Shown here: piece by piece, positions 1-64,000 of the stretch
How the letters are laid out: each line of letters begins with the position of its first letter
Position numbering within the stretch: position 1 is the first letter of the stretch
Assembly: GCA_025454875.1 (NCBI GenBank)
Contig: JALONP010000003.1
Location: forward strand, 62,001 to 126,000
Origin: Bacteroidia bacterium
GTDB lineage: Bacteria; Bacteroidota; Bacteroidia; UKL13-3
Reading direction: 5' to 3'
DNA: 64,000 bases
The notes under the pieces: model-generated
What the model was told of the DNA's origin: nothing
Databases searched by the model: none
Seen by the model: only the letters and a program-made list of their open reading frames with translations
Program-made: the position numbers and the translations under genes

Positions 1-999
1 CAACAGGTACTTATAGATGAGGACAGCATCATTTTTAATACAAATGGTAAAGTTCAAATAACATATAACCGAAGAAAATTAACTCTCCCAACTTTTAACC
101 AGAATGAGTACACAAAGTATGAATATACATACAACCAAGATCAGCCTGTAAGTGTCCGGGTCTCGAATGCTGTTCCTCCCAATAGCAATAATTGGAACGC
201 CTCTTTTTTTGTACAAATTCGATATGATCAAAATGAAAGGCGCGTATCAGACTCTATTCGGTATTATCAAAACAACTTTTCGTTAGTTATATACTATATA
301 TACGATTCACAAGGCAGGGTAATTGGCGAGTTCGGCTTAAATGGAAGCGACTCTGTAAATAAAATTACTTATGTATATGGGCCAGACGGCATTCTAACTT
401 CCGTTACCGAAGCTTTTGATAACAGTGCTGACACCTGGATGATACAATCTGCGGATACCTTCGAGTATGAAAATGGCAAAATTGTGAAACACTCCATGTT
501 CGGAACCATTTTTACAGGAACAGAAATTATTACAGGGCCTTATCAAATGGACCTTTACACTTATGATAATGAAGGAAAGTTGGCAAGTATTGTTGAACAT
601 GAATTTAATAATGGGTGGAAACCTAAAGATGAGTATAGCATGTTGTACAATGGAGCAACTTTGCAAATTGTTGAATTAAGAGCATATCAGAATGGAACAC
701 CCAATACTGATGTGTATTCAAGATTCCTTCCCTCACCACCCACCTCTTTAAATGAACAAAGCAAGTCCATTTCAACTAGTATCAACATTTACCCAAACCC
801 AACAAATGAGTACCTATACATAGAAGGTGTATCTAAGATAAAATCCATCAAGTTCATCAATGCAACAGGCCAAAGCATTGAGGCGAATATTGACAATGGC
901 CAAATTTCAACTGCAAATATCCCAGCTGGAATTTACCAAATATTGTTGGTTCATGAAGAACAAGTAGTGAAATTGGGAAAAATAGCTATTGAGCATTGA
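1..999 (+). CDS. C-terminal part of a T9SS-exported YD-repeat-like protein (5' end outside window)
   Basis: The frame is open from the first base, so the gene starts upstream and only its last 332 codons are visible. The body is made of short Tyr/Asp/Gly-rich strands such as YVYGPDGILTSVTE and YTYDNEGKLASIVEH, which resemble YD/RHS-type beta repeats. The last ~75 residues contain NIYPNPTNEYLYIEG, then a strand-rich module ending VKLGKIAIEH. This is a type A T9SS C-terminal sorting domain, so the protein is probably carried across the outer membrane and anchored at the surface or released. Its activity cannot be told from this part; adhesin or matrix protein is an inference. A strong terminator follows the stop codon. 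Confidence 0.8.
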   Translation, partial: QQVLIDEDSIIFNTNGKVQITYNRRKLTLPTFNQNEYTKYEYTYNQDQPVSVRVSNAVPPNSNNWNASFFVQIRYDQNERRVSDSIRYYQNNFSLVIYYIYDSQGRVIGEFGLNGSDSVNKITYVYGPDGILTSVTEAFDNSADTWMIQSADTFEYENGKIVKHSMFGTIFTGTEIITGPYQMDLYTYDNEGKLASIVEHEFNNGWKPKDEYSMLYNGATLQIVELRAYQNGTPNTDVYSRFLPSPPTSLNEQSKSISTSINIYPNPTNEYLYIEGVSKIKSIKFINATGQSIEANIDNGQISTANIPAGIYQILLVHEEQVVKLGKIAIEH

Positions 1000-1037
1000 T
1001 TATAAAAATAAGAAAACACCCCTTGTGCAAACCTCCT

Positions 1038-1068
1038 AAACGCAGCTCAAAATCGGGCTGCGTTTTTT
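1038..1068 (+). terminator. Intrinsic terminator after the T9SS protein gene
   Basis: A 9-bp perfect stem, AAACGCAGC pairing with GCTGCGTTT across a 10-nt loop, runs into a T-rich tail. It lies about 40 nt after the stop codon of the upstream gene. Confidence 0.85.
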
Positions 1069-1137
1069 GTGAGGAAAATTCTCGACATTCGCATCTCTTC
1101 AACTAAAAATATTTCTACATTAGAACATACTTCTTTG

Positions 1138-1587
1138 ATGAAAAAAATTGCAATCCCAATATTATTAGCTCTTATCCTAAACCTAGAAAGTAAAGCGCAG
1201 CTTGGAACTACTTTTTATCAATCACCTGGCTTTCTGACTGCAGGTTTGATGTATGAATATAACAACTTTGTTAGACCTGAGATACGTATTGGATCAACAA
1301 TTGGATCTTTCTCATCAACTAATGTATTCGAGTTACTCGTTAACATCGATATTGTAAATAAAGCTGATTATGAATTTTATGCAGGAGCAGGCTTGATAGC
1401 AGCAGGCTTTAATGAAAGAACAGGTATAAATCAAGCAATATTAGCCCTTTCCGTTCCTGTTGGATTCAACATTTACCCATTCGAAAATAAGCAATTTGGG
1501 CTGCACATTGATGTAAGCACTTTTGTATTCAATGAAACTTTCGATTTTCTACCCCGTTGGGGAATTCGATATAAATTTCGGAAATAA
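1138..1587 (+). CDS. Small outer-membrane beta-barrel-like protein
   Basis: 149 residues from the ATG at 1138. An upstream GTG at 1069 is in frame but lies directly on the preceding terminator, and starting at 1138 puts a clean signal peptide at the N-terminus (MKKIAIPILLALILNL, cleavage near KAQ). The mature part alternates hydrophobic and polar residues with Gly and aromatic residues, has AGAGLIAAGFNERTG in the middle and ends in RWGIRYKFRK, as expected for a small barrel with a C-terminal aromatic strand. No specific family is recognised. It is convergent with the HIT gene, with only 5 bp between the two stops. Confidence 0.6.
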   Translation: MKKIAIPILLALILNLESKAQLGTTFYQSPGFLTAGLMYEYNNFVRPEIRIGSTIGSFSSTNVFELLVNIDIVNKADYEFYAGAGLIAAGFNERTGINQAILALSVPVGFNIYPFENKQFGLHIDVSTFVFNETFDFLPRWGIRYKFRK

Positions 1588-1592
1588 TCGAA

Positions 1593-1985
1593 TTATATTG
1601 ATGTAGCTATTTTAGCAGCAATTGCGGTATATTCTTCAGGTGTGAACTCGACTCTGGCCTTTTCAAAATTTAGATCGCCTACTGCATTCATTGGAACCAA
1701 ATGAATATGTGCGTGTGGTACTTCCAAACCAATAACGGCAACACCTACCTTGGTGCAAGGAACGGCCTGCTTAATCGCCTTGGCTACTATCTTGGCAAAC
1801 AAAAACAACCCTGCATAGGCCTCATCTTGAATATCAAAAACATAATCAGTTGCTACTTTAGGAATAACCAAGGTATGTCCTGCTGTAAGTGGACGAACAT
1901 CTAAAAATGCTAAGTAATCTTGGGTTTCAGCAACTTTGTAACAAGGTATTTCACCAGCTACAATTTTTGAGAAAATCGTGCTCAT
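1593..1985 (-). CDS. HIT family protein (histidine-triad nucleotide hydrolase)
   Basis: 130 residues, the usual length for HIT/Hint proteins. The N-terminus STIFSKIVAGEIPCYKV is typical and the triad is in VPHAHIHLVPMN near residues 89-100. Hint-type proteins hydrolyse nucleoside phosphoramidates and related AMP conjugates in the cytoplasm; the natural substrate here is unknown. The start codon overlaps the greA stop by one base (TAATG), so the two genes are almost certainly co-transcribed and translationally coupled. Confidence 0.93.
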   Translation of the reverse strand: MSTIFSKIVAGEIPCYKVAETQDYLAFLDVRPLTAGHTLVIPKVATDYVFDIQDEAYAGLFLFAKIVAKAIKQAVPCTKVGVAVIGLEVPHAHIHLVPMNAVGDLNFEKARVEFTPEEYTAIAAKIATSI

Positions 1986-2458
1986 TATAAACTAATATTC
2001 AAAATTTCGAATTGGATAACTCCAGCTGGTGCTTGCACTTCTGCAATGTCTCCAACTTTTTTACCCATTAACCCCACGCCAATTGGCGATTTAAAAGATA
2101 TTTTACCCGTTTTAAAATCAGCCTCTTTTTCTGAAACCATGGTATACACCATTTCTTGTTTTGACTTTAGATTCTTGACTTTTACCTTACTCAACATCAT
2201 CACCTTGCTGGTGTCTAATTTTGATTCATCAATAATGCGGGTTTTGGTAATTAAATCTTCAAGAAGTGCAATGCGTGTTTCAAGTAATCCTTGATCTTCT
2301 TTTGCTGCATGGTATTCAGCATTTTCACTCAAATCACCTTTATCACGTGCATCTGCAATTTGCTTGGAAATAAACGGACGCTGCACATATTTTAATTCGT
2401 GCAATTCAGCTTGCATTTTTTCAAATCCTTCTTTCGATACGTAATTAATCTCTGCCAT
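1985..2458 (-). CDS. greA: Transcription elongation factor GreA
   Basis: 157 residues, the normal GreA length. The N-terminal coiled coil begins NYVSKEGFEKMQAEL and carries the acidic tip GDLSENAEYHAAKE (about residues 40-53), whose Asp and Glu help the RNA polymerase active site cleave backtracked RNA. The C-terminal FKBP-like domain contains FKSPIGVGLMGKKVGD. It rescues stalled polymerase in the cytoplasm. It is upstream of, and overlaps by one base, the HIT gene, and is separated from the surface operon behind it by a terminator. Confidence 0.96.
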   Translation of the reverse strand: MAEINYVSKEGFEKMQAELHELKYVQRPFISKQIADARDKGDLSENAEYHAAKEDQGLLETRIALLEDLITKTRIIDESKLDTSKVMMLSKVKVKNLKSKQEMVYTMVSEKEADFKTGKISFKSPIGVGLMGKKVGDIAEVQAPAGVIQFEILNISL

Positions 2459-2500
2459 GTACTTTGCTATTTACGTTTTACAATGTTTGTTATCAATTAT

Positions 2501-2537
2501 AAATAAAAGAAAACGTCCCGCTTTTGGCAGAACGTTT
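2501..2537 (-). terminator. Terminator of the TonB receptor / surface protein / PorV-like operon
   Basis: Read on the minus strand, an 11-bp stem with two G-U pairs (AAACGTTCTGC with GCGGGACGTTT, loop CAAAA) is followed by TCTTTTATTT. It lies 24 nt after the PorV-like gene and before greA. Confidence 0.75.
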
Positions 2538-2561
2538 CCTAAAATAAGTGAGACAAATATA

Positions 2562-3653
2562 TTAACTTTTTTTGTTTCCGAGGGTAAATCTTAAAGAGAT
2601 ATTATGTATTCCGTTAAACACGCGGGTTGGTGCGTATGAATAATCTAAACCCAACATGGTACCCGACTTAGATATTGGCATTTGCAAGGTTAAACCAGCA
2701 GCATACCCGTTGTATTGCGTACGCGAGTTGTCATCTGTTGTATTTTCTGCTTCAATACCATATCCAGCGCGAATCATTGCTGTTTCTTTGTAAGCATATT
2801 CAAGACCAACTGAGGTAATGTTATTTGAAAAAGCGTTGTAGTTAAAATTACCCAAAGCTGTTAATCTATGAAAGTATGTATCTTCAGTTTTATCTAGTCG
2901 CATATCATAAGCAGCACCAATATGAACAAGTGTAGGCAAGTTGTATGATTGAGACGCAAACAATGCACGTCTATCAGCCCCAGTTGCTACATTAATGGAA
3001 CGAAACGACAAACCAGAACCAGAATAAGAAGCATCTGGACCAATATTACGGACTGCGATTCCAAAACGGAAATCTTCCTTTTTAATCTTTTTCTTTGGGT
3101 TCAATGCAGTTTGATACATTACACCCATATCAAGTGCAACACCAGATGACCTTACGTTGGTAACACCCTCTGAGAATAATCTAACCGTAATACCTCCCGT
3201 AATACTATTCGAGAACTTTTTTGCATAAGCAGCACCCAAATTGAGTATTTGGGGTGTAAATGTGCCTAAAGTGGCATCAGGTAAAGCCTCTGTGGTTAAG
3301 GGTATATTACCCAAATCAAGGCGTGTTACTGACAATCCGATCACGTTTCCGTTTCCTAACGATTGAGCCAAGGTAGCATTGTTCATAAATACTCCAGTAC
3401 CTTGTAAGTACACCACTTGATTAATCATAAAGTCTGTTCGCTCCGTATATGCTAAACCAGCAACATTAAAATGCATTGCTTCAGGTCCTTTCAGGTGCAT
3501 TGAATTAGCACCCATGGTACCCGCTGAACGACCATAAGGATTAATCAGCAATTGAGTTGCACCAGCACCTCCAGCCCTATCTGGGTTTCCAGCAAAAACC
3601 TGCGTTGAGGCCGAAACTGCCGTTACCAATAAACAAAGTATGTATTTTTTCAT
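2562..3653 (-). CDS. PorV/PorQ family outer-membrane protein
   Basis: 363 residues from the ATG at 3653, which gives a signal peptide (MKKYILCLLVTAVSAS, cleavage near VFAG); an ATG five codons earlier is possible. The start of the mature protein (GGAGATQLLINPYGRSAG, then MHFNVAGLAY) matches the PorV/PorQ/UPF0164 outer-membrane barrel family, and the C-terminus ends in amphipathic strands (LRFTLGNKKS). In T9SS, PorV shuttles cargo from the translocon to the attachment complex. Whether this copy is the general PorV or a dedicated paralogue is unknown. Being last in an operon behind a 1312-aa exported protein and a TonB-dependent receptor argues for a dedicated partner. Confidence 0.75.
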   Translation of the reverse strand: MKKYILCLLVTAVSASTQVFAGNPDRAGGAGATQLLINPYGRSAGTMGANSMHLKGPEAMHFNVAGLAYTERTDFMINQVVYLQGTGVFMNNATLAQSLGNGNVIGLSVTRLDLGNIPLTTEALPDATLGTFTPQILNLGAAYAKKFSNSITGGITVRLFSEGVTNVRSSGVALDMGVMYQTALNPKKKIKKEDFRFGIAVRNIGPDASYSGSGLSFRSINVATGADRRALFASQSYNLPTLVHIGAAYDMRLDKTEDTYFHRLTALGNFNYNAFSNNITSVGLEYAYKETAMIRAGYGIEAENTTDDNSRTQYNGYAAGLTLQMPISKSGTMLGLDYSYAPTRVFNGIHNISLRFTLGNKKS

Positions 3654-3710
3654 GATATGTATTTTCATCTATAGCAGCTGCCTTATTCAGGCAGCCGCCA
3701 TGGTTAAACA

Positions 3711-6700
3711 TTAGAATGTATCAAAATCAACCGGACGCATCACGCCAAACCACTTAATAATGCGCTCTTCATTCAAATCCGTAGCATTTATGTGAATGAG
3801 GTACGCTCCACTGCTAATTGGCACTTGCGCATCGTTTTTCAAATCCCAAATTGTATATGGAGAAGTTTCATCATCCTTGCGGATTGTACGAACCAATACC
3901 CCATTTAAGTTGTAAATGCGAATAATACAACGTGCTGGAAGATTAACCAAACGTACTTGGTTATCCAATTGGTTACCCGGACTCTCATACGATGAATACG
4001 CGTAGTAAGGATTTGGAACAATATTCACTCTGTCAAGCGCACGTTTAGCAACTTCTTTGCCAATTGTAGGTGCAAAACCTTTAGTAGAGAACGTGAAATA
4101 TGGCATGCTATCATTCATGGTAGTTCCATCTACAGAGAAGTTTGCATAGGGACGTTTAACACGAATTTTAATCGTTACATCACTTGGAACAATGCCTGCC
4201 TCAGGGCTATTTAATGTGAATCCAACACTCGTAAGGGTCATTGATGTCCACATTGCTTGTGAAAATACTTGGCGTTTTCTTACCGCATACGCAGGAGTAA
4301 TGGCTGGATCTGGATCAAGTTTTACGCGGTAAGCAGCTGAAGCATCATACCTAGGACCTTTGAATCGGAAAGCACCAGGACCTGAACCTAAAACAAACTC
4401 CCTTGTTCCCATAACATAAACGTAATGTTTACCACCAAATACCGGTCGGCCAGTGTTCGGGTCTAACAAATTTGAAGTTGGATTCCAAATCATATCTTGT
4501 CCGTTTTCAGTAGGCAACGATGAATCTTCAGCGAAGAGCACATTTAAACGTTCGCCTGTTTCCATGTTCACAGCATAACCGGGGAACCAACTCATACCAG
4601 TTGCTGAAATATAGTCAGCATCATTTGGATCATTTGTTACAACACCATCTCCTCTTCTTCCATTTTTATCAACTGAAGGTGATTTGCGTATATCCATTTT
4701 ATCTGCACCACCAAGGTTGAATGCTGGATTTTCGCCTGCTTCCAACACAATACAGCGAGTCCACAATGATTTGTCTTTAGTAAAAACAACGTTTACACTG
4801 TACAATTGCGAAAGAGGATTCTCTGCAGAGTAGGTGCCTGCACCCAATGATGCCCATGTTCCGAAATCCCAAGCAGGACCAAATGTTGGCAATACTGTAG
4901 AGAGTTTAGTTCTCCAACGTGTAGCTAAACCATACGGAGACCAAGTGCCGTCCAATATTTTACCAAAATTTTTACGTGGATCTACTGCTACACGATTATC
5001 ATGAAAATCGTCTGTTTGCACATTCGTAAAGCCTGGTGATCCTGCATTACCAGAACGAATCCAATTAAAGGAATTTTGGAAAAACGGGCTGTTGATATAA
5101 TTAGGATCATCGTCAGTTACATTCGCTAGCCACGTATTGCTTTGTATTTCCCGTTCAATTGACGAACTAATAAAACCATTGCTTTGATCGGTTAAATTGT
5201 TTGCGTCTCCTGGCATTAAACTTTGCGACAAATCAATTGAGATACCCCACTGAGGGAATAATTGCTCATAAGGACGTGAGATATTAAACACGGAGCGTGC
5301 TGTGTCGCCATTGTAAATTAAGAACCAATTGGTTGTACGGGAGTTTAAAGAATCAGCTTTGTTGCCCGTACCTGAACTGTCTCGCATAATTAGGGTAAAG
5401 TCACCTTCAGGTATCCGCAAAGGATCAATTACTTTTACTTTAACTGGACCAAAACCCGGTACATATGTTCTGTTCTTCACATAGTAATCAGGACCATTGA
5501 TAATTCGTTGCATTGTTTCTGCATCCAACTCCACTGAATTACCTCCATTACCAACTCCTTCCCACTGTGTTACAGTTAATCCATCTCCATATTTAGAGTT
5601 TACTTGCGTACCGCCATTACGTGCTTGTGGATCATGAGGTGTTACTGTGTATACTGATAATGCACCAAGTCCAATAGTTTTGCGTCCTGGTAAATATTGT
5701 GTAGGGTCATTAACACAGTTGGTTGCAGAGGCATAGGCCAAAATTGCATAGTGGTAATCTTTGAAATTGACCAAGGTTTGATCAGATCCTGTCTCAAATA
5801 AATCTTTGGTAATTTGGAAGCTGTGCTGAATCCCTTTGTCTTCGCCAGTTACCATTATTTTTTTAACATTCTCTTCCAATTCAGGACTAAAAATACTATT
5901 TACCAAACGAGCCACACCGTCAACGATATCAAATTGTGCTACCAAGCGGGCTTGACTTTGGTCGTAAATATCAGATGGAATACTGGCTTCTTTTAACTGG
6001 AATATTTGATACCCTTGGAATTTGTATACCGTGCGAGTTGCACATGGACCAGCAAATGAATCGGTGAAATTTTCAATAGTTTCTGTTTGAACCATTTTTA
6101 CAATCAAGTTCTTATCCAACTCAGTGATTTGCAATACAGGCGCATCTGGACCTGCGATCAATTTAAAGTTATTTTTAAACAAGATAAACGCCTTATCACT
6201 TGCCTGCTTTAACAAGTTAAATGAACCTGTTGCTCCTCCTGAAGATGCTCTGGCCCAAACAACACCAATGGTTACCCTATTTACCGCACCAGGAAGTAAA
6301 CTGAAGGAACCTGCTGTTTGCAAAAAGCGCCTGTCCGCTGGAGGATTCTGAGCAGTACGTTCAGTCCATAAAGCCCTACCAGCAGGATCGGTTGCTCCAG
6401 GGAACATATAACTTGCGGTATCTGTTCCATTACGACCATTTCCACCATAGGTAATCGGTATACCATCTTTCCACCTGCCATTCAGGTAACCCCAATAATG
6501 CTCAGGGCGCTGAGGATTACCGAAATTAGAAAAATCATTATTGTAATAAACAAACTTAGTAAGGCCAATTTCAGAACTGTCGGGTCTGCGTGGACCTTCA
6601 AAAAAGTTTACCCCAACACTTGGCGGGTTTAATCCATACCCTAAAATCCCTTCATCGTTATCATCACCATTGTAACAAATACCTAAATTTCTTGGAACGT

Positions 6701-7649
6701 CACATTCTACATAATCATCGTTATAGTTACCCAAATCAGGGTCAACCCACTGACCAAAAACAGTACTGTCGATGGTTTCATTGCTTCGATTGTAAATAAC
6801 ACTTCGGTAAAAAGTCATGTTATTTACTTCATCGTTGGTTGAATACGCAAATGCAGTATTGTGAATCTCCAAACCTAAAGGCAAACCTTGACTTTCAGAG
6901 TGGATATTTCCTTTATCGTTGGTTATCCAAAACAACATTTGATCAGGAATATTATCGTTCCTGTTTTGATCAAATGAAGGATAGTCACCATCTTCATAAT
7001 TGTATGTGGCATCACCATTAAAGTCAAAAAAGGGAGCTAAGTAACGAGCATATCCTTCTGTAGCCCGTGGATTTTCAGCTGGCCATGTTCTAATATCATC
7101 TGTAGCGTTATCAGGATTCACAATTTCACCTGAGTCAACTGCAAATCGGTTGATCTCCGTTAGGCTTATTTTCCAAATTTTATCGTAATCCTTACAAACT
7201 GTTGGACTTACCGAAGCGGTAACCAATGTAAGTGGGCCAGGATAAAAATCGTTTCCGCTCTGTCTGTATGTTTGTGCTGCAATACGCAAATTACCATTGG
7301 TAACACCTCCAATCCAAAGGGCTCCAGAAAACAGCGAGTGTTTAGACACTTGCCCTGTACCTGGGGTAATTTTTGGAATTTCATAACGGGCATTGCTCAA
7401 ATTCCACCAATAGTCACCACCATTTAAGATGGTTGTGCGCACATTGTTAATCTCCATATCACGCTGAGCTGTGGCAGCTTCGCAGCCCGCTGATTTGCCT
7501 AACAAGGCCCTCTTTTCGTGCTGATCTTTTGGTTTGGGAGAAACACCAATATTTTCTTTTGCTGATGCAATGCTGATTACCCCAATTGTAAGGGAGAAAG
7601 CAGAGGCCAACTTTAGCCAACTTGCGGGTTTATTCAATCTTAATTTCAT
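3711..7649 (-). CDS. Large exported surface protein with T9SS-like C-terminal domain
   Basis: 1312 residues. An N-terminal signal sequence (about residues 1-30, SAFSLTIGVISIASAKE) precedes a long extracellular-type body rich in Asn, Asp, Gly, Pro and Trp, with acidic phrases such as FDFNGDATYNYEDGDYPSFD that could bind calcium. The last ~100 residues contain RVNIVPNPYYAYS and then RIYNLNGVLVRTI...SGAYLIHI, which has the layout of a type A sorting domain (PNP motif, strand, SGxYxxxI), with an unusual extra tail after it. No enzyme motif is recognised. It starts 18 nt after the TonB-dependent receptor gene and is followed 57 nt later by the PorV-like gene, so the three are read as one operon. 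Confidence 0.75.
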   Translation of the reverse strand: MKLRLNKPASWLKLASAFSLTIGVISIASAKENIGVSPKPKDQHEKRALLGKSAGCEAATAQRDMEINNVRTTILNGGDYWWNLSNARYEIPKITPGTGQVSKHSLFSGALWIGGVTNGNLRIAAQTYRQSGNDFYPGPLTLVTASVSPTVCKDYDKIWKISLTEINRFAVDSGEIVNPDNATDDIRTWPAENPRATEGYARYLAPFFDFNGDATYNYEDGDYPSFDQNRNDNIPDQMLFWITNDKGNIHSESQGLPLGLEIHNTAFAYSTNDEVNNMTFYRSVIYNRSNETIDSTVFGQWVDPDLGNYNDDYVECDVPRNLGICYNGDDNDEGILGYGLNPPSVGVNFFEGPRRPDSSEIGLTKFVYYNNDFSNFGNPQRPEHYWGYLNGRWKDGIPITYGGNGRNGTDTASYMFPGATDPAGRALWTERTAQNPPADRRFLQTAGSFSLLPGAVNRVTIGVVWARASSGGATGSFNLLKQASDKAFILFKNNFKLIAGPDAPVLQITELDKNLIVKMVQTETIENFTDSFAGPCATRTVYKFQGYQIFQLKEASIPSDIYDQSQARLVAQFDIVDGVARLVNSIFSPELEENVKKIMVTGEDKGIQHSFQITKDLFETGSDQTLVNFKDYHYAILAYASATNCVNDPTQYLPGRKTIGLGALSVYTVTPHDPQARNGGTQVNSKYGDGLTVTQWEGVGNGGNSVELDAETMQRIINGPDYYVKNRTYVPGFGPVKVKVIDPLRIPEGDFTLIMRDSSGTGNKADSLNSRTTNWFLIYNGDTARSVFNISRPYEQLFPQWGISIDLSQSLMPGDANNLTDQSNGFISSSIEREIQSNTWLANVTDDDPNYINSPFFQNSFNWIRSGNAGSPGFTNVQTDDFHDNRVAVDPRKNFGKILDGTWSPYGLATRWRTKLSTVLPTFGPAWDFGTWASLGAGTYSAENPLSQLYSVNVVFTKDKSLWTRCIVLEAGENPAFNLGGADKMDIRKSPSVDKNGRRGDGVVTNDPNDADYISATGMSWFPGYAVNMETGERLNVLFAEDSSLPTENGQDMIWNPTSNLLDPNTGRPVFGGKHYVYVMGTREFVLGSGPGAFRFKGPRYDASAAYRVKLDPDPAITPAYAVRKRQVFSQAMWTSMTLTSVGFTLNSPEAGIVPSDVTIKIRVKRPYANFSVDGTTMNDSMPYFTFSTKGFAPTIGKEVAKRALDRVNIVPNPYYAYSSYESPGNQLDNQVRLVNLPARCIIRIYNLNGVLVRTIRKDDETSPYTIWDLKNDAQVPISSGAYLIHINATDLNEERIIKWFGVMRPVDFDTF

Positions 7650-7667
7650 TGTACTGTTTTTTTACTG

Positions 7668-10600
7668 TTAGAAATAAAGCGACAATCCTAATCTGGTAAT
7701 ACGCGGTAAGGCAAAGTTGCCTGGGTTAACCATACGTATATTGTATAAGTCAATTAAAGATTGCGAATTGGTTGCAGTAACCAATTGCGATTGTGCCAAC
7801 GTTGATGTGATGTATCCATCATCATAAGCAGAACCGGTGTATCTGTATACATTTAACACATTGATATTGTTAAATACGTTTTGCACCCATAAGAACACGC
7901 GAATGCGGTAAACAGTGCTTTTGCCCGATAAACTTTCACTGCGAATCGTGAAGTATTTATCAATGTTCATGTCTGTAAAAAACTGAGGAGGCAAATTGGC
8001 TCCATTGATTGTTCCTTTTACTTGAGCACGAGCAGCAACACCTGCTTGCACCTCTGGAACAGGATTGGTTGTTTGGGTGTAAGGACGACCAGAAGTAGCG
8101 TTGAAAATTAAGTTAATACCTGCATTTTCAAATATCTTTTTACCACCCACAATCGGCCCATTATACTCTTTGCCTTCTTTGTAATGGAAATCGAAAGTTC
8201 CTTTTAAGGTGTGACGGGTATCAAAATCCAATGGGAAAATAGAACGTTGGTTCGGAACACCTGCTTGAATCAACGAAGATGTTTGGTTCGCGTTTGAACC
8301 TGTTCCATCAGCAAATTGCAACATGTAATTGGCTGAAAGGTTGATATTACCCAATTCTCTCAGTTCATACTCCAACTGAATTGATTTAACTGTTGAGAAG
8401 TCGATGTTGCCATAAGTGGTATAATCAAATGGCCAAGCTTGGTTGTAACGGAATTGTTGGATTAGGTTACGGAACTCACGGTATGAAGCAATGATGTTAA
8501 TTGCGGCATCCTCTCCAACTTGCTGGCGGAAACCAATTTGGTAATCGGTTACTTGTGTCATTTGCAAATCAGGGTTGCTAATAATGCCCGACAAACGATT
8601 ACGCAAGTAAAAATAGTCGTCAATTTGCGCAATATTTGCTTCAGTTGGACGCTGCGCCAATACATCATAAGTACCGAAGAATTGTGAGGTAGTAGAAATT
8701 GGGAACGAGAACCAAACGCGCGGCAACAATTTTACGTCAGGAGTATAATCGCGAAACGATTGTGAAGTAGGAACTGTTTGTCCCTCATTAACAAGGTAAG
8801 GTGTATTGCGATCAATATTAGCTCCCTCAGCTACCGAAGTTTTATATAATTGAGTTGGATCTTGCACCGGATTACCTTGCGCATCAAACCAAGTATTTCC
8901 ACTTCTAAATCCAGATACTCCTAAGTTTGGCACGTGCTGTTTGTTATCTACATAAACAACATAATCATCTCCAATCGAAGATGGTATCAAATCCGGTCTT
9001 ACCAATAAATTACCTCTACGCACATCACCTGCTGTGTACACAGGAGCCAATGCATATGGATCTTTTAGCACAAGCTGGTTCGCATCAAAACGCTCCATCC
9101 TCAAACCAATACGCACAATTAAATCTTTAAATACGAATTTGTCTTGAACCCAAGCTGCTGTATACACTGGTTGGTAAGCACCCAACGTGCGGTCAGTGCT
9201 GTTTAAAAATTGGTTAATTGATGGCCTTCCTTTAACGCGCTCTCCTAAATAATCATATCCGAAATAACTTACATATGAATTACCATCATTCAATAATTCA
9301 TTCGCGGTAAACATGTTCATTGAATACATACTTGGATCATATCCGTCTGTATTTAATTGTGATTCTTGGTCAATTAACCTTCCTTGTGCATCACGTGCGC
9401 CCATCTCAATTAATTTTGTACGCAAGTTGCGATCAAAATTGCTTTGTTGGCTTGCATCTACCAAACGTGCTAAATTGATCGTGTCTTGAAATACTCCGTT
9501 TGCGTCAAATACAGCTGTAGCCCTCGATGCATCATAACCTTGAAATTGGTTATTCACCAACTGGCGCATCAACGTCCATAAACCATTTGATTGTAAATTA
9601 TACCCCCTTCTAAACTGTTGTTCATAAGTAAAACCGAATTGCACATCATGCTTAGCTTTAGGATTGCTTTTAGGGGCAATACTTGCCTCACTCATCACAT
9701 ATAAAGTATATGCCTCATTTAATGATTTCCCGTAGTTACCTTGCAAAGCTCCAGGGCTGGCCCATAAGTTTGAATAAATTCCAAACGGCTCATCGCCATT
9801 TGCCACACCACCCAAACCTCTCAACTGACTGATGCTGCTAACCGTTCTTCCTGTTTGCTCATAATAATTAAAAATCGTTCGGTTGTAATTTCCTTTAATG
9901 CGATTGATCTCAGATTGGTTGTATACCAAGGCTGTATCAAATAAACCCGCAAGTCTGCGGTAACTTGTCAAATACAATGTACGTTGTTGCCCATTGTTAT
10001 CGACTACTTGGAATGTATCAGGAGCCTCGCCAAAACCTTTGGCTACAAATTGGTAAAAATTGGTATTGTAACGATCAAACGTTCCTACATAACCATAGTT
10101 AAATTGGTTACGCATATGTTCAGCACTCATTGACTCAATAAATCTGCGCTCGTAAGAAAAACGCACACTGTAAAACGCATTGCTAATTACGGATGGTTTG
10201 TCTTTGGTTTCTTCGGTCTTTTTACCAAAAGTTTGGGTAAATTGAAGGTATGAACGAAGCGTTAAATCTTGGGTCATTTGGTTGTTATCGTAATTGGTCA
10301 ATGAGTTAGAATAACTAAAGCCGCGACCTCTAAAATAGTTACCTTGGTAACCTAATCGTAAACTGATATTGCTTGTTGGTTGATAAGAGAAGTTTCCATT
10401 GACAGCAACACGGTAATCTGCAGTATTCTGGCGGTATCCAACTTCTTGCAAGTCACTATTTAACAAATATTCTCCCGCTGGTAAAAATCCACCTCCTGCT
10501 TGAGGTACCAGTGGATTCTCTTCCATCTCGCGCAATTTCGCATCGTTTACTTTGTAAATTGGCGTTGCTGGCAATCTGCTATCGCGTTGGTAAACACCAC

Positions 10601-11459
10601 TTCCATACAATGTAAATCCAAGCAATACGCGCTCTTTATCCGCTTTACCTTTGTCTTTCAACAAAATGGGACCAGATACACCCATTTGCAATTCATTGTA
10701 GTTGGAGTTATCCAAATAGCCATTAAATGGAGAGGCCGTAATATACTCGAAACTTCTGTTCCAAACCTTAGAAGGTGATTTGGTATTAATAGAGATGGCT
10801 CCACCTATAAAGTCTCCATACTGTGCTGGAGTACCTCCAGTAATAATTTGAATTTGGTCGATTGCATTTTGAGGAATGCTGATACTTGCGTTGCCCTGTA
10901 CACGGACCCCGTCAATATAATAAGCAGTACCATCAGCACGTGCTCCCCTGAAATTTGGCGTTTGGCCAGCCCTAGCATCAACACCAGCAACTGTATTCGC
11001 AATCATATTGGCATTACGTTGCGGCAATGCCATAATTTCTTTAGCCGTTTTGGTATTTTTATTCACACCATCAGGATCAATAAGGGGCTTTTTACGTACG
11101 ATAACTACATCTTCTAACTGCTTACCACCATCGTTTGATTCCATAGGAATATTGGTAAATGCAATTTCATCACTCGCTACATTCACACCAGTGATAACAG
11201 AATTACGGTAACCAATATAAGTTGCTTTTACCGTATAGTTTCCGGGTTGAAGGGTTTTCACAATATAAGAACCGTCTTCATCTGTTAAAACTTGTGCTTT
11301 AACTACCCCATTTAACTCTACCGTCACACTCACAAAATCTAGTGGCTTCTTGGTTTTAGAGTCAATTACTTTCCCTCGGATTTCACCTAATTGGGATTGA
11401 GCTAGTACAACAGAACTAAAGGCGCATAAAGCAAGCAACAAACTGTATATCTTTTTCAT
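7668..11459 (-). CDS. TonB-dependent receptor with carboxypeptidase-like regulatory domain
   Basis: 1263 residues. Signal peptide at 1-20 (LLLALCAFSSVVLAQ); a carboxypeptidase-regulatory-like beta-sandwich at about 25-110 (GEIRGKVIDSKTKKPLDFVS); a plug domain at about 115-235 (PNFRGARADGTAYYIDGVRV, ITGGTPAQYGDFIGG); then a large barrel ending LPRITRLGLSLYF. It resembles SusC-type energy-coupled outer-membrane transporters, but no SusD homologue follows; the next genes are an exported 1312-aa protein and a PorV-like protein. The substrate is unknown. It is first in the operon, 95 bp after the dehydrogenase gene, with no clear terminator between, so some read-through is possible. Confidence 0.88.
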   Translation of the reverse strand: MKKIYSLLLALCAFSSVVLAQSQLGEIRGKVIDSKTKKPLDFVSVTVELNGVVKAQVLTDEDGSYIVKTLQPGNYTVKATYIGYRNSVITGVNVASDEIAFTNIPMESNDGGKQLEDVVIVRKKPLIDPDGVNKNTKTAKEIMALPQRNANMIANTVAGVDARAGQTPNFRGARADGTAYYIDGVRVQGNASISIPQNAIDQIQIITGGTPAQYGDFIGGAISINTKSPSKVWNRSFEYITASPFNGYLDNSNYNELQMGVSGPILLKDKGKADKERVLLGFTLYGSGVYQRDSRLPATPIYKVNDAKLREMEENPLVPQAGGGFLPAGEYLLNSDLQEVGYRQNTADYRVAVNGNFSYQPTSNISLRLGYQGNYFRGRGFSYSNSLTNYDNNQMTQDLTLRSYLQFTQTFGKKTEETKDKPSVISNAFYSVRFSYERRFIESMSAEHMRNQFNYGYVGTFDRYNTNFYQFVAKGFGEAPDTFQVVDNNGQQRTLYLTSYRRLAGLFDTALVYNQSEINRIKGNYNRTIFNYYEQTGRTVSSISQLRGLGGVANGDEPFGIYSNLWASPGALQGNYGKSLNEAYTLYVMSEASIAPKSNPKAKHDVQFGFTYEQQFRRGYNLQSNGLWTLMRQLVNNQFQGYDASRATAVFDANGVFQDTINLARLVDASQQSNFDRNLRTKLIEMGARDAQGRLIDQESQLNTDGYDPSMYSMNMFTANELLNDGNSYVSYFGYDYLGERVKGRPSINQFLNSTDRTLGAYQPVYTAAWVQDKFVFKDLIVRIGLRMERFDANQLVLKDPYALAPVYTAGDVRRGNLLVRPDLIPSSIGDDYVVYVDNKQHVPNLGVSGFRSGNTWFDAQGNPVQDPTQLYKTSVAEGANIDRNTPYLVNEGQTVPTSQSFRDYTPDVKLLPRVWFSFPISTTSQFFGTYDVLAQRPTEANIAQIDDYFYLRNRLSGIISNPDLQMTQVTDYQIGFRQQVGEDAAINIIASYREFRNLIQQFRYNQAWPFDYTTYGNIDFSTVKSIQLEYELRELGNINLSANYMLQFADGTGSNANQTSSLIQAGVPNQRSIFPLDFDTRHTLKGTFDFHYKEGKEYNGPIVGGKKIFENAGINLIFNATSGRPYTQTTNPVPEVQAGVAARAQVKGTINGANLPPQFFTDMNIDKYFTIRSESLSGKSTVYRIRVFLWVQNVFNNINVLNVYRYTGSAYDDGYITSTLAQSQLVTATNSQSLIDLYNIRMVNPGNFALPRITRLGLSLYF

Positions 11460-11553
11460 TCAACTGTGTATTTCAATAATAATAGTAGTAACATCAATTC
11501 GGTAAATTAAACTAATTACGATTACATAATCAAAATTTAATTTTAGCTTCCAA

Positions 11554-12486
11554 TTACCCCAACCTTAACTGATTGATTTTTTGGAGCAAAACCTCACTGA
11601 TTTTTTGGTACGACTCTTCGGTCCAACCGCCTACATGCGGTGATAACACTACTTGTGGCAATGCTATCAAAGTGTTAAAAATAGATTGTTGATTAAGGGT
11701 TAGCAATTGTAAATTTTCATTTTCAAGTACATCTAAACCTGCGCCAACAACTTTACCCGATTTGAGCGAAGCACATAAATCGGCTAAATCTACAATACCT
11801 CCCCTTGCAAGATTCAACAACACAATTGGCTTTTGAAACCCATTTATCCATTCACGTGTCACAAGTCTGCTTGTTTCAGAGGTAAGTGGAACATGCAAGC
11901 TTACAATATCACATCGCGCTTGAAGGTCGTTCATCGTGCTTTCTTGAGCATAGGCATCAGCATAGTTGGTTTTGTATTTATCATAAGCCAATACGGTAGT
12001 TTCAAAACCAGAGAGTTTTTTTGCCACAGCCATGCCAGTATTACCATAACCAATAATGCCTATTGTTTTACCTTTTAACTCCCAACCAGTATTCTCCTTT
12101 CGATTCCAAATGCCTTGGCGAACCTCTTTGTCGGCCTTTTGTAATTTGGTCGCAATACTCAGCAACATGGCCAATGTATGCTCTCCAACTGCATCTGCAT
12201 TGGCTTCTCCTGCATTAAAACAGTAAATATCGTTTCGCTCACAATAGCCAAGGTCTATATTGTCTAAACCGGCACCTGCCCTTCCAATCCATTTTAACTT
12301 TTCAGCATGTAAAAGAACGTTTTCATCAATTGTTGTTTTGGTTCTCACTACCAAACCTTCATAAACTCCAATAGATTCGATTAACTCTTCTCTTGAGCAA
12401 TTGGGTTTGTAATCTACAAGCACTCCTTTGGCTTGCAAACCTTCCAACAATAATGGATGCACTTCGTCAATGATTAATACATTCAT
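11554..12486 (-). CDS. NAD-dependent D-2-hydroxyacid dehydrogenase (phosphoglycerate dehydrogenase-like)
   Basis: 310 residues from the ATG at 12486; an in-frame TTG five codons upstream is less likely because MNVLIIDEVHP is the normal family start. The NAD-binding Rossmann motif is GIIGYGNTGMAVAKKL. The catalytic Arg lies in NLARGGIVD, the Glu in LDVLENE and the His in LSPHVGGWT. The closest functional type is 3-phosphoglycerate dehydrogenase (first step of serine synthesis), but the protein lacks the C-terminal ACT domain, so glyoxylate/hydroxypyruvate or another 2-hydroxyacid is also possible. It lies 76 bp after mgtE on the same strand. Confidence 0.88.
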   Translation of the reverse strand: MNVLIIDEVHPLLLEGLQAKGVLVDYKPNCSREELIESIGVYEGLVVRTKTTIDENVLLHAEKLKWIGRAGAGLDNIDLGYCERNDIYCFNAGEANADAVGEHTLAMLLSIATKLQKADKEVRQGIWNRKENTGWELKGKTIGIIGYGNTGMAVAKKLSGFETTVLAYDKYKTNYADAYAQESTMNDLQARCDIVSLHVPLTSETSRLVTREWINGFQKPIVLLNLARGGIVDLADLCASLKSGKVVGAGLDVLENENLQLLTLNQQSIFNTLIALPQVVLSPHVGGWTEESYQKISEVLLQKINQLRLG

Positions 12487-12562
12487 GATTCTTTCATGCA
12501 ATAATGATTGACCGCGAGTTTACATGAATAGTTTGGTTTTTATGCAAAATGGTTGCATGCAG

Positions 12563-13924
12563 CTAAATAACTGTATATAAAAGCCTGCCAATGGTAAAGT
12601 ATAAAGCCAACCCAAGCAAGTCGTTTGTAGTTGTAATAAATGGTCCAGTAGCAATTGCTGGATCTATTTTCATTTTATGCAGCACCATTGGAATAAATGT
12701 ACCCAAAATGGTTGCAAATACAATGACACTCAATAACGCAACACTTACTGTTATACTCAAATCATATCCTGTAGAAAACAACAGGTTGTAGGCAAACAAT
12801 ACCCCAGAACAGATGAACCCGTTAATGAGTGCAACCCTGAGTTCTTTAAAAATTTTAGGTAAAATGTTTTTTGTGCCAAGCGTATTGTTTGCCAAACCTT
12901 GCACCACAATAGCTGACGATTGCACACCTGCGTTGCCACCCATGGCTGCAATCAAAGGCATGAAAAATGCCATTTCAGGGTGTATGCGGAGTTCTTCTTC
13001 ATATAACTCAATAAACCTTGAAGATGCAATACCTCCTAGCAAACCAATTAACAACCAAGGCAAGCGTGCGCGTGATAAAATCCAAACCTTATCCGAATAA
13101 TCAACATCCTCTGTAATACCCGACATTAATTGGTAATCTTCGTTTGCTTCATCTTTGATTACCTCCACCACATCATCAACTGTTATTCTTCCAACCAATT
13201 GGCCCAAGGCATTTACAACTGGTAACACAACTAAATCGTATTTATCAAATAGGTTGGCAATTTCTTCAGAGTCGGTTGATGTTGATACTGAGATAACCGT
13301 TTCGTTATACACATCAGCAAGTTTGGCCGAAGGGGTGGCAAGAATAAGGTTCTTTAAAGTGATGATTCCTGATAATCGCTCGTAATCATCAACCACATAC
13401 ACCACGTAAATACTTTCTACATTTTCAGCTTGTCGCCTAATTTCTTCAATACACTGTGAAACACTCCAATTAATGTTGGCTTTAACCAATTCAACAGCCA
13501 TTAAACTACCTGCCGTATATTCTTCGTAGTTTAAAAGCGAAAGTAAACTTGAAGCAAACTCAATATCGGTTAAATTAGATATGACCTCTTCTTTTTCTTT
13601 TACCGGAAAATGGGTGAGCACATAAACCGCATCATCTGAGTCCATATTTTGGATAAACTCATCAGCAATTTCTTTCGAGGAATAAGCGGCAAAAAAATGT
13701 TCCCGAACCTTATCTTCCATTTCCACTAAAACCTTAATTGATTTTTCTTTATCAATTAATTTCATCATTTGCCTTGCAATATCTGGCTTAACGGTATCAA
13801 GCAAATCGGCAATATCTTGCGCATAAAGTTCATTCAGTTGATCACGTACTTCTTCCTCTTTGCCTTCTTCAAGCAATTGAACTAAGTGTTTAATCAAATT
13901 CGGATCAACCGTTATTTTCTCCAT
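12563..13924 (-). CDS. mgtE: Magnesium transporter MgtE
   Basis: 453 residues, the standard length. The cytoplasmic N domain of helical repeats (1-130) is followed by two CBS domains (about 135-255; TAGSLMAVELVKANINW, VVNALGQLVGRITVDDVVE) and five membrane helices (285-450) that include the pore region FMPLIAAMGGNAGVQSS. The N and CBS domains act as a Mg2+ sensor that closes the channel when internal Mg2+ is high. The gene overlaps the end of rsmA by 20 bp, so the two are probably translationally coupled. Confidence 0.95.
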   Translation of the reverse strand: MEKITVDPNLIKHLVQLLEEGKEEEVRDQLNELYAQDIADLLDTVKPDIARQMMKLIDKEKSIKVLVEMEDKVREHFFAAYSSKEIADEFIQNMDSDDAVYVLTHFPVKEKEEVISNLTDIEFASSLLSLLNYEEYTAGSLMAVELVKANINWSVSQCIEEIRRQAENVESIYVVYVVDDYERLSGIITLKNLILATPSAKLADVYNETVISVSTSTDSEEIANLFDKYDLVVLPVVNALGQLVGRITVDDVVEVIKDEANEDYQLMSGITEDVDYSDKVWILSRARLPWLLIGLLGGIASSRFIELYEEELRIHPEMAFFMPLIAAMGGNAGVQSSAIVVQGLANNTLGTKNILPKIFKELRVALINGFICSGVLFAYNLLFSTGYDLSITVSVALLSVIVFATILGTFIPMVLHKMKIDPAIATGPFITTTNDLLGLALYFTIGRLLYTVI

Positions 13925-14705
13925 ATTGCTGAATTAATTTGGTTAATTCTATAAATTCAACATAGGTAAGCTCTTCAGCCCGTTTGTTTATAAAATTGTG
14001 CTCCTGCAATAATTCATCTTTCACTTTAAATTGTTGCAAAGCATTTCTTAATTTTTTGCGCCTTTGGTTAAACGCTGTTTTAACCACTTTAAAAAACCAC
14101 TTTTCATCAATTGCAGGTGGTAGCTGCTTGCGCACACAGCGTATTACGCCAGACTTTACTTTTGGAGGTGGATTAAACACATGTTCATCAACAGTAAACA
14201 AATAAGTAACGTCATAGTATGCTTGTGTGAGCACGCTTAAAATACCATACTCTTTTGTACGTGGTGATGCAGCCAAACGTTCAGCAACTTCCTTTTGAAA
14301 CATGCCCACCATCAATGGTATTTGATTGCGGGATGCAAGCAACTTGAATACAATTTGAGAAGAAATATTGTAAGGAAAATTCCCAATAAGAGAGAATGTG
14401 TTCGGAATAAGTTGACTCAAATCAGAAGCTAAAAAATCACCAAACAATACCTGATCTGCATGCATTGGATATGCCTGCTTTAAATAAGTTACCGACTCTT
14501 CATCAATATCAATTGCTATAGTTTTAAACCCACTGTTGGGAAACAAAAATTGCGTAAGCACACCTGTTCCCGGGCCAATTTCCAAAACATATTCTGTTTC
14601 ACAAAAGTCGGTTAGCCCCTTTACAATAGCAGCCGCAATTGAGTGATCAGTCAAAAAATGCTGTCCTAAATGTTTCTTGGCTCTAACCTGTGTTCCTTTA
14701 TTCAT
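13905..14705 (-). CDS. rsmA: 16S rRNA dimethyltransferase RsmA (KsgA)
   Basis: 266 residues. The SAM-binding motif is VLEIGPGTGVLTQFL and the adenine-binding catalytic loop is NFPYNISSQIVF, where a Phe replaces the more common Leu of NLPYN. The C-terminal part with FNQRRKKLRNAL contacts rRNA. It dimethylates two adjacent adenines in helix 45 of 16S rRNA as a late check of 30S assembly. It is the first gene of the rsmA-mgtE pair and diverges from pepA, with 96 bp between the start codons. Confidence 0.96.
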   Translation of the reverse strand: MNKGTQVRAKKHLGQHFLTDHSIAAAIVKGLTDFCETEYVLEIGPGTGVLTQFLFPNSGFKTIAIDIDEESVTYLKQAYPMHADQVLFGDFLASDLSQLIPNTFSLIGNFPYNISSQIVFKLLASRNQIPLMVGMFQKEVAERLAASPRTKEYGILSVLTQAYYDVTYLFTVDEHVFNPPPKVKSGVIRCVRKQLPPAIDEKWFFKVVKTAFNQRRKKLRNALQQFKVKDELLQEHNFINKRAEELTYVEFIELTKLIQQYGENNG

Positions 14706-14721
14706 GTGCGTTGCAAGCTGT

Positions 14722-14729
14722 CAAAAATA
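14722..14729 (-). promoter_or_regulatory. Putative -7 box for rsmA
   Basis: TATTTTTG on the minus strand fits TAnnTTTG exactly and lies 16 nt before the rsmA start. No good -33 TTG is seen at the expected spacing. Confidence 0.4.
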
Positions 14730-14746
14730 GGTGTTCAGATTATACA

Positions 14747-14778
14747 TTGTATACATCTCTCTATTTTTTATACTTTCG
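14747..14778 (+). promoter_or_regulatory. Putative pepA promoter
   Basis: TTG (-33) and TACTTTCG (-7, one base off TAnnTTTG) are separated by 21 nt. The -7 box ends 23 nt before the pepA ATG. Confidence 0.45.
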
Positions 14779-14801
14779 CAAGCAATTAACAAAACGCTAA
14801 A

Positions 14802-16247
14802 ATGCATATTCAACTTAACTTAATACCCAAACTTAATAACAATGTAAGTGTGTGCCTGCTTGCTCACAAAAAAACGAATTGGTCGTCTTTTGGGCTCAAT
14901 TCAGAAGAAATCGAATACATTAACCGTAAAATAAAAGCAGACGAAAAAATGATTGTGGTTAACCAATTTAAACGGTTGGTTATTGTACAACTCATGGAAG
15001 AATTTGACTCGAAAAAAAACTACCACGACAAATTGGAAGGCTTACGCAATGCTGGCCATAAATTGTGCTCCATTGTAAATACCCATAAATACGATAGCAT
15101 TCAATTGCAATCAGTTGATGAGCTAACGAATGAATTACTTGCTATTACAGAAGGTTGCGCTTTAAGCAATTACCAATTTTTAAAGTACAAATCGGAGAAG
15201 AAAGAAAAAAATTCTCTTAAAACAATTGAACTGGTTAGCAAGAAGCTGAGCAAAAAAGAAATTGAATGGCTAGGCATCACCACAGATGCTGTATACAAAG
15301 CAAAAGACCTTGTGAACGAACCTCAATCATACCTTGATGCAGTAACGTTTGCAGACGAAATGAAATCAATGGGCAAAAAAGCGGGGTTGAAGGTTGAGGT
15401 ACTTAATAAAAAACAAATAGAGTCGTTAAAAATGGGAGGGCTTTTGGCCGTAAACAAAGGAAGCCAAACACCTCCTACATTTACCATATTGGAATGGAAA
15501 CCTAAAAAGGCAAAAAACAAACAACCCCTGGTTTTGGTGGGTAAAGGTGTTGTTTATGATACGGGAGGACTAAGCCTTAAGCCTACTCCAAACTCAATGG
15601 ATACAATGAAATGTGATATGGCAGGAGGAGCAGCTGTAGCCTCAGCAATGTATGCCATAGCCAAAGCCCAACTTCCTTATTATGTAGTAGCATTGGTGCC
15701 TGCCACCGATAACCGACCTGGAGAAAATGCGTATACTCCAGGAGACGTAATTAAAATGTATGATGGACAAACGGTTGAAGTACTGAATACAGATGCAGAA
15801 GGGCGAATGTTACTTGCCGATGCCCTTTCATACGCTCAAAAATACAAGCCCGAATTGGTTCTTGATTTTGCTACTTTAACTGGGGCTGCTGCCGCTGCCA
15901 TCGGCCCCTACGGCATTGTGTGTATGGGAACAGCTAATGAAAAACAAAAAGCAGCATTAAAAGAAAGTGGCAATTCTGTTTACGAAAGATTGGTGGAATT
16001 TCCATTTTGGGATGAATATGCAAAATTGATTAAAAGTGATCTGGCAGATATGAAAAACATTGGTGGACCAATTGCAGGTGCGATTACAGCTGGTAAATTT
16101 TTAGAGAAATACACCGATTATCCGTGGATGCATTTTGATATTGCAGGACCAGCCTACTTATCTACTTTGGATAGTTATAGAGGCAAAAACGCTTCTGGAG
16201 TAGCGGTGAGATTGTTGTTCGACTTTATTAAAAACCAGAGCAAGTAG
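14802..16247 (+). CDS. pepA: M17 leucyl aminopeptidase
   Basis: 481 residues. The C-terminal catalytic domain (about 165-481) has the metal-binding segment VGKGVVYDTGGLSLKPTP, MDTMKCDMAGGAAVASAM, and the family signature NTDAEGRMLLADAL with its catalytic Arg and metal-binding Asp/Glu. The N-terminal domain is poorly conserved, as usual for M17. It is a cytoplasmic di-metal, hexameric enzyme that removes N-terminal residues from peptides. It diverges from rsmA and has its own promoter. A decayed four-helix-bundle gene follows 24 bp downstream. Confidence 0.95.
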   Translation: MHIQLNLIPKLNNNVSVCLLAHKKTNWSSFGLNSEEIEYINRKIKADEKMIVVNQFKRLVIVQLMEEFDSKKNYHDKLEGLRNAGHKLCSIVNTHKYDSIQLQSVDELTNELLAITEGCALSNYQFLKYKSEKKEKNSLKTIELVSKKLSKKEIEWLGITTDAVYKAKDLVNEPQSYLDAVTFADEMKSMGKKAGLKVEVLNKKQIESLKMGGLLAVNKGSQTPPTFTILEWKPKKAKNKQPLVLVGKGVVYDTGGLSLKPTPNSMDTMKCDMAGGAAVASAMYAIAKAQLPYYVVALVPATDNRPGENAYTPGDVIKMYDGQTVEVLNTDAEGRMLLADALSYAQKYKPELVLDFATLTGAAAAAIGPYGIVCMGTANEKQKAALKESGNSVYERLVEFPFWDEYAKLIKSDLADMKNIGGPIAGAITAGKFLEKYTDYPWMHFDIAGPAYLSTLDSYRGKNASGVAVRLLFDFIKNQSK

Positions 16248-16271
16248 GTTGGATACGCAAGGAATAGGGTT

Positions 16272-16647
16272 GTGTACAGATCATTCGAAGACTTAGAAGT
16301 TTGGAAACAATCTACAGTTCTAAGACACATGATTTTTGACTAGGTGAAACAGTTCCCAGCTTCCAAAGAAGTTTACGGTAACCAATCAATTATTACGTTC
16401 CTTTAAATCGCATTGTGCCAACATTGCACAGAGGCATGAACGATTCCATCACCAACAGCACATTAACTTTTGCTAAATAGCAAAAGGATTATTGATAGAA
16501 AGTCAAAATGACTTGACAGATGAATTAGGTTGTAAATATGTAACCCAAGATACTTATCAAAAACATAAAAATCAGATACTATATTGTACCAAAATCTTAA
16601 ACGGATATATCCTTTATTTGAAGAAACAAAAAGATAGTGAAAAGTAA
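16272..16647 (+). pseudogene. Decayed four-helix-bundle (23S rRNA IVP/S23-like) protein gene
   Basis: From the GTG at 16272 the first frame reads VYRSFEDLEVWKQSTVLRH, the family start (SFEDLEVWK), but is broken by stops at 16341 and in the middle. After a +1 shift, a second frame reads ANIAQRHERFHHQQHINF, stop, IAKGLLIESQNDL, and then KILNGYILYLKK to a TAA at 16645. Together they align with the whole ~120-aa family (SFEDLEVWK, IPSNIAEG, IAKGSL, LNGLI-YLKK) by memory of the consensus. At least two in-frame stops and one frameshift make it non-functional. Intact members are small helical proteins found alone or in rRNA intervening sequences; their function is poorly known. Confidence 0.72.
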
Positions 16648-16738
16648 TTAATTGGATAAATAATTAAGTTGACAGGTAAATACCATTCTAATGAACTTAC
16701 CCAACCTAATTACTTAACTACCTAAACACTAAACAAAC

Positions 16739-17806
16739 ATGAGCAAACTACCTATCATTGGAATCACCATTGGCGATGTAAACAGTATCAGCATTGAGGT
16801 TATTATTAAAACACTTGCCGATTCACGTATTGCAGATTACTGCACACCAGTTGTGTATGGATCTCCAAAAATCATCTCGTATTGGAAAAAAGCCTTAAAC
16901 CTTACTGATTTCAACCTTTATATTATTAAAGACCTTGACCAAATACACCATAAAAAGTCAAACATTTTGGTTTGTTGGGAAGACGAGGTAGAAATTAAAC
17001 CAGGCGAGGTAACCGTCACCGCAGGAAAGTATGCTTTAAAATCACTTGAGCGTGCTACCCAAGACGCTGTATCAGGCAAAATTCATGGCATTGTTACAGG
17101 TCCTTTAAACAAACACAATGTAAACAGTGATGCGCTGCCATTTACAGGCCACACCGAGTATTTAGCCAGCGCTGCCAATACAAGTGATTATATTATGATG
17201 CTTGTAAGCGAGTCGTTAAAGGTTGGATTGGTAACTGGCCATGTTCCTATTAGTGACGTTGCTTCGAAAATTACCAAGGATGCCATTTTGAAGAAATTGC
17301 GCATCATGAATCAAAGTCTCAAAAAAGATTTTAGCATCACCAAACCCAAAATTGCCGTGCTTGGTTTAAACCCGCATGCTGGGGATAATGGATTACTGGG
17401 CAATGAAGATAAAGATGTTATTGCCGAGGCTGTTAAAATGGCTCAATCGGAGAATATGATTGTATATGGACCCTATCCAGCTGACGGTTTTTTTGGCTCT
17501 CGACAATTTGAAAAATTTGATGCTGTACTGGCAATGTACCATGACCAAGGGTTGATTCCATTTAAATATTTGGCATTTGATGATGGGGTAAATTATACCG
17601 CTGGTTTGCCATTTGTACGCACCTCGCCTGACCATGGGACGGCCTATGCGATTGCTGGAAAAAATCAAGCATCTGAAACTTCTTTGCGGAATGCATTGTA
17701 CATGGCTATAGACATTATAAGAACCAGGAATGAAAACTTCAAAGCATCAGAAAACCCTTTGCCTTTCAGCCCATTGCGCAAAGAGCGGTTTAGAATTGAT
17801 TTCTAA
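16739..17806 (+). CDS. pdxA: 4-hydroxythreonine-4-phosphate dehydrogenase
   Basis: 355 residues. Zn-ligand and substrate motifs are present: LPFTGHTEYLA, AMYHDQGLIPFK and TSPDHGTAYAIAG. PdxA oxidises and decarboxylates 4-phosphohydroxy-L-threonine in the DXP-dependent route to pyridoxal 5'-phosphate. The ATG at 16739 follows a low-complexity AT-rich stretch. The gene is monocistronic as far as can be seen: a decayed gene lies upstream and a hairpin follows. Confidence 0.95.
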   Translation: MSKLPIIGITIGDVNSISIEVIIKTLADSRIADYCTPVVYGSPKIISYWKKALNLTDFNLYIIKDLDQIHHKKSNILVCWEDEVEIKPGEVTVTAGKYALKSLERATQDAVSGKIHGIVTGPLNKHNVNSDALPFTGHTEYLASAANTSDYIMMLVSESLKVGLVTGHVPISDVASKITKDAILKKLRIMNQSLKKDFSITKPKIAVLGLNPHAGDNGLLGNEDKDVIAEAVKMAQSENMIVYGPYPADGFFGSRQFEKFDAVLAMYHDQGLIPFKYLAFDDGVNYTAGLPFVRTSPDHGTAYAIAGKNQASETSLRNALYMAIDIIRTRNENFKASENPLPFSPLRKERFRIDF

Positions 17807-17834
17807 ATCTCTTGTTAATACCAAATTTGTACGC

Positions 17835-17858
17835 AACAGCCTTGCGTAAGGCGGTTTT
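17835..17858 (+). terminator. Probable pdxA terminator
   Basis: AACAGCCTT and AAGGCGGTT form a 9-bp stem with one mismatch and a GCGT loop. Only a short T run (TTTTAGTTATTT) follows, so it may be weak. Confidence 0.45.
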
Positions 17859-17910
17859 AGTTATTTCGTAAGACAATTTCAACAATATCTAAGTATTTCG
17901 TGCTTCACAT

Positions 17911-17973
17911 TGAGGTCTTATAACGGAGCGAAAAAGTCTGATTTCAAAGCAGTCTAATCAATATAAGACCCCA
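17911..17973. repeat. Long inverted repeat in the pdxA-rpmA intergenic region
   Basis: TGAGGTCTTATA (17911-17922) and TATAAGACCCCA (17962-17973) are inverted copies, 11 of 12 bases matching, 39 bp apart. The middle is not protein-like. Its role is unknown; it could be a small decayed element. Confidence 0.5.
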
Positions 17974-18002
17974 CAGTATTATTTATGACCCAATTGCCCG
18001 TA

Positions 18003-18037
18003 AATAAAAAAGCGCATACCGTTGGGGCATGCGCTTT
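18003..18037 (-). terminator. rplU-rpmA terminator
   Basis: On the minus strand, AAAGCGCAT and ATGCGCTTT form a perfect 9-bp stem with an 11-nt loop, followed by TTTTATTTA. It lies 20 nt after the rpmA stop. Confidence 0.85.
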
Positions 18038-18056
18038 GAAGTATTGTTAATGGTAA

Positions 18057-18323
18057 TTATGCCTTTGCTTCTACCGGTTGGATCGAAACATACGAACGGT
18101 CATTTGCTTTCTTTTTGAAAACAACTTTACCATCTACTAGAGCAAACAAGGTATGGTCTTTACCCATTCCAACATTTTCACCTGGGTGGTGTTTGGTTCC
18201 ACGTTGGCGAATAATGATGTTGCCAGCGATAGCTGATTGACCACCGAATATTTTTACGCCCAAGCGCTTACTGTGCGACTCGCGACCGTTTTTAGAACTA
18301 CCTGCCCCTTTTTTATGTGCCAT
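18057..18323 (-). CDS. rpmA: 50S ribosomal protein L27
   Basis: 88 residues. The start [20 protein letters not shown] and the [16 protein letters not shown] segment are the L27 hallmarks. The N-terminal tail reaches the peptidyl-transferase centre. No extra N-terminal prepeptide of the Firmicutes type is present. It is the second gene of the conserved rplU-rpmA operon, 29 nt after rplU. Confidence 0.98.
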
Positions 18324-18352
18324 TGTATTATTCTATTTAAGGTTTTTACTGA

Positions 18353-18664
18353 TTATGCGTTAATTGATTCAATTTGGATTTTGGTAAAGTATTGACGGTG
18401 ACCGTTCATTTTGCGGTAACCTTTTCTACGTTTCTTTTTGAAAACGATTACTTTATCACCTTTTAAGTGCGTAAGTACCTTGGCTTTAACCGAAGCACCA
18501 TCAACTTTAGGCAATCCTACTTTTACTTGTCCGTTATTGTCAACTAACAATACGTCATTCAGTTCAATGCTGGCGCCTTCTGCTTGTTGTAACCTATGTA
18601 CATAAAGCGTTTGGTCTTTTTCTACTTTGAACTGTTGGCCAGCGATTTCCACTATTGCAAACAT
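18353..18664 (-). CDS. rplU: 50S ribosomal protein L21
   Basis: 103 residues, full length. It starts [18 protein letters not shown] and has the conserved basic C-terminal part [19 protein letters not shown] that contacts 23S rRNA. It is the first gene of the rplU-rpmA pair, with a strong promoter just upstream. Confidence 0.98.
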
Positions 18665-18696
18665 ATCTTTATTCTTAATTTTGATTTAAAGGACGG

Positions 18697-18726
18697 CAAA
18701 GATATAACTTAAAGTATTATTTACAA
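18697..18726 (-). promoter_or_regulatory. rplU-rpmA promoter
   Basis: TTG, 19 nt, then TATCTTTG on the minus strand: an exact Bacteroidota -33/-7 pair, with the -7 box 32 nt before the rplU start. The -33 lies inside a 24-bp sequence that is repeated at 20464. Confidence 0.7.
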
Positions 18727-18740
18727 GCACTTATTCTAAT
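18717..18740. repeat. 24-bp direct repeat, copy 1
   Basis: This 24-mer contains ACAAGCACTTATTCTAAT and recurs at 20464-20487 with one mismatch. The two copies bracket the T9SS cargo gene. Confidence 0.7.
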
Positions 18741-18817
18741 AATTACTCTTTTAGCCTACTATGCAAATATTAAAAGCTACGCCTCGTTTACTCACCTTAA
18801 GGTTTTTAAATGATTAG

Positions 18818-20275
18818 CTAGTGCTTCAACAATATTGCCTTTGCCGCTGCAAATCTCCCATTGGTTAATTTCAGCATATACATACCATCAGGTAAATTTG
18901 ATACATCAAGTTTTGCAGAATTGGAACTAGCTACTTTTTCACCTGCTGTATTGTAAATTGTTGCCTCAAAACCACCGGTTAAGCCACTGATGATAACATA
19001 ATCAGATGCTGGGTTTGGATAAATGCTAAATAATAGCCTTGTTTTATCGCCTTCTTCGTTTATAGAGGAAAAAAGAGAATTACACGATTGAACATCCATG
19101 CTCGGGTTTCGATAATTAATCCAGTTTTCATTAAAATAACAACGCAAGCTGCCTTCATCTCCAACTGTATCTGTTTGAATGGGTAAACCCAAAAATGAGA
19201 CAGTACTCCCCATTCCCTCATAAATTCTGCCTGGCATTGTCCATTTGCTGCCTGCAACTGGCTTAGGTATTTGTATTATTTGATTAAATGATTCATATAC
19301 CGAATCAATTATGTATGACCAGTTTGCCACAGCTTCACTGCTTCCATTGTTGTTTATCCAAAGTGGATGATCAATAGCCGCTGTTGAAAAAATGGTATCT
19401 CCTTTCTTAGCTTTTAAATCATACAACAAATGCCAACCACTTTTCCAAGCAAATACTTTTTGAGTGGTCTTATCTTCTTTCACTTGAACATCAGCCTCCG
19501 GTATTCGTGTCCCATTTTTACTCTCATATCGCAACCAATAAATGGTAGAATCATTAGTATCCTTTTGATAAACAAGCCGATAAAACGGGGCTTCAACACT
19601 TGTATGAGGCTTGTGCATTGAATAATAATATTGAGATGTAAGGTTAAAAAAGTGAGGTTGCAATAAATCGCAATCTTGGTTAGGGTTCATTTTTATCTGA
19701 ATGCCATTGGCGTTATAACACCTTAATGGAACTACACTTTCTGGAGTAGACGGATAATAAGCTGCGGTTTGATTAAAGGCTGAAACAATATCATATTTGA
19801 ATACACGCTCACTAATCATATTGCTAGTTTCAGTAGTAAAATAAAATTGCCTTAAACCGAACTCATCTAACAATATAGAGTCGATGTAAACCTTTGTTGT
19901 AAACAGCTTTTGAAGGTTGTTTTCAAAATAGTTGACTACAACACTATCGCCCTGCTGGGCATTAAAATCAAAAAATGGAATCTCGATATTATTGTCCAAG
20001 GTGCTTACAAATCCTGAACTATCTAAAAAATAGAACTTTTTAATTGGTGTAGCAGCTTTTACTTTATGCAATTGGTATTGAGCTACAACAAGCGAATTCT
20101 TGCCATTTATGAGGGTATCTTTCTCAGCTACAAGCTTGAAAACTGACGCTTGATATGGATTTCCAGTTGGCCCAGATTGTTCATAATACCATACATCCCC
20201 GACTAGAGGCATATGTTGTGCAAAAGAGAAAACAACGTTTAACAAAAAACAAATTGAGGCTACAATTTTTTCCAT
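18818..20275 (-). CDS. Exported protein with T9SS type A sorting domain
   Basis: 485 residues. Signal peptide at 1-19 (IVASICFLLNVVFSFAQ). The body has no recognised domain; it looks like two similar halves built of Tyr/Asp-rich strands, each beginning with a Tyr-Arg/Tyr-Glu phrase. The C-terminus carries FSIYPNPASDYVIISG and LPDGMYMLKLTNGRFA, a clear type A sorting domain (about residues 410-485). It is probably attached to or released from the cell surface by T9SS. It is a lone gene bracketed by 24-bp direct repeats, and an 8-bp inverted repeat lies 15 bp before its start. Confidence 0.82.
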   Translation of the reverse strand: MEKIVASICFLLNVVFSFAQHMPLVGDVWYYEQSGPTGNPYQASVFKLVAEKDTLINGKNSLVVAQYQLHKVKAATPIKKFYFLDSSGFVSTLDNNIEIPFFDFNAQQGDSVVVNYFENNLQKLFTTKVYIDSILLDEFGLRQFYFTTETSNMISERVFKYDIVSAFNQTAAYYPSTPESVVPLRCYNANGIQIKMNPNQDCDLLQPHFFNLTSQYYYSMHKPHTSVEAPFYRLVYQKDTNDSTIYWLRYESKNGTRIPEADVQVKEDKTTQKVFAWKSGWHLLYDLKAKKGDTIFSTAAIDHPLWINNNGSSEAVANWSYIIDSVYESFNQIIQIPKPVAGSKWTMPGRIYEGMGSTVSFLGLPIQTDTVGDEGSLRCYFNENWINYRNPSMDVQSCNSLFSSINEEGDKTRLLFSIYPNPASDYVIISGLTGGFEATIYNTAGEKVASSNSAKLDVSNLPDGMYMLKLTNGRFAAAKAILLKH

Positions 20276-20289
20276 AATTCAGGTTTAGG

Positions 20290-20317
20290 TTATCTAAATT
20301 AATCTGAAGTTAGATAA
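20290..20317. repeat. Inverted repeat just upstream of the T9SS cargo gene
   Basis: TTATCTAA and TTAGATAA are perfect 8-bp inverted copies 12 bp apart, 15 bp before the start codon at 20275. It could be an operator or a 5' hairpin. Confidence 0.35.
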
Positions 20318-20463
20318 TGCTTGCTAACTGTTTAGTTAAATATTAGTTAAAATTATTCTCCATTTGGTCTATTCCAACTCCGAATTGTTGGTAAACAATT
20401 GCCATTTCTAGAAGCATTTGGGTTTGGTATTTTGTGGTAAACGAAGTTTGATTAATCCAGAAC

Positions 20464-20487
20464 TTATTCACAAGCACTTATTCTAAT
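20464..20487. repeat. 24-bp direct repeat, copy 2
   Basis: This copy matches 18717-18740 at 23 of 24 positions in the same orientation. No -7 box follows it on the minus strand, unlike copy 1. Confidence 0.7.
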
Positions 20488-20548
20488 TAGTTTACTAGGC
20501 CATGTAAAATACGACAAGCAACGTATGGTTTCAATTCTTTAATCCATT

Positions 20549-20556
20549 TAGGTTTG
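20549..20556 (+). promoter_or_regulatory. Putative -7 box four bases before a start codon
   Basis: TAGGTTTG fits TAnnTTTG exactly, followed by AAAC and the ATG at 20561. This spacing would put transcription start at or near the ATG. Confidence 0.4.
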
Positions 20557-20560
20557 AAAC

Positions 20561-20896
20561 ATGAACTCCCGTTTACCTATGCATCAAAAACTGGAAATAA
20601 TGGTGTCTGCCTGTGCCGATAAGCATTTTATCCATTGGCAACAAGCTGAATCGCTCATACAAGTTGAGTTTAGTAGCCTCTTGTTAATGATTCAATGGTT
20701 AAACGACATGAAAAGACAATCAGAAATGACTACCGAGCAAGCCAGAATCCATATCGACATTCAAAAAAACACCATGCGAAACCGGTTAATGGCATTGCCA
20801 AATATTCCGTTGGTAGAAATTGAACAAATGATGAACACTGGAATTGATAGCATTCGTAAAGAATTATACCAAGAAATGGATTGGCTTATTATATAG
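20561..20896 (+). CDS. Small conserved-looking hypothetical protein
   Basis: 111 residues, predicted mostly helical and without a signal peptide or membrane segment. The sequence has heptad-like spacing of hydrophobics (LIQVEFSSLLLMIQWLNDM) and a polar C-terminal half ending EMDWLII. No family with a known function is recognised. The start at 20561 is chosen because a consensus -7 box lies just before it; an internal ATG at 20579 is the alternative. It is convergent with the alpha/beta hydrolase gene, with 9 bp between the stops. Confidence 0.6.
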   Translation: MNSRLPMHQKLEIMVSACADKHFIHWQQAESLIQVEFSSLLLMIQWLNDMKRQSEMTTEQARIHIDIQKNTMRNRLMALPNIPLVEIEQMMNTGIDSIRKELYQEMDWLII

Positions 20897-20905
20897 CTAG
20901 GCTAT

Positions 20906-21790
20906 TTAGGCTATAACCTTTGCATCATTAACAAATGAAGCCAAAATACCATTCACCTCAATTGGCTTTTCAATCTGCACAAAATGACCAGCATTGTTAA
21001 TGATGGTAAATGTAGCGTTGGGAATTAAAGCTGCCGCTTTTTGAGCTATCGATGTTGGTGTTTCGCCAAAATGAACCAAGCTGTTTGGAATTAAAGCGTC
21101 TTGCTTACCAAAAATAATATGTGTAGGCACTTGAATTTCGGGTAAAAATTGTTGCACTTGCTCGTTTAACATTCCGTTAATGCTTTTAATGCTCATTTCG
21201 CGCCATTGTTTAGTTGGGTGCAGTTTCATGAACTCATGTAATTGCTCTATAATTTTCGCACTATCATTATGTGAGCTAAAAAAACTTTGCTCAATGGCTT
21301 GTTTCAAATGAAATTCATCCGATGCAAATAAGGTTCCCATTTTTAATGCGCCTTGCATCATCATTACTTCATGTGTCGCAAAGTATTCCAATCCAGCCGA
21401 GCCAATTAAGATGAGCTTTTGAATGAGGAGAGGATAACGCAATGCCAATACCATCGACACTTGTCCACCCATCGAATGACCAACCAATACCACATTTTTT
21501 AAATCCAATGTTTCAATAAAACGAGCGACGCTCTCGGCATAAAAAAACATCGTATATGGATAATCACCTCGTGACGAATAACCATTACCTGGTAAATCAA
21601 TTGCAATACAGCGGTTGTTATTTTTTAATTCACTGATTTGATATTGCCACACAGGAGCATAATTCGCCAAACCATGAATGAATAAAAAGGTAGTAGCGCC
21701 TTCCCCTTCATCCATGTATGCAATACTAATTTCGGGATGAACTTGGATTTGGTGAAGTGGGAATGGATATTGGATTGTAGCTCTAGTCAT
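20906..21790 (-). CDS. Alpha/beta hydrolase
   Basis: 294 residues. It has the oxyanion-hole region TFLFIHGLANYAPVW, the nucleophile elbow VGHSMGGQVSM (Ser near residue 103), an acid in FGKQDALIP and a His in NNAGHFVQIEKP. These are the features of a soluble esterase/lipase-like hydrolase; the substrate is not shown. It lies 62 bp after phaC on the same strand, behind a hairpin, so a role in PHA or thioester turnover is possible but only inferred from position. Confidence 0.85.
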   Translation of the reverse strand: MTRATIQYPFPLHQIQVHPEISIAYMDEGEGATTFLFIHGLANYAPVWQYQISELKNNNRCIAIDLPGNGYSSRGDYPYTMFFYAESVARFIETLDLKNVVLVGHSMGGQVSMVLALRYPLLIQKLILIGSAGLEYFATHEVMMMQGALKMGTLFASDEFHLKQAIEQSFFSSHNDSAKIIEQLHEFMKLHPTKQWREMSIKSINGMLNEQVQQFLPEIQVPTHIIFGKQDALIPNSLVHFGETPTSIAQKAAALIPNATFTIINNAGHFVQIEKPIEVNGILASFVNDAKVIA

Positions 21791-21797
21791 AAATAAT

Positions 21798-21827
21798 ACA
21801 GACGCTCATCTTGCGATGAACGTCTGT
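21798..21827 (-). terminator. Hairpin between phaC and the hydrolase gene
   Basis: A 13-bp stem with one mismatch (ACAGACG...CGTCTGT) and a 4-nt loop. The minus-strand tail is TATTATTTATG, so it may act as a leaky terminator or an mRNA-processing hairpin. Confidence 0.5.
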
Positions 21828-21852
21828 ACAAGTATATTGTTATAAAATTAAA

Positions 21853-22911
21853 TTATGATTTACTAGCAACCCAGCTAGCTACTTTAGGCGCCAATTCCTT
21901 TTGTGATTTAGCCCCAACAAACACTCCTATATGTCCTCCAGGAAATGCATATTCCTCCTTATCCTTGGTTCCTACTGCTTTCATAATAGGTGTGGTTGAA
22001 GAGTTCGGAATAATATTATCTTCTGTAGCAAAAATGTTTAAGAATGGAACCGTCATGTTTTTCAAATCAACCTTACGGCCTCCCAATTCAAACTCGCCTT
22101 TAATAAGTTTATTTCCTTGCCACAAATCTTTGATGTATTTGCGGAACATCTCCCCTGCTTGGTCTGGCATATCAGCCTTCCATTTTTCCATCCGTAAAAA
22201 GTTCTCGAGCTTGGCTTGATCTTGCATAATATCTATTGCCGAAACGTATTTAGCAAAAGGTGCGCTTGGTTTTAACATACCAAATCCACTATCAATCATT
22301 GTAGCAGGCACCAATCCACCGCAACTATCAATCATGCTATCAATATCCAAATCCTTGGTCCAACGGTAAAGCATGCACTCATTGCCACTAAAGTCAAACG
22401 GGGCAACATACACTGTAAGTGACTGCAATTTTTCTGGAAATAATGAAGCATAAATGGTGCTAAATGTACCTCCTTGGCAAATACCCATTTTATGGATTTT
22501 TTTGTTACCAGTTGATTTGCGCACAAAATCAATTGCATCGTTCATAAAACCAAGGATATAGTCTTCCATGGTTAAATAACGATGTTGTTTCTTTGGGTAT
22601 CCCCAATCCATAATATAAATATCCAATCCTTCATCCAATAATTTCTTCATTAAGCTACGATCAGGTTGCAAATCCAATACATCATGACGGTTCATGATGG
22701 CGAACGAAACCAATACCGGAATTTTTACCTTAGCTGGAGTTTCACGCTTGTAATGGTACAATTTTACAAGGTCATTTTGCCAAACCAACTCTTTGGGAGT
22801 AGTGGCAACTTCTACTTCATCTATACGTTGCAACAGTTCGTAACCTTTTACCAATTTTTCACTGGTTTTGGTCATTTCTTCCATAAGCCCTGCGGCATTT
22901 ATATTCATCAT
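21853..22911 (-). CDS. phaC: Class III polyhydroxyalkanoate synthase, catalytic subunit PhaC
   Basis: 352 residues, the short length of class III PhaC (class I enzymes are ~550-600). The lipase-like box GICQGG places the nucleophile Cys at about residue 135. The Asp is in FATEDNIIPNS and the His in FPGGHIGVF. It polymerises (R)-3-hydroxyacyl-CoA on the granule surface and needs PhaE. The phaE gene lies upstream on the same strand with a 121-bp gap holding a terminator-like hairpin. Three features agree: length, Cys box and partner gene. Confidence 0.93.
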   Translation of the reverse strand: MMNINAAGLMEEMTKTSEKLVKGYELLQRIDEVEVATTPKELVWQNDLVKLYHYKRETPAKVKIPVLVSFAIMNRHDVLDLQPDRSLMKKLLDEGLDIYIMDWGYPKKQHRYLTMEDYILGFMNDAIDFVRKSTGNKKIHKMGICQGGTFSTIYASLFPEKLQSLTVYVAPFDFSGNECMLYRWTKDLDIDSMIDSCGGLVPATMIDSGFGMLKPSAPFAKYVSAIDIMQDQAKLENFLRMEKWKADMPDQAGEMFRKYIKDLWQGNKLIKGEFELGGRKVDLKNMTVPFLNIFATEDNIIPNSSTTPIMKAVGTKDKEEYAFPGGHIGVFVGAKSQKELAPKVASWVASKS

Positions 22912-22964
22912 ATGGTTGTTTATTAATGTTTAGATATTATTCGAATTAAATGCTTTATATCAAA

Positions 22965-23014
22965 TAAAAAAGCCACAAACTTCAAAGATGTTTAATCAGT
23001 GAAATCTGTGGCTT
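22965..23014 (-). terminator. Terminator-like hairpin between phaE and phaC
   Basis: On the minus strand, AAGCCACA pairs with TGTGGCTT across 29 nt and is followed by TTTTATTTG. The long loop suggests a partial terminator or attenuator. Confidence 0.55.
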
Positions 23015-23032
23015 GATGTACTACATTATCAA

Positions 23033-24328
23033 TTAAGCGGTAGCTTTAGTTGTTTTTTTTGCTGTTGGTTTTGCTGTTTCTTCAGTTGCAATCTCTGCAT
23101 CTAATTGTTTTTCCAACAAGGTAATGCGTTTTTTCATTTCGTAAATGGTTTTGTAAGTTTCATCCATTTCGCTGCGTGTAATCACCGGAATGTTTGCCAT
23201 AGCTTTTTCCATTTGTTCGTTGATATGCATTTTCAATTTGTTGCCAAATGTGTTTAATTCAGCTTGCATTTTTGAATATTCATCAGTAGAAAACAAAGCA
23301 ACAAAGTGCTTGTCGCTAATATTTAACCAATGGGTATACAAATTTGCAAAATCTTTCATTTCAGCACCATTGCGCAAATGAGCATATACCGTTTCTGCCA
23401 ACTCATCCATTGCTTTTGAACCTGTTTGGTACATGAGGTATTGCATTTCAGCGCTTTTCATTTGGTAGTTCGCAAATTCATTGGCCAAATCTTTCATGGC
23501 ATTGAGTTGCTGTGTTTGGTTGGTGTTACCAGCCAATTTCATCATTGGAGCGAACGCATGGTTCATTTGGTTGTATGCATTGTGATACATTTCCATTGCT
23601 TGTCCAAATAATTGATGTCCATTAGGCATCATGTTCATTGCATTTGATTTCCAGCCATCAAACATATTCTTATTTGCATCCATTGCACTGTACATGTTTT
23701 GTTGCATTTGTTGCATTCCAGGGAAAGCCATTGCTTGTTTGGTAAAATCGCCTTGCATATTGAACATTTTGTCCATCATATCTTTGAATAATGGTGCATT
23801 GAACAGTTGTTTGAATGTATCCAAGTTAAACGATTTATCATTCATCGACTTAAACATTGGCATCCACAACTGAAACAAGTTCATGTACATTTCAGCGTTG
23901 TTAAACATTCCACTCATCATGGTTTTAGCATCTGCATTGCTGTAATTTTTTGCCATTTCAGAGAATGTGTTGTTTAGGCTGTTCATCCAATTTTGGTACA
24001 AGTGCATGGTATTATCCATACCTGACTTCATCGAATCCATGTTCATCATGTTGTTCATGTTGTTAAACATCGGCATGTTGCTCATCCAAGCTTTGTTCAT
24101 ATCGACTTGGTTATTCATCCAGGTATTGTAGAACTCCATCGGATTGCTCATTTTTTGCTCAGCTGTGTTGTTAAAAAAAGCCATTTGAGAATCGTACCAT
24201 TTTTTAAAGAAATCAGAATTCATGTTTTCTGTGAACATGCTACGCATTTTTTCGGTTGCTGTTGACATGTTCTCCATTGCTTGCTTTTGAGCATTGGTAA
24301 AAGTTTCGAAAAGATTTTTAGTTTCCAT
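23033..24328 (-). CDS. phaE: Class III PHA synthase accessory subunit PhaE-like, methionine-rich
   Basis: 431 residues from the ATG at 24328 (METKNLFETFTNAQKQAMEN); a longer in-frame start is rejected because it adds a Cys-rich, non-conserved stretch. It is nearly all helical, with many Met, Asn, Phe and Trp: about 60 Met by hand count. A terminal coiled coil (YEMKKRITLLEKQLD) is followed by an Ala/Lys/Thr/Pro tail (AKPTAKKTTKATA). The FNAPLFKDMMDKMFNMQ region and the C-terminal coiled coil fit PhaE/PhaR-like subunits. Identity rests mainly on position before phaC and overall architecture; a phasin is the alternative. Confidence 0.78.
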   Translation of the reverse strand: METKNLFETFTNAQKQAMENMSTATEKMRSMFTENMNSDFFKKWYDSQMAFFNNTAEQKMSNPMEFYNTWMNNQVDMNKAWMSNMPMFNNMNNMMNMDSMKSGMDNTMHLYQNWMNSLNNTFSEMAKNYSNADAKTMMSGMFNNAEMYMNLFQLWMPMFKSMNDKSFNLDTFKQLFNAPLFKDMMDKMFNMQGDFTKQAMAFPGMQQMQQNMYSAMDANKNMFDGWKSNAMNMMPNGHQLFGQAMEMYHNAYNQMNHAFAPMMKLAGNTNQTQQLNAMKDLANEFANYQMKSAEMQYLMYQTGSKAMDELAETVYAHLRNGAEMKDFANLYTHWLNISDKHFVALFSTDEYSKMQAELNTFGNKLKMHINEQMEKAMANIPVITRSEMDETYKTIYEMKKRITLLEKQLDAEIATEETAKPTAKKTTKATA

Positions 24329-24593
24329 ATTGTTGTAAATTATTGTTTTGCTGTTTGAATTACAGGTACAAAGGTGCAACAGATCATGTATACTTTAATC
24401 AATGGAACATCATTTCGGTGTTGCTAAATCCTTAAGAATCAGCAAGAGGCTTGTGTACCTAAGGAATTAATTGATTATGATTTTTATCAAAGCTGAACTA
24501 ATATTCATTTATTATCAAAAAAATGTACTAAGCAATGACAAATAGAGGCTTTTATAGCGAATTATCATTCGCTATAATTAACTTAATAGCTAC

Positions 24594-24622
24594 TTGCAAA
24601 AGAGAAACAATCACCTATTTTG
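24594..24622 (+). promoter_or_regulatory. Putative phaJ promoter
   Basis: TTG, 19 nt, then TATTTTG (one base short of TAnnTTTG) lies 20 nt before the ATG at 24643. This argues against the longer upstream reading frame that begins at 24535. Confidence 0.45.
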
Positions 24623-24642
24623 CATTTAAATTAATAAAATCT

Positions 24643-25056
24643 ATGGGACCAAAAGTAGGAGATGTATTTACACACGATATAACATACACTCAAGAACAAG
24701 TTAACCAATACGCAACTGTAAGCGGTGATACCAATCCATTGCATGTTGATGCAGAAACAGGCAAAGCAAGCATGTTTGGCAAATGTATTATTCATGGCCA
24801 TTTTAGTGCAAGTGTTTTCACTAAGATATTTGGTGTATTGTATTTTGCTGATGGGCATATTTACATGAAACAAAACAATAACTTCTTAAAACCAATGTTT
24901 GTTGATACGCTCTACAGAGCCGTAGTTACCGTCAAAGAAATTTTCCCCGAAAAAAACCGCGTACTGTACGAAACGAAAGTGATTGATGTAGCTACTGGTG
25001 CAGAGACCATAACTGGTGAAGCACTGCTCATGAATAAGAAGCAGTATGTGTGGTAA
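24643..25056 (+). CDS. phaJ: MaoC-like (R)-specific enoyl-CoA hydratase, PhaJ type
   Basis: 137 residues from the ATG at 24643, the usual length of single hot-dog PhaJ proteins. The hydratase-2 signature YATVSGDTNPLHVD carries the catalytic Asp and His (about residues 28-41). It converts trans-2-enoyl-CoA from beta-oxidation to (R)-3-hydroxyacyl-CoA, the substrate of PHA synthase. It is divergent from phaE; the 314-bp region between the two starts holds both promoters and otherwise nothing I recognise. The context strongly supports a PHA role. Confidence 0.88.
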   Translation: MGPKVGDVFTHDITYTQEQVNQYATVSGDTNPLHVDAETGKASMFGKCIIHGHFSASVFTKIFGVLYFADGHIYMKQNNNFLKPMFVDTLYRAVVTVKEIFPEKNRVLYETKVIDVATGAETITGEALLMNKKQYVW

Positions 25057-25081
25057 GGATATTTACTTCACGCAAAAAAAG

Positions 25082-25114
25082 AAAGCCGATGAAATGAGTT
25101 CATCGGCTTTTTTT
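25082..25114. terminator. Bidirectional terminator between phaJ and degP
   Basis: A perfect 12-bp stem AAAGCCGATGAA/TTCATCGGCTTT with a 5-nt loop, T-rich on the plus strand and A-rich upstream, serves the two convergent genes. Confidence 0.9.
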
Positions 25115-25129
25115 AGTGCATTTTAAACC

Positions 25130-26578
25130 TTATTTATCAATTCCGAATCCATAATAACCCTTGCTGCCATCTGGATTAATACCTTCTAAAAGCACTCCAC
25201 CCTTGGCATCTGTTAATGCACGTTTTACATCACTTGGAGTGTATACAGGTTTCTTATCAATGGAAACGATGATGAATCCATTAGGCACACCGTGTTTTCG
25301 AAGAATGCTCTTCTCATCTGCTTTTTTGAGTTTTACCCCATTCGAAATTTTCAATTGCAAGCGTTCTTCTCTGCTAACCGTTTCAAACTCGCTATTCAAC
25401 ACACGGTCATTTTCTATTTTCTCTGAACGCACAATTCCTGTTTTACCTTCCTTGTTTTTAAGTGTTACATTAAATTCCTTTTCTTTTCCATCCCTCAAAA
25501 CAGTTACTTTAAGCACATCGCCTGGGTTTCTTTTCCCTACTTGTTCTTGCAATTCAGAGCTAGAATTTACTGATACCTCTCCAATTTTCACTATCACATC
25601 CTTATCCTTTATGCCAGCATCTTCAGCGGCACTGTTTGGATTTACTTTAGCCACAAACACTCCTTTTACCTCTCTTAATCCTTCCTTATCGGCAAGTTGT
25701 GCATTGATATCTTGTATGCTTACGCCCAAAAACCCGCGTTGCACTTCTCCATATTTCAATAAATCGTCAATTACTTTCTTCATTAAATTACTTGGAACAG
25801 CAAATGCATAACCAGCATACTGTCCGGTTTGAGAAGCAATCGCAGTGTTAATGCCTACCAGTTTGCCATCAGAAGCAACCAATGCTCCACCGCTGTTGCC
25901 TGGATTTACAGCCGCATCCGTTTGAATAAACGACTCAATTGAATATTGGCTTTCGGGCCTGTTTGGGTCGCGCAACAAATTTAAATTGCGACCCTTAGCA
26001 CTTACGATACCCGCTGTTACGGTTGAGGTGAGGTTAAATGGATTTCCAACTGCTAAAACCCATTGACCAACTTTTACCTCATCCGAATTACCAATCATTG
26101 CAAAGGGCAAGTTCTTTTCGTCAATACGGAGCAAGGCTAAATCAGTATTGGGATCTTTTCCCAACAACTCAGCATCAAATTCTCTTTTATCATTTAACAC
26201 TACTTTAATTTTAGTAGCCCCATCAATAACGTGGTTATTGGTTACAATGTACCCATCATTTGAAATAATTACACCAGAACCAGAACCACTTCGTGGCATA
26301 TTGGGCATTGGAAATCCAAAAAAACCGAATGGATCAGCGCCTTGCTGTTGTTGGCTTGCCTCAATGGTTGTAATAATATGAACCACCGTGGGAGTTACCA
26401 CATCGGCCACCTCCACAAAGTCGGGCTTGGTAGCACCTTCGGTTAAACTCGCATACCGAGCAGCATGCTGTTCTGCATATAGAACTGAAGGGTTTTGTTT
26501 GTTAAAAAAATTGCTAATGCCTATTGCGATTAAACCACCTGCAATGGCTACTCCTAATAATCCTAAATACTTCTTCAT
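25130..26578 (-). CDS. degP: DegP/HtrA family periplasmic serine protease
   Basis: 482 residues. An N-terminal signal/anchor (LGLLGVAIAGGLIAIGIS) is followed by a chymotrypsin-like domain with His in VTNNHVIDG, Asp in NTDLALLRI and Ser in NPGNSGGALV, then two PDZ domains (about 285-375, QRGFLGVSIQDI; and 395-480). It refolds or degrades damaged envelope proteins. It is monocistronic, convergent with phaJ and closed by a shared terminator. A TATATTTG box lies 46 nt before the start. Confidence 0.95.
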   Translation of the reverse strand: MKKYLGLLGVAIAGGLIAIGISNFFNKQNPSVLYAEQHAARYASLTEGATKPDFVEVADVVTPTVVHIITTIEASQQQQGADPFGFFGFPMPNMPRSGSGSGVIISNDGYIVTNNHVIDGATKIKVVLNDKREFDAELLGKDPNTDLALLRIDEKNLPFAMIGNSDEVKVGQWVLAVGNPFNLTSTVTAGIVSAKGRNLNLLRDPNRPESQYSIESFIQTDAAVNPGNSGGALVASDGKLVGINTAIASQTGQYAGYAFAVPSNLMKKVIDDLLKYGEVQRGFLGVSIQDINAQLADKEGLREVKGVFVAKVNPNSAAEDAGIKDKDVIVKIGEVSVNSSSELQEQVGKRNPGDVLKVTVLRDGKEKEFNVTLKNKEGKTGIVRSEKIENDRVLNSEFETVSREERLQLKISNGVKLKKADEKSILRKHGVPNGFIIVSIDKKPVYTPSDVKRALTDAKGGVLLEGINPDGSKGYYGFGIDK

Positions 26579-26624
26579 AAATTTGTGTTTATTTTGAATG
26601 CCGCTCGTATTTCAAATTTTATTC

Positions 26625-26632
26625 CAAATATA
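26625..26632 (-). promoter_or_regulatory. Putative -7 box for degP
   Basis: TATATTTG on the minus strand, an exact TAnnTTTG match, 46 nt before the start codon. No -33 TTG at the normal spacing. Confidence 0.4.
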
Positions 26633-26727
26633 AGCTGTCATTCTTCAACTTGATTAATTACTTTGCACAAACGAACCATTAACCAAAATATTTTACCTTT
26701 CATCAAACAAACGAGGGTGCATAATGT

Positions 26728-27546
26728 ATGATTCAGCACGATAAGCATCAGTACTATTTTGAAAAATATTTGCGTAAGGAGATGACTCCTGAAGAAAGTG
26801 ACGCCTTCAATGAAAAATTGTCAGCGGATGCTTCTTTGAGGCTTGCTTTTGAATACTACAAATTAAACCGCGAAAAATTACTTTCGGATTTAATGGCTGA
26901 GCATGCAGCCCTTCGAAAAGATAACCGTCTAAACAAGCTTATTTTCTTATTGATATCACTCACTGGGATTACATTGACTTTTGCCTATTACCTTAACAAA
27001 TCAAGCCAACCAACCAACGGTGCTGCACAACCGGAATCAAAGCCTTTTTACACTTATATTCCATTTATCAATTGGAAACAACCAACCCCGAATCCTTCTA
27101 TAACTAAAACGGACTCAACCACTGTTGTTGTCAACAAAACAGACTCCCTTGAAACAATTGAGCCCGCGTTGGAAGATGATGCCAGGCCTTTGAATGATGT
27201 GTTTTTAGGTGATACTTTAATGTACGTCTATGATAAACAAACCATCTTTTCGTGGCTGGCCCGTTTAGATAGTATCAATACCCAAATGGTACAATTGACC
27301 GATACCAATTGGGTAAAACCTTTTTTACCGAAACCCAAACCTAAACAACCATTTTACCTTGTCGAATTTTGGCAATCGCCAGTTGGTTATAAAGGCTATT
27401 TAGTGAGCGAAAATAAAATTGTGGTATATGGACTCGACACCCCTTACAAATGGACCCTATATGCTGACACTACGTTGAACGTATTGTACGACAAGGGAGA
27501 AACCAATTTAATTGCAGATAAAAACTACCATTTACTTAACAAATAA
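26728..27546 (+). CDS. Single-pass membrane protein of unknown function
   Basis: 272 residues. Residues 1-65 form a helical, acidic cytoplasmic segment (YFEKYLRKEMTPEESDAFNE) like the N-terminal part of many Bacteroidota anti-sigma-like or adaptor proteins. One membrane helix follows (about 69-87, LIFLLISLTGITLTFAYYL), then a Pro/Thr-rich stretch and a C-terminal periplasmic domain rich in Tyr and Trp (FYLVEFWQSPVGYKGYLV). No family is recognised with confidence. It starts a plus-strand run and ends 2 nt before dapF, so co-transcription is very likely. Confidence 0.65.
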   Translation: MIQHDKHQYYFEKYLRKEMTPEESDAFNEKLSADASLRLAFEYYKLNREKLLSDLMAEHAALRKDNRLNKLIFLLISLTGITLTFAYYLNKSSQPTNGAAQPESKPFYTYIPFINWKQPTPNPSITKTDSTTVVVNKTDSLETIEPALEDDARPLNDVFLGDTLMYVYDKQTIFSWLARLDSINTQMVQLTDTNWVKPFLPKPKPKQPFYLVEFWQSPVGYKGYLVSENKIVVYGLDTPYKWTLYADTTLNVLYDKGETNLIADKNYHLLNK

Positions 27547-27548
27547 AC

Positions 27549-28361
27549 ATGGAGATTGCGTTTTATAAATACCAAGGAACTGGAAATGATTTTATCATGA
27601 TTGATGATCGAGAGTCTCTATTTCCCGTTGAAAATACGAAGCTCGTTGCACAATTATGTGATAGGCGTTTTGGCATAGGAGCTGATGGATTGATTTTACT
27701 TCAGCAACATCCGCAAAGCGCGTTCTACATGAAATACTATAATGCCGATGGGAATGAAAGCAGCATGTGTGGGAATGGAGGGAGGTGTATTGCCGCGTTT
27801 GCTCATTACTTAGGTATTGCAAGTGAACATGCGCGTTTTGACGCAATTGATGGTTTGCATGAGGCTATCATTCAACCATTACCCGAATATACTTTTATCA
27901 AACTTAAAATGATGAATGTTGCGTCCGTACAAAAACTCGGGAATCAAACATTCTCATTAAATACAGGTTCTCCTCACTATGTACAGTTCTTACAAGAATC
28001 GGTTCATGAGCTTGACTTGATTAAAGAAGCAAAGAGAATTCGTTACAACGACACTTACGCTGCTGCTGGGATTAATGTTAACTTTGGAACATTACAAGAT
28101 GATTTGGTGATTACTTTAAGAACATACGAACGTGGAGTAGAAGATGAAACCTTATCGTGTGGCACTGGTGTAACCGCAGCCGCTCTTTGTTTAGCCTTGG
28201 TTAAACAACTCCCTTCAGGTAACTATGCCATTACTGTAAAAGCAATGGGTGGAGAGCTAAAAGTGAGCTATGACTTTGATGCAGAAGCGGTTTCATTTAG
28301 CAATATTTGGCTTCAAGGACCAGCCACATTTGTGTTTAAGGGTAAATATCTTATTGGCTAA
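27549..28361 (+). CDS. dapF: Diaminopimelate epimerase
   Basis: 270 residues. The two catalytic Cys are in SSMCGNGGRCIAAF (about residue 75) and TLSCGTGVTAAAL (about residue 207). It starts EIAFYKYQGTGNDFIMIDDR as in the family. It interconverts LL- and meso-diaminopimelate for lysine and peptidoglycan; lysA, the next enzyme, lies 12 kb away in this window. It follows the membrane protein by 2 nt and precedes the SNF2 helicase by 74 nt. Confidence 0.96.
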   Translation: MEIAFYKYQGTGNDFIMIDDRESLFPVENTKLVAQLCDRRFGIGADGLILLQQHPQSAFYMKYYNADGNESSMCGNGGRCIAAFAHYLGIASEHARFDAIDGLHEAIIQPLPEYTFIKLKMMNVASVQKLGNQTFSLNTGSPHYVQFLQESVHELDLIKEAKRIRYNDTYAAAGINVNFGTLQDDLVITLRTYERGVEDETLSCGTGVTAAALCLALVKQLPSGNYAITVKAMGGELKVSYDFDAEAVSFSNIWLQGPATFVFKGKYLIG

Positions 28362-28435
28362 TAAAAAAAGAAACAAAAAGTTTCCAATTGTCGATAGAGA
28401 TGCTTTAACTTTATCCCTTTTAAGGGAACTCGAAA

Positions 28436-31400
28436 TTGCTTGTTGTAAACACTCAACCATTTGATTTGGTATACACCTTGGTGAACCATCCAAGGTTAGG
28501 ATGCCTGTTGGAACCTCATGTTGTTCAGGTGAACAGCTTGGGCAACCATACCCTTACGCACCAAAGGGTATTTTCTAAAACGGCAGAGTACTTTTCGCGA
28601 GGAATTAATGAAACAGATGTTGAGTTAATCGCTTTGCTTGATGAAATTGATGATGATTACTTATTTAGAAGGTTTTATGTAGATGGTAAGAAAAAAATAA
28701 GAACAGCTGAGTTTTTTGAAAAGTACTGTACGGATGAATACCTAACCGAAACAATCAGACCTTTTGTAGAACAGCGCATGCATAAAGCCCTTAGCATGCT
28801 GAGGGGGAAAATCATTTACAAAACTGGGAATGATAATAACCCTACTTCAGTTAAAATTGAAGTAGCAACGGAAAAAGCGAGCGTATTGCTTCATTTTAGA
28901 CGCAACGAAGATGGCACTCGGTACTTTCCAACTATTAAGCATAAAGGCGAACGGATTGAGTTTATGTACAAGGGGGCACAAATTATTGTGAACAATCCTG
29001 CCTGGTTATTGCTCGAAAATAAGTTGTTTGATTTTGAAAAAGACATCGATGGAAAGAAACTGCAACCCTTTTTTAACAAAAGGTATATCCAAATTCCCAA
29101 AGCATCAGAAGAAACTTATTTTAACAAGTTTGTTTCGCAATTAGTCGAACGATACGATGTGTATGCAGAAGGTGTAACTATAGTTACAGAAAAAAACGAA
29201 GGTAATACAGTTCTTAAAGTACAGCCATTTCAAGACGAGCAGATCAATTTGAAGTTATCATTTGTATATGGCAAAGGTCAATTTGAATATGGAAGCGACC
29301 AACACGTATCGGCAGTTGTGCAAAAAACAAATGACGATTATGTAATTAAACGCATTAAGCGAAATAGAATTTGGGAACAAAAACAAAAAGAAGTGATTGA
29401 AAATTTGGGGCTAAAACAATTAAACGGCCCTTATTTTTCACTTAAAAACAGTACCCAAAAAATCATAACCGACCAACTCATCCCTCTTGAAACTACCAAT
29501 AAATACGAATTTCTTGAGTGGCTAAATGAACACAATACCCAATTAGAATCGTTTAATATTGCAATTGAGCAAACAGACGAACTTGATAAATATTTTATTG
29601 GACACCGCGAAATTAAACTCGAAGTATCAGAACAACGAGATTGGTTTGATGTGAAGGCTGTAGTCAAATTTGGTCCATATACTTTTCCTTTTTTAGCACT
29701 TAAAGAAAATATCATTAAAGGCAAACGCGAATTTTTATTACCCAATGGTCAGGTTGCGGTGATACCAAATGAGTGGTTTGGAAATTTGGCAGGCATCTTG
29801 GCTTTTTCATTAAGTGATGATGAAATTAAACTTGAGAAGCACCATGTTGGCTTGCTTGATGAACTGCAACATGACGGTGGAAAATACTTGAGATTAAGCG
29901 ATAAACTTCAACAAATAAAAAAATACGGTGATGTGCAGCCAATGGAAATGCCACAACATTTTAAAGGCTCACTCAGGCCTTACCAAAAAGCTGGTTTTGA
30001 TTGGTTTTATTTTTTAAAGCAAAATGGTTTTGGTGGTTGCCTTGCCGATGATATGGGGCTTGGCAAAACCATTCAGACCTTGGCTTTATTGCAAAAAGAA
30101 AAAGAGCTCTACATTGCTACTAAAACATTTACCAACCAAGCACAACCAACTGAAACAATTGAAACATTGCAATCAGCAGAACTCCCGCAGTTAAGTTTAT
30201 TTGAAGACTCTGAAACAGAACCAGGGCACGCAGCAGATGCACCACAATCACCGCAGCATCCATCAACGCAACAATTGGCTGATAACCTCAAAACCCATAT
30301 TAAAACTTCATTGATTATTGTACCAAATTCATTGGTGTATAATTGGTATAATGAAGCCCGAAAATTTACCCCTAACTTAAACGTGCATATATATACGGGT
30401 ATTAATCGTGAAAAAAATGTGCAGCTATTTCAAAAATACGATTTGATTATTAGCACATATGGCACTATTAGGGTAGATATAGACATTGTTAAAGAGATGA
30501 AGTTTAACTACATTATCTTAGATGAAAGCCAATCTATTAAAAACCCACAGTCTCAATCATCAAAAGCGGTTAAGCAACTTAAAGCATCGAACAGGCTTGT
30601 GTTAACAGGGACGCCAATTGAAAACAGTGTACAAGAGTTATGGAGCCAACTTGCATTTATCAATCCGGGTTTGGTTGGGAGTTTGCAATCATTTAGTGAA
30701 CAGTTTGTGGTGCCAATTGAGAAACAACATGATGTGGGCAAAATGCAACAACTTAAAGCCATCATTAAGCCTTTTGTTTTGCGCAGAACCAAGAACCAAG
30801 TTGCGGAAGAATTACCACCTAAAATTGAACAGGTAGTGTATTGCAGCATGACCGAGGAGCAAGCTGAAGCCTATGAAACAGTAAAATCGTATTTCAGAAA
30901 TGAAATCTTAAAATCGATCAAAGAATTTGGAATAGCCAAATCGCAAATGGCCCTATTGCAAGGGCTCACCAAACTCAGGCAAATTGCCAATCATCCCAAA
31001 TTAAGCAATAACGAATTTGTCGGACAATCGGGAAAATTTGATGAGATTATTGCGCGCACTGAAACTGCGCATTCTGAGGGACATAAGGTTCTGTTATTCT
31101 CTCAATTTGTTAAACAACTCGAGATTTACAGAAAACATTTTGACGAAAAAAATATCGCATATTGTTACTTAGACGGAAGCATGACCAATGAACAACGGCA
31201 AAAAGTGGTAAATGAGTTTCAGAGCAATGCTTCTATCACTTACTTTTTGATTTCATTAAAAGCGGGAGGATTGGGGCTAAACTTAACTACTGCTGATTAT
31301 GTATTTATCATCGATCCTTGGTGGAATCCAGCTGTAGAAAGGCAAGCTGTGGATCGCTCGCATCGGATTGGCCAGACCAAAACGGTGTTCACCTATAAAT

Positions 31401-31540
31401 TTATCACCAAAGATACAGTTGAAGAAAAAATACTAGCGCTTCAAGAACGCAAAAAAGAACTTGCTGAAAATATTATTACTACCGAAGAGAGTTTCTTTAA
31501 GAGTATTAACGTAGATGAGATTCTTGAAATTTTGAGCTAA
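28436..31540 (+). CDS. SNF2/SWI2-family helicase-like ATPase
   Basis: 1034 residues, probably from a TTG start: an in-frame TAA lies 15 nt upstream and PFDLVYTLVNHPRLGCLLEP is the expected N-terminal block of this family. Helicase motifs: I ADDMGLGKTIQT (about 535-546), II LDESQSIKN, III LTGTPIENSVQELW, V SLKAGGLGLNL, VI QAVDRSHRIGQT. A Pro/Gln/Glu-rich insertion (about 558-621) sits between motifs I and Ia. Such proteins move along DNA or remodel DNA-bound complexes, with links to transcription recycling or repair; the partner is unknown. The HAD gene follows after 5 nt. Confidence 0.92.
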   Translation: MLVVNTQPFDLVYTLVNHPRLGCLLEPHVVQVNSLGNHTLTHQRVFSKTAEYFSRGINETDVELIALLDEIDDDYLFRRFYVDGKKKIRTAEFFEKYCTDEYLTETIRPFVEQRMHKALSMLRGKIIYKTGNDNNPTSVKIEVATEKASVLLHFRRNEDGTRYFPTIKHKGERIEFMYKGAQIIVNNPAWLLLENKLFDFEKDIDGKKLQPFFNKRYIQIPKASEETYFNKFVSQLVERYDVYAEGVTIVTEKNEGNTVLKVQPFQDEQINLKLSFVYGKGQFEYGSDQHVSAVVQKTNDDYVIKRIKRNRIWEQKQKEVIENLGLKQLNGPYFSLKNSTQKIITDQLIPLETTNKYEFLEWLNEHNTQLESFNIAIEQTDELDKYFIGHREIKLEVSEQRDWFDVKAVVKFGPYTFPFLALKENIIKGKREFLLPNGQVAVIPNEWFGNLAGILAFSLSDDEIKLEKHHVGLLDELQHDGGKYLRLSDKLQQIKKYGDVQPMEMPQHFKGSLRPYQKAGFDWFYFLKQNGFGGCLADDMGLGKTIQTLALLQKEKELYIATKTFTNQAQPTETIETLQSAELPQLSLFEDSETEPGHAADAPQSPQHPSTQQLADNLKTHIKTSLIIVPNSLVYNWYNEARKFTPNLNVHIYTGINREKNVQLFQKYDLIISTYGTIRVDIDIVKEMKFNYIILDESQSIKNPQSQSSKAVKQLKASNRLVLTGTPIENSVQELWSQLAFINPGLVGSLQSFSEQFVVPIEKQHDVGKMQQLKAIIKPFVLRRTKNQVAEELPPKIEQVVYCSMTEEQAEAYETVKSYFRNEILKSIKEFGIAKSQMALLQGLTKLRQIANHPKLSNNEFVGQSGKFDEIIARTETAHSEGHKVLLFSQFVKQLEIYRKHFDEKNIAYCYLDGSMTNEQRQKVVNEFQSNASITYFLISLKAGGLGLNLTTADYVFIIDPWWNPAVERQAVDRSHRIGQTKTVFTYKFITKDTVEEKILALQERKKELAENIITTEESFFKSINVDEILEILS

Positions 31541-31545
31541 AGTTG

Positions 31546-32229
31546 ATGACCCGTTTAAGTAGAGACTCTTTTGATTTTAGCCCCTTTAAAGCCATCATAT
31601 TTGACATGGATGGTTTGATTATTGACTCTGAACCTTACTGGAAAATAGCTGAGAAAACCATTTTTAGTAAACACGGATTGCACCTTACTGATGATTTGCT
31701 GAGGCAAGTAATGGGTTTTAGGTTAAGTGAGGTTGTGGCGCACTGGTATCAATATCAACCTTGGCCTGATCCCAATTTTAAGCAAACAGAAGATGAGATA
31801 CTAACCCTTGTGCAATCTTTGATTTTAAAGCATGCTGAGGCTTTACCAGGAATCATTGAACTTTTTCATTTGCTAAGAAAACACAACTACAAAATTGCCA
31901 TCGCCTCATCATCCAATATGAGTTTAATAGAAGCTGTTGTGCAAAAACTAAATTTAGGGAATGTTATTGATTTATTATGGTCGGCCCAGTATGAAGACTA
32001 TGGCAAACCGCACCCAGCTATCTTTGTTACTACTGCACACAAACTAGGCTTAAAACCAGAAGACTGTTTGGTGCTCGAAGACTCTATCAATGGAGTTATT
32101 GCGGCAAAAGCTGCACGCATGAAATGCATAGCCATTCCTGAAACGGCCACCTTTAACGACCCCCGATTTACAATTGCTGATTTTAAGGTAAAGAGTGCTG
32201 CAGATTTACTTACGGCAAAGAAGCTTTAA
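31546..32229 (+). CDS. HAD-family phosphatase, hexitol-phosphatase-like
   Basis: 227 residues from the ATG at 31546. Motif I is IIFDMDGLIIDSEPYW, with the nucleophile and acid Asp at about residues 18 and 20. The cap domain spans 30-95, motif II is ASSSNM, and motif III/IV are the Lys in GKPHPAIF and LVLEDSINGV. It resembles HxpB/YniC and beta-phosphoglucomutase-like enzymes, so a small sugar phosphate is the likely substrate. Its end overlaps the convergent M48 gene by 20 bp. Confidence 0.88.
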   Translation: MTRLSRDSFDFSPFKAIIFDMDGLIIDSEPYWKIAEKTIFSKHGLHLTDDLLRQVMGFRLSEVVAHWYQYQPWPDPNFKQTEDEILTLVQSLILKHAEALPGIIELFHLLRKHNYKIAIASSSNMSLIEAVVQKLNLGNVIDLLWSAQYEDYGKPHPAIFVTTAHKLGLKPEDCLVLEDSINGVIAAKAARMKCIAIPETATFNDPRFTIADFKVKSAADLLTAKKL

Positions 32230-33058
32230 ACGCTGCATATCTTTCGGTAAATGTTCCAACATTTCCGCCACTGCCCAAACATTTCCATGTCTCCTCAATA
32301 TTGGCAACACGGTTATCAGGGTTAGGATGTGTGCTTAAAAACTCAGGAATACTTCTTCCACCTGAAGCGCTTATCTTTTGAAAAAAGTATTTTGCTCCTT
32401 GCGCATCATATTCTGTTCCCAACAAATACCTTACAGAATAGTCATCAGCTTCTGTTTCATCGTTTCTGCTAAATTTTAAAGCGAGTAAATTGTTGCCTAG
32501 TGTTGCCAACTCTTGGGTTGATCCACTTGTTAAAAGTTGAATCAATGTTTGTAAACCAGTTTGCTGAACCATTTGCTTCGCACTGTGACGCCTGTCAGCA
32601 TGAGCAATTTCATGACCCATTACTCCTGCAAGTTGCATTTCATTATCCAAGTACTTGATAATTCCAGTATATACATAGATAAAACCTCCAGGTGTACAAA
32701 AAGCATTCAAGGTATTATCATCTCTAATAATGCGAATACGCCAAGGAAATAAATCTTTGTAATAAACCTTACCACTGTTTAAAATGTTGTTTCGAATCCT
32801 GTAGATATGCCCATATGCTTCTGGATATTGCGCTGAATCCAAAACAGGATATTCAGATGCCAAGGAATCAATTTGGTTCACAACCGTTAATCCCAAATCA
32901 ATATCACGCTCAGGATCCATTACCAAACCCGTTAAGCCTCCCGGAGCTTTTCCACCACAATCGTCTTTAAACTGTTCGTCTTTTTCATCACTGCATGATG
33001 CCAAGGTTATCAAAGAACTGATGAAAACGAATAACGAAATTTGAACTATTTTTTTCAT
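32210..33058 (-). CDS. M48-family metalloprotease lipoprotein
   Basis: 282 residues from the ATG at 33058; ATGs 2 and 6 codons earlier are possible. A lipoprotein signal with lipobox LASC (cleavage before Cys near residue 22) directs it to the envelope. The zinc site HEIAH is in VMGHEIAHADRRHS and the third ligand is the Glu of NDETEADDYS. Homologues (BepA/LoiP/HtpX-like) act in outer-membrane protein quality control. It is the last gene of a seven-gene minus-strand run and lies 23 nt after cca. Confidence 0.9.
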   Translation of the reverse strand: MKKIVQISLFVFISSLITLASCSDEKDEQFKDDCGGKAPGGLTGLVMDPERDIDLGLTVVNQIDSLASEYPVLDSAQYPEAYGHIYRIRNNILNSGKVYYKDLFPWRIRIIRDDNTLNAFCTPGGFIYVYTGIIKYLDNEMQLAGVMGHEIAHADRRHSAKQMVQQTGLQTLIQLLTSGSTQELATLGNNLLALKFSRNDETEADDYSVRYLLGTEYDAQGAKYFFQKISASGGRSIPEFLSTHPNPDNRVANIEETWKCLGSGGNVGTFTERYAAFKASLP

Positions 33059-33081
33059 ACTCATAATGATTAACAAATATA

Positions 33082-34488
33082 TTAATTCTTGCGTTTTAGC
33101 CCTAACGCCATCGCTTTTTGGTGCAATAATTCTAAAGCTTCGATTCTTGCATTTGGTATTTTGCCTTCAAGTATGGCTTCTCGAACTTCGGTTTTTAAAA
33201 TACCTATTTCTTTACCTGGACCAATTCCATATAATGCCATAATATCTTCGCCCGTTACCGGAGGTTGGAAATTGCGCAATGCATCACGTTCAGCTACCTC
33301 GGCCACTTGTTGCTCAACTTGCTTCAAATTGTTTCGGTACAACGCTATTTTATTTGGATTAGCCGAAGTCATGTCTGCTCTACACAAAACAAAGAGCGCA
33401 TCCAGATCATCTCCAGCATCAACCACCAATCTTCTAATCGCTGAATCCGTTACACCTTCTTCTGCCAAGGCTTTAGGTCGGTGGTGCAATGCCACCATTT
33501 TTTGCACAAACTTCATTTTTTCATTAAGCGGCAACTTTAGCTTACGAAACAAATTCGGAACCATCTTGCTTCCCTTATCCTCATGCCCATGAAATGTCCA
33601 GCCCTCTCCTTTTACAAATCGTTTGGTTAAAGGTTTGGCAATATCATGTAGCAAGGCCGCCCATCGCAACCACAAGTCTGTTGTTTCGGTGCTGATATTG
33701 TCAACAACCATTAAAGTATGGTAAAAATTGTCCTTATGTGCCTTTCCTTCCTTCGTTTCAACACCATGCAATGCAGCTAACTCTGGAAAAATGAGTTGAA
33801 GCAATCCACTTTCATGCAATAACTTGAGCCCTTTAGATGGTTTTGCAGCAAGCATGATTTTGTGCAACTCTTCGGCAATACGTTCTCCAGATACTATCCC
33901 AATTCGTTCTTTGTTTCGAGCAATTGCTTTATACGTTTCTTCTTCAATATCGAACTGCAATTGCGTTGCAAACCTGATGGCACGCATCATACGCAACGGG
34001 TCATCACTAAATGTAATATCCGGATTAAGTGGTGTGCGAATCACTTTATTGTTTAAATCATTTACCCCACCAAAAGGATCAATTAAAAGCTCATCATTGT
34101 GTTGTTGCAATCCAACCGCTAATGCATTAATGGTAAAATCCCTACGGTTTTGGTCATCTGTTAATGTACCCGACTGCACAAAGGGTTTGCGAGAATGATG
34201 TGAATACGATTCTTTACGAGCACCGACAAACTCTATTTCCCACTCAGGTGTTTTAACCATTGCAGTTCCAAAATTTTTAAAAAAAGCGAAATCACTCCCA
34301 GGAATCAATTCCGCTAATGCTTTGGCAATGGCGATTCCATCACCCAACACCACAATATCAATATCTTTGGAAGGGCGACCCAATAATAAATCACGCACAT
34401 ATCCTCCAACCAAATAGGCTTCCACATTTTTGGATTGAATTACTTGTCGGATTGATTTAAATACAGAATCGGTTAGCTCAATATTCAC
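33082..34488 (-). CDS. cca: CCA tRNA nucleotidyltransferase with HD domain
   Basis: 468 residues. The head domain carries the nucleotidyltransferase signature YLVGGYVRDLLLGRPSKDID with the catalytic DxD (about 25-47), followed by RRDFTINALAV and the template motif with DPLRMMRAIRFA. An HD domain (LRWAALLHDIAKP) follows at about 275. It adds or repairs the 3' CCA of tRNAs. It begins 9 nt after the TonB-receptor-like gene, an odd operon partner for a tRNA enzyme. Confidence 0.95.
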   Translation of the reverse strand: MNIELTDSVFKSIRQVIQSKNVEAYLVGGYVRDLLLGRPSKDIDIVVLGDGIAIAKALAELIPGSDFAFFKNFGTAMVKTPEWEIEFVGARKESYSHHSRKPFVQSGTLTDDQNRRDFTINALAVGLQQHNDELLIDPFGGVNDLNNKVIRTPLNPDITFSDDPLRMMRAIRFATQLQFDIEEETYKAIARNKERIGIVSGERIAEELHKIMLAAKPSKGLKLLHESGLLQLIFPELAALHGVETKEGKAHKDNFYHTLMVVDNISTETTDLWLRWAALLHDIAKPLTKRFVKGEGWTFHGHEDKGSKMVPNLFRKLKLPLNEKMKFVQKMVALHHRPKALAEEGVTDSAIRRLVVDAGDDLDALFVLCRADMTSANPNKIALYRNNLKQVEQQVAEVAERDALRNFQPPVTGEDIMALYGIGPGKEIGILKTEVREAILEGKIPNARIEALELLHQKAMALGLKRKN

Positions 34489-34497
34489 CTTCGCAAG

Positions 34498-36513
34498 TTA
34501 CGGTTTAGATGTACTTTTGGCAAAAACACCATCAATATTTAAGTTCACCGAAACAAATAATCGCATGTAAAATGTTGCTCCCATAGCTTGGTAACGCTCG
34601 GTAGTGTTAAAGATATTTCGAACAGAAACATTTGCCACCAAATACTCTTTGAATAATTTTTTGGTAATGCCCGCATCCATTGTGTGCATCCCTTTTACCT
34701 TTACAAACTGATCTTCGACAGCGGTATTTGCGGGTAAAGTTGTATACTGAGGATTAATCCAATAGGTAGCTGATTGGTGATAATATCTTACCCACACATA
34801 AAAGCGAGATGGCAATGTTTGTGTAACCACTAGCGATAGTCTGTGTTTAGGCAGGCTATTCTCCTCCTCAACGCCACTCAAAGCTCCGATGCGCAAATAG
34901 TTTACATCAAAACGTGTAGATTTGAGCATATTGTAATGCACATTAATGCGGTTAAGCCATCGCGTTTGGTCTCTAATTACCATACTTTTGCTACCTTGAA
35001 AAAGAGCGTTATTGCTTAAACTTAATAAGGCAGGATGGATATAAAGTTCATCGATCAAATATTTTAATCCTGAGTTAAAACTCACTTTAAAATATTTATT
35101 GACATTAAGATTAAAATAATAATCAAGTGAAGCCAATGAAGAAACATTAGAAGTTTGCAATAATGCATTTGCATTGTTTAACGCAAGCAGTTGAAAATAA
35201 TCATTGCTTTCTACCAAACTCCTTTGTGAATAAGAACCTACAACACTCCAATTAGCAATGATACTTGGCTGCTTGTAATACCCAACAACCACTTTAGGTA
35301 TTGCAACCTTTGATGTTGCCAAAACCGAAACATCGGTGAAAAAGTTGCTCTTTTTGGTAAGCGGATAGGTGTAAGAAAAATAGGGCCTAATCAAGTTTTG
35401 TTGATTATTAATATTGGTAAATGTGGTAGCGCTTTGTGTTTCAATCCATTCATGCGCCAATCCGAACTGCGCAATTCGTTTACCATTGGAATGAAGTTTA
35501 GTGAGGGTATAATTGACATTCTGGGTTAGGTAATTTTGATTATGATTCAAAAATAAAATCGAATAATCACGAAGTTTGCGTTGTGTAAAGCTGGTTCTGT
35601 ATTGCAAAATTCCTTTTCCTAAAACATAACGAAAATTGTAGGCAGCAATATAAAATTGATTATCGGTAACTTGTGGCGTCAGAAACCCTGCTGGCAATAC
35701 AACATCATTTCCTCGATTTGCGATAAATGTGAGTTGATGTGTAGCCTTATTACCGGAGTAGGCTAACAGAAATCTTCCATTTAATAACTTAAGCACAAAA
35801 TCTGCATTGGGGTTGTTGGCCAAAATCAGTGGCCACATCAACACACTGGTATCTCTGTAAAAATAGTCGTTGTAATATTGGTTAAGTTCAATGCTTAAAC
35901 GCTTGCGCTTATAGCCGATAAAATTACTAAAGCTTGTACCGTATCCATGTACATTTAAACTTGAGTTGGAGTTAACTTGCAAATGTGGATCCCCAATTTC
36001 ATTTCCATTGCTAATAAACGACCTATAAGTAAATCCCTCAGTATTGCGTTTGGTGATGATGTGAATAATGCCCTTGTCATTCCATTCGCCTAAATAATTC
36101 CCAGCAATATTTACTACCTCAATGCGTTCAATATCGCGAACGCCTATTCCCAATGTATTGATATGCTGTGCATCCAATTGCAATAATTCGATGCGCGCAC
36201 CATCTAACATTAACGTCCAGTTTTGCGATTGGTAGTTACCGGTTGCATTGCTTTGTACATTCCATTTATCCCCATTGTAAGTACTCATGGTCCATCCATC
36301 AATTAGCTGCAATACATCACTTACCAAACTATAACCACTGTACAAAATTTGTTCTTTGGTAATTATTTGTACTTGGTTGCTCGTAGTACTTTCAACATTT
36401 GCATTCGGATTTCTTCCCCAAAATTGGCTTACCAAACTGTCTTGTTGCGCGTGTATAGTTGAACTGATGAAGCACACCCAAACAAGGAGAGCGCTGCTTA
36501 TTACTCTATCCAT
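34498..36513 (-). CDS. TonB-dependent-receptor-like outer-membrane protein
   Basis: 671 residues. Signal peptide at 1-22 (ALLVWVCFISSTIHAQQ). The plug domain at about 45-160 (IITKEQILYSGYSLVSDVLQ, then ERIEVVNIAGNYLG) is followed by a barrel of about 480 residues ending in NVSVRNIFNTTERYQAMG and a last strand MRLFVSVNLNI. A carboxypeptidase-like leader domain and a clear TonB box are not seen, so it may be a passive or specialised relative. It overlaps the preceding small OMP gene by 13 bp, so the two are probably made together. Substrate unknown. Confidence 0.78.
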   Translation of the reverse strand: MDRVISSALLVWVCFISSTIHAQQDSLVSQFWGRNPNANVESTTSNQVQIITKEQILYSGYSLVSDVLQLIDGWTMSTYNGDKWNVQSNATGNYQSQNWTLMLDGARIELLQLDAQHINTLGIGVRDIERIEVVNIAGNYLGEWNDKGIIHIITKRNTEGFTYRSFISNGNEIGDPHLQVNSNSSLNVHGYGTSFSNFIGYKRKRLSIELNQYYNDYFYRDTSVLMWPLILANNPNADFVLKLLNGRFLLAYSGNKATHQLTFIANRGNDVVLPAGFLTPQVTDNQFYIAAYNFRYVLGKGILQYRTSFTQRKLRDYSILFLNHNQNYLTQNVNYTLTKLHSNGKRIAQFGLAHEWIETQSATTFTNINNQQNLIRPYFSYTYPLTKKSNFFTDVSVLATSKVAIPKVVVGYYKQPSIIANWSVVGSYSQRSLVESNDYFQLLALNNANALLQTSNVSSLASLDYYFNLNVNKYFKVSFNSGLKYLIDELYIHPALLSLSNNALFQGSKSMVIRDQTRWLNRINVHYNMLKSTRFDVNYLRIGALSGVEEENSLPKHRLSLVVTQTLPSRFYVWVRYYHQSATYWINPQYTTLPANTAVEDQFVKVKGMHTMDAGITKKLFKEYLVANVSVRNIFNTTERYQAMGATFYMRLFVSVNLNIDGVFAKSTSKP

Positions 36514-37085
36514 GTTTTTAACTTTTGAGAAGGTTTAAAAAAATAAACGATACCTATATCTGCTAAACTTAGGTTATTACGGGGGGTGGCGTATATACGC
36601 ATCCATTTATAAGAAGCCGTTAACCCAAACTGTTTATGCAGTAAGTATTGCATCCCTACTTCAACGCCTGCGGTTGTTTCTGTTTCGATAGATTGGTTAG
36701 TTGCTGTAAAATTGATGTATTCATACTTAATCGTATTTAATCCAAGTTGCCCACCAATAAAAGCGGTGAAAGACTTAGTAAACTTTAAATGGTATTGGTA
36801 TGAAAGACTATTATCCAACATCATGCAATTAGGGTAATTGCCTTGTGGGATCATATTTGCATACTGTATATTTGCTTTGATATAACCATTTAAATAATTT
36901 ACCCCAAACGTAAGGCGAGCCATTTGGCTCATGGTATAATCAAGGTTTGTTGGATTAAAATTAAAGACGGGTACCCAGCCTGCTCCTATATGAAATTGTG
37001 ACAAAGACTCCGTTTTAGGTTGTTGACCAACCATTGTATTGGCATAGAAAAGAAAACAACAACAAATGAGGTGCCTCATTTTCAT
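36501..37085 (-). CDS. Small outer-membrane beta-barrel-like protein
   Basis: 194 residues with a signal peptide (MRHLICCCFLFYANTMVGQQ). The mature part is a series of amphipathic strands (LTFGVNYLNGYIKANIQYA, AGVEVGMQYLLHKQFGLTA) typical of an eight-stranded barrel. No specific family is recognised. It overlaps the DUF4197 gene by 4 bp (ATGA) and the TonB-receptor-like gene by 13 bp, so translation of the three is coupled. Confidence 0.65.
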   Translation of the reverse strand: MKMRHLICCCFLFYANTMVGQQPKTESLSQFHIGAGWVPVFNFNPTNLDYTMSQMARLTFGVNYLNGYIKANIQYANMIPQGNYPNCMMLDNSLSYQYHLKFTKSFTAFIGGQLGLNTIKYEYINFTATNQSIETETTAGVEVGMQYLLHKQFGLTASYKWMRIYATPRNNLSLADIGIVYFFKPSQKLKTWIE

Positions 37086-37825
37086 TTTTTGCCAAATACC
37101 TTTTTAAGTAAATCAGTTACTTGCGCTACTGGATCTTGTCGAATCTTTTTTTCTTGCTCTCCAACCTTCAAAAACAACCCTTTTAATCCTTTATTGGTGA
37201 CATGTTCACTTAGCGAGTTCGTTGTAATCCGTGGCCACAATACACCATTAAGAGACGCCAAATTATAGGCATCAATCAAATTAGCATACGTTGTTTGGGC
37301 AGATAAACCTAAAACCATTGGCTTTGAAAGTGAGTTGTTAATTTTAGGCTCAAACGCATCATACAATGCATTGAACGTATTTGATTTTAGGTACTGTGTT
37401 GCAGCTGTATCGGCTCCATTTAAAATTGCAAACCCATCGGCAATTGTGATACCCGTGATTGCATTTACAAAGATTGGTTTGGCCTCAGAAGCAGCATCTT
37501 CTGCGGCTCTGTTCATTGCTAAAATGGTATTATTTAACAACTCTGTTCCACCGGGTATTTGCGTAATTCGGCTGTATACAACTTCGGCCTCACTTGGTAA
37601 TAAAATCTTCACTGCTTCATCTTTAAAATACCCATCAACTTTGTTTAGAATTGAAACCGAAGTATCGGTTCCAACATTTAACGCCTCACGCAAACCTGCT
37701 ACCACTTCTTCGTTGCTTAGTGATTGAGTGGCTGTTTGCAGAACCTCATTTAGTTGCTCTTTGGTGCAGGAGTTTAAAAACGGTACACTTAAGATGATAA
37801 GCGCAATAGCTATTGTTCTTTTCAT
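37082..37825 (-). CDS. DUF4197 domain lipoprotein
   Basis: 247 residues. Lipoprotein signal with lipobox LNSC (Cys near residue 20). The body matches the DUF4197 family by eye: an early SNEEVVAGLREALNVGTDTS, then GYFKDEAVKILLPSEAE and a C-terminal helix GLFLKVGEQEKKIRQDP. It is an all-helical envelope lipoprotein of unknown function. It starts 3 nt after the S9 peptidase gene and ends inside the start codon of the next gene. Confidence 0.88.
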   Translation of the reverse strand: MKRTIAIALIILSVPFLNSCTKEQLNEVLQTATQSLSNEEVVAGLREALNVGTDTSVSILNKVDGYFKDEAVKILLPSEAEVVYSRITQIPGGTELLNNTILAMNRAAEDAASEAKPIFVNAITGITIADGFAILNGADTAATQYLKSNTFNALYDAFEPKINNSLSKPMVLGLSAQTTYANLIDAYNLASLNGVLWPRITTNSLSEHVTNKGLKGLFLKVGEQEKKIRQDPVAQVTDLLKKVFGKK

Positions 37826-37828
37826 ATT

Positions 37829-39883
37829 TTATTTCAAATACGTATCCAACCAATCAAAATACACGCGCTGCCACAACACACTATTCTGCGGTTTAGTGAC
37901 CCAATGATTTTCATCAGGGAAATACAAAAATTTGCTTTGAATACCCTTCATTTGGGCAGCAGTAAATGCTTCCATCCCTTGGGTCAGTGGTACTCTAAAA
38001 TCCTTTTCATTGTGGATAACCAAAATGGGAGTATTCCAATTTTGAACAAACTTATGAGGTGATGCATCAAAATTACGTGGCTTCGGACTTTGCCAATATG
38101 GAGCTTGGTTATCGTTATTAGCAAACCACATCTCTTCAGTACTTCCATACCAACTTTCCATATTAAACATGCCACAATGTGCCACAAACGTTTTAAACCT
38201 ACCTTGGTGATTACCGGCCAACCAATAAACTGAATAACCGCCAAAACTCGCACCAACAGCCCCACGTTTATCTTTTGCAACAAAGTTTTCTTTCGACACT
38301 TCATCAATCGCACTTAGGTAATCTTTCATTGCTTGGCCTCCGTAATCTCCAATAATCTGATCGGTCCATTGTTGTCCAAAGCCTGGAGTTCCCCTTCTAT
38401 TTGGCGCAACTACAATGTATCCATTATTAGCCATTAACTGAAAATTCCAACGGTATGAAAAAAATTGACTCACCATGCTTTGTGGACCACCTTGGCAATA
38501 CAGTAATGTTGGGTATTGTTTGTTGGGGTTAAAATTGGGTGGGTAAATAACCCATGTGAGCATTTGCTTGCCATCGGTAGTAGGAATCATTCGTTTTTCA
38601 ACCCTCCCCCATTCAATCTTATCAATGAGCGATTTATTCACAAAAGACAATTGTGTTTCCAATCCTTTATTAGAAATTGAAAACAACTCAGTTGGCATGC
38701 TCATTGATTGCTTGGCACCTACCAATACAAACGTTTTTTTATCAGGATTAAACAAAGAAAATGTTTGGTAATCGTGATCACCTTTGGTGAGTGGTTTGAC
38801 CTCAGGAAAATAAAAACCAGCTTTTCCTGCAGCCTCATTTGCATAAAAAATATTTTTGGTTCCTTGGTACTCTGCAACAAAATAAAGTTGGTTGTTATTC
38901 CATTGAAAGTTTTCGACACCATAATCAAAATCTTTAGTTGCATCAGTTATCGAGCGTGTATCAACATAATAAACCATCAGCCGATTTTTGTCGGCCTCAT
39001 TACCAGGCCTTGCCATACTTAACCAAGCTATGCGTTTCCCATCTTTGCTAAACGCTGGATTGGTATCATAACCTGGATTGCTTTCTGTAAGATTAAACGT
39101 GTTTTTAGTGCTTACATCATAAATATAAATATTAGAATTGGTACTTACGGCTTCGGCTGTTCCGTTAAGCTTGCGGCAAGTGTATGCTAACTTTTTCCCA
39201 TCGTTACTCCAGTTAAATTGCTCTGATCCACCAAAAGGTTGCAATGGGGCATCAAACTTTTCACCTAACATGATATCTGTTCCTTCGCTAGCTTTACCTC
39301 CATTGTATGAAGCGACAAACATATGGCTGTAAGCATAATCGTTCCAGTTATCCCAGTGGCGGTAAAACAACCCATCAATGATGCGGGCATCTTTGGTAAA
39401 TGGTAAATCAGGATAAATTTCAGCGGGATTTTGCTCAAGCTTCACATCACTTGCGTAGGCAATATTTGTTCCTGTTGGAGCGAATTTATATGCATTTACA
39501 CCTGACTTTACGTTGGTAACTTGGGTCTTGTTGGATCCATCTGCATTGATTTCCCAAATTTGGGCTGAACCACTTTCGCTGCTTAAATAGGTAATTTTCT
39601 TCCCATCTGGATGCCACTGAACATCATAAGCATTTTGTGCTGCATCAGTTAAAGCTATTGGTTGCCCTGCGGGCATATTCATTATATAAATTTTATTGGT
39701 TCCCTTATTGGTAGCCAAATCATAAGTTTTTACTTCATACAACAACTGCTTCCCATCTGGTGAAAGTTGCGGATTATTTACACGCCCAAATTGAAATAAC
39801 AATTCAGGAGTGAGTTTTTGTTTAGGCTGTGCCATAGCAGTAATTGCAAAAAAGGTAAGCAGCGTAAATATACTTTTACTCAT
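37829..39883 (-). CDS. S9-family prolyl-oligopeptidase-type peptidase
   Basis: 684 residues. A signal peptide (FTLLTFFAITAMAQP) indicates export, probably to the periplasm. An N-terminal beta-propeller (about 30-400) with repeats such as WHPDGKKITYLSSESG covers a C-terminal alpha/beta hydrolase domain with Ser in GASFGGYSVYW (about 541), Asp in HNEKDFRVPL and His in PDENHWVTKP. It cleaves oligopeptides, as dipeptidyl or acylaminoacyl peptidases do. It lies 3 nt after lysA and 3 nt before the DUF4197 gene, which shows tight operon packing. Confidence 0.93.
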   Translation of the reverse strand: MSKSIFTLLTFFAITAMAQPKQKLTPELLFQFGRVNNPQLSPDGKQLLYEVKTYDLATNKGTNKIYIMNMPAGQPIALTDAAQNAYDVQWHPDGKKITYLSSESGSAQIWEINADGSNKTQVTNVKSGVNAYKFAPTGTNIAYASDVKLEQNPAEIYPDLPFTKDARIIDGLFYRHWDNWNDYAYSHMFVASYNGGKASEGTDIMLGEKFDAPLQPFGGSEQFNWSNDGKKLAYTCRKLNGTAEAVSTNSNIYIYDVSTKNTFNLTESNPGYDTNPAFSKDGKRIAWLSMARPGNEADKNRLMVYYVDTRSITDATKDFDYGVENFQWNNNQLYFVAEYQGTKNIFYANEAAGKAGFYFPEVKPLTKGDHDYQTFSLFNPDKKTFVLVGAKQSMSMPTELFSISNKGLETQLSFVNKSLIDKIEWGRVEKRMIPTTDGKQMLTWVIYPPNFNPNKQYPTLLYCQGGPQSMVSQFFSYRWNFQLMANNGYIVVAPNRRGTPGFGQQWTDQIIGDYGGQAMKDYLSAIDEVSKENFVAKDKRGAVGASFGGYSVYWLAGNHQGRFKTFVAHCGMFNMESWYGSTEEMWFANNDNQAPYWQSPKPRNFDASPHKFVQNWNTPILVIHNEKDFRVPLTQGMEAFTAAQMKGIQSKFLYFPDENHWVTKPQNSVLWQRVYFDWLDTYLK

Positions 39884-39886
39884 ATG

Positions 39887-41140
39887 TCAAATTGATTGTG
39901 TTGCGTTTGAACTCCAAATATCTACTTCATTTCTAACCAAATCGTCCATGGTTTCCCGCTTGCGAATTAAATGCGCTTTCCCTTCGTAAATCAATACTTC
40001 GGCCGGCCTAAAACGGGCATTGTAGTTTGATGCCATAGTGATTCCATAAGCACCCGCATTTTTAAAACACAATATATCCCCTTCTTTGGTTTCGGCAATT
40101 TTGCGGTCCCAACCAAACGTATCCGTTTCGCAAATATTTCCCACCACGGTATAAATGCGTTGTTTCCCTTCAGGATTTGATACATTTAAAATGGTATGGT
40201 ATGAATCATATAACATTGGGCGAATAAGGTGATTTAATCCTGAATCAACTCCAATAAAAACTGTAGCTGTTGTTTGTTTAATTACGTTTGTTTTTACCAG
40301 AAAATAACCTGACTCACTCACAATATATTTTCCAGGTTCGAACCAAAGTTCCAATTCGCGTCCATAGTCTTTGGTAAATTCCAAAAAACGCTGAGCAATT
40401 GCACTACCCAATTCTTCTACATCAGTAGTTACATCACCTTCTTTGTAGGCAACTTTAAACCCACTTCCAAAATCAATAAATTGTAGGTTGGGAAAATCTT
40501 TCGCAGCATCAAATAAAATCTCTGCACCTTGCAAGAACACACCAGCATCTAAAATATCGGAACCTGTGTGCATGTGCAAGCCATTTACGTTGATATTATT
40601 TGATTTTACCACACGCAATACATGCCTCAATTGGTATATAGAAATTCCAAACTTTGAGTCGATATGACCTGTTGAGATTTTGGTATTTCCGCCTGCCATA
40701 ATATGCGGATTTAAGCGAATGCAACAAGGCACCTTGTGTCCATACTCATGACCAAACTGCTCTAGAATACTGATATTGTCAATATTGATATGTACACCCA
40801 ATTCAACCCCCTCTTTTATTTCATCAAAACTCACACAGTTGGGTGTAAAAATAATTTCATCTGGTGCGAATCCTGCCCGCAAGCCTAACTTTACTTCATT
40901 AATCGAAACTGTATCCAAGCCAGAACCCGATTGTTTAAGCAAACGTAAAATATTGGAATTATTGAGCGCTTTGCAGGCATACTTCAACTTTACATTTACA
41001 GGGCTAAATGCATTTTTCAATTTTGTATATTTATCAATGATGGTATTTGCATCATAAACGTAAACGGGAGTGCCAAATGCTTCGGCAATATCAAGCAACT
41101 TTACATTGCCAGCATAATAATGATTGTTGATTAATTCCAT
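39887..41140 (-). CDS. lysA: Diaminopimelate decarboxylase
   Basis: 417 residues from the ATG at 41140; a longer frame upstream adds a hydrophobic stretch not found in the family and would begin upstream of the predicted promoter. The PLP Lys is in LKYACKALN (about 42). Substrate and cofactor motifs include HMHTGSDIL, FGSGFKV, EPGKYIVSE and CETDTFGWDR. It converts meso-diaminopimelate to L-lysine. It is the first gene of a seven-gene run that then carries envelope genes and cca. TTG, 18 nt, TATCTTTT lies upstream as promoter. Confidence 0.95.
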   Translation of the reverse strand: MELINNHYYAGNVKLLDIAEAFGTPVYVYDANTIIDKYTKLKNAFSPVNVKLKYACKALNNSNILRLLKQSGSGLDTVSINEVKLGLRAGFAPDEIIFTPNCVSFDEIKEGVELGVHINIDNISILEQFGHEYGHKVPCCIRLNPHIMAGGNTKISTGHIDSKFGISIYQLRHVLRVVKSNNINVNGLHMHTGSDILDAGVFLQGAEILFDAAKDFPNLQFIDFGSGFKVAYKEGDVTTDVEELGSAIAQRFLEFTKDYGRELELWFEPGKYIVSESGYFLVKTNVIKQTTATVFIGVDSGLNHLIRPMLYDSYHTILNVSNPEGKQRIYTVVGNICETDTFGWDRKIAETKEGDILCFKNAGAYGITMASNYNARFRPAEVLIYEGKAHLIRKRETMDDLVRNEVDIWSSNATQSI

Positions 41141-41154
41141 TGAATGGTTGGTAT

Positions 41155-41183
41155 AAAAGATAATGAATACTAAAGAAAAGCAA
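41155..41183 (-). promoter_or_regulatory. Putative lysA operon promoter
   Basis: On the minus strand, TTG, 18 nt, then TATCTTTT (7 of 8 to TAnnTTTG), 14 nt before the lysA start. Confidence 0.45.
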
Positions 41184-41248
41184 GATAACAATATTTGGTG
41201 ATACAATCAGCCAAGCAGATTAGGTTAATTCCAATTACTGCTAGATAA

Positions 41249-42589
41249 TTAACGCATACCGGGCATTTTGGGCATTCCTGGAAATCCACGCATACTTGCA
41301 CCTTGCATTTTACCGAACGACTTCATCATTTTGCGCATTTCTTCAAATTGTTTGAGCAATTGGTTCACTTGCTGAATATCGGTTCCGCTTCCATCGGCAA
41401 TGCGTTTTCTTCGCGAACCGCTGATGATATCCGGATTGTTTCGTTCCTTGGGAGTCATTGAGTTGATAATGGCTTCAATACCTTTAAATGCATCATCACT
41501 AATATCCAAATCTTTGACAGCTTTACCTACGCCTGGTATCATGCCCATCAAATCTTTGAGGTTACCCATTTTCTTTATCTGCTGAATTTGGGTATAAAAA
41601 TCTTCGAAGGTGAATTGGTCTTTTAACAATTTCTTTTGAACCCTTGCTGCCTCCTCTTCATCAAAAACTTGCTGTGCCCGCTCTACCAAACTCACGATAT
41701 CACCCATTCCCAAAATACGTTGCGCCATCCGATCAGGGTGAAACGGATCCAATGCTTCCATTTTTTCACCCATACCTACAAACTTGATTGGTTTTTCAAC
41801 TACCGTCTTAATCGATAATGCAGCACCACCTCTTGTATCACCATCCAGTTTGGTTAAAATCACACCTGTAAAATCGAGCACATCATTAAAGGCTTTAGCG
41901 GTGTTCACTGCATCTTGACCTGTCATCGAATCAACTACAAACAATATTTCCTGAGGTTGAATCGCCTTTTTGATATTCCCGATCTCTTCCATCATTTCAG
42001 CATCAACTGACAAACGACCTGCGGTATCGATAATTAAAACAGAAGCTCCTTTCTGTTGGGCTTCTTTTACTGCATTTGTAGCAATTGAAACAGGATTGTT
42101 ATTTCCCTCTTCGCTGTATACCGGAACACCAATTTGTTCGCCTAAAACATGCAATTGTTGTATCGCTGCCGGCCGGTAAACATCGCAGGCTGCCATCATT
42201 ACTGTTTTTCCCTTCTTTTTAATGTAGTTGGCCAATTTTGCCGAATGTGTGGTTTTACCCGAACCTTGCAAACCAGCCATTAAAATAATAGCAGGAGAAC
42301 CTTTGGTATTCAACTCAACTGCCTGACCACCTAACAACAGCGTGAGTTCATCATTTACAATTTTGGTAAGCAATTGCCCAGGAGAAACCGCTGTAAGCAC
42401 ATTTTGACCTAAGGCTTTTTCTTTAACTGTATCGGTAAATGTTTTCGCGATTTTATAATTAACATCAGCGTCAATTAAAGCCTTTCGGATTTCCTTTACC
42501 GTTTCGGCAACGTTTATTTCCGTTATTTTACCTTGACCCTTTAAGGTTTTAAATGCTTTTTCGAGCTTATTGCTTAAACTTTCGAACAT
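41249..42589 (-). CDS. ffh: Signal recognition particle protein Ffh
   Basis: 446 residues. N domain at 1-85, GTPase G domain with P-loop GLQGSGKTTHSAKLA (about 107-121), DTAGRLSVD and TKLDGDTRGG. The methionine-rich M domain (about 305-446) contains GSRRKRIADGSGTDIQQVN and ends in FPGMPKMPGMR. It binds 4.5S RNA and nascent signal peptides and hands them to FtsY. It is monocistronic as far as visible: lysA follows 108 bp later with its own promoter. Confidence 0.97.
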   Translation of the reverse strand: MFESLSNKLEKAFKTLKGQGKITEINVAETVKEIRKALIDADVNYKIAKTFTDTVKEKALGQNVLTAVSPGQLLTKIVNDELTLLLGGQAVELNTKGSPAIILMAGLQGSGKTTHSAKLANYIKKKGKTVMMAACDVYRPAAIQQLHVLGEQIGVPVYSEEGNNNPVSIATNAVKEAQQKGASVLIIDTAGRLSVDAEMMEEIGNIKKAIQPQEILFVVDSMTGQDAVNTAKAFNDVLDFTGVILTKLDGDTRGGAALSIKTVVEKPIKFVGMGEKMEALDPFHPDRMAQRILGMGDIVSLVERAQQVFDEEEAARVQKKLLKDQFTFEDFYTQIQQIKKMGNLKDLMGMIPGVGKAVKDLDISDDAFKGIEAIINSMTPKERNNPDIISGSRRKRIADGSGTDIQQVNQLLKQFEEMRKMMKSFGKMQGASMRGFPGMPKMPGMR

Positions 42590-42609
42590 ATTCGCGTAAT
42601 TTTGAAGCG

Positions 42610-42617
42610 CGAAAATA
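42610..42617 (-). promoter_or_regulatory. Putative -7 box for ffh
   Basis: TATTTTCG on the minus strand, 20 nt before the start. It is the TAnnTTCG variant that also precedes rplS and valS. Confidence 0.35.
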
Positions 42618-42650
42618 ACAATAATTGCCGAATGTGAAGGGCTATTTTTA

Positions 42651-43043
42651 ATGATGAATACGCACCCAATATTATTTTATGACGGCCTATGCGGATTGTG
42701 TGATAAGAGTGTGCAATTTATCCTCAAACATGACCGCAAAAAAACCTTTCGTTTTGCACCCTTACAATCTGATTTTGCAAAAGAAACATTAGGCCACGCG
42801 TTCGCCTTTGATTCTGTGGTTTTATACCATCAAAACAAAACCTATTTTCGATCCACAGCCGCACTTAGAGTACTGAAGTTATTAGGAGGATTCTGGATGA
42901 TTCCATCTATTTTATTACTTGTACCGACTTTTATACGCAATGCGATTTATGATTTTGTGGCGCGCAACCGTTACAAATGGTTTGGCAAATTTGATACCTG
43001 TAAAATACCTACGCCAGAGCAACGTGAATTGTTTTTGGGCTAA
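42651..43043 (+). CDS. DCC-family (DUF393) thiol-disulfide oxidoreductase-like protein
   Basis: 130 residues. The hallmark FYDGLCGLCDKSVQF has the DGxCxxC motif (about residues 9-18), and YHQNKTYFRSTAALRVLKLLG matches the family core. DCC proteins are thioredoxin-like and thought to be redox-active, but the substrate is unknown. A start three bases later (42654) is equally possible. It diverges from ffh and its stop overlaps the convergent YkgJ-type gene by 4 bp. Confidence 0.9.
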   Translation: MMNTHPILFYDGLCGLCDKSVQFILKHDRKKTFRFAPLQSDFAKETLGHAFAFDSVVLYHQNKTYFRSTAALRVLKLLGGFWMIPSILLLVPTFIRNAIYDFVARNRYKWFGKFDTCKIPTPEQRELFLG

Positions 43044-43531
43044 ACAGGATATACTTTTTTAAGCTTTTCTACAATTTCGAAAACTGCAGGGCAAATGGCT
43101 ACATTGTTCAGGGTTTCTTTAAATAATGTGTGCATCTTGCGTGAGTTGGTATGAGGATATTCTCTACATGCATTTGGGCGGTATTCGTATACAGAGCAAT
43201 AATTATCGGCACCCAAAAATGGGCAAGGCAATGTGTTTAATACATAATCATTGTCTTCATCAATATGCAAATAGGTTTCAACAAATTGGGCTGGGCGCAT
43301 TTTTAGATGATTCGCCAACCGTTCAATATCCTTTTGTTTAAACAGAGGTCCAGTTGTTTTGCAACAATTGGCACAAGTTAAACAGTCAATCCGTTCAAAA
43401 GCCTCATCATGCAATTCGGCAAATTGTTGGTCCAAGTTTTTAGGCAGGCGTTTTTTGAGTTGATCAAATAACTTTTTATGCTCACCTTTTGCTTTTATGG
43501 CTTTATGTTTAAGTAGGTTTAAATCTTCCAT
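43040..43531 (-). CDS. YkgJ-family cysteine cluster protein
   Basis: 163 residues. The N-terminus is helical and lysine-rich. Two Cys clusters, CLTCANCCKTTGP (about 51-63) and CPFLGADNYCSVYEYRPNAC (about 102-121), form the putative zinc- or iron-sulfur-binding site (UPF0153/PF03692). The start overlaps the stop of the Nramp fusion gene by one base (TAATG), so it belongs to the mntR operon. The link to manganese handling is inferred from position. Confidence 0.85.
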   Translation of the reverse strand: MEDLNLLKHKAIKAKGEHKKLFDQLKKRLPKNLDQQFAELHDEAFERIDCLTCANCCKTTGPLFKQKDIERLANHLKMRPAQFVETYLHIDEDNDYVLNTLPCPFLGADNYCSVYEYRPNACREYPHTNSRKMHTLFKETLNNVAICPAVFEIVEKLKKVYPV

Positions 43532-45405
43532 TACTTAACAATTAAAACTGGAATGCGAACTTGGTGCCTCACTTTATCAACGGTGCTTCCAAAAACAAGA
43601 TCTTTGATGCCATGATGCCCATGGGCTCCCATTACCAATAAATCACAGCGGCTGTTTTTAATAATCTCTACAATGCTATTGGCAGATTTACCATAACCCA
43701 ATTGTACCTGCACAGCGTAACCAAGTTGCATGAGGTTCTGTTGATACTTTTTTAAGTTCACTTCATCATGCAAGGTTTCATTATCTAAAATTTGCTCACC
43801 AAGCCTGATTGCACCAGCCGACTCCACCACATGGATAAGTAAATACGAAGCTTGCATACCACCGAGAGACAAGGCACGCTCAATGGTATGTTGATCCTTT
43901 TTCGAAAAATCAACAGTAACCGCAATATGATTATACACCATTGGCACAACCTGCTGTAGCTCTGCAGCTTCGCCATGCGGAATATTGGTACTGGTCCATT
44001 CTTGTTGTTTGATAAATGGATAACTAACAATGTATACCAAAAGAATGATTACAAAAAAAACAACAAGCAGGATCGCCATTTTTAGCATGAGGTAATTTGG
44101 ATGTGCAAGCGATGTGAAGAGTGTTGCAAGTTCTTCGTATACCAATTTGATATTTAAGCCAACAATAATCGCTGCGGCTACCCAAGCGGCAATCCTAACC
44201 CAAGTAGATATGGCGAATTGTTTCATTTGTTGCTTGTTTGAAGTGAAATGTATGAGTGGAATAACAGCAAAACCCAATTGCATGCTTAATACAACTTGGC
44301 TTAATACCAGCAATGAACCCAGTTTTTCTTCGCCAAAATAAAATATCGTGAAAAGCGCAGGTAAGATGGCAAGTAAACGCGTAAGAAGTCGCCTTATCCA
44401 AGGACTTATTCGCAGGTTTAAGTATCCTTCCATTACAATTTGCCCTGCTAAGGTTCCGGTAATGGTAGAGCTTTGTCCGGCACAAATAAGTGCAATCGCA
44501 AACAATGTTGGCGCCAAATTGCCGAATAAATTTTGAAGCAACAAATGTGCATCTGCAATATCACTCACTGCATTTAATCCATTGCGGTGAAAAGCAGAAG
44601 CTGCTAAAATTAAAATAGCTGCATTAACAAAAAATGCAAGGTTGAGTGCAATTGTTGAGTCAATTAAATTGAACTTAAGTGCTTGTCTGATTCCTTGTTC
44701 ATCTTTATTAAACTTGCGTGTTTGCACAAGTGACGAGTGCAAGTATAGATTGTGCGGCATTACGGTTGCTCCAATAATTCCAATTGCAATATACAATGAC
44801 TCATTCGTGAGTGCTTCGGGTATAAATCCTTTTGCCAATTGAGGCAAATTGGGTGTCACTATAACCATTTCAGCAATAAACGACATGCCGATGATGGCGA
44901 TTAAACTTACAATAAATACTTCCATTTTACGAATACCTTTATTGAGTAAAAACAACAATAAAAAGGTATCAAGTACCGTGATGATTACACCATAAGTTAA
45001 CGGCAAATTGAACAACAGTTTAAGTCCAATTGCCATACCGATTATTTCTGCAAGATCGCAGGCAGCAATGGCAATTTCAGCTAACACATAAAGCGATACA
45101 TTTGCCCAAGGTGCATATTGTTGTCGAGAAGCTTGTGCTAAATCTAAGCCACGAACCACTCCTAAGCGGGCTGCCAAACTTTGCAAAAGCAATGCCATCA
45201 AATTGCTCATAAGCAAAACCCAAATAAGTTGGTATCCAAACTGACTTCCACCAGCAATATCGGTGGCCCAATTCCCTGGATCCATATACCCAACACTTAC
45301 CATGTATGCTGGACCAAGAAAAGCCAGCAATGTTTTCCAAAAACCACGATTACCGGTAATATTTACCGATTCATGTACTTCACTTAACGACTTTTTCTGA
45401 CTCAT
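43531..45405 (-). CDS. mntH: Nramp-type Mn2+/Fe2+ transporter fused to a universal stress protein domain
   Basis: 624 residues. Residues 20-440 are an 11-helix Nramp transporter with the metal-site motifs GYMDPGNWATD and VMPHNLYLHSS. Residues about 475-624 are a UspA domain (HIAVTVDFSKKDQHTIERAL) with the ATP-loop pattern GAHGHHGIKDLVFGST. The proton-coupled transporter imports Mn2+ or Fe2+; the C-terminal domain may sense ATP or stress. It overlaps mntR by 4 bp (ATGA), so transporter and repressor are coupled. Specificity for Mn2+ is inferred from the MntR-type regulator. Confidence 0.92.
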   Translation of the reverse strand: MSQKKSLSEVHESVNITGNRGFWKTLLAFLGPAYMVSVGYMDPGNWATDIAGGSQFGYQLIWVLLMSNLMALLLQSLAARLGVVRGLDLAQASRQQYAPWANVSLYVLAEIAIAACDLAEIIGMAIGLKLLFNLPLTYGVIITVLDTFLLLFLLNKGIRKMEVFIVSLIAIIGMSFIAEMVIVTPNLPQLAKGFIPEALTNESLYIAIGIIGATVMPHNLYLHSSLVQTRKFNKDEQGIRQALKFNLIDSTIALNLAFFVNAAILILAASAFHRNGLNAVSDIADAHLLLQNLFGNLAPTLFAIALICAGQSSTITGTLAGQIVMEGYLNLRISPWIRRLLTRLLAILPALFTIFYFGEEKLGSLLVLSQVVLSMQLGFAVIPLIHFTSNKQQMKQFAISTWVRIAAWVAAAIIVGLNIKLVYEELATLFTSLAHPNYLMLKMAILLVVFFVIILLVYIVSYPFIKQQEWTSTNIPHGEAAELQQVVPMVYNHIAVTVDFSKKDQHTIERALSLGGMQASYLLIHVVESAGAIRLGEQILDNETLHDEVNLKKYQQNLMQLGYAVQVQLGYGKSANSIVEIIKNSRCDLLVMGAHGHHGIKDLVFGSTVDKVRHQVRIPVLIVK

Positions 45406-46067
45406 GCTTTAACTTGTGTTACCCAGACATTTTTAACAATTTCTTTGCTCGCATATACGGCAGGTTTGCGGTTAATTGAAACCAACACAGAACCATCAAA
45501 TGCATTTACTTCTTTGATGAGCAGTTCGGTTCCTAATAACAATCCAATTTTTTCGAGGTGCTTTAAAAATGCAACTGAATGGTGCGCAACTCCACTCATA
45601 ATTGCCTTTTGTCCTGGAGTAAGGGCAGACAATAAAATGACATGTGTTTGTTGAAATTGTCCGTTTTTCCCTGGAATAGGATCTCCGTGAGGATCATGTG
45701 TTGGATTACCAAGGAAATCATCTAATTTATCAATTAACAGTTCTGAATGTATATGCTCCAGTTGTTCAGCTATATCATGTACCTCCTCCCATCCAAACTT
45801 TAATTTATCGTATAAAAAAACTTCCCAGAGACGGTGTTTCCTTACCGTTTCTATTGCAACCAACTTGCCCTTTTCAGTTAGCGTTACCCCACGGTATTTT
45901 TCATATTTAAGAAGCTTTTTATCTGAAAGTTTTTTAATCATGTCGGTGACAGACGCTGCTTTTGTATCGAGCAATTCGGCAATTGAATTGGTCGTTATAT
46001 TGCGTGCATCCACTTCAGACAACTTATAAATGGCTTTTAAATAATTTTCTTCAGTATATGAGTACAT
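45402..46067 (-). CDS. mntR: MntR/DtxR-family metal-dependent repressor
   Basis: 221 residues. A winged helix (1-75: YTEENYLKAIYKL, AASVTDMIKKLSDKKLL), a dimerisation domain (75-140) with metal ligands in AEQLEHIHSELL, and a C-terminal FeoA/SH3-like domain (about 145-215). The ligand that is Cys102 in DtxR is Glu here, as in Mn2+-specific MntR. It starts the operon mntR-mntH-YkgJ. A 16-bp palindrome and a TATATTTG box lie just upstream, so auto-repression in high Mn2+ is likely. Confidence 0.92.
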   Translation of the reverse strand: MYSYTEENYLKAIYKLSEVDARNITTNSIAELLDTKAASVTDMIKKLSDKKLLKYEKYRGVTLTEKGKLVAIETVRKHRLWEVFLYDKLKFGWEEVHDIAEQLEHIHSELLIDKLDDFLGNPTHDPHGDPIPGKNGQFQQTHVILLSALTPGQKAIMSGVAHHSVAFLKHLEKIGLLLGTELLIKEVNAFDGSVLVSINRKPAVYASKEIVKNVWVTQVKA

Positions 46068-46071
46068 ATTG

Positions 46072-46079
46072 CAAATATA
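46072..46079 (-). promoter_or_regulatory. Putative -7 box of the mntR operon, four bases before the start codon
   Basis: TATATTTG on the minus strand (exact consensus), then CAAT and the ATG at 46067. This predicts a leaderless mRNA. Confidence 0.5.
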
Positions 46080-46080
46080 A

Positions 46081-46096
46081 TTTAGACTAGTCGAAA
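46081..46096. promoter_or_regulatory. Candidate MntR operator
   Basis: TTTAGACTAGTCGAAA is a 16-bp palindrome with one mismatched pair per half and a perfect GACTAGTC core. It touches the -7 box of mntR, where a bound repressor would block RNA polymerase. Confidence 0.55.
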
Positions 46097-46161
46097 TTTT
46101 ATTTCAAACCACAATAAAAAATAGAAATAAACTAGAAAGCGATACATTTGTTACTACTTAT

Positions 46162-46326
46162 ATGAAAATACTAAGCAAAATTTGGTCGTATGTTACTTTT
46201 TGGAAACCACGACCTGCTGACGAACCGTCATCTTTTAACTTGAAAATGATGCACGGCATTAATAAAATCTCCATCATCATGTTCCTTTGTGGCATTGTTT
46301 TCTTGTTATTCAAGATTTTTTCATAA
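46162..46326 (+). CDS. Small single-pass membrane protein (DUF6728-like)
   Basis: 54 residues: a charged N-terminal part (MKILSKIWSYVTFWKPRPAD), a conserved-looking FNLKMMHGINKISIIMF segment and one membrane helix (FLCGIVFLLFKIF). From memory this fits the small Bacteroidota family DUF6728; I cannot confirm it. The ATG gives a complete frame to the TAA at 46324. It diverges from mntR (94 bp between starts) and ends 47 bp before the YugP-type protease gene. Confidence 0.65.
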   Translation: MKILSKIWSYVTFWKPRPADEPSSFNLKMMHGINKISIIMFLCGIVFLLFKIFS

Positions 46327-46373
46327 TTGGAATAATAATTGATTTTGTCGAACTATTAATTACACCATTAACC

Positions 46374-47045
46374 ATGTTATTTTTAGGTATTATTTTATTT
46401 GGAATCAGCTTATTGGTAAGCTGGCAGTTTAAGCGCAAAGCAAGTCATTACTCAGAAGTAGGGCTCCACAACAATTTATCAGGAGCGGAAATTGCTCAAC
46501 AGATGTTAACGGACAATGGCATTGCAGATGTGAAAGTTATTTCTGTAGAAGGTCAGTTAACAGACCATTACAACCCACAAGAAAAAACCGTTAACCTAAG
46601 TCAAGATGTGTATTATGGCAGAAGTGTTTTGGCAGCAGCGGTTGCCGCTCATGAGTGCGGACATGCAGTTCAGCATGCGAAAGCGTATTCTTGGTTGCAG
46701 TTTCGTTCAGCAATTGTTCCTGCGGTAAGTATTGCTTCACGCTGGGTGCAATGGGTATTGCTAGGAGGTGTACTTTTGTTAAATGCATTCCCTCAATTGT
46801 TGTTAATTGGAATTGTGATGTTTGCCGCAATTACCCTTTTTTCATTTATTACCCTGCCAGTTGAGTTTGATGCAAGTAAAAGGGCTATGGCCTGGCTTGA
46901 TACGAAAGGAATTGTCCATAAAGAAGAATACAGCATGGCTAGAAATGCATTAAACTGGGCAGCTTCAACTTATGTAGTAGCAGCCATTTCGTCATTAGCA
47001 ACACTGCTTTATTATATCTGGATATTTATGGGAAGAAGAGATTAA
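46374..47045 (+). CDS. YugP-type zinc-dependent membrane protease
   Basis: 223 residues from the ATG at 46374; a longer frame would overlap the 54-aa gene. A membrane helix at 1-18, the HExxH zinc motif in AAHECGHAVQHAKAY (about 95-109), then three more helices (VLLGGVLLLNAFPQLLLIGI and following) and the third-ligand region LPVEFDASKRAMAWL. This is the YugP/DUF2268-like membrane peptidase architecture; the substrate is unknown. A strong terminator follows. Confidence 0.88.
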   Translation: MLFLGIILFGISLLVSWQFKRKASHYSEVGLHNNLSGAEIAQQMLTDNGIADVKVISVEGQLTDHYNPQEKTVNLSQDVYYGRSVLAAAVAAHECGHAVQHAKAYSWLQFRSAIVPAVSIASRWVQWVLLGGVLLLNAFPQLLLIGIVMFAAITLFSFITLPVEFDASKRAMAWLDTKGIVHKEEYSMARNALNWAASTYVVAAISSLATLLYYIWIFMGRRD

Positions 47046-47064
47046 GCTTTAATCTTATGTAATT

Positions 47065-47094
47065 AAAAAGGAATCCTAACTGGGTTCCTTTTTT
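47065..47094 (+). terminator. Intrinsic terminator after the YugP-type gene
   Basis: AAAAAGGAATCC and GGGTTCCTTTTT form a 12-bp stem with one G-U pair and a 5-nt loop, ending in a T run. Confidence 0.9.
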
Positions 47095-47136
47095 GTTAGT
47101 AGATACTTTAAAAAGCCAAGTATTCGTTATAATGCA

Positions 47137-47144
47137 TATTTTTG
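47137..47144 (+). promoter_or_regulatory. Putative -7 box of porQ, four bases before the start codon
   Basis: TATTTTTG (exact TAnnTTTG), then GAAA and the GTG at 47149. No -33 TTG is obvious. Confidence 0.4.
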
Positions 47145-47148
47145 GAAA

Positions 47149-48207
47149 GTGAATCGCAGCATTCTTACGTTATTTTTAATTGTTGTATCTGCAGCAGTAC
47201 AAGCACAAATTGGAGGTAGTAGCGCCTTTTCATTTATTTCAGTGCAGCCCAATGCACGAATTGCTGCTTTGGGAGGAACAGCGATTTCGATTGTAGATAA
47301 CGATATGAACTTAGCCATTCAAAATCCATCATTGTTGCGCAAAGAAATGCATAATCAAGTTACTTACAACCATGTATTTTTATTTGAAAATATTGGTTCG
47401 GGATTCGCTGGTTTTACTAAACATTTCGATAGTATTGGAACATTTACCGCAGGTATTCAATATATCAATTACGGAGATTTTAAACGCACCACCCCAAATG
47501 GCGATATCATTGGATCGTTTAATGCCGGAGAGTACTGCATGAATCTTGGTTACGGTAAAAGATTGAGTGATTACTTTTCGGTAGGTGGTCAAGTAAAGTT
47601 TATTTATTCTTCTTTAGCCGACTATACTGCCTTAGGCCTAGCAATTGATGGTGGCGTAACATACAATAACGAAAAACGCTTGTTTACGATGGCCGCAACG
47701 GTGAACAATATAGGCCAACAGTTTAAGGGTTATACAGAGGGCTCTACTGAAAATTTACCTACCAATATTAGGTTTGCTTTTTCCAAACGGTTTAAACATA
47801 ATCCATTCAGATTTACCATCGCTGCAAACCATCTGGAACGTGCGGGCAAATTGCTGTACCAAAACAATAACCGACCTGGCACCAGACGAGACCTTGAAAC
47901 GGGTGAGGTTATTCCAGAAAATTTTTCAATTGCAGAAAGGGCGCTTTCACACCTCACTGTAAGCTCAGAGGTACTTTTCGGAAAGTACTTTTACCTAGCT
48001 CTAGGGTATAATTATTTAAGGCGATATGAAATGCAACTTGATGATGTGGGAGGCTTTACTGGTTTTACATGGGGTTTTGGATTAAAGGTAAAAAAAATAC
48101 AGCTTGCCTATGGCAACTCGGGTTATTATGTTGGCAGAGGCAGCAATCACTTGTCTTTTATATTTAACCTAAACGATTTTAAGAAAAAGAAAAAGGCATC
48201 CTCTTAG
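47149..48207 (+). CDS. porQ: T9SS outer-membrane protein PorQ
   Basis: 352 residues from a GTG. Signal peptide at 1-19 (ILTLFLIVVSAAVQAQ). FSFISVQPNARIAALGGTAI and LAIQNPSLLRKEMHNQ are the PorQ family start; the barrel continues to a C-terminal strand HLSFIFNLNDF and a basic tail. PorQ works with PorU, PorV and PorZ in the attachment complex that processes T9SS cargo. cmk follows after 34 bp; from memory porQ and cmk are also neighbours in Porphyromonas. Confidence 0.88.
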   Translation: MNRSILTLFLIVVSAAVQAQIGGSSAFSFISVQPNARIAALGGTAISIVDNDMNLAIQNPSLLRKEMHNQVTYNHVFLFENIGSGFAGFTKHFDSIGTFTAGIQYINYGDFKRTTPNGDIIGSFNAGEYCMNLGYGKRLSDYFSVGGQVKFIYSSLADYTALGLAIDGGVTYNNEKRLFTMAATVNNIGQQFKGYTEGSTENLPTNIRFAFSKRFKHNPFRFTIAANHLERAGKLLYQNNNRPGTRRDLETGEVIPENFSIAERALSHLTVSSEVLFGKYFYLALGYNYLRRYEMQLDDVGGFTGFTWGFGLKVKKIQLAYGNSGYYVGRGSNHLSFIFNLNDFKKKKKASS

Positions 48208-48241
48208 TCTGCTTTTTTTTGAGTTTATTTGTGGCATATCT

Positions 48242-48958
48242 ATGATTGCAACAGATGCTCCACGAATCATTATAGCTATTGACGGCTTCTCGTCATGTGG
48301 CAAAAGCACCCTCGCAAAACAAATTGCGAATGCTTTGCACTACCGCTATATTGATACTGGAGCCATGTATAGGGCTACTTCTTTGTACTTTTTAAGATAC
48401 CATGTAGATTTATACCATCCTGAGCAGGTTGCAGCAGCCTTACCTAGTATTGAGATTGATTTTAGGAAACACCCTCAAACCAATCTACAAGAAACTTTTT
48501 TAAATGGCGAAAATGTGGAAGAAGAAATTAGGGTGAATCCAAGGGTGGTAAGCATTGTAAGCGATGTGAGTGCCATTAGCGAGGTTAGAAGATTTTTGGT
48601 TAAACAACAACAACAATTGGGCTTGCAAAAGGGAATCGTAATGGACGGCAGGGATATTGGAACGGTGGTGTTCCCAAAAGCGGAATTGAAAATATTTGTG
48701 ACTGCTGACCCTAAAATTAGGACCCAAAGACGCTTGGACGAATTAAGGGAAAAAGGCCAACAAACCACATTTGAAGAAGTACTTGCCAATTTGCAAAAAC
48801 GAGATCATATTGATTCGACAAGAGCTGACAGTCCTTTGAAGAAAGCTGAAGACGCTATTGAATTGGATAATTCGCACCTATCGAAAGAGGACCAATTTGA
48901 ATTGGTAATGGAATGGGTGAAACGAGCTATTTTTAACCAAGGATCTACCTCCATTTAA
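48242..48958 (+). CDS. cmk: Cytidylate kinase
   Basis: 238 residues. The P-loop is GFSSCGKSTLAKQIA (about residues 16-30), followed by DTGAMYRA, the NMP-binding region, and VMDGRDIGTVVFP. It phosphorylates CMP/dCMP with ATP in nucleotide recycling. It lies 34 bp after porQ and is probably co-transcribed with it. It is convergent with the following minus-strand gene, with 38 bp between the stops. Confidence 0.95.
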   Translation: MIATDAPRIIIAIDGFSSCGKSTLAKQIANALHYRYIDTGAMYRATSLYFLRYHVDLYHPEQVAAALPSIEIDFRKHPQTNLQETFLNGENVEEEIRVNPRVVSIVSDVSAISEVRRFLVKQQQQLGLQKGIVMDGRDIGTVVFPKAELKIFVTADPKIRTQRRLDELREKGQQTTFEEVLANLQKRDHIDSTRADSPLKKAEDAIELDNSHLSKEDQFELVMEWVKRAIFNQGSTSI

Positions 48959-48996
48959 TAACAATATCATAGTAAATATAATTGGGTGTTTTGTGG

Positions 48997-49674
48997 TTAA
49001 TCATTTCCCCACCACCAATCATCAGCATCTTCAAAATTGGTTTGGCTTGAGATGCATAACCCCAAGAACACGCATTGTGGGTTGTGATCGTACCCAATAT
49101 TGAGTACAACCCTATTGAATAAAGGAATAAAAGTGCCAGCAGTATAGTTAAGTTCAATTTTCCCTTTTGTTTCATTTTCATTCCAACGTTCGCTTTGGGC
49201 TGATGGGTCGATGTATTCAAAAAACTCTCTTGTGCGAGAAACTCCTGCACCAAAATAAATGGGCCATTTTTTTGTAATGGCAATTGTTAAACCCGCTCCT
49301 CCCATAAATGCCAGCGACTTTTGGGTACGACCGGTGATTGTCCAATTATTGTCAATGGCGTTTTGGTAGCGAACGGTGCCACGTGTACCTGTTGTTGGCA
49401 TTAAAAAATTTTGAACTCCCACTTTGTAGTTCACAAAAAAACCAAACTTGCGGTATACTGTAGTAGTGCCTCCAATAATGATATCATTAAATTGCAAATT
49501 ATGAGCATAACCCAAAGATGTATAACTCGCTGGTTTGGTTCGGCTTGCTTGTGTTAAATGAGTTGTTGCAGTTGGTGCTTTTAAATGGCTATTGTAGTTA
49601 AATGCAAGTTGTGCCAATGCCAACACAGGCGAGCATAAAATCAGGTATAACAATGTTTTGGCGAATTGTTTCAT
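48997..49674 (-). CDS. Outer-membrane beta-barrel-like protein of unknown function
   Basis: 225 residues with a signal peptide (AKTLLYLILCSPVLALAQ). The mature part is Gly/Thr/Tyr-rich with alternating strands (FGFFVNYKVGVQNFLM, KSLAFMGGAGLTIAITKKW). The C-terminus is odd: a Cys pair in PQCVFLGLCISS and an acidic Trp-rich end, NFEDADDWWWGND. No family is recognised. It diverges from rpsP with 129 bp between the starts. Confidence 0.6.
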   Translation of the reverse strand: MKQFAKTLLYLILCSPVLALAQLAFNYNSHLKAPTATTHLTQASRTKPASYTSLGYAHNLQFNDIIIGGTTTVYRKFGFFVNYKVGVQNFLMPTTGTRGTVRYQNAIDNNWTITGRTQKSLAFMGGAGLTIAITKKWPIYFGAGVSRTREFFEYIDPSAQSERWNENETKGKIELNYTAGTFIPLFNRVVLNIGYDHNPQCVFLGLCISSQTNFEDADDWWWGND

Positions 49675-49727
49675 TGGTTGTTAGGTATTTGAACTGTCAA
49701 GATAATCAGATTAATCTAAAATCAACC

Positions 49728-49759
49728 TTTGGTTTTTACCAAAAAAGGGTTCATATTTG
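49728..49759 (+). promoter_or_regulatory. Putative rpsP operon promoter
   Basis: TTTGG (-33), 19 nt, CATATTTG (-7, 7 of 8 to TAnnTTTG), 44 nt before the rpsP start. Confidence 0.4.
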
Positions 49760-49764
49760 CCGCC

Positions 49765-49785
49765 CGTTGGTGTGGAGACCCAACG
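49765..49785 (+). promoter_or_regulatory. Leader hairpin upstream of rpsP
   Basis: CGTTGG and CCAACG pair across a 9-nt loop containing TGTGGAGAC, between the predicted transcription start and the ATG. It could be a target for autoregulation by S16. Confidence 0.4.
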
Positions 49786-49803
49786 ATTAAAAACATATTA
49801 TAT

Positions 49804-50367
49804 ATGCCAGTAAAAATCAGACTACAGCGTCATGGACGCAAACAAGCGCCTTATTATCACATTGTGGTGGCGGATTCACGTGCTCCGAGAGATGGTAAAT
49901 TTATTGAGAACATTGGTTACTACAAACCACAAACTGTTCCAGCTACTATCGAACTCGATGCCGACAAAGCACTTTCTTGGTTAGAGAAAGGTGCACAACC
50001 TACAGACACTTGCCGTGCAATTCTTTCTTACAAAGGAGTATTGTACAAGCACCATTTAATGACTGGTGTGCGCAAAGGTGCCATTACTGAAGATGCAGCT
50101 ATGGCTAAATTCAGCAAATGGATTGAAGAAAAACAAGCTAAAGTTGCCGCACACGGTAACAAACATCAATCAACGCTTGCTGAGCGCAATGCAGCTAAGT
50201 TAGCTGAAGAAAGCAAAGTAAAAGAAGCACGCTTGCAAAAAATTGCAGAAAAACGTGCTGCTGCTGAAGCTGCTGCAAACCCGGTGGTTGAAGCTACTGA
50301 AGAGGTTGTAACTGAAGAAGCTCCAGCTCCTGAAGCATCTGCTGAAACAACTGAAACTGCAGAATAA
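49804..50367 (+). CDS. rpsP: 30S ribosomal protein S16 with long acidic/alanine-rich tail
   Basis: 187 residues from the ATG at 49804, [20 protein letters not shown]; a longer upstream frame is not S16-like. Residues 1-85 are canonical S16 ([17 protein letters not shown]), which helps assemble the 30S body. About 100 extra residues follow: a Lys/Ala-rich helix ([20 protein letters not shown]) and a Glu/Ala/Thr tail. Similar tails occur in other Bacteroidota S16 proteins. It is first in rpsP-rimM-trmD, followed by rplS. Confidence 0.96.
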
Positions 50368-50379
50368 TTTTAGAATTGC

Positions 50380-50883
50380 ATGAAATCCATCGCAAGAAAA
50401 GATTTCATTGCAGTAGGAACCATTGATAAAACGCATGGCACTAAAGGTGAATTGCGCATTACGCTGAGTTCTAACAAACAATTTAAAGAATGGGCTTTCC
50501 TTGAAATTCAAGGGAAGCCCGTTCCTTTTAAAATAGTTTCCTTTTCACCAACATTTGATGATGGAGCCTTGCTTAAACTGAATACTATAGATACAATTGA
50601 ACAAGCTTCTTCATTTGTTGGATACACATTATTGCTACCTAAAGGCAAGCGCCAAAAAGGAGAAGTATACAGCGAAGATGATTTCACGGGATTTAAGTTG
50701 GTTGATGAAACGCTCGGGAATATTGGTGAAGTAGAAAGCATAGAAGAATTTCCCAATCAATTGCTGATTAAAACTACTTATAAAGGCAATGAAGTATTAA
50801 TACCCGCAGTTGAAGCCTTTATTGAAGAAATTGATGAAGCAGAAAGGGTGATTTATTTGAACTTGCCTGAAGGACTTATTTAA
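50380..50883 (+). CDS. rimM: 16S rRNA processing protein RimM
   Basis: 167 residues. The N-terminal barrel has VGTIDKTHGTKGELRI, and the C-terminal PRC-barrel has EDDFTGFKLVD and ELLIPAVEAFIEEID-like segments (VLIPAVEAFIEEID). RimM binds S19 and the 30S head during late assembly. It lies 12 nt after rpsP and 101 nt before trmD, in the conserved order. The gap before trmD contains an AT-rich imperfect repeat of the GAATT-type only. Confidence 0.95.
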   Translation: MKSIARKDFIAVGTIDKTHGTKGELRITLSSNKQFKEWAFLEIQGKPVPFKIVSFSPTFDDGALLKLNTIDTIEQASSFVGYTLLLPKGKRQKGEVYSEDDFTGFKLVDETLGNIGEVESIEEFPNQLLIKTTYKGNEVLIPAVEAFIEEIDEAERVIYLNLPEGLI

Positions 50884-50984
50884 AATTCCGAATTTAGAAT
50901 TACGAACTTCAACCAACTTATTATTTCGTATTAGTTAAATTAGTAAACATATAGTCAAAAACCCAAAAGCCATAATAGCAAAAC

Positions 50985-51659
50985 ATGCATATTTCGATTC
51001 TAACGTTGTTTCCTGAATTGTTTGAGAGTCCGTTTGGGCACTCGATGATGAAGCGTGCGCAACAAAAGGGGCTTGTTACAATTGAATGCACCAATATCCG
51101 GGATTTTTCGACCAACAAGCATAAGCAGGTTGATGACTATGCTTTTGGTGGTGGAGCTGGTTTGGTAATGATGGCAGAACCAATTGATAAAGCTATTCAG
51201 CACCTTAAAGGCCAGCGCACTTATGATGAAGTAATTTATTTGAGTCCTGATGGAGCTGTATTTGATCAACAAATGGCCAACCATTTAAGCACCAAACAAA
51301 ACTTGCTGTTTTTGTGCGGTCATTACAAGGGTGTAGATGAACGGGTGCGCGAGCATTTGGTTACCAAAGAAATTTCGATTGGCAGTTTTGTGCTTACCGG
51401 AGGTGAATTGGCTGCGGCAGTAATTACGGATGCCATTGTGCGATTGATTCCAGGTGTATTAAATGACGAACAATCAGCATTAAGCGATTCGTTTCAGGAT
51501 GGATTGATTAGTCCGCCTGTATATACACGTCCTGCGGAATACAATGGATGGAAAGTTCCAGAGATTTTGTTGAGTGGGCATCAAGCCAAAATTGAAGAGT
51601 GGCGACATGAACAAAGTTTGGAACGCACCAAGCAACGAAGACCTGATTTGTTAAAATAA
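50985..51659 (+). CDS. trmD: tRNA (guanine37-N1)-methyltransferase TrmD
   Basis: 224 residues. It starts [20 protein letters not shown]. The knotted SAM site shows [13 protein letters not shown] and [14 protein letters not shown], and the C-terminal domain has [19 protein letters not shown]. TrmD makes m1G37 in tRNAs reading Leu, Pro and Arg codons and so prevents +1 frameshifting. It ends the rpsP-rimM-trmD block; rplS follows after a 221-bp structured gap. Confidence 0.97.
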
Positions 51660-51721
51660 TTCAGTCAGGCTTCGGTGAACTCATTGTAAAATGGATTGTG
51701 AAGGTCGCATGAGCTTAACGG

Positions 51722-51789
51722 CTTAGGGATTGGCAGTGGTGCCGTGCACCACCAAAAGCCCGACCCCGCGGAGCGGGGGAAGCCCCAAG
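51722..51789 (+). ncRNA. GC-rich structured RNA candidate between trmD and rplS
   Basis: Two tight hairpins, GTGGTGC/GCACCAC (51736-51752, loop CGT) and CCCCGC/GCGGGG (51764-51778, loop GGA), are enclosed by an outer stem CTTAGGG/CCCCAAG (one mismatch). The GC content stands out from the AT-rich surroundings. It may be an rplS leader, a trmD 3' element or a small dispersed repeat; I cannot decide between these. Confidence 0.5.
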
Positions 51790-51826
51790 TTTGGCTAAAA
51801 ATTATTGGGATATTTTTGATAAAAAC

Positions 51827-51857
51827 TTTTGATTTTCGGAATAGAGTCCTATTTTCG
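51827..51857 (+). promoter_or_regulatory. Putative rplS promoter
   Basis: TTTTG, 18 nt, TATTTTCG (TAnnTTCG variant), 23 nt before the rplS ATG. Confidence 0.45.
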
Positions 51858-51880
51858 CATCCCATTTTAAGGAAAACGAT

Positions 51881-52234
51881 ATGAACGCAGTTGAAGCAAT
51901 CAAATTAGTAGAATCAGAATTTACAGCTAAAGAAACGCCTTCGTTTGTTGCAGGAGATACTGTAAATGTATATTACAAAATCCGTGAGGGTAACAAAGAG
52001 CGTATCCAACAATACCAAGGTGTAGTATTGCAACGCAGAAATGCAGGAATCAGTTCTACTTTTACTGTTCGTAAAATTTCTAATGGTGTGGGTGTTGAGC
52101 GTATTTTCCCTTTATTCAGCGGTAATATTGATAAAATTGAATTGGTAAGCCGTGGTAAAGTGCGTAGGGCACGTTTGTTCTACTTACGTGATGCTAAAGG
52201 CAAAAAAGCAAAAGTGAAAGAAAGAAGAGGTTAA
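51881..52234 (+). CDS. rplS: 50S ribosomal protein L19
   Basis: 117 residues, full length. It has [20 protein letters not shown], the conserved [20 protein letters not shown] core and the basic end [18 protein letters not shown]19 lies at the 30S-50S interface. It follows trmD as in most bacteria, but with its own promoter candidate. A terminator-like hairpin follows. Confidence 0.97.
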
Positions 52235-52257
52235 TTTTTTCATAGTTAAATTGCAAA

Positions 52258-52293
52258 ACAGCCCTGTCAGCTCACCAGCCGATGGGGTTTTTT
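52258..52293 (+). terminator. Possible rplS terminator
   Basis: A GCCC...GGGG hairpin with an interrupted A/T-rich lower stem ends in six T residues, 24 nt after the rplS stop. The stem is imperfect. Confidence 0.5.
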
Positions 52294-52326
52294 GTTTTAG
52301 TTATAGCAATAGTTTTTTATAGCCGC

Positions 52327-52344
52327 TCCCGATAGCTATCGGGA
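52327..52344. repeat. 18-bp perfect palindrome, copy 1
   Basis: TCCCGATAGCTATCGGGA reads the same on both strands. It sits in the 349-bp rplS-valS gap; a near copy is at 52402 and a decayed one at 55605. Nothing else gene-like is visible in this gap. Confidence 0.75.
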
Positions 52345-52401
52345 TACGCAGATTTAATTAATGAAATGCCATTGAATATCATAGCTTGATGTTTTGCCGC
52401 T

Positions 52402-52419
52402 CCCGATAGTTATCGGGAT
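52402..52419. repeat. 18-bp palindrome, copy 2
   Basis: TCCCGATAGTTATCGGGA, one base different from copy 1. Both copies are preceded by GCCGC. Confidence 0.7.
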
Positions 52420-52540
52420 GCGTTAATTCACTGAATTGCTTAGTCAATTCCAGTTAGAATTTCTATTCAAATAAATTTGCGGAATTAGCGGCAATTACTC
52501 CCCCAAAGTTTCAGTGCTAATCGGGGCGATAAACAAATCA

Positions 52541-52572
52541 TTTTCAATAAACCAAACGAGTCTGTATTTTCG
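52541..52572 (+). promoter_or_regulatory. Putative valS promoter
   Basis: TTTTC (-33, weak), 19 nt, TATTTTCG (-7 variant), 11 nt before the ATG at 52584. Confidence 0.35.
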
Positions 52573-52583
52573 AGACCTATTTT

Positions 52584-55223
52584 ATGAGCAACGAATTACC
52601 AAAAACATATTCTCCGCAAGCCATTGAAGAAAAATGGTACGCTTACTGGTTGAAACAAAACTATTTTCATGCGGAGCCTGATGGGCGCGAGCCGTTTACC
52701 ATTGTGATTCCGCCACCCAATGTTACCGGGGTATTGCATATGGGCCATATGCTCAACAATACCATTCAGGATGTATTGATACGCAGGGCGCGCATGCAAG
52801 GCAAAAATGCATGTTGGGTTCCAGGAACCGACCATGCCAGTATTGCAACCGAGGCAAAGGTGGTTCAAATGTTGCGCGAAAAAGGTGTAAAGAAATCAGA
52901 CTTGAGTCGTGAAGATTTTTTGAAACATGCTTGGGAGTGGAAAGAAAAATATGGTGGTATTATTTTAAAGCAACTTGAAAAACTTGGAGCTAGTTGCGAT
53001 TGGCAACGTACCCGATTTACCATGGAAGAAAGCTTAAGTGAGGCGGTAATTGAGGTATTTATTGACCTTTACGAGAAAGGGTTGATTTACCGAGAACTAC
53101 GCATGGTAAACTGGGATCCGCAAGGTAAAACAGCACTAAGTGATGAAGAAGTAATTTACAAAGATGTAAACAGCAAGTTGTACTATATTAAATATTACTT
53201 GGTAGGAAGCTCGGAATTTGTAACCATTGCAACCACTAGGCCAGAGACCATTTTGGCGGATACCGCAATTTGTGTGAACCCAACCGATGAGCGCTACAAA
53301 CACCTGATTGGCAAAAAAGCATTGGTGCCATTTATAAACCGTGAAATCGAAATAATAGCAGACGAATATGTAGCACTGGATTTTGGAACGGGCTGCTTAA
53401 AAGTTACTCCTGCGCACGATAAAAATGATTATGAATTGGGTAAAAAATACAATCTTGAAGTGATTGATATTTTAACAGAAGAAGGATTTTTAAATGAAAA
53501 CGCCATTGATGCGCGCTATGTAGGTAAAGATCGCTTTGCAGTGCGTAAGCAAATTGCCATTGATTTGGAAGAAGCTGGGCACATAGCAAAAATTGAAGAA
53601 TATAAAAACCAAGTTGGCACGAGTGAACGCACGGGTGCGGTAATTGAACCTCGCCTAACCTTGCAGTGGTGGGTAGATATGAAAAAGTTTGTAGCCAAAA
53701 ATCCTCAGGTGATTGATGCGGTGATGAACGATGAAATAAGATTTCATCCTGCAAATATGAAAAACACCTACAAGCATTGGATGGACAATATTAAGGATTG
53801 GTGTATTAGCCGTCAGTTGTGGTGGGGCCAACGTATTCCGGCATGGTATGACGAAGTAGGAAATTATGTGGTTGCAAAAACAGAAGATGAGGCAATCGCA
53901 AAATTTAAAAGTGAGAAACAAATTAAGGCTTCTAATTTAAAACAAGATGAAGACGTTCTTGATACTTGGTTTAGCTCGTGGCTTTGGCCTATTAGTGTGT
54001 TTGATGGATTTAAAGAAAAAGGGAATAAAGATATCAAGTACTTTTACCCAACCAACGATTTGGTAACTGCTCCCGAGATCATGTTTTTTTGGGTGGCACG
54101 TATGATTATGGCTGGGTATGAATGGATGGGCAAAAAACCATTTAGCAACGTATATTATACTGGCATCGTTCGTGACAAGCAACGCAGAAAAATGAGTAAA
54201 TCGCTCGGAAACTCACCAGATCCATTGGACTTAATTGCACAATACGGAGCAGATGGTGTACGCATGGGTATGTTATTGAGCTCGCCTGCCGGTAACGATA
54301 TTCTATTTGACGAAAGTCAAGTAGAACAAGGTCGTAATTTTGCCAATAAAATATGGAATGCGTTTAGGTTGGTAAAGGGTTGGGAAGTAAAACCAGATGC
54401 AGATTTTGATACAGCATTACTGGCTTCGAATAAACTGAGCAGTGATTGGTTTATGAATCAATTGAACTTAGCGATTGCCGAAATTGAAGCCAAGTATACT
54501 GACTATAAGTTGAGCGAAGCGTTGATGGCGATTTACAAACTAGTATGGGACGACTTTTGTGCATGGTATTTGGAAATGATTAAGCCGGAATTTGGTAAAC
54601 CAATAAACCAAAGTACGTATGATACCGCGTTAAATTTCTTTGAATCATTGATGAAGGTATTGCATCCATTTATGCCATTTGTAACAGAGGAGTTATGGCA
54701 AAATATGCGCGAGCGAAAAGCAGGCGAATCCATTTGCATTGCTTCATATCCAACAGCAGCAGTAACGCAAAATATCAATTTACACAAGGCTTTTGAAGCG
54801 ATAACCAAGATAAGGGAATTACGCAATGCTAAAGGCATTAGTCCGAAGGAAGCATTTGCAGCAGCTATCAAAACAAATGACTTACAGGCGTACCAAGCTG
54901 CTTTATACTTAATTCAAAAATTGGCAAATGTGAGTAGCATTGACTTTGTATTGGAAAAACCTGAAGGGACCACTACCCTTCCTGTAGCTACTGATGAGCT
55001 ATTTGTGTATTTAACCATTGCAATTGATGCTGAGGCAGAAAAAGGAAAACTGGCTAAAGAATTAGAGTACTTGCAAGGGTTTTTACTTTCGGTAGATGCG
55101 AAGTTGCGCAATGAAAAATTTGTAGCCAATGCCAAACCAGAATTGGTTGAAAAAGAGCGCCAGAAAAAAGCAGATGCCGAAGCGAAGATTGAAATTATTA
55201 AAAGTAGTTTGGCCGGGTTGTAA
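52584..55223 (+). CDS. valS: Valyl-tRNA synthetase
   Basis: 879 residues, full length. Class I motifs: NVTGVLHMGHMLNNT (HIGH, about 49-63) and RKMSKSLGN (KMSKS, about 534). The CP1 editing domain (about 190-345, TIATTRPETILADTA) clears mis-acylated Thr. The anticodon-binding domain (about 610-740) is followed by a C-terminal coiled coil (AEKGKLAKELEYLQGFLLS). It charges tRNA-Val. It appears monocistronic, flanked on both sides by repeat-bearing intergenic DNA. Confidence 0.97.
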   Translation: MSNELPKTYSPQAIEEKWYAYWLKQNYFHAEPDGREPFTIVIPPPNVTGVLHMGHMLNNTIQDVLIRRARMQGKNACWVPGTDHASIATEAKVVQMLREKGVKKSDLSREDFLKHAWEWKEKYGGIILKQLEKLGASCDWQRTRFTMEESLSEAVIEVFIDLYEKGLIYRELRMVNWDPQGKTALSDEEVIYKDVNSKLYYIKYYLVGSSEFVTIATTRPETILADTAICVNPTDERYKHLIGKKALVPFINREIEIIADEYVALDFGTGCLKVTPAHDKNDYELGKKYNLEVIDILTEEGFLNENAIDARYVGKDRFAVRKQIAIDLEEAGHIAKIEEYKNQVGTSERTGAVIEPRLTLQWWVDMKKFVAKNPQVIDAVMNDEIRFHPANMKNTYKHWMDNIKDWCISRQLWWGQRIPAWYDEVGNYVVAKTEDEAIAKFKSEKQIKASNLKQDEDVLDTWFSSWLWPISVFDGFKEKGNKDIKYFYPTNDLVTAPEIMFFWVARMIMAGYEWMGKKPFSNVYYTGIVRDKQRRKMSKSLGNSPDPLDLIAQYGADGVRMGMLLSSPAGNDILFDESQVEQGRNFANKIWNAFRLVKGWEVKPDADFDTALLASNKLSSDWFMNQLNLAIAEIEAKYTDYKLSEALMAIYKLVWDDFCAWYLEMIKPEFGKPINQSTYDTALNFFESLMKVLHPFMPFVTEELWQNMRERKAGESICIASYPTAAVTQNINLHKAFEAITKIRELRNAKGISPKEAFAAAIKTNDLQAYQAALYLIQKLANVSSIDFVLEKPEGTTTLPVATDELFVYLTIAIDAEAEKGKLAKELEYLQGFLLSVDAKLRNEKFVANAKPELVEKERQKKADAEAKIEIIKSSLAGL

Positions 55224-55264
55224 GTAGGGTTATCTCCATAAATGAACAGGGGAGAGATTAAACT

Positions 55265-55593
55265 AAATTCGCGTAATCAGCGGCTATCGTTTCTGCGTTT
55301 ATTTGCAAAATCAGCGGAAAATTTTTACCACAGCGAACACAATGATTGCGAAGCGGGCATAGAGAAACTAAAATAAATTCGCGTAATCAGCGGCTATCGC
55401 TTCTGCGTTTATTTGCAGAATCAGCGGGAAGTTTTTACCACAGCGAACACCGCGATTGCGCAACGGGCACAGAGAACCTAAATGAATTAGCGTAATCAGT
55501 GGCTATCGCTTTTACGTTTATTTGCAGAATCAGCGGGAAGTTTTTACCACAGCGAACACAACGATTGCGCAACGGGCACAGAGAACCCAAAAC
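55265..55593. repeat. Three tandem copies of a ~110-bp unit
   Basis: Copies start at 55265, 55375 and 55484 (periods 110 and 109). Each carries GCGTAATCAGCGGCTATCG, then TTTGCARAATCAGCGG, TTTTTACCACAGCGAACAC and CGGGCAYAGAGAA. Copy 3 differs most at its start. A fourth copy begins (AAATT at 55594) but stops after a few bases. The 403-bp gap after valS holds this array and no gene. Confidence 0.9.
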
Positions 55594-55604
55594 AAATTGG
55601 CTTA

Positions 55605-55622
55605 TCCCGATAGCAATCAGGA
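55605..55622. repeat. Decayed copy of the CCCGATAG palindrome
   Basis: TCCCGATAGCAATCAGGA matches the rplS-valS palindrome except at three positions, and sits at the end of the tandem array. Confidence 0.5.
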
Positions 55623-55626
55623 ATGG

Positions 55627-56481
55627 TTACACTTTTCTCTTCACCCAAAAACCAAAAGCGGCTGCTGTAAAAAACATGAGTAAGCTATAAATAGCCGGAG
55701 GAACACTCATAGCCGAATTACCCAATACAGTTAGTGCAATAAAAATTGCTAATGTTCCATTGTGAATACCTATTTCCATTCCAATCGAAATAGATTGCTT
55801 TTTAGGTACACCAAAAAGTTGTGGTACAAAATATCCGGTTAACATGCTTCCGATATTAAACAACAAAACGGGTAATCCAAGCTGACCAAAATAATCAACC
55901 AACAATTGTTTTTCGCGAATGGTTACAGAAGCAATAATTACAACTAATAAAAGTGCAGATAATATTCTTACTGGCTTATCCATTTTAGCTGCAAATTGTG
56001 GTGCATAGTTTTTGAGCAACATGCCTATGGAAACCGGGATAAGCACAATTCCGAATACTTCAACCACTTTGCTAAATGGCATAGGAATGTATTGTCCGCT
56101 TCCCAAAAACACTTCCATCGAAAAGTTAACAATGAAAGGTAACGTAAAAAGTGCAAGCACACTATTAAGTGCCGTGAGTGTGATATTCAATGCCACATCA
56201 CCATTGGATAGGTGGCTGTATAAATTAGCCGTTGGACCACCAGGTGAAGCTGCTAGCAGCATAAGACCCACACACAACTCTGCACTGATACCACTCAAAA
56301 AGGCAATGCCCAAACACAATGCCGGCAATACAATCATTTGGCAAACCAAAGCAATCACAATTGCTCTGGGATATTCCTTGATGCGTTTAAAATCGGCAAG
56401 GGTTAATGATAAACCTAAGCCAAGCATAATAATGCCCAGCGCAATTGGTAAAAACAAACTGGTTGTAGCTGACTGTTGCAT
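55627..56481 (-). CDS. Bile acid:sodium symporter (BASS) family transporter
   Basis: 284 residues with nine or ten membrane helices. It starts with FLPIALGIIMLGLGLSLTLADF, and the crossover regions ASPGGPTANLYSHLS (about 78-92) and GMEIGIHNGTLAIF (about 240-253) match the Na+ and substrate sites of BASS proteins (YocS/PanS-like). Organic anions such as pantoate, keto acids or bile acids are known substrates of the family; the one used here is unknown. It lies 119 bp after recA, behind a terminator. Confidence 0.9.
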   Translation of the reverse strand: MQQSATTSLFLPIALGIIMLGLGLSLTLADFKRIKEYPRAIVIALVCQMIVLPALCLGIAFLSGISAELCVGLMLLAASPGGPTANLYSHLSNGDVALNITLTALNSVLALFTLPFIVNFSMEVFLGSGQYIPMPFSKVVEVFGIVLIPVSIGMLLKNYAPQFAAKMDKPVRILSALLLVVIIASVTIREKQLLVDYFGQLGLPVLLFNIGSMLTGYFVPQLFGVPKKQSISIGMEIGIHNGTLAIFIALTVLGNSAMSVPPAIYSLLMFFTAAAFGFWVKRKV

Positions 56482-56530
56482 AACTGTAAAATTGGCTTTA
56501 CAAGTTTATTCAATTTTTGCAAAACGCAAG

Positions 56531-56569
56531 CGCAACAAAAATCCCGCGCTTGTTGCCAAGGCGGGATTT
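56531..56569 (-). terminator. recA terminator
   Basis: On the minus strand, AAATCCCGC and GCGGGATTT form a perfect 9-bp stem with a 13-nt loop, ending in TTTTTGTTG. It is 31 nt after the recA stop. Confidence 0.85.
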
Positions 56570-56600
56570 AATCTAACGCATTCGGTAATGATAAAGTTGG

Positions 56601-57629
56601 TTACTCCCCTCCCATTTCTACTTTGCCTGTATAAGCTCCGGCAAAGGCCTTTTCTTTTACTTTAGCCTCAATCTCATCAGCCAACTCGGGGTTATCTAAC
56701 AGAAGTTGTTTCACCGCTTCGCGTCCTTGACCGAGTTTGGTATCTCCGTAGCTAAACCACGACCCGCTCTTTTTAACAATTTCCATATCACTACCCAAGT
56801 CTACGATTTCGCCAACCTTTGATACCCCTTCTCCATAAATAATGTCGAATTCTACTGTTCTAAATGGAGGTGCAACTTTATTCTTAACCACTTTTACTTT
56901 GGTTCTGTTGCCAATAATATCATTGCCTTCTTTTAACTGGCCTATTCTGCGAATATCCAAACGAACAGAAGCATAAAACTTCAATGCATTACCACCAGTT
57001 GTTGTTTCTGGGTTGCCGAACATCACCCCAATTTTTTCACGCAATTGGTTGATGAAAATACAAATACAACCTGTTTTGTTAATGGTACCGGTGAGTTTAC
57101 GTAAAGCCTGGCTCATAAGACGGGCTTGCAATCCCATTTTACTATCACCCATATCGCCCTCAATTTCTGCTTTCGGAACCAAGGCAGCCACGGAGTCGAT
57201 AACGATGATATCAATTGCACCTGATCGGATAAGTGCATCCGCAATCTCGAGAGCTTGCTCTCCGTCATCGGGTTGAGAAATCAGCAAATTGTCGACATCA
57301 ATTCCCAACTTTTGCGCATATGTTTTATCAAAAGCGTGCTCTGCATCAATAAATGCAGCCATACCGCCTTTTTTTTGTACTTGAGCAATTGCATGTTGGG
57401 CTAACGTTGTTTTTCCTGATGATTCTGGACCATAAATTTCGATAATACGCCCTGTAGGAAATCCACCAATTCCCAAGGCAATATCCAAACCCAATGATCC
57501 GGTAGAAACTGCTTCTACGCCTTCAACTGTTCCTCCATCCAACTTCATAATGGTACCTTTACCATATGTTTTCTCCAGCTTGTCGATGGTTAATTGAAGG
57601 GCTTTTAATTTTTCTTTGTTGTCGCTCAT
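56601..57629 (-). CDS. recA: Recombinase RecA
   Basis: 342 residues. N-terminal helix, Walker [12 protein letters not shown] (about 68-78), Walker [14 protein letters not shown]-binding loop 1 after [16 protein letters not shown] and loop 2 near [20 protein letters not shown]. The C-terminus is short ([14 protein letters not shown]) with little acidic tail. It coats single-stranded DNA and pairs it with a homologue. Monocistronic. No LexA box is recognised upstream; the 273-bp region to the next plus-strand gene has no clear promoter. Confidence 0.98.
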
Positions 57630-57902
57630 ATCTGTATTTTAAAGTGTTTCGAATTTCATACAAATCATTCACAAAAAAAGTGGTGTGCAAAAGTTGTCGA
57701 GCTTTTTTCGAAGCGATTTGGTCATTCAAAATTGAACTTGTTGTTCGCAACCTATCTGCGGGCAAAATTTTTTTTAAGTGTTGCTGTAACTCCTTTTGAA
57801 TGGATGACACTTTTTTTACTTGGATTAATGTTAATTTAAAGTTAAATTTGAATCACTTAATTATTACTAATTATATAACTAACTGATAAACAATAACTAT
57901 AA

Positions 57903-59066
57903 TTGACCAATAAAAACTACATATTTATATTTAGCCTTTTGATCCTCATCGGAAATCACTTTGTGTCTGCCAAACAAGTGAAGGTCGATTTTTATGGGCA
58001 TCCCGTTGTATTTACCATTCATGGAGAATGGTATACACAAAGCACGGTTTGCCAGCAAAAAGAACAATTAGAGTCGCAGTTAAACGCATGGTTAGGTTCC
58101 AATCAAATTGACTCAATTAGCACCCAACTTACATACTGGAGCAATGTATATGAGTTAGACGATTTAGGTTATTTATTGTTATTAAATAAACTAACTGACC
58201 AACTTTTAAAATACAATGCCGACAATTGCAAAACCTTATTTAAGTACGCAGTATTAGACCAGAAAGGGTTGGATGTATTTTTAGGGTATACACAAACCCG
58301 CATTACCTTGTATGGCCGAACCAATATTATGATTGACAATTGCCTTTATATAGAAAGGGGCAATAAAAAATATTTCGATTTATCATTTAATCAGCAAAAA
58401 GAACCAGAAGCGGAAGCCCTTTTTGTGATGCACCATTCTCGCAATGTCGTTCCACTTGTTGTAAATACAATTACGCCACCTAAACTGAATGCATTGGTTA
58501 GCAAACGCACAATCCCATACGAATTTGATGGAATGGTTTATTTTTTACCTGTTTCGGTGAACCAATCATTGGTAGCTTATTACCATGACCTACCTACGAT
58601 AAATATAGGAACCATGTATTTAAATTATGGTCTTTCTGCCAATGCGCAACAAACACTGGTTTCTGAAATAAAAAAAGCAACACAAGCTTATCAAACAACT
58701 GCAGCCCTTTCGTTTATTCTTGGATTTGTACAACAATCCTTTGAATATAAAAAAGACGAAGAAACCTATGGCCAAGAAAAATTCTCATTCCCAGAAGAAA
58801 CGCTGGTAAACAGGTATGCCGACTGCGAAGACAAGGCCATTTTATTTGCGGTTCTTGTTCAACAAGTGCTCGGACTTAAAACAGTTGCATTGTACTACAA
58901 GGATGCAGAACATATTAACGTGGCAGTAGAAACTTGGAAGCAAAAACAAGAAGGTCAGTTTACCTTTAACAACCACAAATACATTGTGTGTGAGCCATCA
59001 GCTAAAGGGTATGCATTGGGAGATAATGGACAAAATGTATCAGTTGCTCAACTGATTGATTGGTAA
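57903..59066 (+). CDS. Exported transglutaminase-like cysteine-protease-fold protein
   Basis: 387 residues from a TTG; no ATG or GTG fits the signal peptide (YIFIFSLLILIGNHFVSAK). A mixed N-terminal part of about 270 residues with no recognised domain is followed by a transglutaminase-like core: Cys in NRYADCEDKAILFAVLVQQ (about residue 308), His in DAEHINVAVE and a short strand NHKYIVCEPSAKGY, which could supply the third residue. Such proteins can be proteases, crosslinkers or inactive scaffolds. It stands alone, between divergent recA and the convergent ABC gene. Confidence 0.72.
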   Translation: MTNKNYIFIFSLLILIGNHFVSAKQVKVDFYGHPVVFTIHGEWYTQSTVCQQKEQLESQLNAWLGSNQIDSISTQLTYWSNVYELDDLGYLLLLNKLTDQLLKYNADNCKTLFKYAVLDQKGLDVFLGYTQTRITLYGRTNIMIDNCLYIERGNKKYFDLSFNQQKEPEAEALFVMHHSRNVVPLVVNTITPPKLNALVSKRTIPYEFDGMVYFLPVSVNQSLVAYYHDLPTINIGTMYLNYGLSANAQQTLVSEIKKATQAYQTTAALSFILGFVQQSFEYKKDEETYGQEKFSFPEETLVNRYADCEDKAILFAVLVQQVLGLKTVALYYKDAEHINVAVETWKQKQEGQFTFNNHKYIVCEPSAKGYALGDNGQNVSVAQLIDW

Positions 59067-59093
59067 TGACCATTCTTTAAAAACCAATAAAGC

Positions 59094-59810
59094 TTATGTG
59101 TTAAGCGTATCCTGCTCAATTACTCCATCACGCAACCGAATGATTCTCTTTGCTCTTCGTGCGATGTCTTCTTCATGGGTAACCACAATAACGGTATTGC
59201 CTTTAGCATGGATATCTTCCATTAACTGCATGATTTCATATGACGTTTTGGTATCGAGGTTTCCAGTTGGTTCGTCAGCTAAAATAATAGATGGATTATT
59301 AACCAAGGCCCTGGCAATGGCAACACGTTGGCGTTGACCTCCAGACAATTCATTTGGCTTATGGTCCATACGATCAGCTAAACCAACATTGGTTAAAGAT
59401 TGCGTAGCCTTTTCTGTTCGTTCCTTTTTAGAGTATCCAGCATATACCAATGGCAAAGCAACATTATCAAGGGAAGTATTGCGTGCTAATAGATTAAATG
59501 TTTGGAAAACAAAACCAATTTCTTTGTTTCGAATTTCGGCCAATTGATTATCACTAAGATTGCTCACCAATTGTCCATTGAGAACATAAGCACCACTTGT
59601 AGGTGTATCTAAGCACCCCAAAATGTTCATTAATGTTGATTTTCCAGAACCTGAAGGCCCCATAAACGCTACATATTCGCCACGCTTTATCTCAAGGTCT
59701 ACTCCGCGCAATGCATACACATCAGTATCCCCAATTTTAAAATGCCGGGTGATGCCTTTTAATTCAATTACGTTTGGTGCCTTCTCTCCTATCGTTGAAA
59801 TATTCGACAT
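59094..59810 (-). CDS. ABC transporter ATP-binding protein (MacB/LolD type)
   Basis: 238 residues. Walker A is GPSGSGKST (about 51-59), the signature [15 protein letters not shown], Walker [10 protein letters not shown] and switch His VVTHEED. The family (type VII ABC, MacB/LolD/FtsE) powers lipoprotein release or efflux by mechanotransmission with a separate permease. No permease is next to it. It is last in pyrE-plsC-gatC-ABC, 14 nt after gatC. Confidence 0.93.
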
Positions 59811-59824
59811 GTTGAATCGGCTAA

Positions 59825-60115
59825 CTATTTATCAATGAATTTTGGAACCCTGAAATAATCAGAATCTTTTGCCGGAGCATTTTCGAGAGCTTCTTCGTGT
59901 GAAATGACTTGTTCTACTTCATCTGGACGAAGCACATTGACTGCATCACTCATAAAAATAAGCGGCTCAACACCATCGGTATCCACTTTGTTTAGTTGCT
60001 CGAAAAATGCTGTTATTTGAGCCAAATCTTTTTTGAGTTGTTCTTTTTCTATTTCGTCAAATTCGAGCTTTGCCAAATCGGCAAGCTTATCAATTAACTC
60101 ATTCGAAATATCCAT
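59825..60115 (-). CDS. gatC: Asp/Glu-tRNA amidotransferase subunit GatC
   Basis: 96 residues, the standard size. It has [32 protein letters not shown]-like ([12 protein letters not shown]) and the tail [16 protein letters not shown], which wraps GatA/GatB. It helps convert Glu-tRNA-Gln and Asp-tRNA-Asn to the amidated forms. GatA and GatB genes are not in this window. It overlaps plsC by 17 bp. Confidence 0.95.
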
Positions 60116-60848
60116 ATGATGCTAATTTTTGCTCAATAATACGATAAACTTCTTGCTTTAAGGTATCCACATCGTCAATTGTTAAACCAACGGTTTGTAT
60201 TGGCTGATGAACGTACTGAATAATACGTGAAGGGCGGAACCTAATCTTACCTTGATCGGGTAATGCAATCCAATTGCCAATAATTGTAACAGGTAGAATG
60301 GGTGTTTGGGTTTCAATGGCCAAACGAAAAGCCCCTTCTTTGAACCTGGCCAATTTTGGCGCACCCACAGGAATCGTACCCTCTGGAAAAATTACAATGC
60401 TTCTGCGTTCTTCCATCAATTGTTGTTTGGCTTGGTGAAATGCCCAAGCTGAGTGGCGAATATTTTTGCGATCAACAGCGATATCGATGGTGCGAAAAAA
60501 GATTCCAAAAAGAGGAATACGAGACAACTCTATTTTTGCCATAAAGTTCACAAACATGGGTAACTTCACGGTTAATGTTGGAATATCCAAGTAAGATGTA
60601 TGGTTTGCCGTGACTACATATGCTTGGTTCCAATCAATTGGCACTTCTTCTATTTGTTTCACTCTTAACCCACCTAATACAAACAACCATTTACCCCAAA
60701 TTTTACGTGTAATGTGACCTAAATGATACCACTCTTTTCGGCTTAAAAACACTAAAAAAAATGGATATGTTAACACAAAACCAATAAATGTAACAAGGGC
60801 GAAATAAAGTGCTAAAACAACCTTGAATGCTTCCTTCAATTTACTCAT
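60099..60848 (-). CDS. plsC: 1-acyl-sn-glycerol-3-phosphate acyltransferase
   Basis: 249 residues. A membrane segment at about 10-33 precedes the acyltransferase motifs: NHTSYLD (HX4D, about 78-84), IDRKNIRH-like second motif (VDRKNIRHS), FPEGT (about 150) and a Pro-rich fourth motif, VTIIGNWIALPD. It makes phosphatidic acid from lysophosphatidic acid and an acyl donor at the inner membrane. It overlaps pyrE by 8 bp and gatC by 17 bp. Confidence 0.94.
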   Translation of the reverse strand: MSKLKEAFKVVLALYFALVTFIGFVLTYPFFLVFLSRKEWYHLGHITRKIWGKWLFVLGGLRVKQIEEVPIDWNQAYVVTANHTSYLDIPTLTVKLPMFVNFMAKIELSRIPLFGIFFRTIDIAVDRKNIRHSAWAFHQAKQQLMEERRSIVIFPEGTIPVGAPKLARFKEGAFRLAIETQTPILPVTIIGNWIALPDQGKIRFRPSRIIQYVHQPIQTVGLTIDDVDTLKQEVYRIIEQKLASYGYFE

Positions 60849-61515
60849 TATTCGAGTTGCTAATTATAGTTGACTGCTGCATCCATGTTTGCGGAGATTG
60901 CCGCCATTCGTTCAGGACAGCGACTTGCTCAGGTTGCACAATTTTTTGCTTTAATGCTACCTCAATCAAGGTATTGTAGTTGCTTAAGGCAAAATAAGGG
61001 CAATTTTCATTTGCAAATGCATTTGCTGCCACATCAAACCCATAGGTAAATATAGCAACTATACCCAAGACCTCGCAACCATACTCCTTTAAATTTTGAA
61101 CGGCTTGCAGACTGCTTTTTCCTGTAGAAACAAGATCCTCAACCACCACTACCTTTTGGCCGGGTTTAATATCTCCTTCCACTTGTTTTCCCATACCATG
61201 TTTTTTGGCTTCGGAACGGATATAACCAAATGGTAGTTTCAACTCATCAGCAGCTAAAACCCCAGGAGCAATACCTGCAGTAGCAACACCAATAATGGCT
61301 TCGGCATTTGCAAAATGGTTACGTACCAAGTTGCCTAGTTCTTGCTTAATAAATGTACGTGCCTCTGGGAACGAGAGAGATAACCTGTTATCGCTGTATA
61401 TTGGAGATTTCCAACCAGAGGTCCATGTGAATGGTTGGTTGGGGCTTAAACGAATTGCATTTATTTGCAATAAATATTCTGCTATCTTAGCGGCAGTTTC
61501 ATTGGATTGTTGCAT
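60841..61515 (-). CDS. pyrE: Orotate phosphoribosyltransferase
   Basis: 224 residues from the ATG at 61515, MQQSNETAAKIAEYLLQIN; longer in-frame starts add unrelated residues. The substrate segment TWTSGWKSPIYSDNR and the PRPP loop VVVVEDLVSTGKSSL (about 124-138) are present. It makes orotidine 5'-phosphate in pyrimidine synthesis. It is the first gene of pyrE-plsC-gatC-ABC. Only 7 bp separate its start from that of the divergent Nudix gene. Confidence 0.95.
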   Translation of the reverse strand: MQQSNETAAKIAEYLLQINAIRLSPNQPFTWTSGWKSPIYSDNRLSLSFPEARTFIKQELGNLVRNHFANAEAIIGVATAGIAPGVLAADELKLPFGYIRSEAKKHGMGKQVEGDIKPGQKVVVVEDLVSTGKSSLQAVQNLKEYGCEVLGIVAIFTYGFDVAANAFANENCPYFALSNYNTLIEVALKQKIVQPEQVAVLNEWRQSPQTWMQQSTIISNSNNE

Positions 61516-61519
61516 CACG

Positions 61520-61527
61520 CAAATGTA
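61520..61527 (-). promoter_or_regulatory. Putative -7 box of pyrE, four bases before the start codon
   Basis: TACATTTG on the minus strand (exact TAnnTTTG), then CGTG and the ATG at 61515. The box overlaps the start codon of the divergent Nudix gene. Confidence 0.45.
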
Positions 61528-62134
61528 TAAAATTTTCATCAACGAGAAGCCATTCATAATTGCCACTCAAAATGAGTCGATATCAATTGATGCGCAGTTT
61601 ATAAGGGTAATGCACGATCCATCGAAAGTGGCTTCATATATTAAACAGTGTGAACTGCTGAATTCGAAAGGCATTGTAATGGTTACAGATGATTTAGAGT
61701 TTGCATTCACTGATTTTTATACGCATTTTGTAGCTATTGAAGCTGCAGGCGGCATTGTATTTAACCCATTGAACGAAGTTTTACTTATCAAACGCTTAGG
61801 TAAATGGGACTTGCCTAAAGGCAAAATAGACAGAGGTGAAACACCAGAAGAAGCTGCAATACGTGAGGTAGAAGAAGAATGCGGAATAACCGGATTAACC
61901 ATTACAAATCCGCTCTCTAAAACGTATCATTGCTACAAGCAACACAATCACCGCTTTTTAAAAATAACCCATTGGTATCGGATGCAAACCAATAGCCAAA
62001 AAGCGTTAAAGCCGCAACAAGAAGAACATATAACAGAGGCAGTTTGGCAACCTTGGTCTCAATTAAATTTAGAAGACCTTGATGCATATCTTTCGATAAA
62101 AGAATTGATTGCCGAAACCAGAACGGTTTTGTAG
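61523..62134 (+). CDS. Nudix hydrolase
   Basis: 203 residues from the ATG at 61523; a longer frame runs antisense through pyrE and is rejected. An N-terminal ~70-residue domain (MYKIFINEKPFIIATQNE) precedes the Nudix fold. The Nudix box is GKIDRGETPEEAAIREVEEE plus CGI, which fits Gx5Ex7REUxEExGU (about residues 98-120). It hydrolyses a nucleoside diphosphate linked to some moiety; the substrate is not shown. It is convergent with the TlpA-type gene (4 bp between stops). Confidence 0.92.
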   Translation: MYKIFINEKPFIIATQNESISIDAQFIRVMHDPSKVASYIKQCELLNSKGIVMVTDDLEFAFTDFYTHFVAIEAAGGIVFNPLNEVLLIKRLGKWDLPKGKIDRGETPEEAAIREVEEECGITGLTITNPLSKTYHCYKQHNHRFLKITHWYRMQTNSQKALKPQQEEHITEAVWQPWSQLNLEDLDAYLSIKELIAETRTVL

Positions 62135-62138
62135 CCTA

Positions 62139-62636
62139 TTATTTCTTAGCCACTAACGCCTTTATTTTTTCTTCCAGTACAAACTCATCACCTTCGAGGT
62201 AGCCTGTATGGGTGTATACAATGTTTCCATTTTGGTCTAACAAAACCGTGTACGGAATTGAAGGTGCATTAAGCAATCTTTTCAGGTCTTCATTTACATC
62301 CAACAAACAATCAAATGTCCAGCCTTGGCCATCTACGTATGGTTTCACTTTTAATACATTGCGCGAGTTATCAGTAGCAATAGCCACCAACTCCAATTGG
62401 TATTTTTCCTTCCAATCATCCAATAAATCATTGATATTGGTGAGCTCCTTTTTGCAAGGTGTACACCAAGTAGCCCAGAAAGAAATAATTGTTATTTTTC
62501 CTGTCTTTGAATAATCGGCTACATTTTTGTTTTTTCCTGAGAGGTCTTTCAGAATAACCTCGGGCATGGTTTGGTTATTTTGAGCATATGCGAACGAACC
62601 AGCTAAACAAGCTAGCATCAATAACAAGTTTTTCAT
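62139..62636 (-). CDS. TlpA-family thiol:disulfide oxidoreductase
   Basis: 165 residues. Signal peptide at 1-18 (LLLMLACLAGSFAYAQ). The thioredoxin active site CTPC is in FWATWCTPCKKELTN (about 53-67), and the cis-Pro loop is in NAPSIPYTVLLDQNG. Export plus CxxC indicates a periplasmic redox protein that may act in cytochrome c maturation or disulfide handling. TTG, 22 nt, TATATTTG lies upstream as promoter. Monocistronic. Confidence 0.93.
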   Translation of the reverse strand: MKNLLLMLACLAGSFAYAQNNQTMPEVILKDLSGKNKNVADYSKTGKITIISFWATWCTPCKKELTNINDLLDDWKEKYQLELVAIATDNSRNVLKVKPYVDGQGWTFDCLLDVNEDLKRLLNAPSIPYTVLLDQNGNIVYTHTGYLEGDEFVLEEKIKALVAKK

Positions 62637-62654
62637 TTAAGCATTACGTTTGTT

Positions 62655-62687
62655 CAAATATAAACACTTTGTCTATAAAACATACAA
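62655..62687 (-). promoter_or_regulatory. Putative promoter of the TlpA-type gene
   Basis: TTG, 22 nt, then TATATTTG on the minus strand, 18 nt before the start codon at 62636. Confidence 0.45.
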
Positions 62688-62738
62688 CCCGTGCATAATT
62701 GCAAACATTTCCACAAAACATACTCAAGCAAAAGCGGC

Positions 62739-62746
62739 TATATTTG
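62739..62746 (+). promoter_or_regulatory. Putative -7 box for ddl
   Basis: TATATTTG (exact consensus), 35 nt before the ddl ATG. The -33 position lacks TTG. Confidence 0.4.
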
Positions 62747-62781
62747 TGCATCTCGAATCCATTTACCAATAATACAAATCC

Positions 62782-64000
62782 ATGATTAAAGTAGGCATTT
62801 TCTTTGGGGGCAATTCACGCGAACGTGAGGTAAGTTTTGCTGGAGGCCGAACCGTGTACGATAACCTTGACAAAACCGTGTTTGAAGCGGTACCTATTTT
62901 TGTTGATAGCTTCAATAATTTTATCCTGCTCGATTGGGAATACATTTACAAAGGAAGCATCAGGGATTTTTACCCTCCAGTTCAATACCTAAAAAAAGCG
63001 AAATATCCGATTCAAGTGTATGCCGAAAGTATTGAAGATGCGTATGCGGATCGAGGCCGAAAAATGGCTGCAGCTATTGGTAAAATAATCGCTGCAGATG
63101 CGCTAAAAACCTACATGGATATTGCATTTTTGGCATTGCATGGAACAAATGGAGAAGATGGTACAATTCAAGGAATATTGGAATGGCAGCAAATTCCCTA
63201 TACCGGTTCGGGTATTTTGCCATCGGCAATTGGGATGCACAAGCAAATCCAGAAAAGTTTATTGCAACAATCAGGCTTTAACAGTCCAAAATGGGCCTCA
63301 ATCACTAAAAGCGAATGGTTAACACAACGCCACAATACCACCCTCGCACAAAAATTAACCAAAGCTGTGGGATTACCATTTGTAGTGAAGCCCGCAAATC
63401 AAGGCTCTTCAGTTGGCGTAAGTGTAATTACCAAAACAACACTAGCAGATTTACCCAAAGCCATAGATAAAAGTTTTTTTATACAAGAAATAACCCAAGC
63501 CGAATGGAAAAATGTAAATGGGGCTGCGAAAATTGCATGGATACAAAAAATATGCGATGTTAAAGAAGGAATCGGATTGCCACTGATTTTAAATGAAAAA
63601 ACGATTTACCATCCTGATGATTTGATCGCCACCTTAGACCGAATCTTAGCTAAACAAAAACAGGTTTTACTTGAAGGGCTAAATAGTGAAACAAGCTGTT
63701 TAATTGAATCATTTATTGATGGAAGGGAATTTTCGTGTATTGTTTTGCAAGATGAACATGGAAAACCAATTGCATTGCCGCCAACAGAAATTGTAAAAGG
63801 CAAAGAGGTATATGATTATCGTTCAAAATATTTGCCAGGATTATCGCGTAAAGTAACTCCTATTGATTTACCAGAAAAAGATATTCAACGTATACGCAAA
63901 GAATGTGTTGCGTTGTTTTCATATTTCCATTTTAATGTATACGCTCGAATTGACGGTTTTATCACTGCAAATGGAACCATTTATTTAAATGATCCCAATA
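62782..64000 (+). CDS. ddl: D-alanine--D-alanine ligase, 3' end outside window
   Basis: 406 codons are visible from the ATG at 62782 and no stop is reached. It has the N-terminal GIFFGGNSREREVSF, the ATP-grasp parts LALHGTNGEDGTIQG, VVKPANQGSSVGVSV, ESFIDGREFSCIVL and the metal site YARIDGFITANGTIYLNDPN. It joins two D-Ala for peptidoglycan precursors. It is longer than usual (Ddl is about 310-370 aa): an insertion of ~50 residues at about 241-293 lies between the ATP-binding loops. The NDPN site replaces the more common NEVN/NEIN. Confidence 0.9.
   Translation, partial: MIKVGIFFGGNSREREVSFAGGRTVYDNLDKTVFEAVPIFVDSFNNFILLDWEYIYKGSIRDFYPPVQYLKKAKYPIQVYAESIEDAYADRGRKMAAAIGKIIAADALKTYMDIAFLALHGTNGEDGTIQGILEWQQIPYTGSGILPSAIGMHKQIQKSLLQQSGFNSPKWASITKSEWLTQRHNTTLAQKLTKAVGLPFVVKPANQGSSVGVSVITKTTLADLPKAIDKSFFIQEITQAEWKNVNGAAKIAWIQKICDVKEGIGLPLILNEKTIYHPDDLIATLDRILAKQKQVLLEGLNSETSCLIESFIDGREFSCIVLQDEHGKPIALPPTEIVKGKEVYDYRSKYLPGLSRKVTPIDLPEKDIQRIRKECVALFSYFHFNVYARIDGFITANGTIYLNDPN

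Follow-up and report, generated by a model that had tools for sequence, protein, structure and literature searches.

A conserved phaJ-phaE-phaC gene set with a predicted class III polyhydroxyalkanoate synthase in a freshwater Bacteroidota genome

In a freshwater Bacteroidota genome, phaJ, phaE and phaC form a conserved core, a small gene set that is inherited together. As far as sequence can show, the protein families, the catalytic triad and dyad, the co-occurrence and the pathway genes are all in place for the storage of polyhydroxyalkanoate (PHA). PhaE, PhaC and a dedicated PhaJ probably run a poly(3-hydroxybutyrate) (PHB) storage cycle, in which PhaJ would serve as a two-way gate to crotonyl-CoA.

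The locus and its conservation

The window, meaning the whole stretch of 64,000 nucleotides that was analysed, contains all but the last of the following features.

20906..21790, minus strand: alpha/beta hydrolase with a Ser lipase box, GHSMGG (Abhydrolase_1, 112.6 bits)
21796..21829, minus strand: terminator-like hairpin, 3' of phaC and ahead of the hydrolase gene
21853..22911, minus strand: phaC, predicted catalytic subunit of a class III PHA synthase, 352 aa (TIGR01836, triad, tree and Foldseek)
22970..23014, minus strand: terminator-like hairpin in the phaE-phaC gap, with a U tract after it
23033..24328, minus strand: phaE, class III PHA synthase subunit, 431 aa (PF09712 and composition)
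24643..25056, plus strand: phaJ, predicted (R)-specific enoyl-CoA hydratase of the MaoC family, 137 aa
25078..25114, plus strand: terminator-like hairpin 3' of phaJ, which scores on the minus strand too
C2:7061-7807, outside the window: PhaB-like acetoacetyl-CoA reductase

The open reading frame of phaE covers 23033-24379, with the ATG at 24328 as the likelier start. That of phaJ is open from 24535, and alignments of orthologues begin at 24643. The initial annotation had placed the three genes here, with phaE and phaJ head to head, and this layout stands.

The arrangement is more than chance, since phaE lies ahead of phaC in all 20 relatives found and phaJ is nearby in 17 of them; the other three are short contigs or gave no match. 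Co-occurrence was counted in 64 genomes of the order, all from one family. PhaE and PhaC are found in the same 27 genomes (on different contigs in five). One MaoC gene is present in 26 of these 27 genomes and in 5 of the 37 without PhaC (Fisher 8e-12), and none of 20,000 within-genus permutations matched the observed concordance. The exceptions are the five genomes with MaoC and no PhaC, and a single genome (G404) with PhaC and no MaoC.

PhaC can be assigned to the class III PHA synthases by family score, triad and tree. It scores 400.1 bits against TIGR01836 (cut-off 365.3), while the class I and class II models give 144 and 69 bits, both far under their cut-offs. Its motif is GICQGG, and the predicted triad C145/D298/H327 aligns with that of class I, III and IV synthases. 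When PhaC is aligned with 29 other rows, Ser replaces Cys only in the hydrolase of the window. In Foldseek the PhaC model matches solved PhaC structures first, and its 15 best matches are all PhaC.

Searches with TIGR01836 and PF09712, and a tree of PhaC with other hydrolases, had been proposed at the outset. Both searches passed, and a Bacteroidota class III synthase accompanied by its own PhaJ, as first claimed, is borne out by the TIGR01836 score and by grouping with class III in the tree. The tree itself gave a partial answer. Because a class IV synthase, a PhaZ and the window hydrolase form long branches and leave the deep forks open, it was rebuilt without these three rows; 24 class III rows, PhaC among them, then separate from 3 class I rows at 100/100, a split that concerns class III versus class I only.

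The hydrolase gene (20906-21790) was considered as a further member of the operon, which is unlikely. Between phaC and this gene stands a strong hairpin, no more than 8 of the 18 loci counted have the gene behind phaC (16 further rows, with too little flank, were set aside), and its score against the depolymerase model i_nPHAscl / NF050089 is 91 bits, under the cut-off of 300. It is a possible depolymerase, probably on its own transcript.

PhaJ and the supply of monomers

In the cycle that we infer, polymer is made, it consists of C4 units, and flux through PhaJ can take either direction. The acyl chain of (R)-3-hydroxybutyryl-CoA would pass to Cys145 of PhaC for polymerisation, while PhaE would hold and activate PhaC at the granule. 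PhaJ would interconvert (R)-3-hydroxybutyryl-CoA and crotonyl-CoA, so that it could supply the synthase from C4 intermediates or send released monomers back to beta-oxidation. In the source genome a route through thiolase and the PhaB-like enzyme, together with 3-hydroxybutyrate dehydrogenase, would exist alongside, encoded elsewhere.

PhaJ scores 65 bits against PF01575 (cut-off 27), and its nearest solved relatives are 5cpg and 1iq6. The dyad D29/H34 is present in 19 of 19 aligned rows. Two positions of the acyl pocket are bulkier than in the outside proteins compared: F63/L129 is found in 16 of 16 family members, and L/V in two haloarchaeal proteins and one from Vibrio. The bulky pair suggests a preference for C4 substrates over longer fatty-acid intermediates, as judged from two positions mapped from one alignment.

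Outside the locus, the genome carries a PhaB-like reductase, three thiolases, a 3-hydroxybutyrate dehydrogenase (BdhA) and a FadD-MarR-FadN-FadA-FadE cluster. The reductase reaches 372.5 bits against TIGR01829 (cut-off 302.1) and 195 bits against the PhaB equivalog model NF042966 (cut-off 436); the next SDR of the genome, at 248 bits, is FabG. The initial annotation had reported no phaA or phaB and had suggested that monomers come from beta-oxidation. The absence holds at the locus and not genome-wide. With this reductase and the thiolases present, monomer supply need not be beta-oxidation, even if the fad cluster and the constancy of PhaJ favour that route; the bulky pocket residues and the mobilising role of a Haloferax PhaJ (PMC4823750) point the other way.

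Across the family the constant partner of PhaC is PhaJ, not PhaB. Judged by curated cut-offs, PhaB is present in 3 of the 27 PhaC genomes and BdhA in 6, and a diverged reductase could therefore work unseen. Most relatives must therefore obtain their monomer by another route. Because the source genome is among the three with PhaB, its PhaJ may be less important than theirs.

PhaJ may possibly, though on balance doubtfully, act mainly in mobilisation, with PhaA and PhaB making the monomer and PhaJ converting released (R)-3-hydroxybutyryl-CoA to crotonyl-CoA for beta-oxidation. The deletion data reported for PhaJ1 of Haloferax mediterranei (PMC4823750) agree with this, as do the PhaB-like gene above the TIGR01829 cut-off and a Haladaptatus MaoC gene that is likewise divergent from phaE-phaC. 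The scarcity of PhaB in the family argues against it.

A role mainly in supply is unlikely, if still plausible. PhaJ would then turn enoyl-CoA from beta-oxidation into (R)-3-hydroxyacyl-CoA for polymerisation by PhaEC, as the PhaJ of Aeromonas caviae does. The full fad cluster fits, and 21 of the 27 PhaC genomes have neither PhaB nor BdhA above cut-off, yet 20 of these 21 have PhaJ. However, the source genome has its reductase and thiolases, F63/L129 argues against substrates of C6 and longer, and haloarchaeal PhaJ1 beside phaEC is reported to have given little to synthesis (PMC4823750).

A two-way PhaJ remains the preferred reading. These results suggest that in a lineage of freshwater Bacteroidota, most of them uncultured, PHB may be stored with a three-gene kit, usually without a recognisable reductase. 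Surveys for phaA-phaB-phaC would miss this kit.

PhaE and the phaE-phaC hairpin

PhaE matches PF09712 at about 73 bits (72.7-73.1, cut-off 25.7), and all 19 aligned family members match it (E 0.001). Its composition is unusual, with 14.2% Met and 12.3% Asn. The Met share is 7-19% in PhaE across the family, and the 21 PhaE frames are the top 21 by Met content among 246 ORFs examined. A solved PhaE structure was sought for comparison and not found; the structure model has a pLDDT of 42. No paper on a methionine-rich PhaE appeared among the matches listed in the literature search.

PhaE may coat the granule through methionine-rich amphipathic helices. If Met can stand for Leu, Ile and Val throughout, binding by PhaE may depend on soft contacts at the surface instead of a packed core. 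The protein thus offers a natural experiment on the role of this little-understood subunit.

The predicted hairpin between phaE and phaC is terminator-like and maintained: compensating changes on both sides keep the pairing in 7 of 12 predicted pairs. It may lead to more PhaE than PhaC, a proposal for which the chances are about even, and it suggests a testable mechanism for setting the PhaE:PhaC subunit ratio.

Promoter elements were also compared. The -7 box of Bacteroidota, TAnnTTTG, lies 5' of phaE in 19 of 20 rows (the window itself lacks it) and in none of 23 phaE-phaC gaps. Attenuation of phaC cannot safely be read from its absence in the gaps, as it precedes only 1 of 6 stand-alone phaC genes; phaC may be transcribed from a promoter of another type. 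An element containing TCG is found 5' of phaC in 15 of 25 rows (3.8 expected from shuffles), many of the rows being close kin. An operator common to the phaB-TetR pair and the pha locus was rejected, there being no palindrome of at least six bases per arm in the TetR-phaB gap. A sigma-70 promoter scan gave fewer sites than shuffles and was not used.

Methionine-rich domains that form condensates occur in eukaryotes, and on a rather improbable reading the Met- and Asn-rich PhaE would resemble these as a redesigned granule scaffold. In predicted helices that span about 290 residues, Met would stand in for most of the aliphatic residues, and the resulting surface, soft and oxidisable, would self-assemble round nascent PHB and sense redox state. 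Granule growth would be linked to a peroxide-rich life beside bloom cyanobacteria, and the intercistronic hairpin would ensure that the scaffold outnumbers the synthase.

It is very unlikely that storage granules fail to form, with PhaE and PhaC yielding no more than short, complexed PHB or using another substrate. PhaE does fall under the cut-off of TIGR01834 (60.1 against 154.95 bits), but the intact triad, the family score, strict PhaE-PhaC co-occurrence and near-strict co-occurrence of PhaJ speak against it. That PhaC is an ordinary alpha/beta hydrolase taken for a synthase is hardly credible: it has the same fold and a generic Abhydrolase_1 match, but its predicted nucleophile is Cys145, not Ser, and its TIGR01836 score, tree placement and constant PhaE partner dismiss the idea.

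Comparison with known systems

The novelty first attached to a class III example in Bacteroidota is weaker than was put. Class III PhaC has been counted in 13 Bacteroidetes genomes (PMC8312272), and Clostridium acetireducens is described as carrying a phaJEC cluster whose synthase is of class III (PMC5159582). As here, that species and its relatives have class III PhaE, PhaC and PhaJ in one cluster, and the Clostridium is described as a PHB producer. It belongs to a different phylum, and its cluster is written phaJEC (PMC5159582), whereas phaJ is divergent here.

In haloarchaea, as here, a MaoC/PhaJ gene stands beside class III phaE-phaC, and it is divergent in Haladaptatus (locus L106). Unlike here, phaR and phaP genes are reported in between (PMC4823750), and in Haladaptatus a reductase gene adjoins phaC. 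The Haladaptatus PhaE is short (182 aa, 4.9% Met), and haloarchaeal PhaC is 36-37% identical to that of the window. The PhaJ adjoining class III phaEC in Haloferax is reported to act mainly in mobilisation (PMC4823750).

Other Bacteroidota classes share the order of phaE before phaC, in two loci each of families f20 (L041, L042) and f49 (L044, L045). Their PhaC is 41-46% identical to that of the window, and their PhaE has 3-8% Met. A PhaB-like SDR gene adjoins phaC in the f20 loci and is close by in the f49 loci. None has a phaE-phaC hairpin of the strength found in the window; that of L044 is weak, and the gap in L045 is 12 nt.

The PhaP-PhaC-PhaJ system of Aeromonas caviae resembles the present one in the conserved dyad of PhaJ (1iq6) and the fold of PhaC (9knk). 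Its synthase is of class I and works without PhaE, and its PhaJ has smaller residues than the window PhaJ at the two acyl-pocket positions.

The phaJEC layout with a class III synthase is thus already known, as reported for Clostridium and haloarchaea (PMC5159582, PMC4823750). The new details are the methionine-rich PhaE, the bulkier pocket positions of PhaJ and the maintained hairpin between phaE and phaC.

Gene identities and placement

The locus under study holds three genes and an intergenic hairpin, with phaJ and phaE head to head in the window's gene layout:

21853-22911, minus strand: phaC, TIGR01836 400.1 bits (cut-off 365.3)
22970-23014, between phaE and phaC: hairpin followed by a U tract
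23033-24328, minus strand: phaE, PF09712 72.7 bits (cut-off 25.7)
24643-25056, plus strand: phaJ, PF01575 65 bits (cut-off 27)

The initial annotation had read a class III PHA synthase here, and the profile searches agree, with PhaC above the TIGR01836 cut-off and PhaE above that of PF09712; PhaE scores below the TIGR01834 cut-off (60.1 vs 154.95 bits). By alignment, the PhaC nucleophile is Cys145 within GICQGG, together with Asp298 and His327. Its closest solved structures are PHA synthases (9knj, E 8e-26), and the best 15 Foldseek matches of its moderate AlphaFold model (pLDDT 57.7) are all PhaC. The PhaE model is all-helical and of low confidence (pLDDT 41.9); no solved relative of PhaE was found, its two matches lying at chance level (E 0.012 and 0.015). 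PhaJ is closest to the (R)-specific enoyl-CoA hydratases 5cpg and 1iq6. We infer a PHA-related function for all three genes.

The phylogeny also places PhaC where the annotation had put it. In a tree of 27 rows, class III and class I synthases split at 100/100, and the window's family forms one group of 14 rows (100/100) inside class III. One of these rows (G017) comes from another family of the same class, which suggests transfer.

A scan of genome contigs found 20 related loci, by record title all from Bacteroidota, with PhaC 70-89% identical; the nearest is that of Bacteroidetes bacterium UKL13-3, whose genome is complete. The phaE gene directly precedes phaC in all 20. phaJ is present in 17, and was not found within the locus sequence examined in L007, L014 and L015. 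Across a phylum sample of 395 genomes, PhaC and PhaE each exceed their cut-offs in eight.

The lipase box varies to AICQAG in G017 (L047), GICQSG in L013 and AICQGG in L016. A small ORF of 111 aa at 20561-20896 (plus strand), with no family over cut-off, has a 56% identical copy at the corresponding place in UKL13-3.

Co-occurrence and monomer supply

Among 64 genomes of the order, which all belong to a single family, PhaC occurs in 27: 26 over cut-off and G400, whose match (321.6 bits) is cut off at a contig end. Six genomes with weak matches (19-26 bits; one, in G447, a 43-residue frame) were scored as PhaC-negative. PhaE occurs in the identical set of 27, on a separate contig from phaC in five (G428, G430, G431, G432, G439). 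MaoC proteins are found in 31 genomes, comprising 26 of the 27 with PhaC vs 5 of the 37 without, and the gene shares a contig with phaC in 18 of the 26. Restricting the count to the 40 genomes with a completeness of 95% or more leaves 20 with PhaC plus MaoC, one with PhaC but no MaoC, none with MaoC but no PhaC, and 19 with neither.

PhaB (searched at E 1e-90) is over cut-off in four genomes, three having PhaC, and BdhA (E 1e-80) in seven, six having PhaC; BdhA is present in 4/4 PhaB genomes vs 3/60 others. By these counts, 21 of the 27 PhaC genomes have neither over cut-off, and 20 of those 21 have PhaJ. PaaA, present in 62/64, is uninformative on PHA.

The annotation's statement that phaA and phaB are missing holds for the locus but not for the genome, which encodes a PhaB-like reductase and three thiolases elsewhere. 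Two other loci of the genome hold:

C2:3588-7807 (locus L036): paaABCD, a TetR-type regulator gene and the PhaB-like gene
C29, about 38,100-41,800 (locus L030): the gene for 3-hydroxybutyrate dehydrogenase, flanked by those for a sodium:solute symporter and an alpha/beta hydrolase (the latter overlapping)

The single PhaB-like reductase (C2:7061-7807) scores 372.5 against a TIGR01829 cut-off of 302.1 and misses that of the PhaB equivalog NF042966. Its gene lies head to head with the TetR-type gene and paaABCD (PaaD named from position only), a neighbourhood suggesting that aromatic catabolism feeds PHB in this genus. Judged by position, the same neighbourhood is present in G457, of the same genus; it is absent from G396 and G435, where the paa and PhaB-like genes are on different contigs. 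The thiolases, all over the TIGR01930 cut-off, are a 3-oxoadipyl-CoA thiolase, one encoded in the fad cluster and a lone acetyl-CoA acetyltransferase type. The fad cluster runs FadD-MarR-FadN-FadA-FadE, its FadD and MarR being assigned by reading alone. The dehydrogenase scores 344 (TIGR01963, cut-off 307), and the L030 set looks suited to importing and consuming 3-hydroxybutyrate, or oligomers of it, from outside the cell.

PhaJ is the sole MaoC protein found in the genome, and its D29/H34 dyad is kept in 19 of 19 aligned rows. In Aeromonas PhaJ, Leu65 and Val130 are reported to determine chain length (PMC4823750). Mapped through the structure-search alignment, where chain numbering is one higher, their equivalents are Phe63 and Leu129 in 16/16 family PhaJ; two proteins from haloarchaea and one from Vibrio have Leu and Val there. 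The bulkier side chains suggest a C4 substrate.

Methionine-rich PhaE and the phaE-phaC hairpin

Methionine makes up 13.6% of PhaE (14.2% from the ATG at 24328), against 6.1% for the next ORF and a mean of 2.7% among the 101 ORFs with a length of 150 aa or more from the window and five stretches of its genome. With the 20 related loci added (246 ORFs), the 21 PhaE frames are the top 21 (7.4-19.1%). Several PhaC proteins are also fairly high, at 5.7-6.6%. PhaE of two families from other Bacteroidota classes has 3.2-3.7% (f20) and 5.0-8.1% (f49), and that of G017 7.0%. Of the 102 f49 residues aligned to Met columns of the family, 73% belong to the set L, I, V, F, M and A, compared with 41% over all aligned residues; the family's methionines thus occupy sites that are mostly hydrophobic in other PhaE.

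By one criterion, the hairpin is found in 40 of 44 phaE-phaC junctions, many of them the same species twice (21 distinct hairpin sequences). The exceptions are L018, with a hairpin and a short U run; L076, of the same family, with a 17 nt gap; and L044 and L045, from f49. Comparable hairpins occur in 6 of 26 same-strand gaps of 60-300 nt in the genome, two of the six at the pha locus. In an alignment of 18, both sides have changed with pairing preserved in 7 of 12 predicted pairs (raw count). Given this frequency and these paired changes, the hairpin appears to be maintained. Promoter evidence is mixed. Either the hairpin acts as a partial terminator and reduces phaC, or phaE truly ends there and phaC has a start of its own.

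A TCG-containing element (near 22944 in the window) lies 23-42 nt upstream of phaC in 15/25 rows, including rows with standalone phaC. At L021:5711-6000 the gap is about 290 nt and, by eye, seemingly repetitive beyond the hairpin.

Comparison with known systems

Class III PhaC has already been counted in 13 Bacteroidetes genomes (PMC8312272), and phaJEC with a class III synthase has been described (PMC5159582). The main text of the UKL13-3 genome paper does not contain 'polyhydroxy', 'PHB' or 'storage'. Haloarchaea have a MaoC-type PhaJ alongside phaEC (PMC4823750), and the Haladaptatus locus (L106) resembles the window locus in this respect. Its PhaE differs in having 4.9% Met, as does that of Sinorhizobium with 5.6%. 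What appears new here is the methionine-rich PhaE, the PhaJ-centred gene set and the phaE-phaC hairpin, within an otherwise known type of locus.

Follow-up and report, generated by a model that had tools for sequence, protein, structure and literature searches.

A TAnnTTTG box four bases before the start codon suggests leaderless mRNAs for a minority of genes in a UKL13-3 Bacteroidia genome

RESULTS

Four box-to-start arrangements in the window

The window, the whole 64,000-nt stretch of Bacteroidia (UKL13-3 lineage) DNA that was analyzed, carries four open reading frames at which the octamer TAnnTTTG is followed by exactly four bases and a start codon, a spacing denoted here as N4 (Table 1). 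An earlier note had reported this arrangement for mntR, pyrE, porQ, and a 111-aa gene, and all four strings match exactly. The first of these, mntR, heads an operon that continues with mntH, which encodes an Nramp transporter carrying a universal stress protein (Usp) domain fused at its C terminus (positions 43531 to 45405), and with a gene for a CxxCxxCC protein. The start codons of mntR and pyrE align at residue 1 across relatives, and the GTG start of porQ is followed by a signal peptide. In addition, the boxes of mntR, pyrE, and porQ fit TAHHTTTG, the more restrictive form of the -7 box, whereas that of the 111-aa open reading frame does not.

Table 1. Genes, boxes, and candidate regulatory elements in the window
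Feature	Position	Strand	Element and linker	Basis
Box at N4 to ATG 20561 of the 111-aa open reading frame	20549..20556	+	TAGGTTTG, AAAC	Judged a chance match
mntR-type DtxR-family regulator, 221 aa, predicted leaderless from the A of ATG 46067	45402..46067	-		Pfam Fe_dep_repress, Fe_dep_repr_C, FeoA
Predicted mntR -7 box, N4 to ATG 46067	46072..46079	-	TATATTTG, CAAT	Exact match; N4 in family orthologs
Probable MntR operator, imperfect copy of palindrome	46081..46096	.	TTTAGRCNNGYCTAAA	1 mismatch to consensus in relatives
CGTT element (ECF/SM6-like), rival promoter with short leader	47125..47128	+	CGTT	Conserved upstream of porQ
porQ box, N4 to GTG 47149	47137..47144	+	TATTTTTG, GAAA	Exact match; N4 to N8 in near relatives
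porQ, 352 aa, GTG start then signal peptide	47149..48207	+		NCBIfam NF033711 above cut-off; translation
pyrE, 224 aa, predicted leaderless	60841..61515	-		NCBIfam TIGR00336 above cut-off; start conserved
Predicted pyrE -7 box, N4 to ATG 61515	61520..61527	-	TACATTTG, CGTG	Most relatives keep the box, at N4 to N7

Across the window as a whole, TAnnTTTG is not overrepresented, with 70 matches against 94 expected. Its excess is positional, relative to gene starts: an N4 box precedes 3 of the 53 called starts, where 0.05 would be expected (P about 2e-5). Two further N4 copies, at positions 23779 and 46771, precede no called gene start.

The 111-aa open reading frame was rejected as an N4 instance on three grounds. 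Its box, TAGGTTTG, has G at both variable positions and so departs from TAHHTTTG, the consensus given with the promoter maps in PMC6847099, in which G at both positions is nearly absent from the mapped promoters described. The reading frame has a weak coding score and a start unsupported by the gene caller. Finally, its only ortholog matches from residues 12 to 14 onward and has no box.

Spacing of the box relative to gene starts

Gene starts were called with a home-made hexamer-type caller that is blind to promoters, both in 1.55 Mb of the source genome (2.98 Mb in 37 contigs; the sample includes the window) and in 0.4 Mb each from a relative of the same genus (G001) and one of the same family (G018). 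All blind figures refer to 857 called starts of the source genome, excluding the window and also excluding one batch of loci (L021 to L040), because that batch had been picked with the list of N4 matches in view. Within this blind set, exact boxes at N0 through N7 number 0, 1, 0, 0, 13, 0, 9, and 5, against a far-upstream background of 0.7 per position. The 13 boxes at N4 compare with 0.79 expected under a first-order Markov model of upstream DNA (P about 3e-12), and control motifs made by reversing or complementing the box give flat spacing profiles. The peak at N4 that the earlier note had anticipated for a count of boxes relative to gene starts is therefore present, and sharp, in the sampled 1.55 Mb.

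The same enrichment appears within genes of the source genome, where an N4 box precedes 16 of 910 called starts (1.8%) as opposed to 4 of the 20,971 internal ATGs of the same genes (0.02%), a difference of about 90-fold. Raw strings show no such excess, the pattern TANNTTTGN4ATG occurring 77 times genome-wide and its reversed counterpart 76 times; most of these matches lie inside genes, which makes raw counts uninformative and is the reason that the test was restricted to gene starts.

Boxes with one mismatch are enriched at N4, N5, and N6 alike (35, 24, and 28, against about 12), and in G001 exact boxes at these spacings number 5, 3, and 5 against a background of 0.3. The 0.4-Mb sample of G018 contains no exact N4 box, only boxes at N6 and N7; the sharp N4 peak therefore does not extend to all genes throughout the family. 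Among starts with an exact box at most 60 bases upstream, the share at N3 to N7 is 19% in the source genome (without L021 to L040), 31% in G001, and 15% in G018. The N4 geometry is used by a minority: 2% of starts when an exact box is required, and about 8% above background when N4 to N6 and one-mismatch boxes are included. The blind set, with no box at N5 but 13 at N4 and 9 at N6, had raised the idea that N5 is avoided as a rule; this was dropped because one-mismatch boxes, G001, and pyrE orthologs all use N5. The bases just before the ATG are A in 28% of cases in N4 genes versus 38%, which is a trend only (P = 0.055).

Conservation of the mntR spacing

The strongest single candidate for a leaderless mRNA is mntR, whose product is conserved in relatives from residue 1 (MYSYTEENY). 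An exact box stands at N4 in 29 of 32 same-family orthologs, joined to the ATG by 24 different four-base linkers; of the remaining three orthologs, two keep the N4 spacing with a box that has one mismatch. Upstream of the box lies the palindrome TTTAGRCNNGYCTAAA, at a distance of 1 bp in the window and with gaps of 1 to 8 across the family orthologs, indicating that small indels do occur in the mntR promoter but not between the box and the ATG. A scan of GTDB genomes found N4 in 16 of 18 mntR orthologs of at least 58% identity. Among Flavobacteriaceae and other, more distant lineages in that scan, the box stands mostly at N14 to N29, with a few cases at N4 to N6 and none at N7 to N13.

The assignment to the MntR/DtxR regulators draws on winged-helix, metal-binding, and FeoA domains, the palindrome as putative operator, and the Nramp operon partner. 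Hits to the NCBIfam MntR models fall short of the cut-offs (159.5 versus 350), and the case for manganese specificity therefore depends on the neighboring mntH (586 bits; cut-off, 430). In all likelihood the palindrome is an MntR operator. Because it lies just upstream of the -7 box, we propose autorepression: MntR bound there would probably obstruct the core promoter and so keep down expression of the leaderless operon, mntR-mntH, to which its own gene belongs. A second near-perfect MntR-type palindrome occurs elsewhere in the genome sample (L017, 3239 to 3254), upstream of a TonB-dependent receptor gene (941 to 3148, minus strand) that is a candidate MntR target.

pyrE, murI, and porQ

The case for pyrE as a leaderless instance is supported by its conserved start and box. 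pyrE and a NUDIX gene diverge, with their start codons only 7 bp apart (61515 to 61523), and the plus strand of the box TACATTTG holds the NUDIX ATG (61523). Each promoter would consequently lie inside the coding sequence of the other gene, and conservation of the pyrE box may come partly from the NUDIX start. A further N4 gene, murI, was found in the genome sample; its spacing recurs exactly in G018 and with one mismatch in three other genomes (G001, G006, and G009). For pyrE and porQ, the spacing drifts to N5 to N8 in some relatives, implying leaders of 1 to 4 nt rather than strictly none.

At porQ, a second candidate promoter is present. About 20 relatives, which belong to several families, have a conserved CGTT(TAA) element before the gene (L110 to L137), preceded in turn by an ACT-like motif some 16 to 17 bp upstream, and CGTT is conserved more widely than the box, including where TAnnTTTG has been lost. 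The pair looks like an ECF-type (SigP/SM6-like) promoter of a T9SS gene that overlaps the sigma-A box. In Flavobacterium psychrophilum, as reported in PMC9723704, the CGT-box motif SM6 drives the T9SS genes gldN and porU as well as an ECF sigma gene. Given this precedent and the conservation of CGTT, porQ may be transcribed from an ECF-sigma (SigP-like) promoter with CGTT as its -10 element and a short leader of about 10 to 15 nt, which makes porQ ambiguous as a leaderless instance.

Extended to the class, the situation at porQ would mean that N4 boxes are secondary promoters and that the main transcripts carry leaders from promoters elsewhere. We consider this unlikely, since the CGTT element is seen at porQ only, with no such element at mntR or murI, and the porQ box TATTTTTG is itself conserved at N4 to N8 in the porQ family set.

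Promoter or ribosome signal

The location of N4 boxes favors a primary promoter that abuts the start. They precede 1 of 277 operon-internal genes and 24 of 919 others, a significant depletion inside operons (P = 0.016), and N4 genes are nearly always operon heads. A point on the other side is that the -33 element (TTTG/TTG, at 17 to 23 bp) shows no enrichment before N4 boxes: a -33 TTG accompanies 21% of N4 promoters (n = 19 only), against 22% in the background and 35% of 113 leadered promoters. The -33 element is faint in Flavobacterium johnsoniae too, as described in PMC6847099. Some boxes (L061, near 8014; L038, near 12939; L049, near 2265) abut the T-run of the terminator hairpin of the upstream gene, which places terminator, promoter, and start codon together within a span of about 50 bp.

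Alternatively, TTTG-N4-ATG could be a signal for translation initiation, that is, a Bacteroidota ribosome-binding element, because TTTG sits where a Shine-Dalgarno sequence would and Bacteroidota are described as having no such sequences (PMC6847099). Several observations make this very improbable. TTTG without the TA shows no excess at N4 (6 occurrences, against a mean of 6.2), which identifies the signal as the sigma-A -7 box and not a translational TTTG. Moreover, N4 boxes are scarce within operons, although the genes there would have the greatest need of a ribosome signal, and the linker letters next to the ATG are free among the mntR orthologs. The least tenable reading is chance matching in AT-rich upstream DNA, which agrees with the raw string counts and holds for the 111-aa open reading frame and the copies at 23779 and 46771, but the excess in the blind set, the enrichment over internal ATGs, and the exact spacing conserved at mntR refute it at the level of the N4 class, though not gene by gene.

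DISCUSSION

The boxes at N4 are very probably sigma-A promoters that abut start codons and would give rise to leaderless mRNAs in a minority of operon-head genes of the source genome. In this model, TAnnTTTG would act as the -7 element of primary-sigma (sigma-ABfr type) promoters, from which RNA polymerase would start 4 to 5 nt past the G of the box, in keeping with the -7 box 4 or 5 nt before the transcription start site (TSS) reported for F. johnsoniae (PMC6847099). With the start codon at N4, the first transcribed base would be the A (or G) of the start codon itself, leaving the mRNA without a leader. The position of the TSS, the absence of a leader, translation from a 5'-terminal AUG, and autoregulation of mntR are all predictions from the box, its spacing, its excess, and its conservation.

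The proposal in the earlier note that such mRNAs are leaderless gains good in silico support from the N4 peak, the need for the full TA..TTTG box, and the retention of N4 at mntR with free linkers, from which we infer leaderlessness itself. As to the four instances, mntR and pyrE stand, porQ is ambiguous because of its conserved CGTT element, and the 111-aa gene is discounted as a chance match. The suggestion that these instances represent a gene class does not hold in a functional sense, because N4 genes share no function: they encode ABC-F, SDR, pseudouridine synthase, MurI, CorA, RlmB, MarC-type, RND adaptor, phosphoglycerate mutase, MntR, PyrE, and PorQ proteins.

A stronger version of the model is that mntR is locked in the leaderless state in the UKL13-3-like family, N4 being selected while the linker and the gap to the operator drift, and that implied leaders across the class are bimodal (0 to 2 nt or at least 10 nt, with few between). 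On the orthologs compared here, we regard the chances of this version as evenly balanced. Bacteroidota ribosomes operate without the use of Shine-Dalgarno sequences, and if this version is true, mntR would be a conserved and regulated leaderless gene in a phylum lacking them, suggesting that leaders of 3 to 9 nt are avoided. The mntR gene would serve as a conserved natural test case for initiation at a 5'-terminal AUG and for a switch between leadered and leaderless forms within one gene. More generally, start codons set at the TSS by promoter spacing would provide a simple sequence rule for recognizing leaderless genes and would improve start calls in Bacteroidota.

The box in the source genome is the same as that of known Bacteroidota primary-sigma promoters (TAnnTTTG/TAHHTTTG, as given in PMC6847099), with the difference that in a minority of its genes the start codon stands where the TSS would fall. 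Leaderless mRNAs of other Bacteroidota likewise form a minority class served by the same promoter, as far as the published accounts drawn on here describe them, whereas the UKL13-3 class is deduced from sequence. Leaderless transcripts amount to 5.5% in F. psychrophilum (PMC9723704), 3.7% of leaders are under 10 nt in Bacteroides thetaiotaomicron (PMC7366714), and 13% of F. johnsoniae cases have leaders of at most 10 nt, so that leaderless ones make up at most 13% (PMC6847099). In the portions of these three accounts drawn on here, neither a sharp single-base N4 peak nor a family-wide spacing like that of mntR is described for leaderless mRNAs. A promoter box at a fixed distance before the start also marks the TA-led leaderless genes of Actinobacteria and Deinococcus-Thermus, but there the box is of the Pribnow type (TANNNT) and the genes involved exceed 20% (PMC3160421). 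Because that survey took the Pribnow box as its reference, the TAnnTTTG class may sit among the Bacteroidetes genes it termed "atypical" (PMC3160421). That leaderless genes are a minority in Bacteroidota, according to the accounts cited, and that a box before the start can mark them in other phyla is already known; the present analysis adds the sharp N4 peak in the UKL13-3 lineage, together with the family-wide fixed spacing predicted to keep mntR leaderless.
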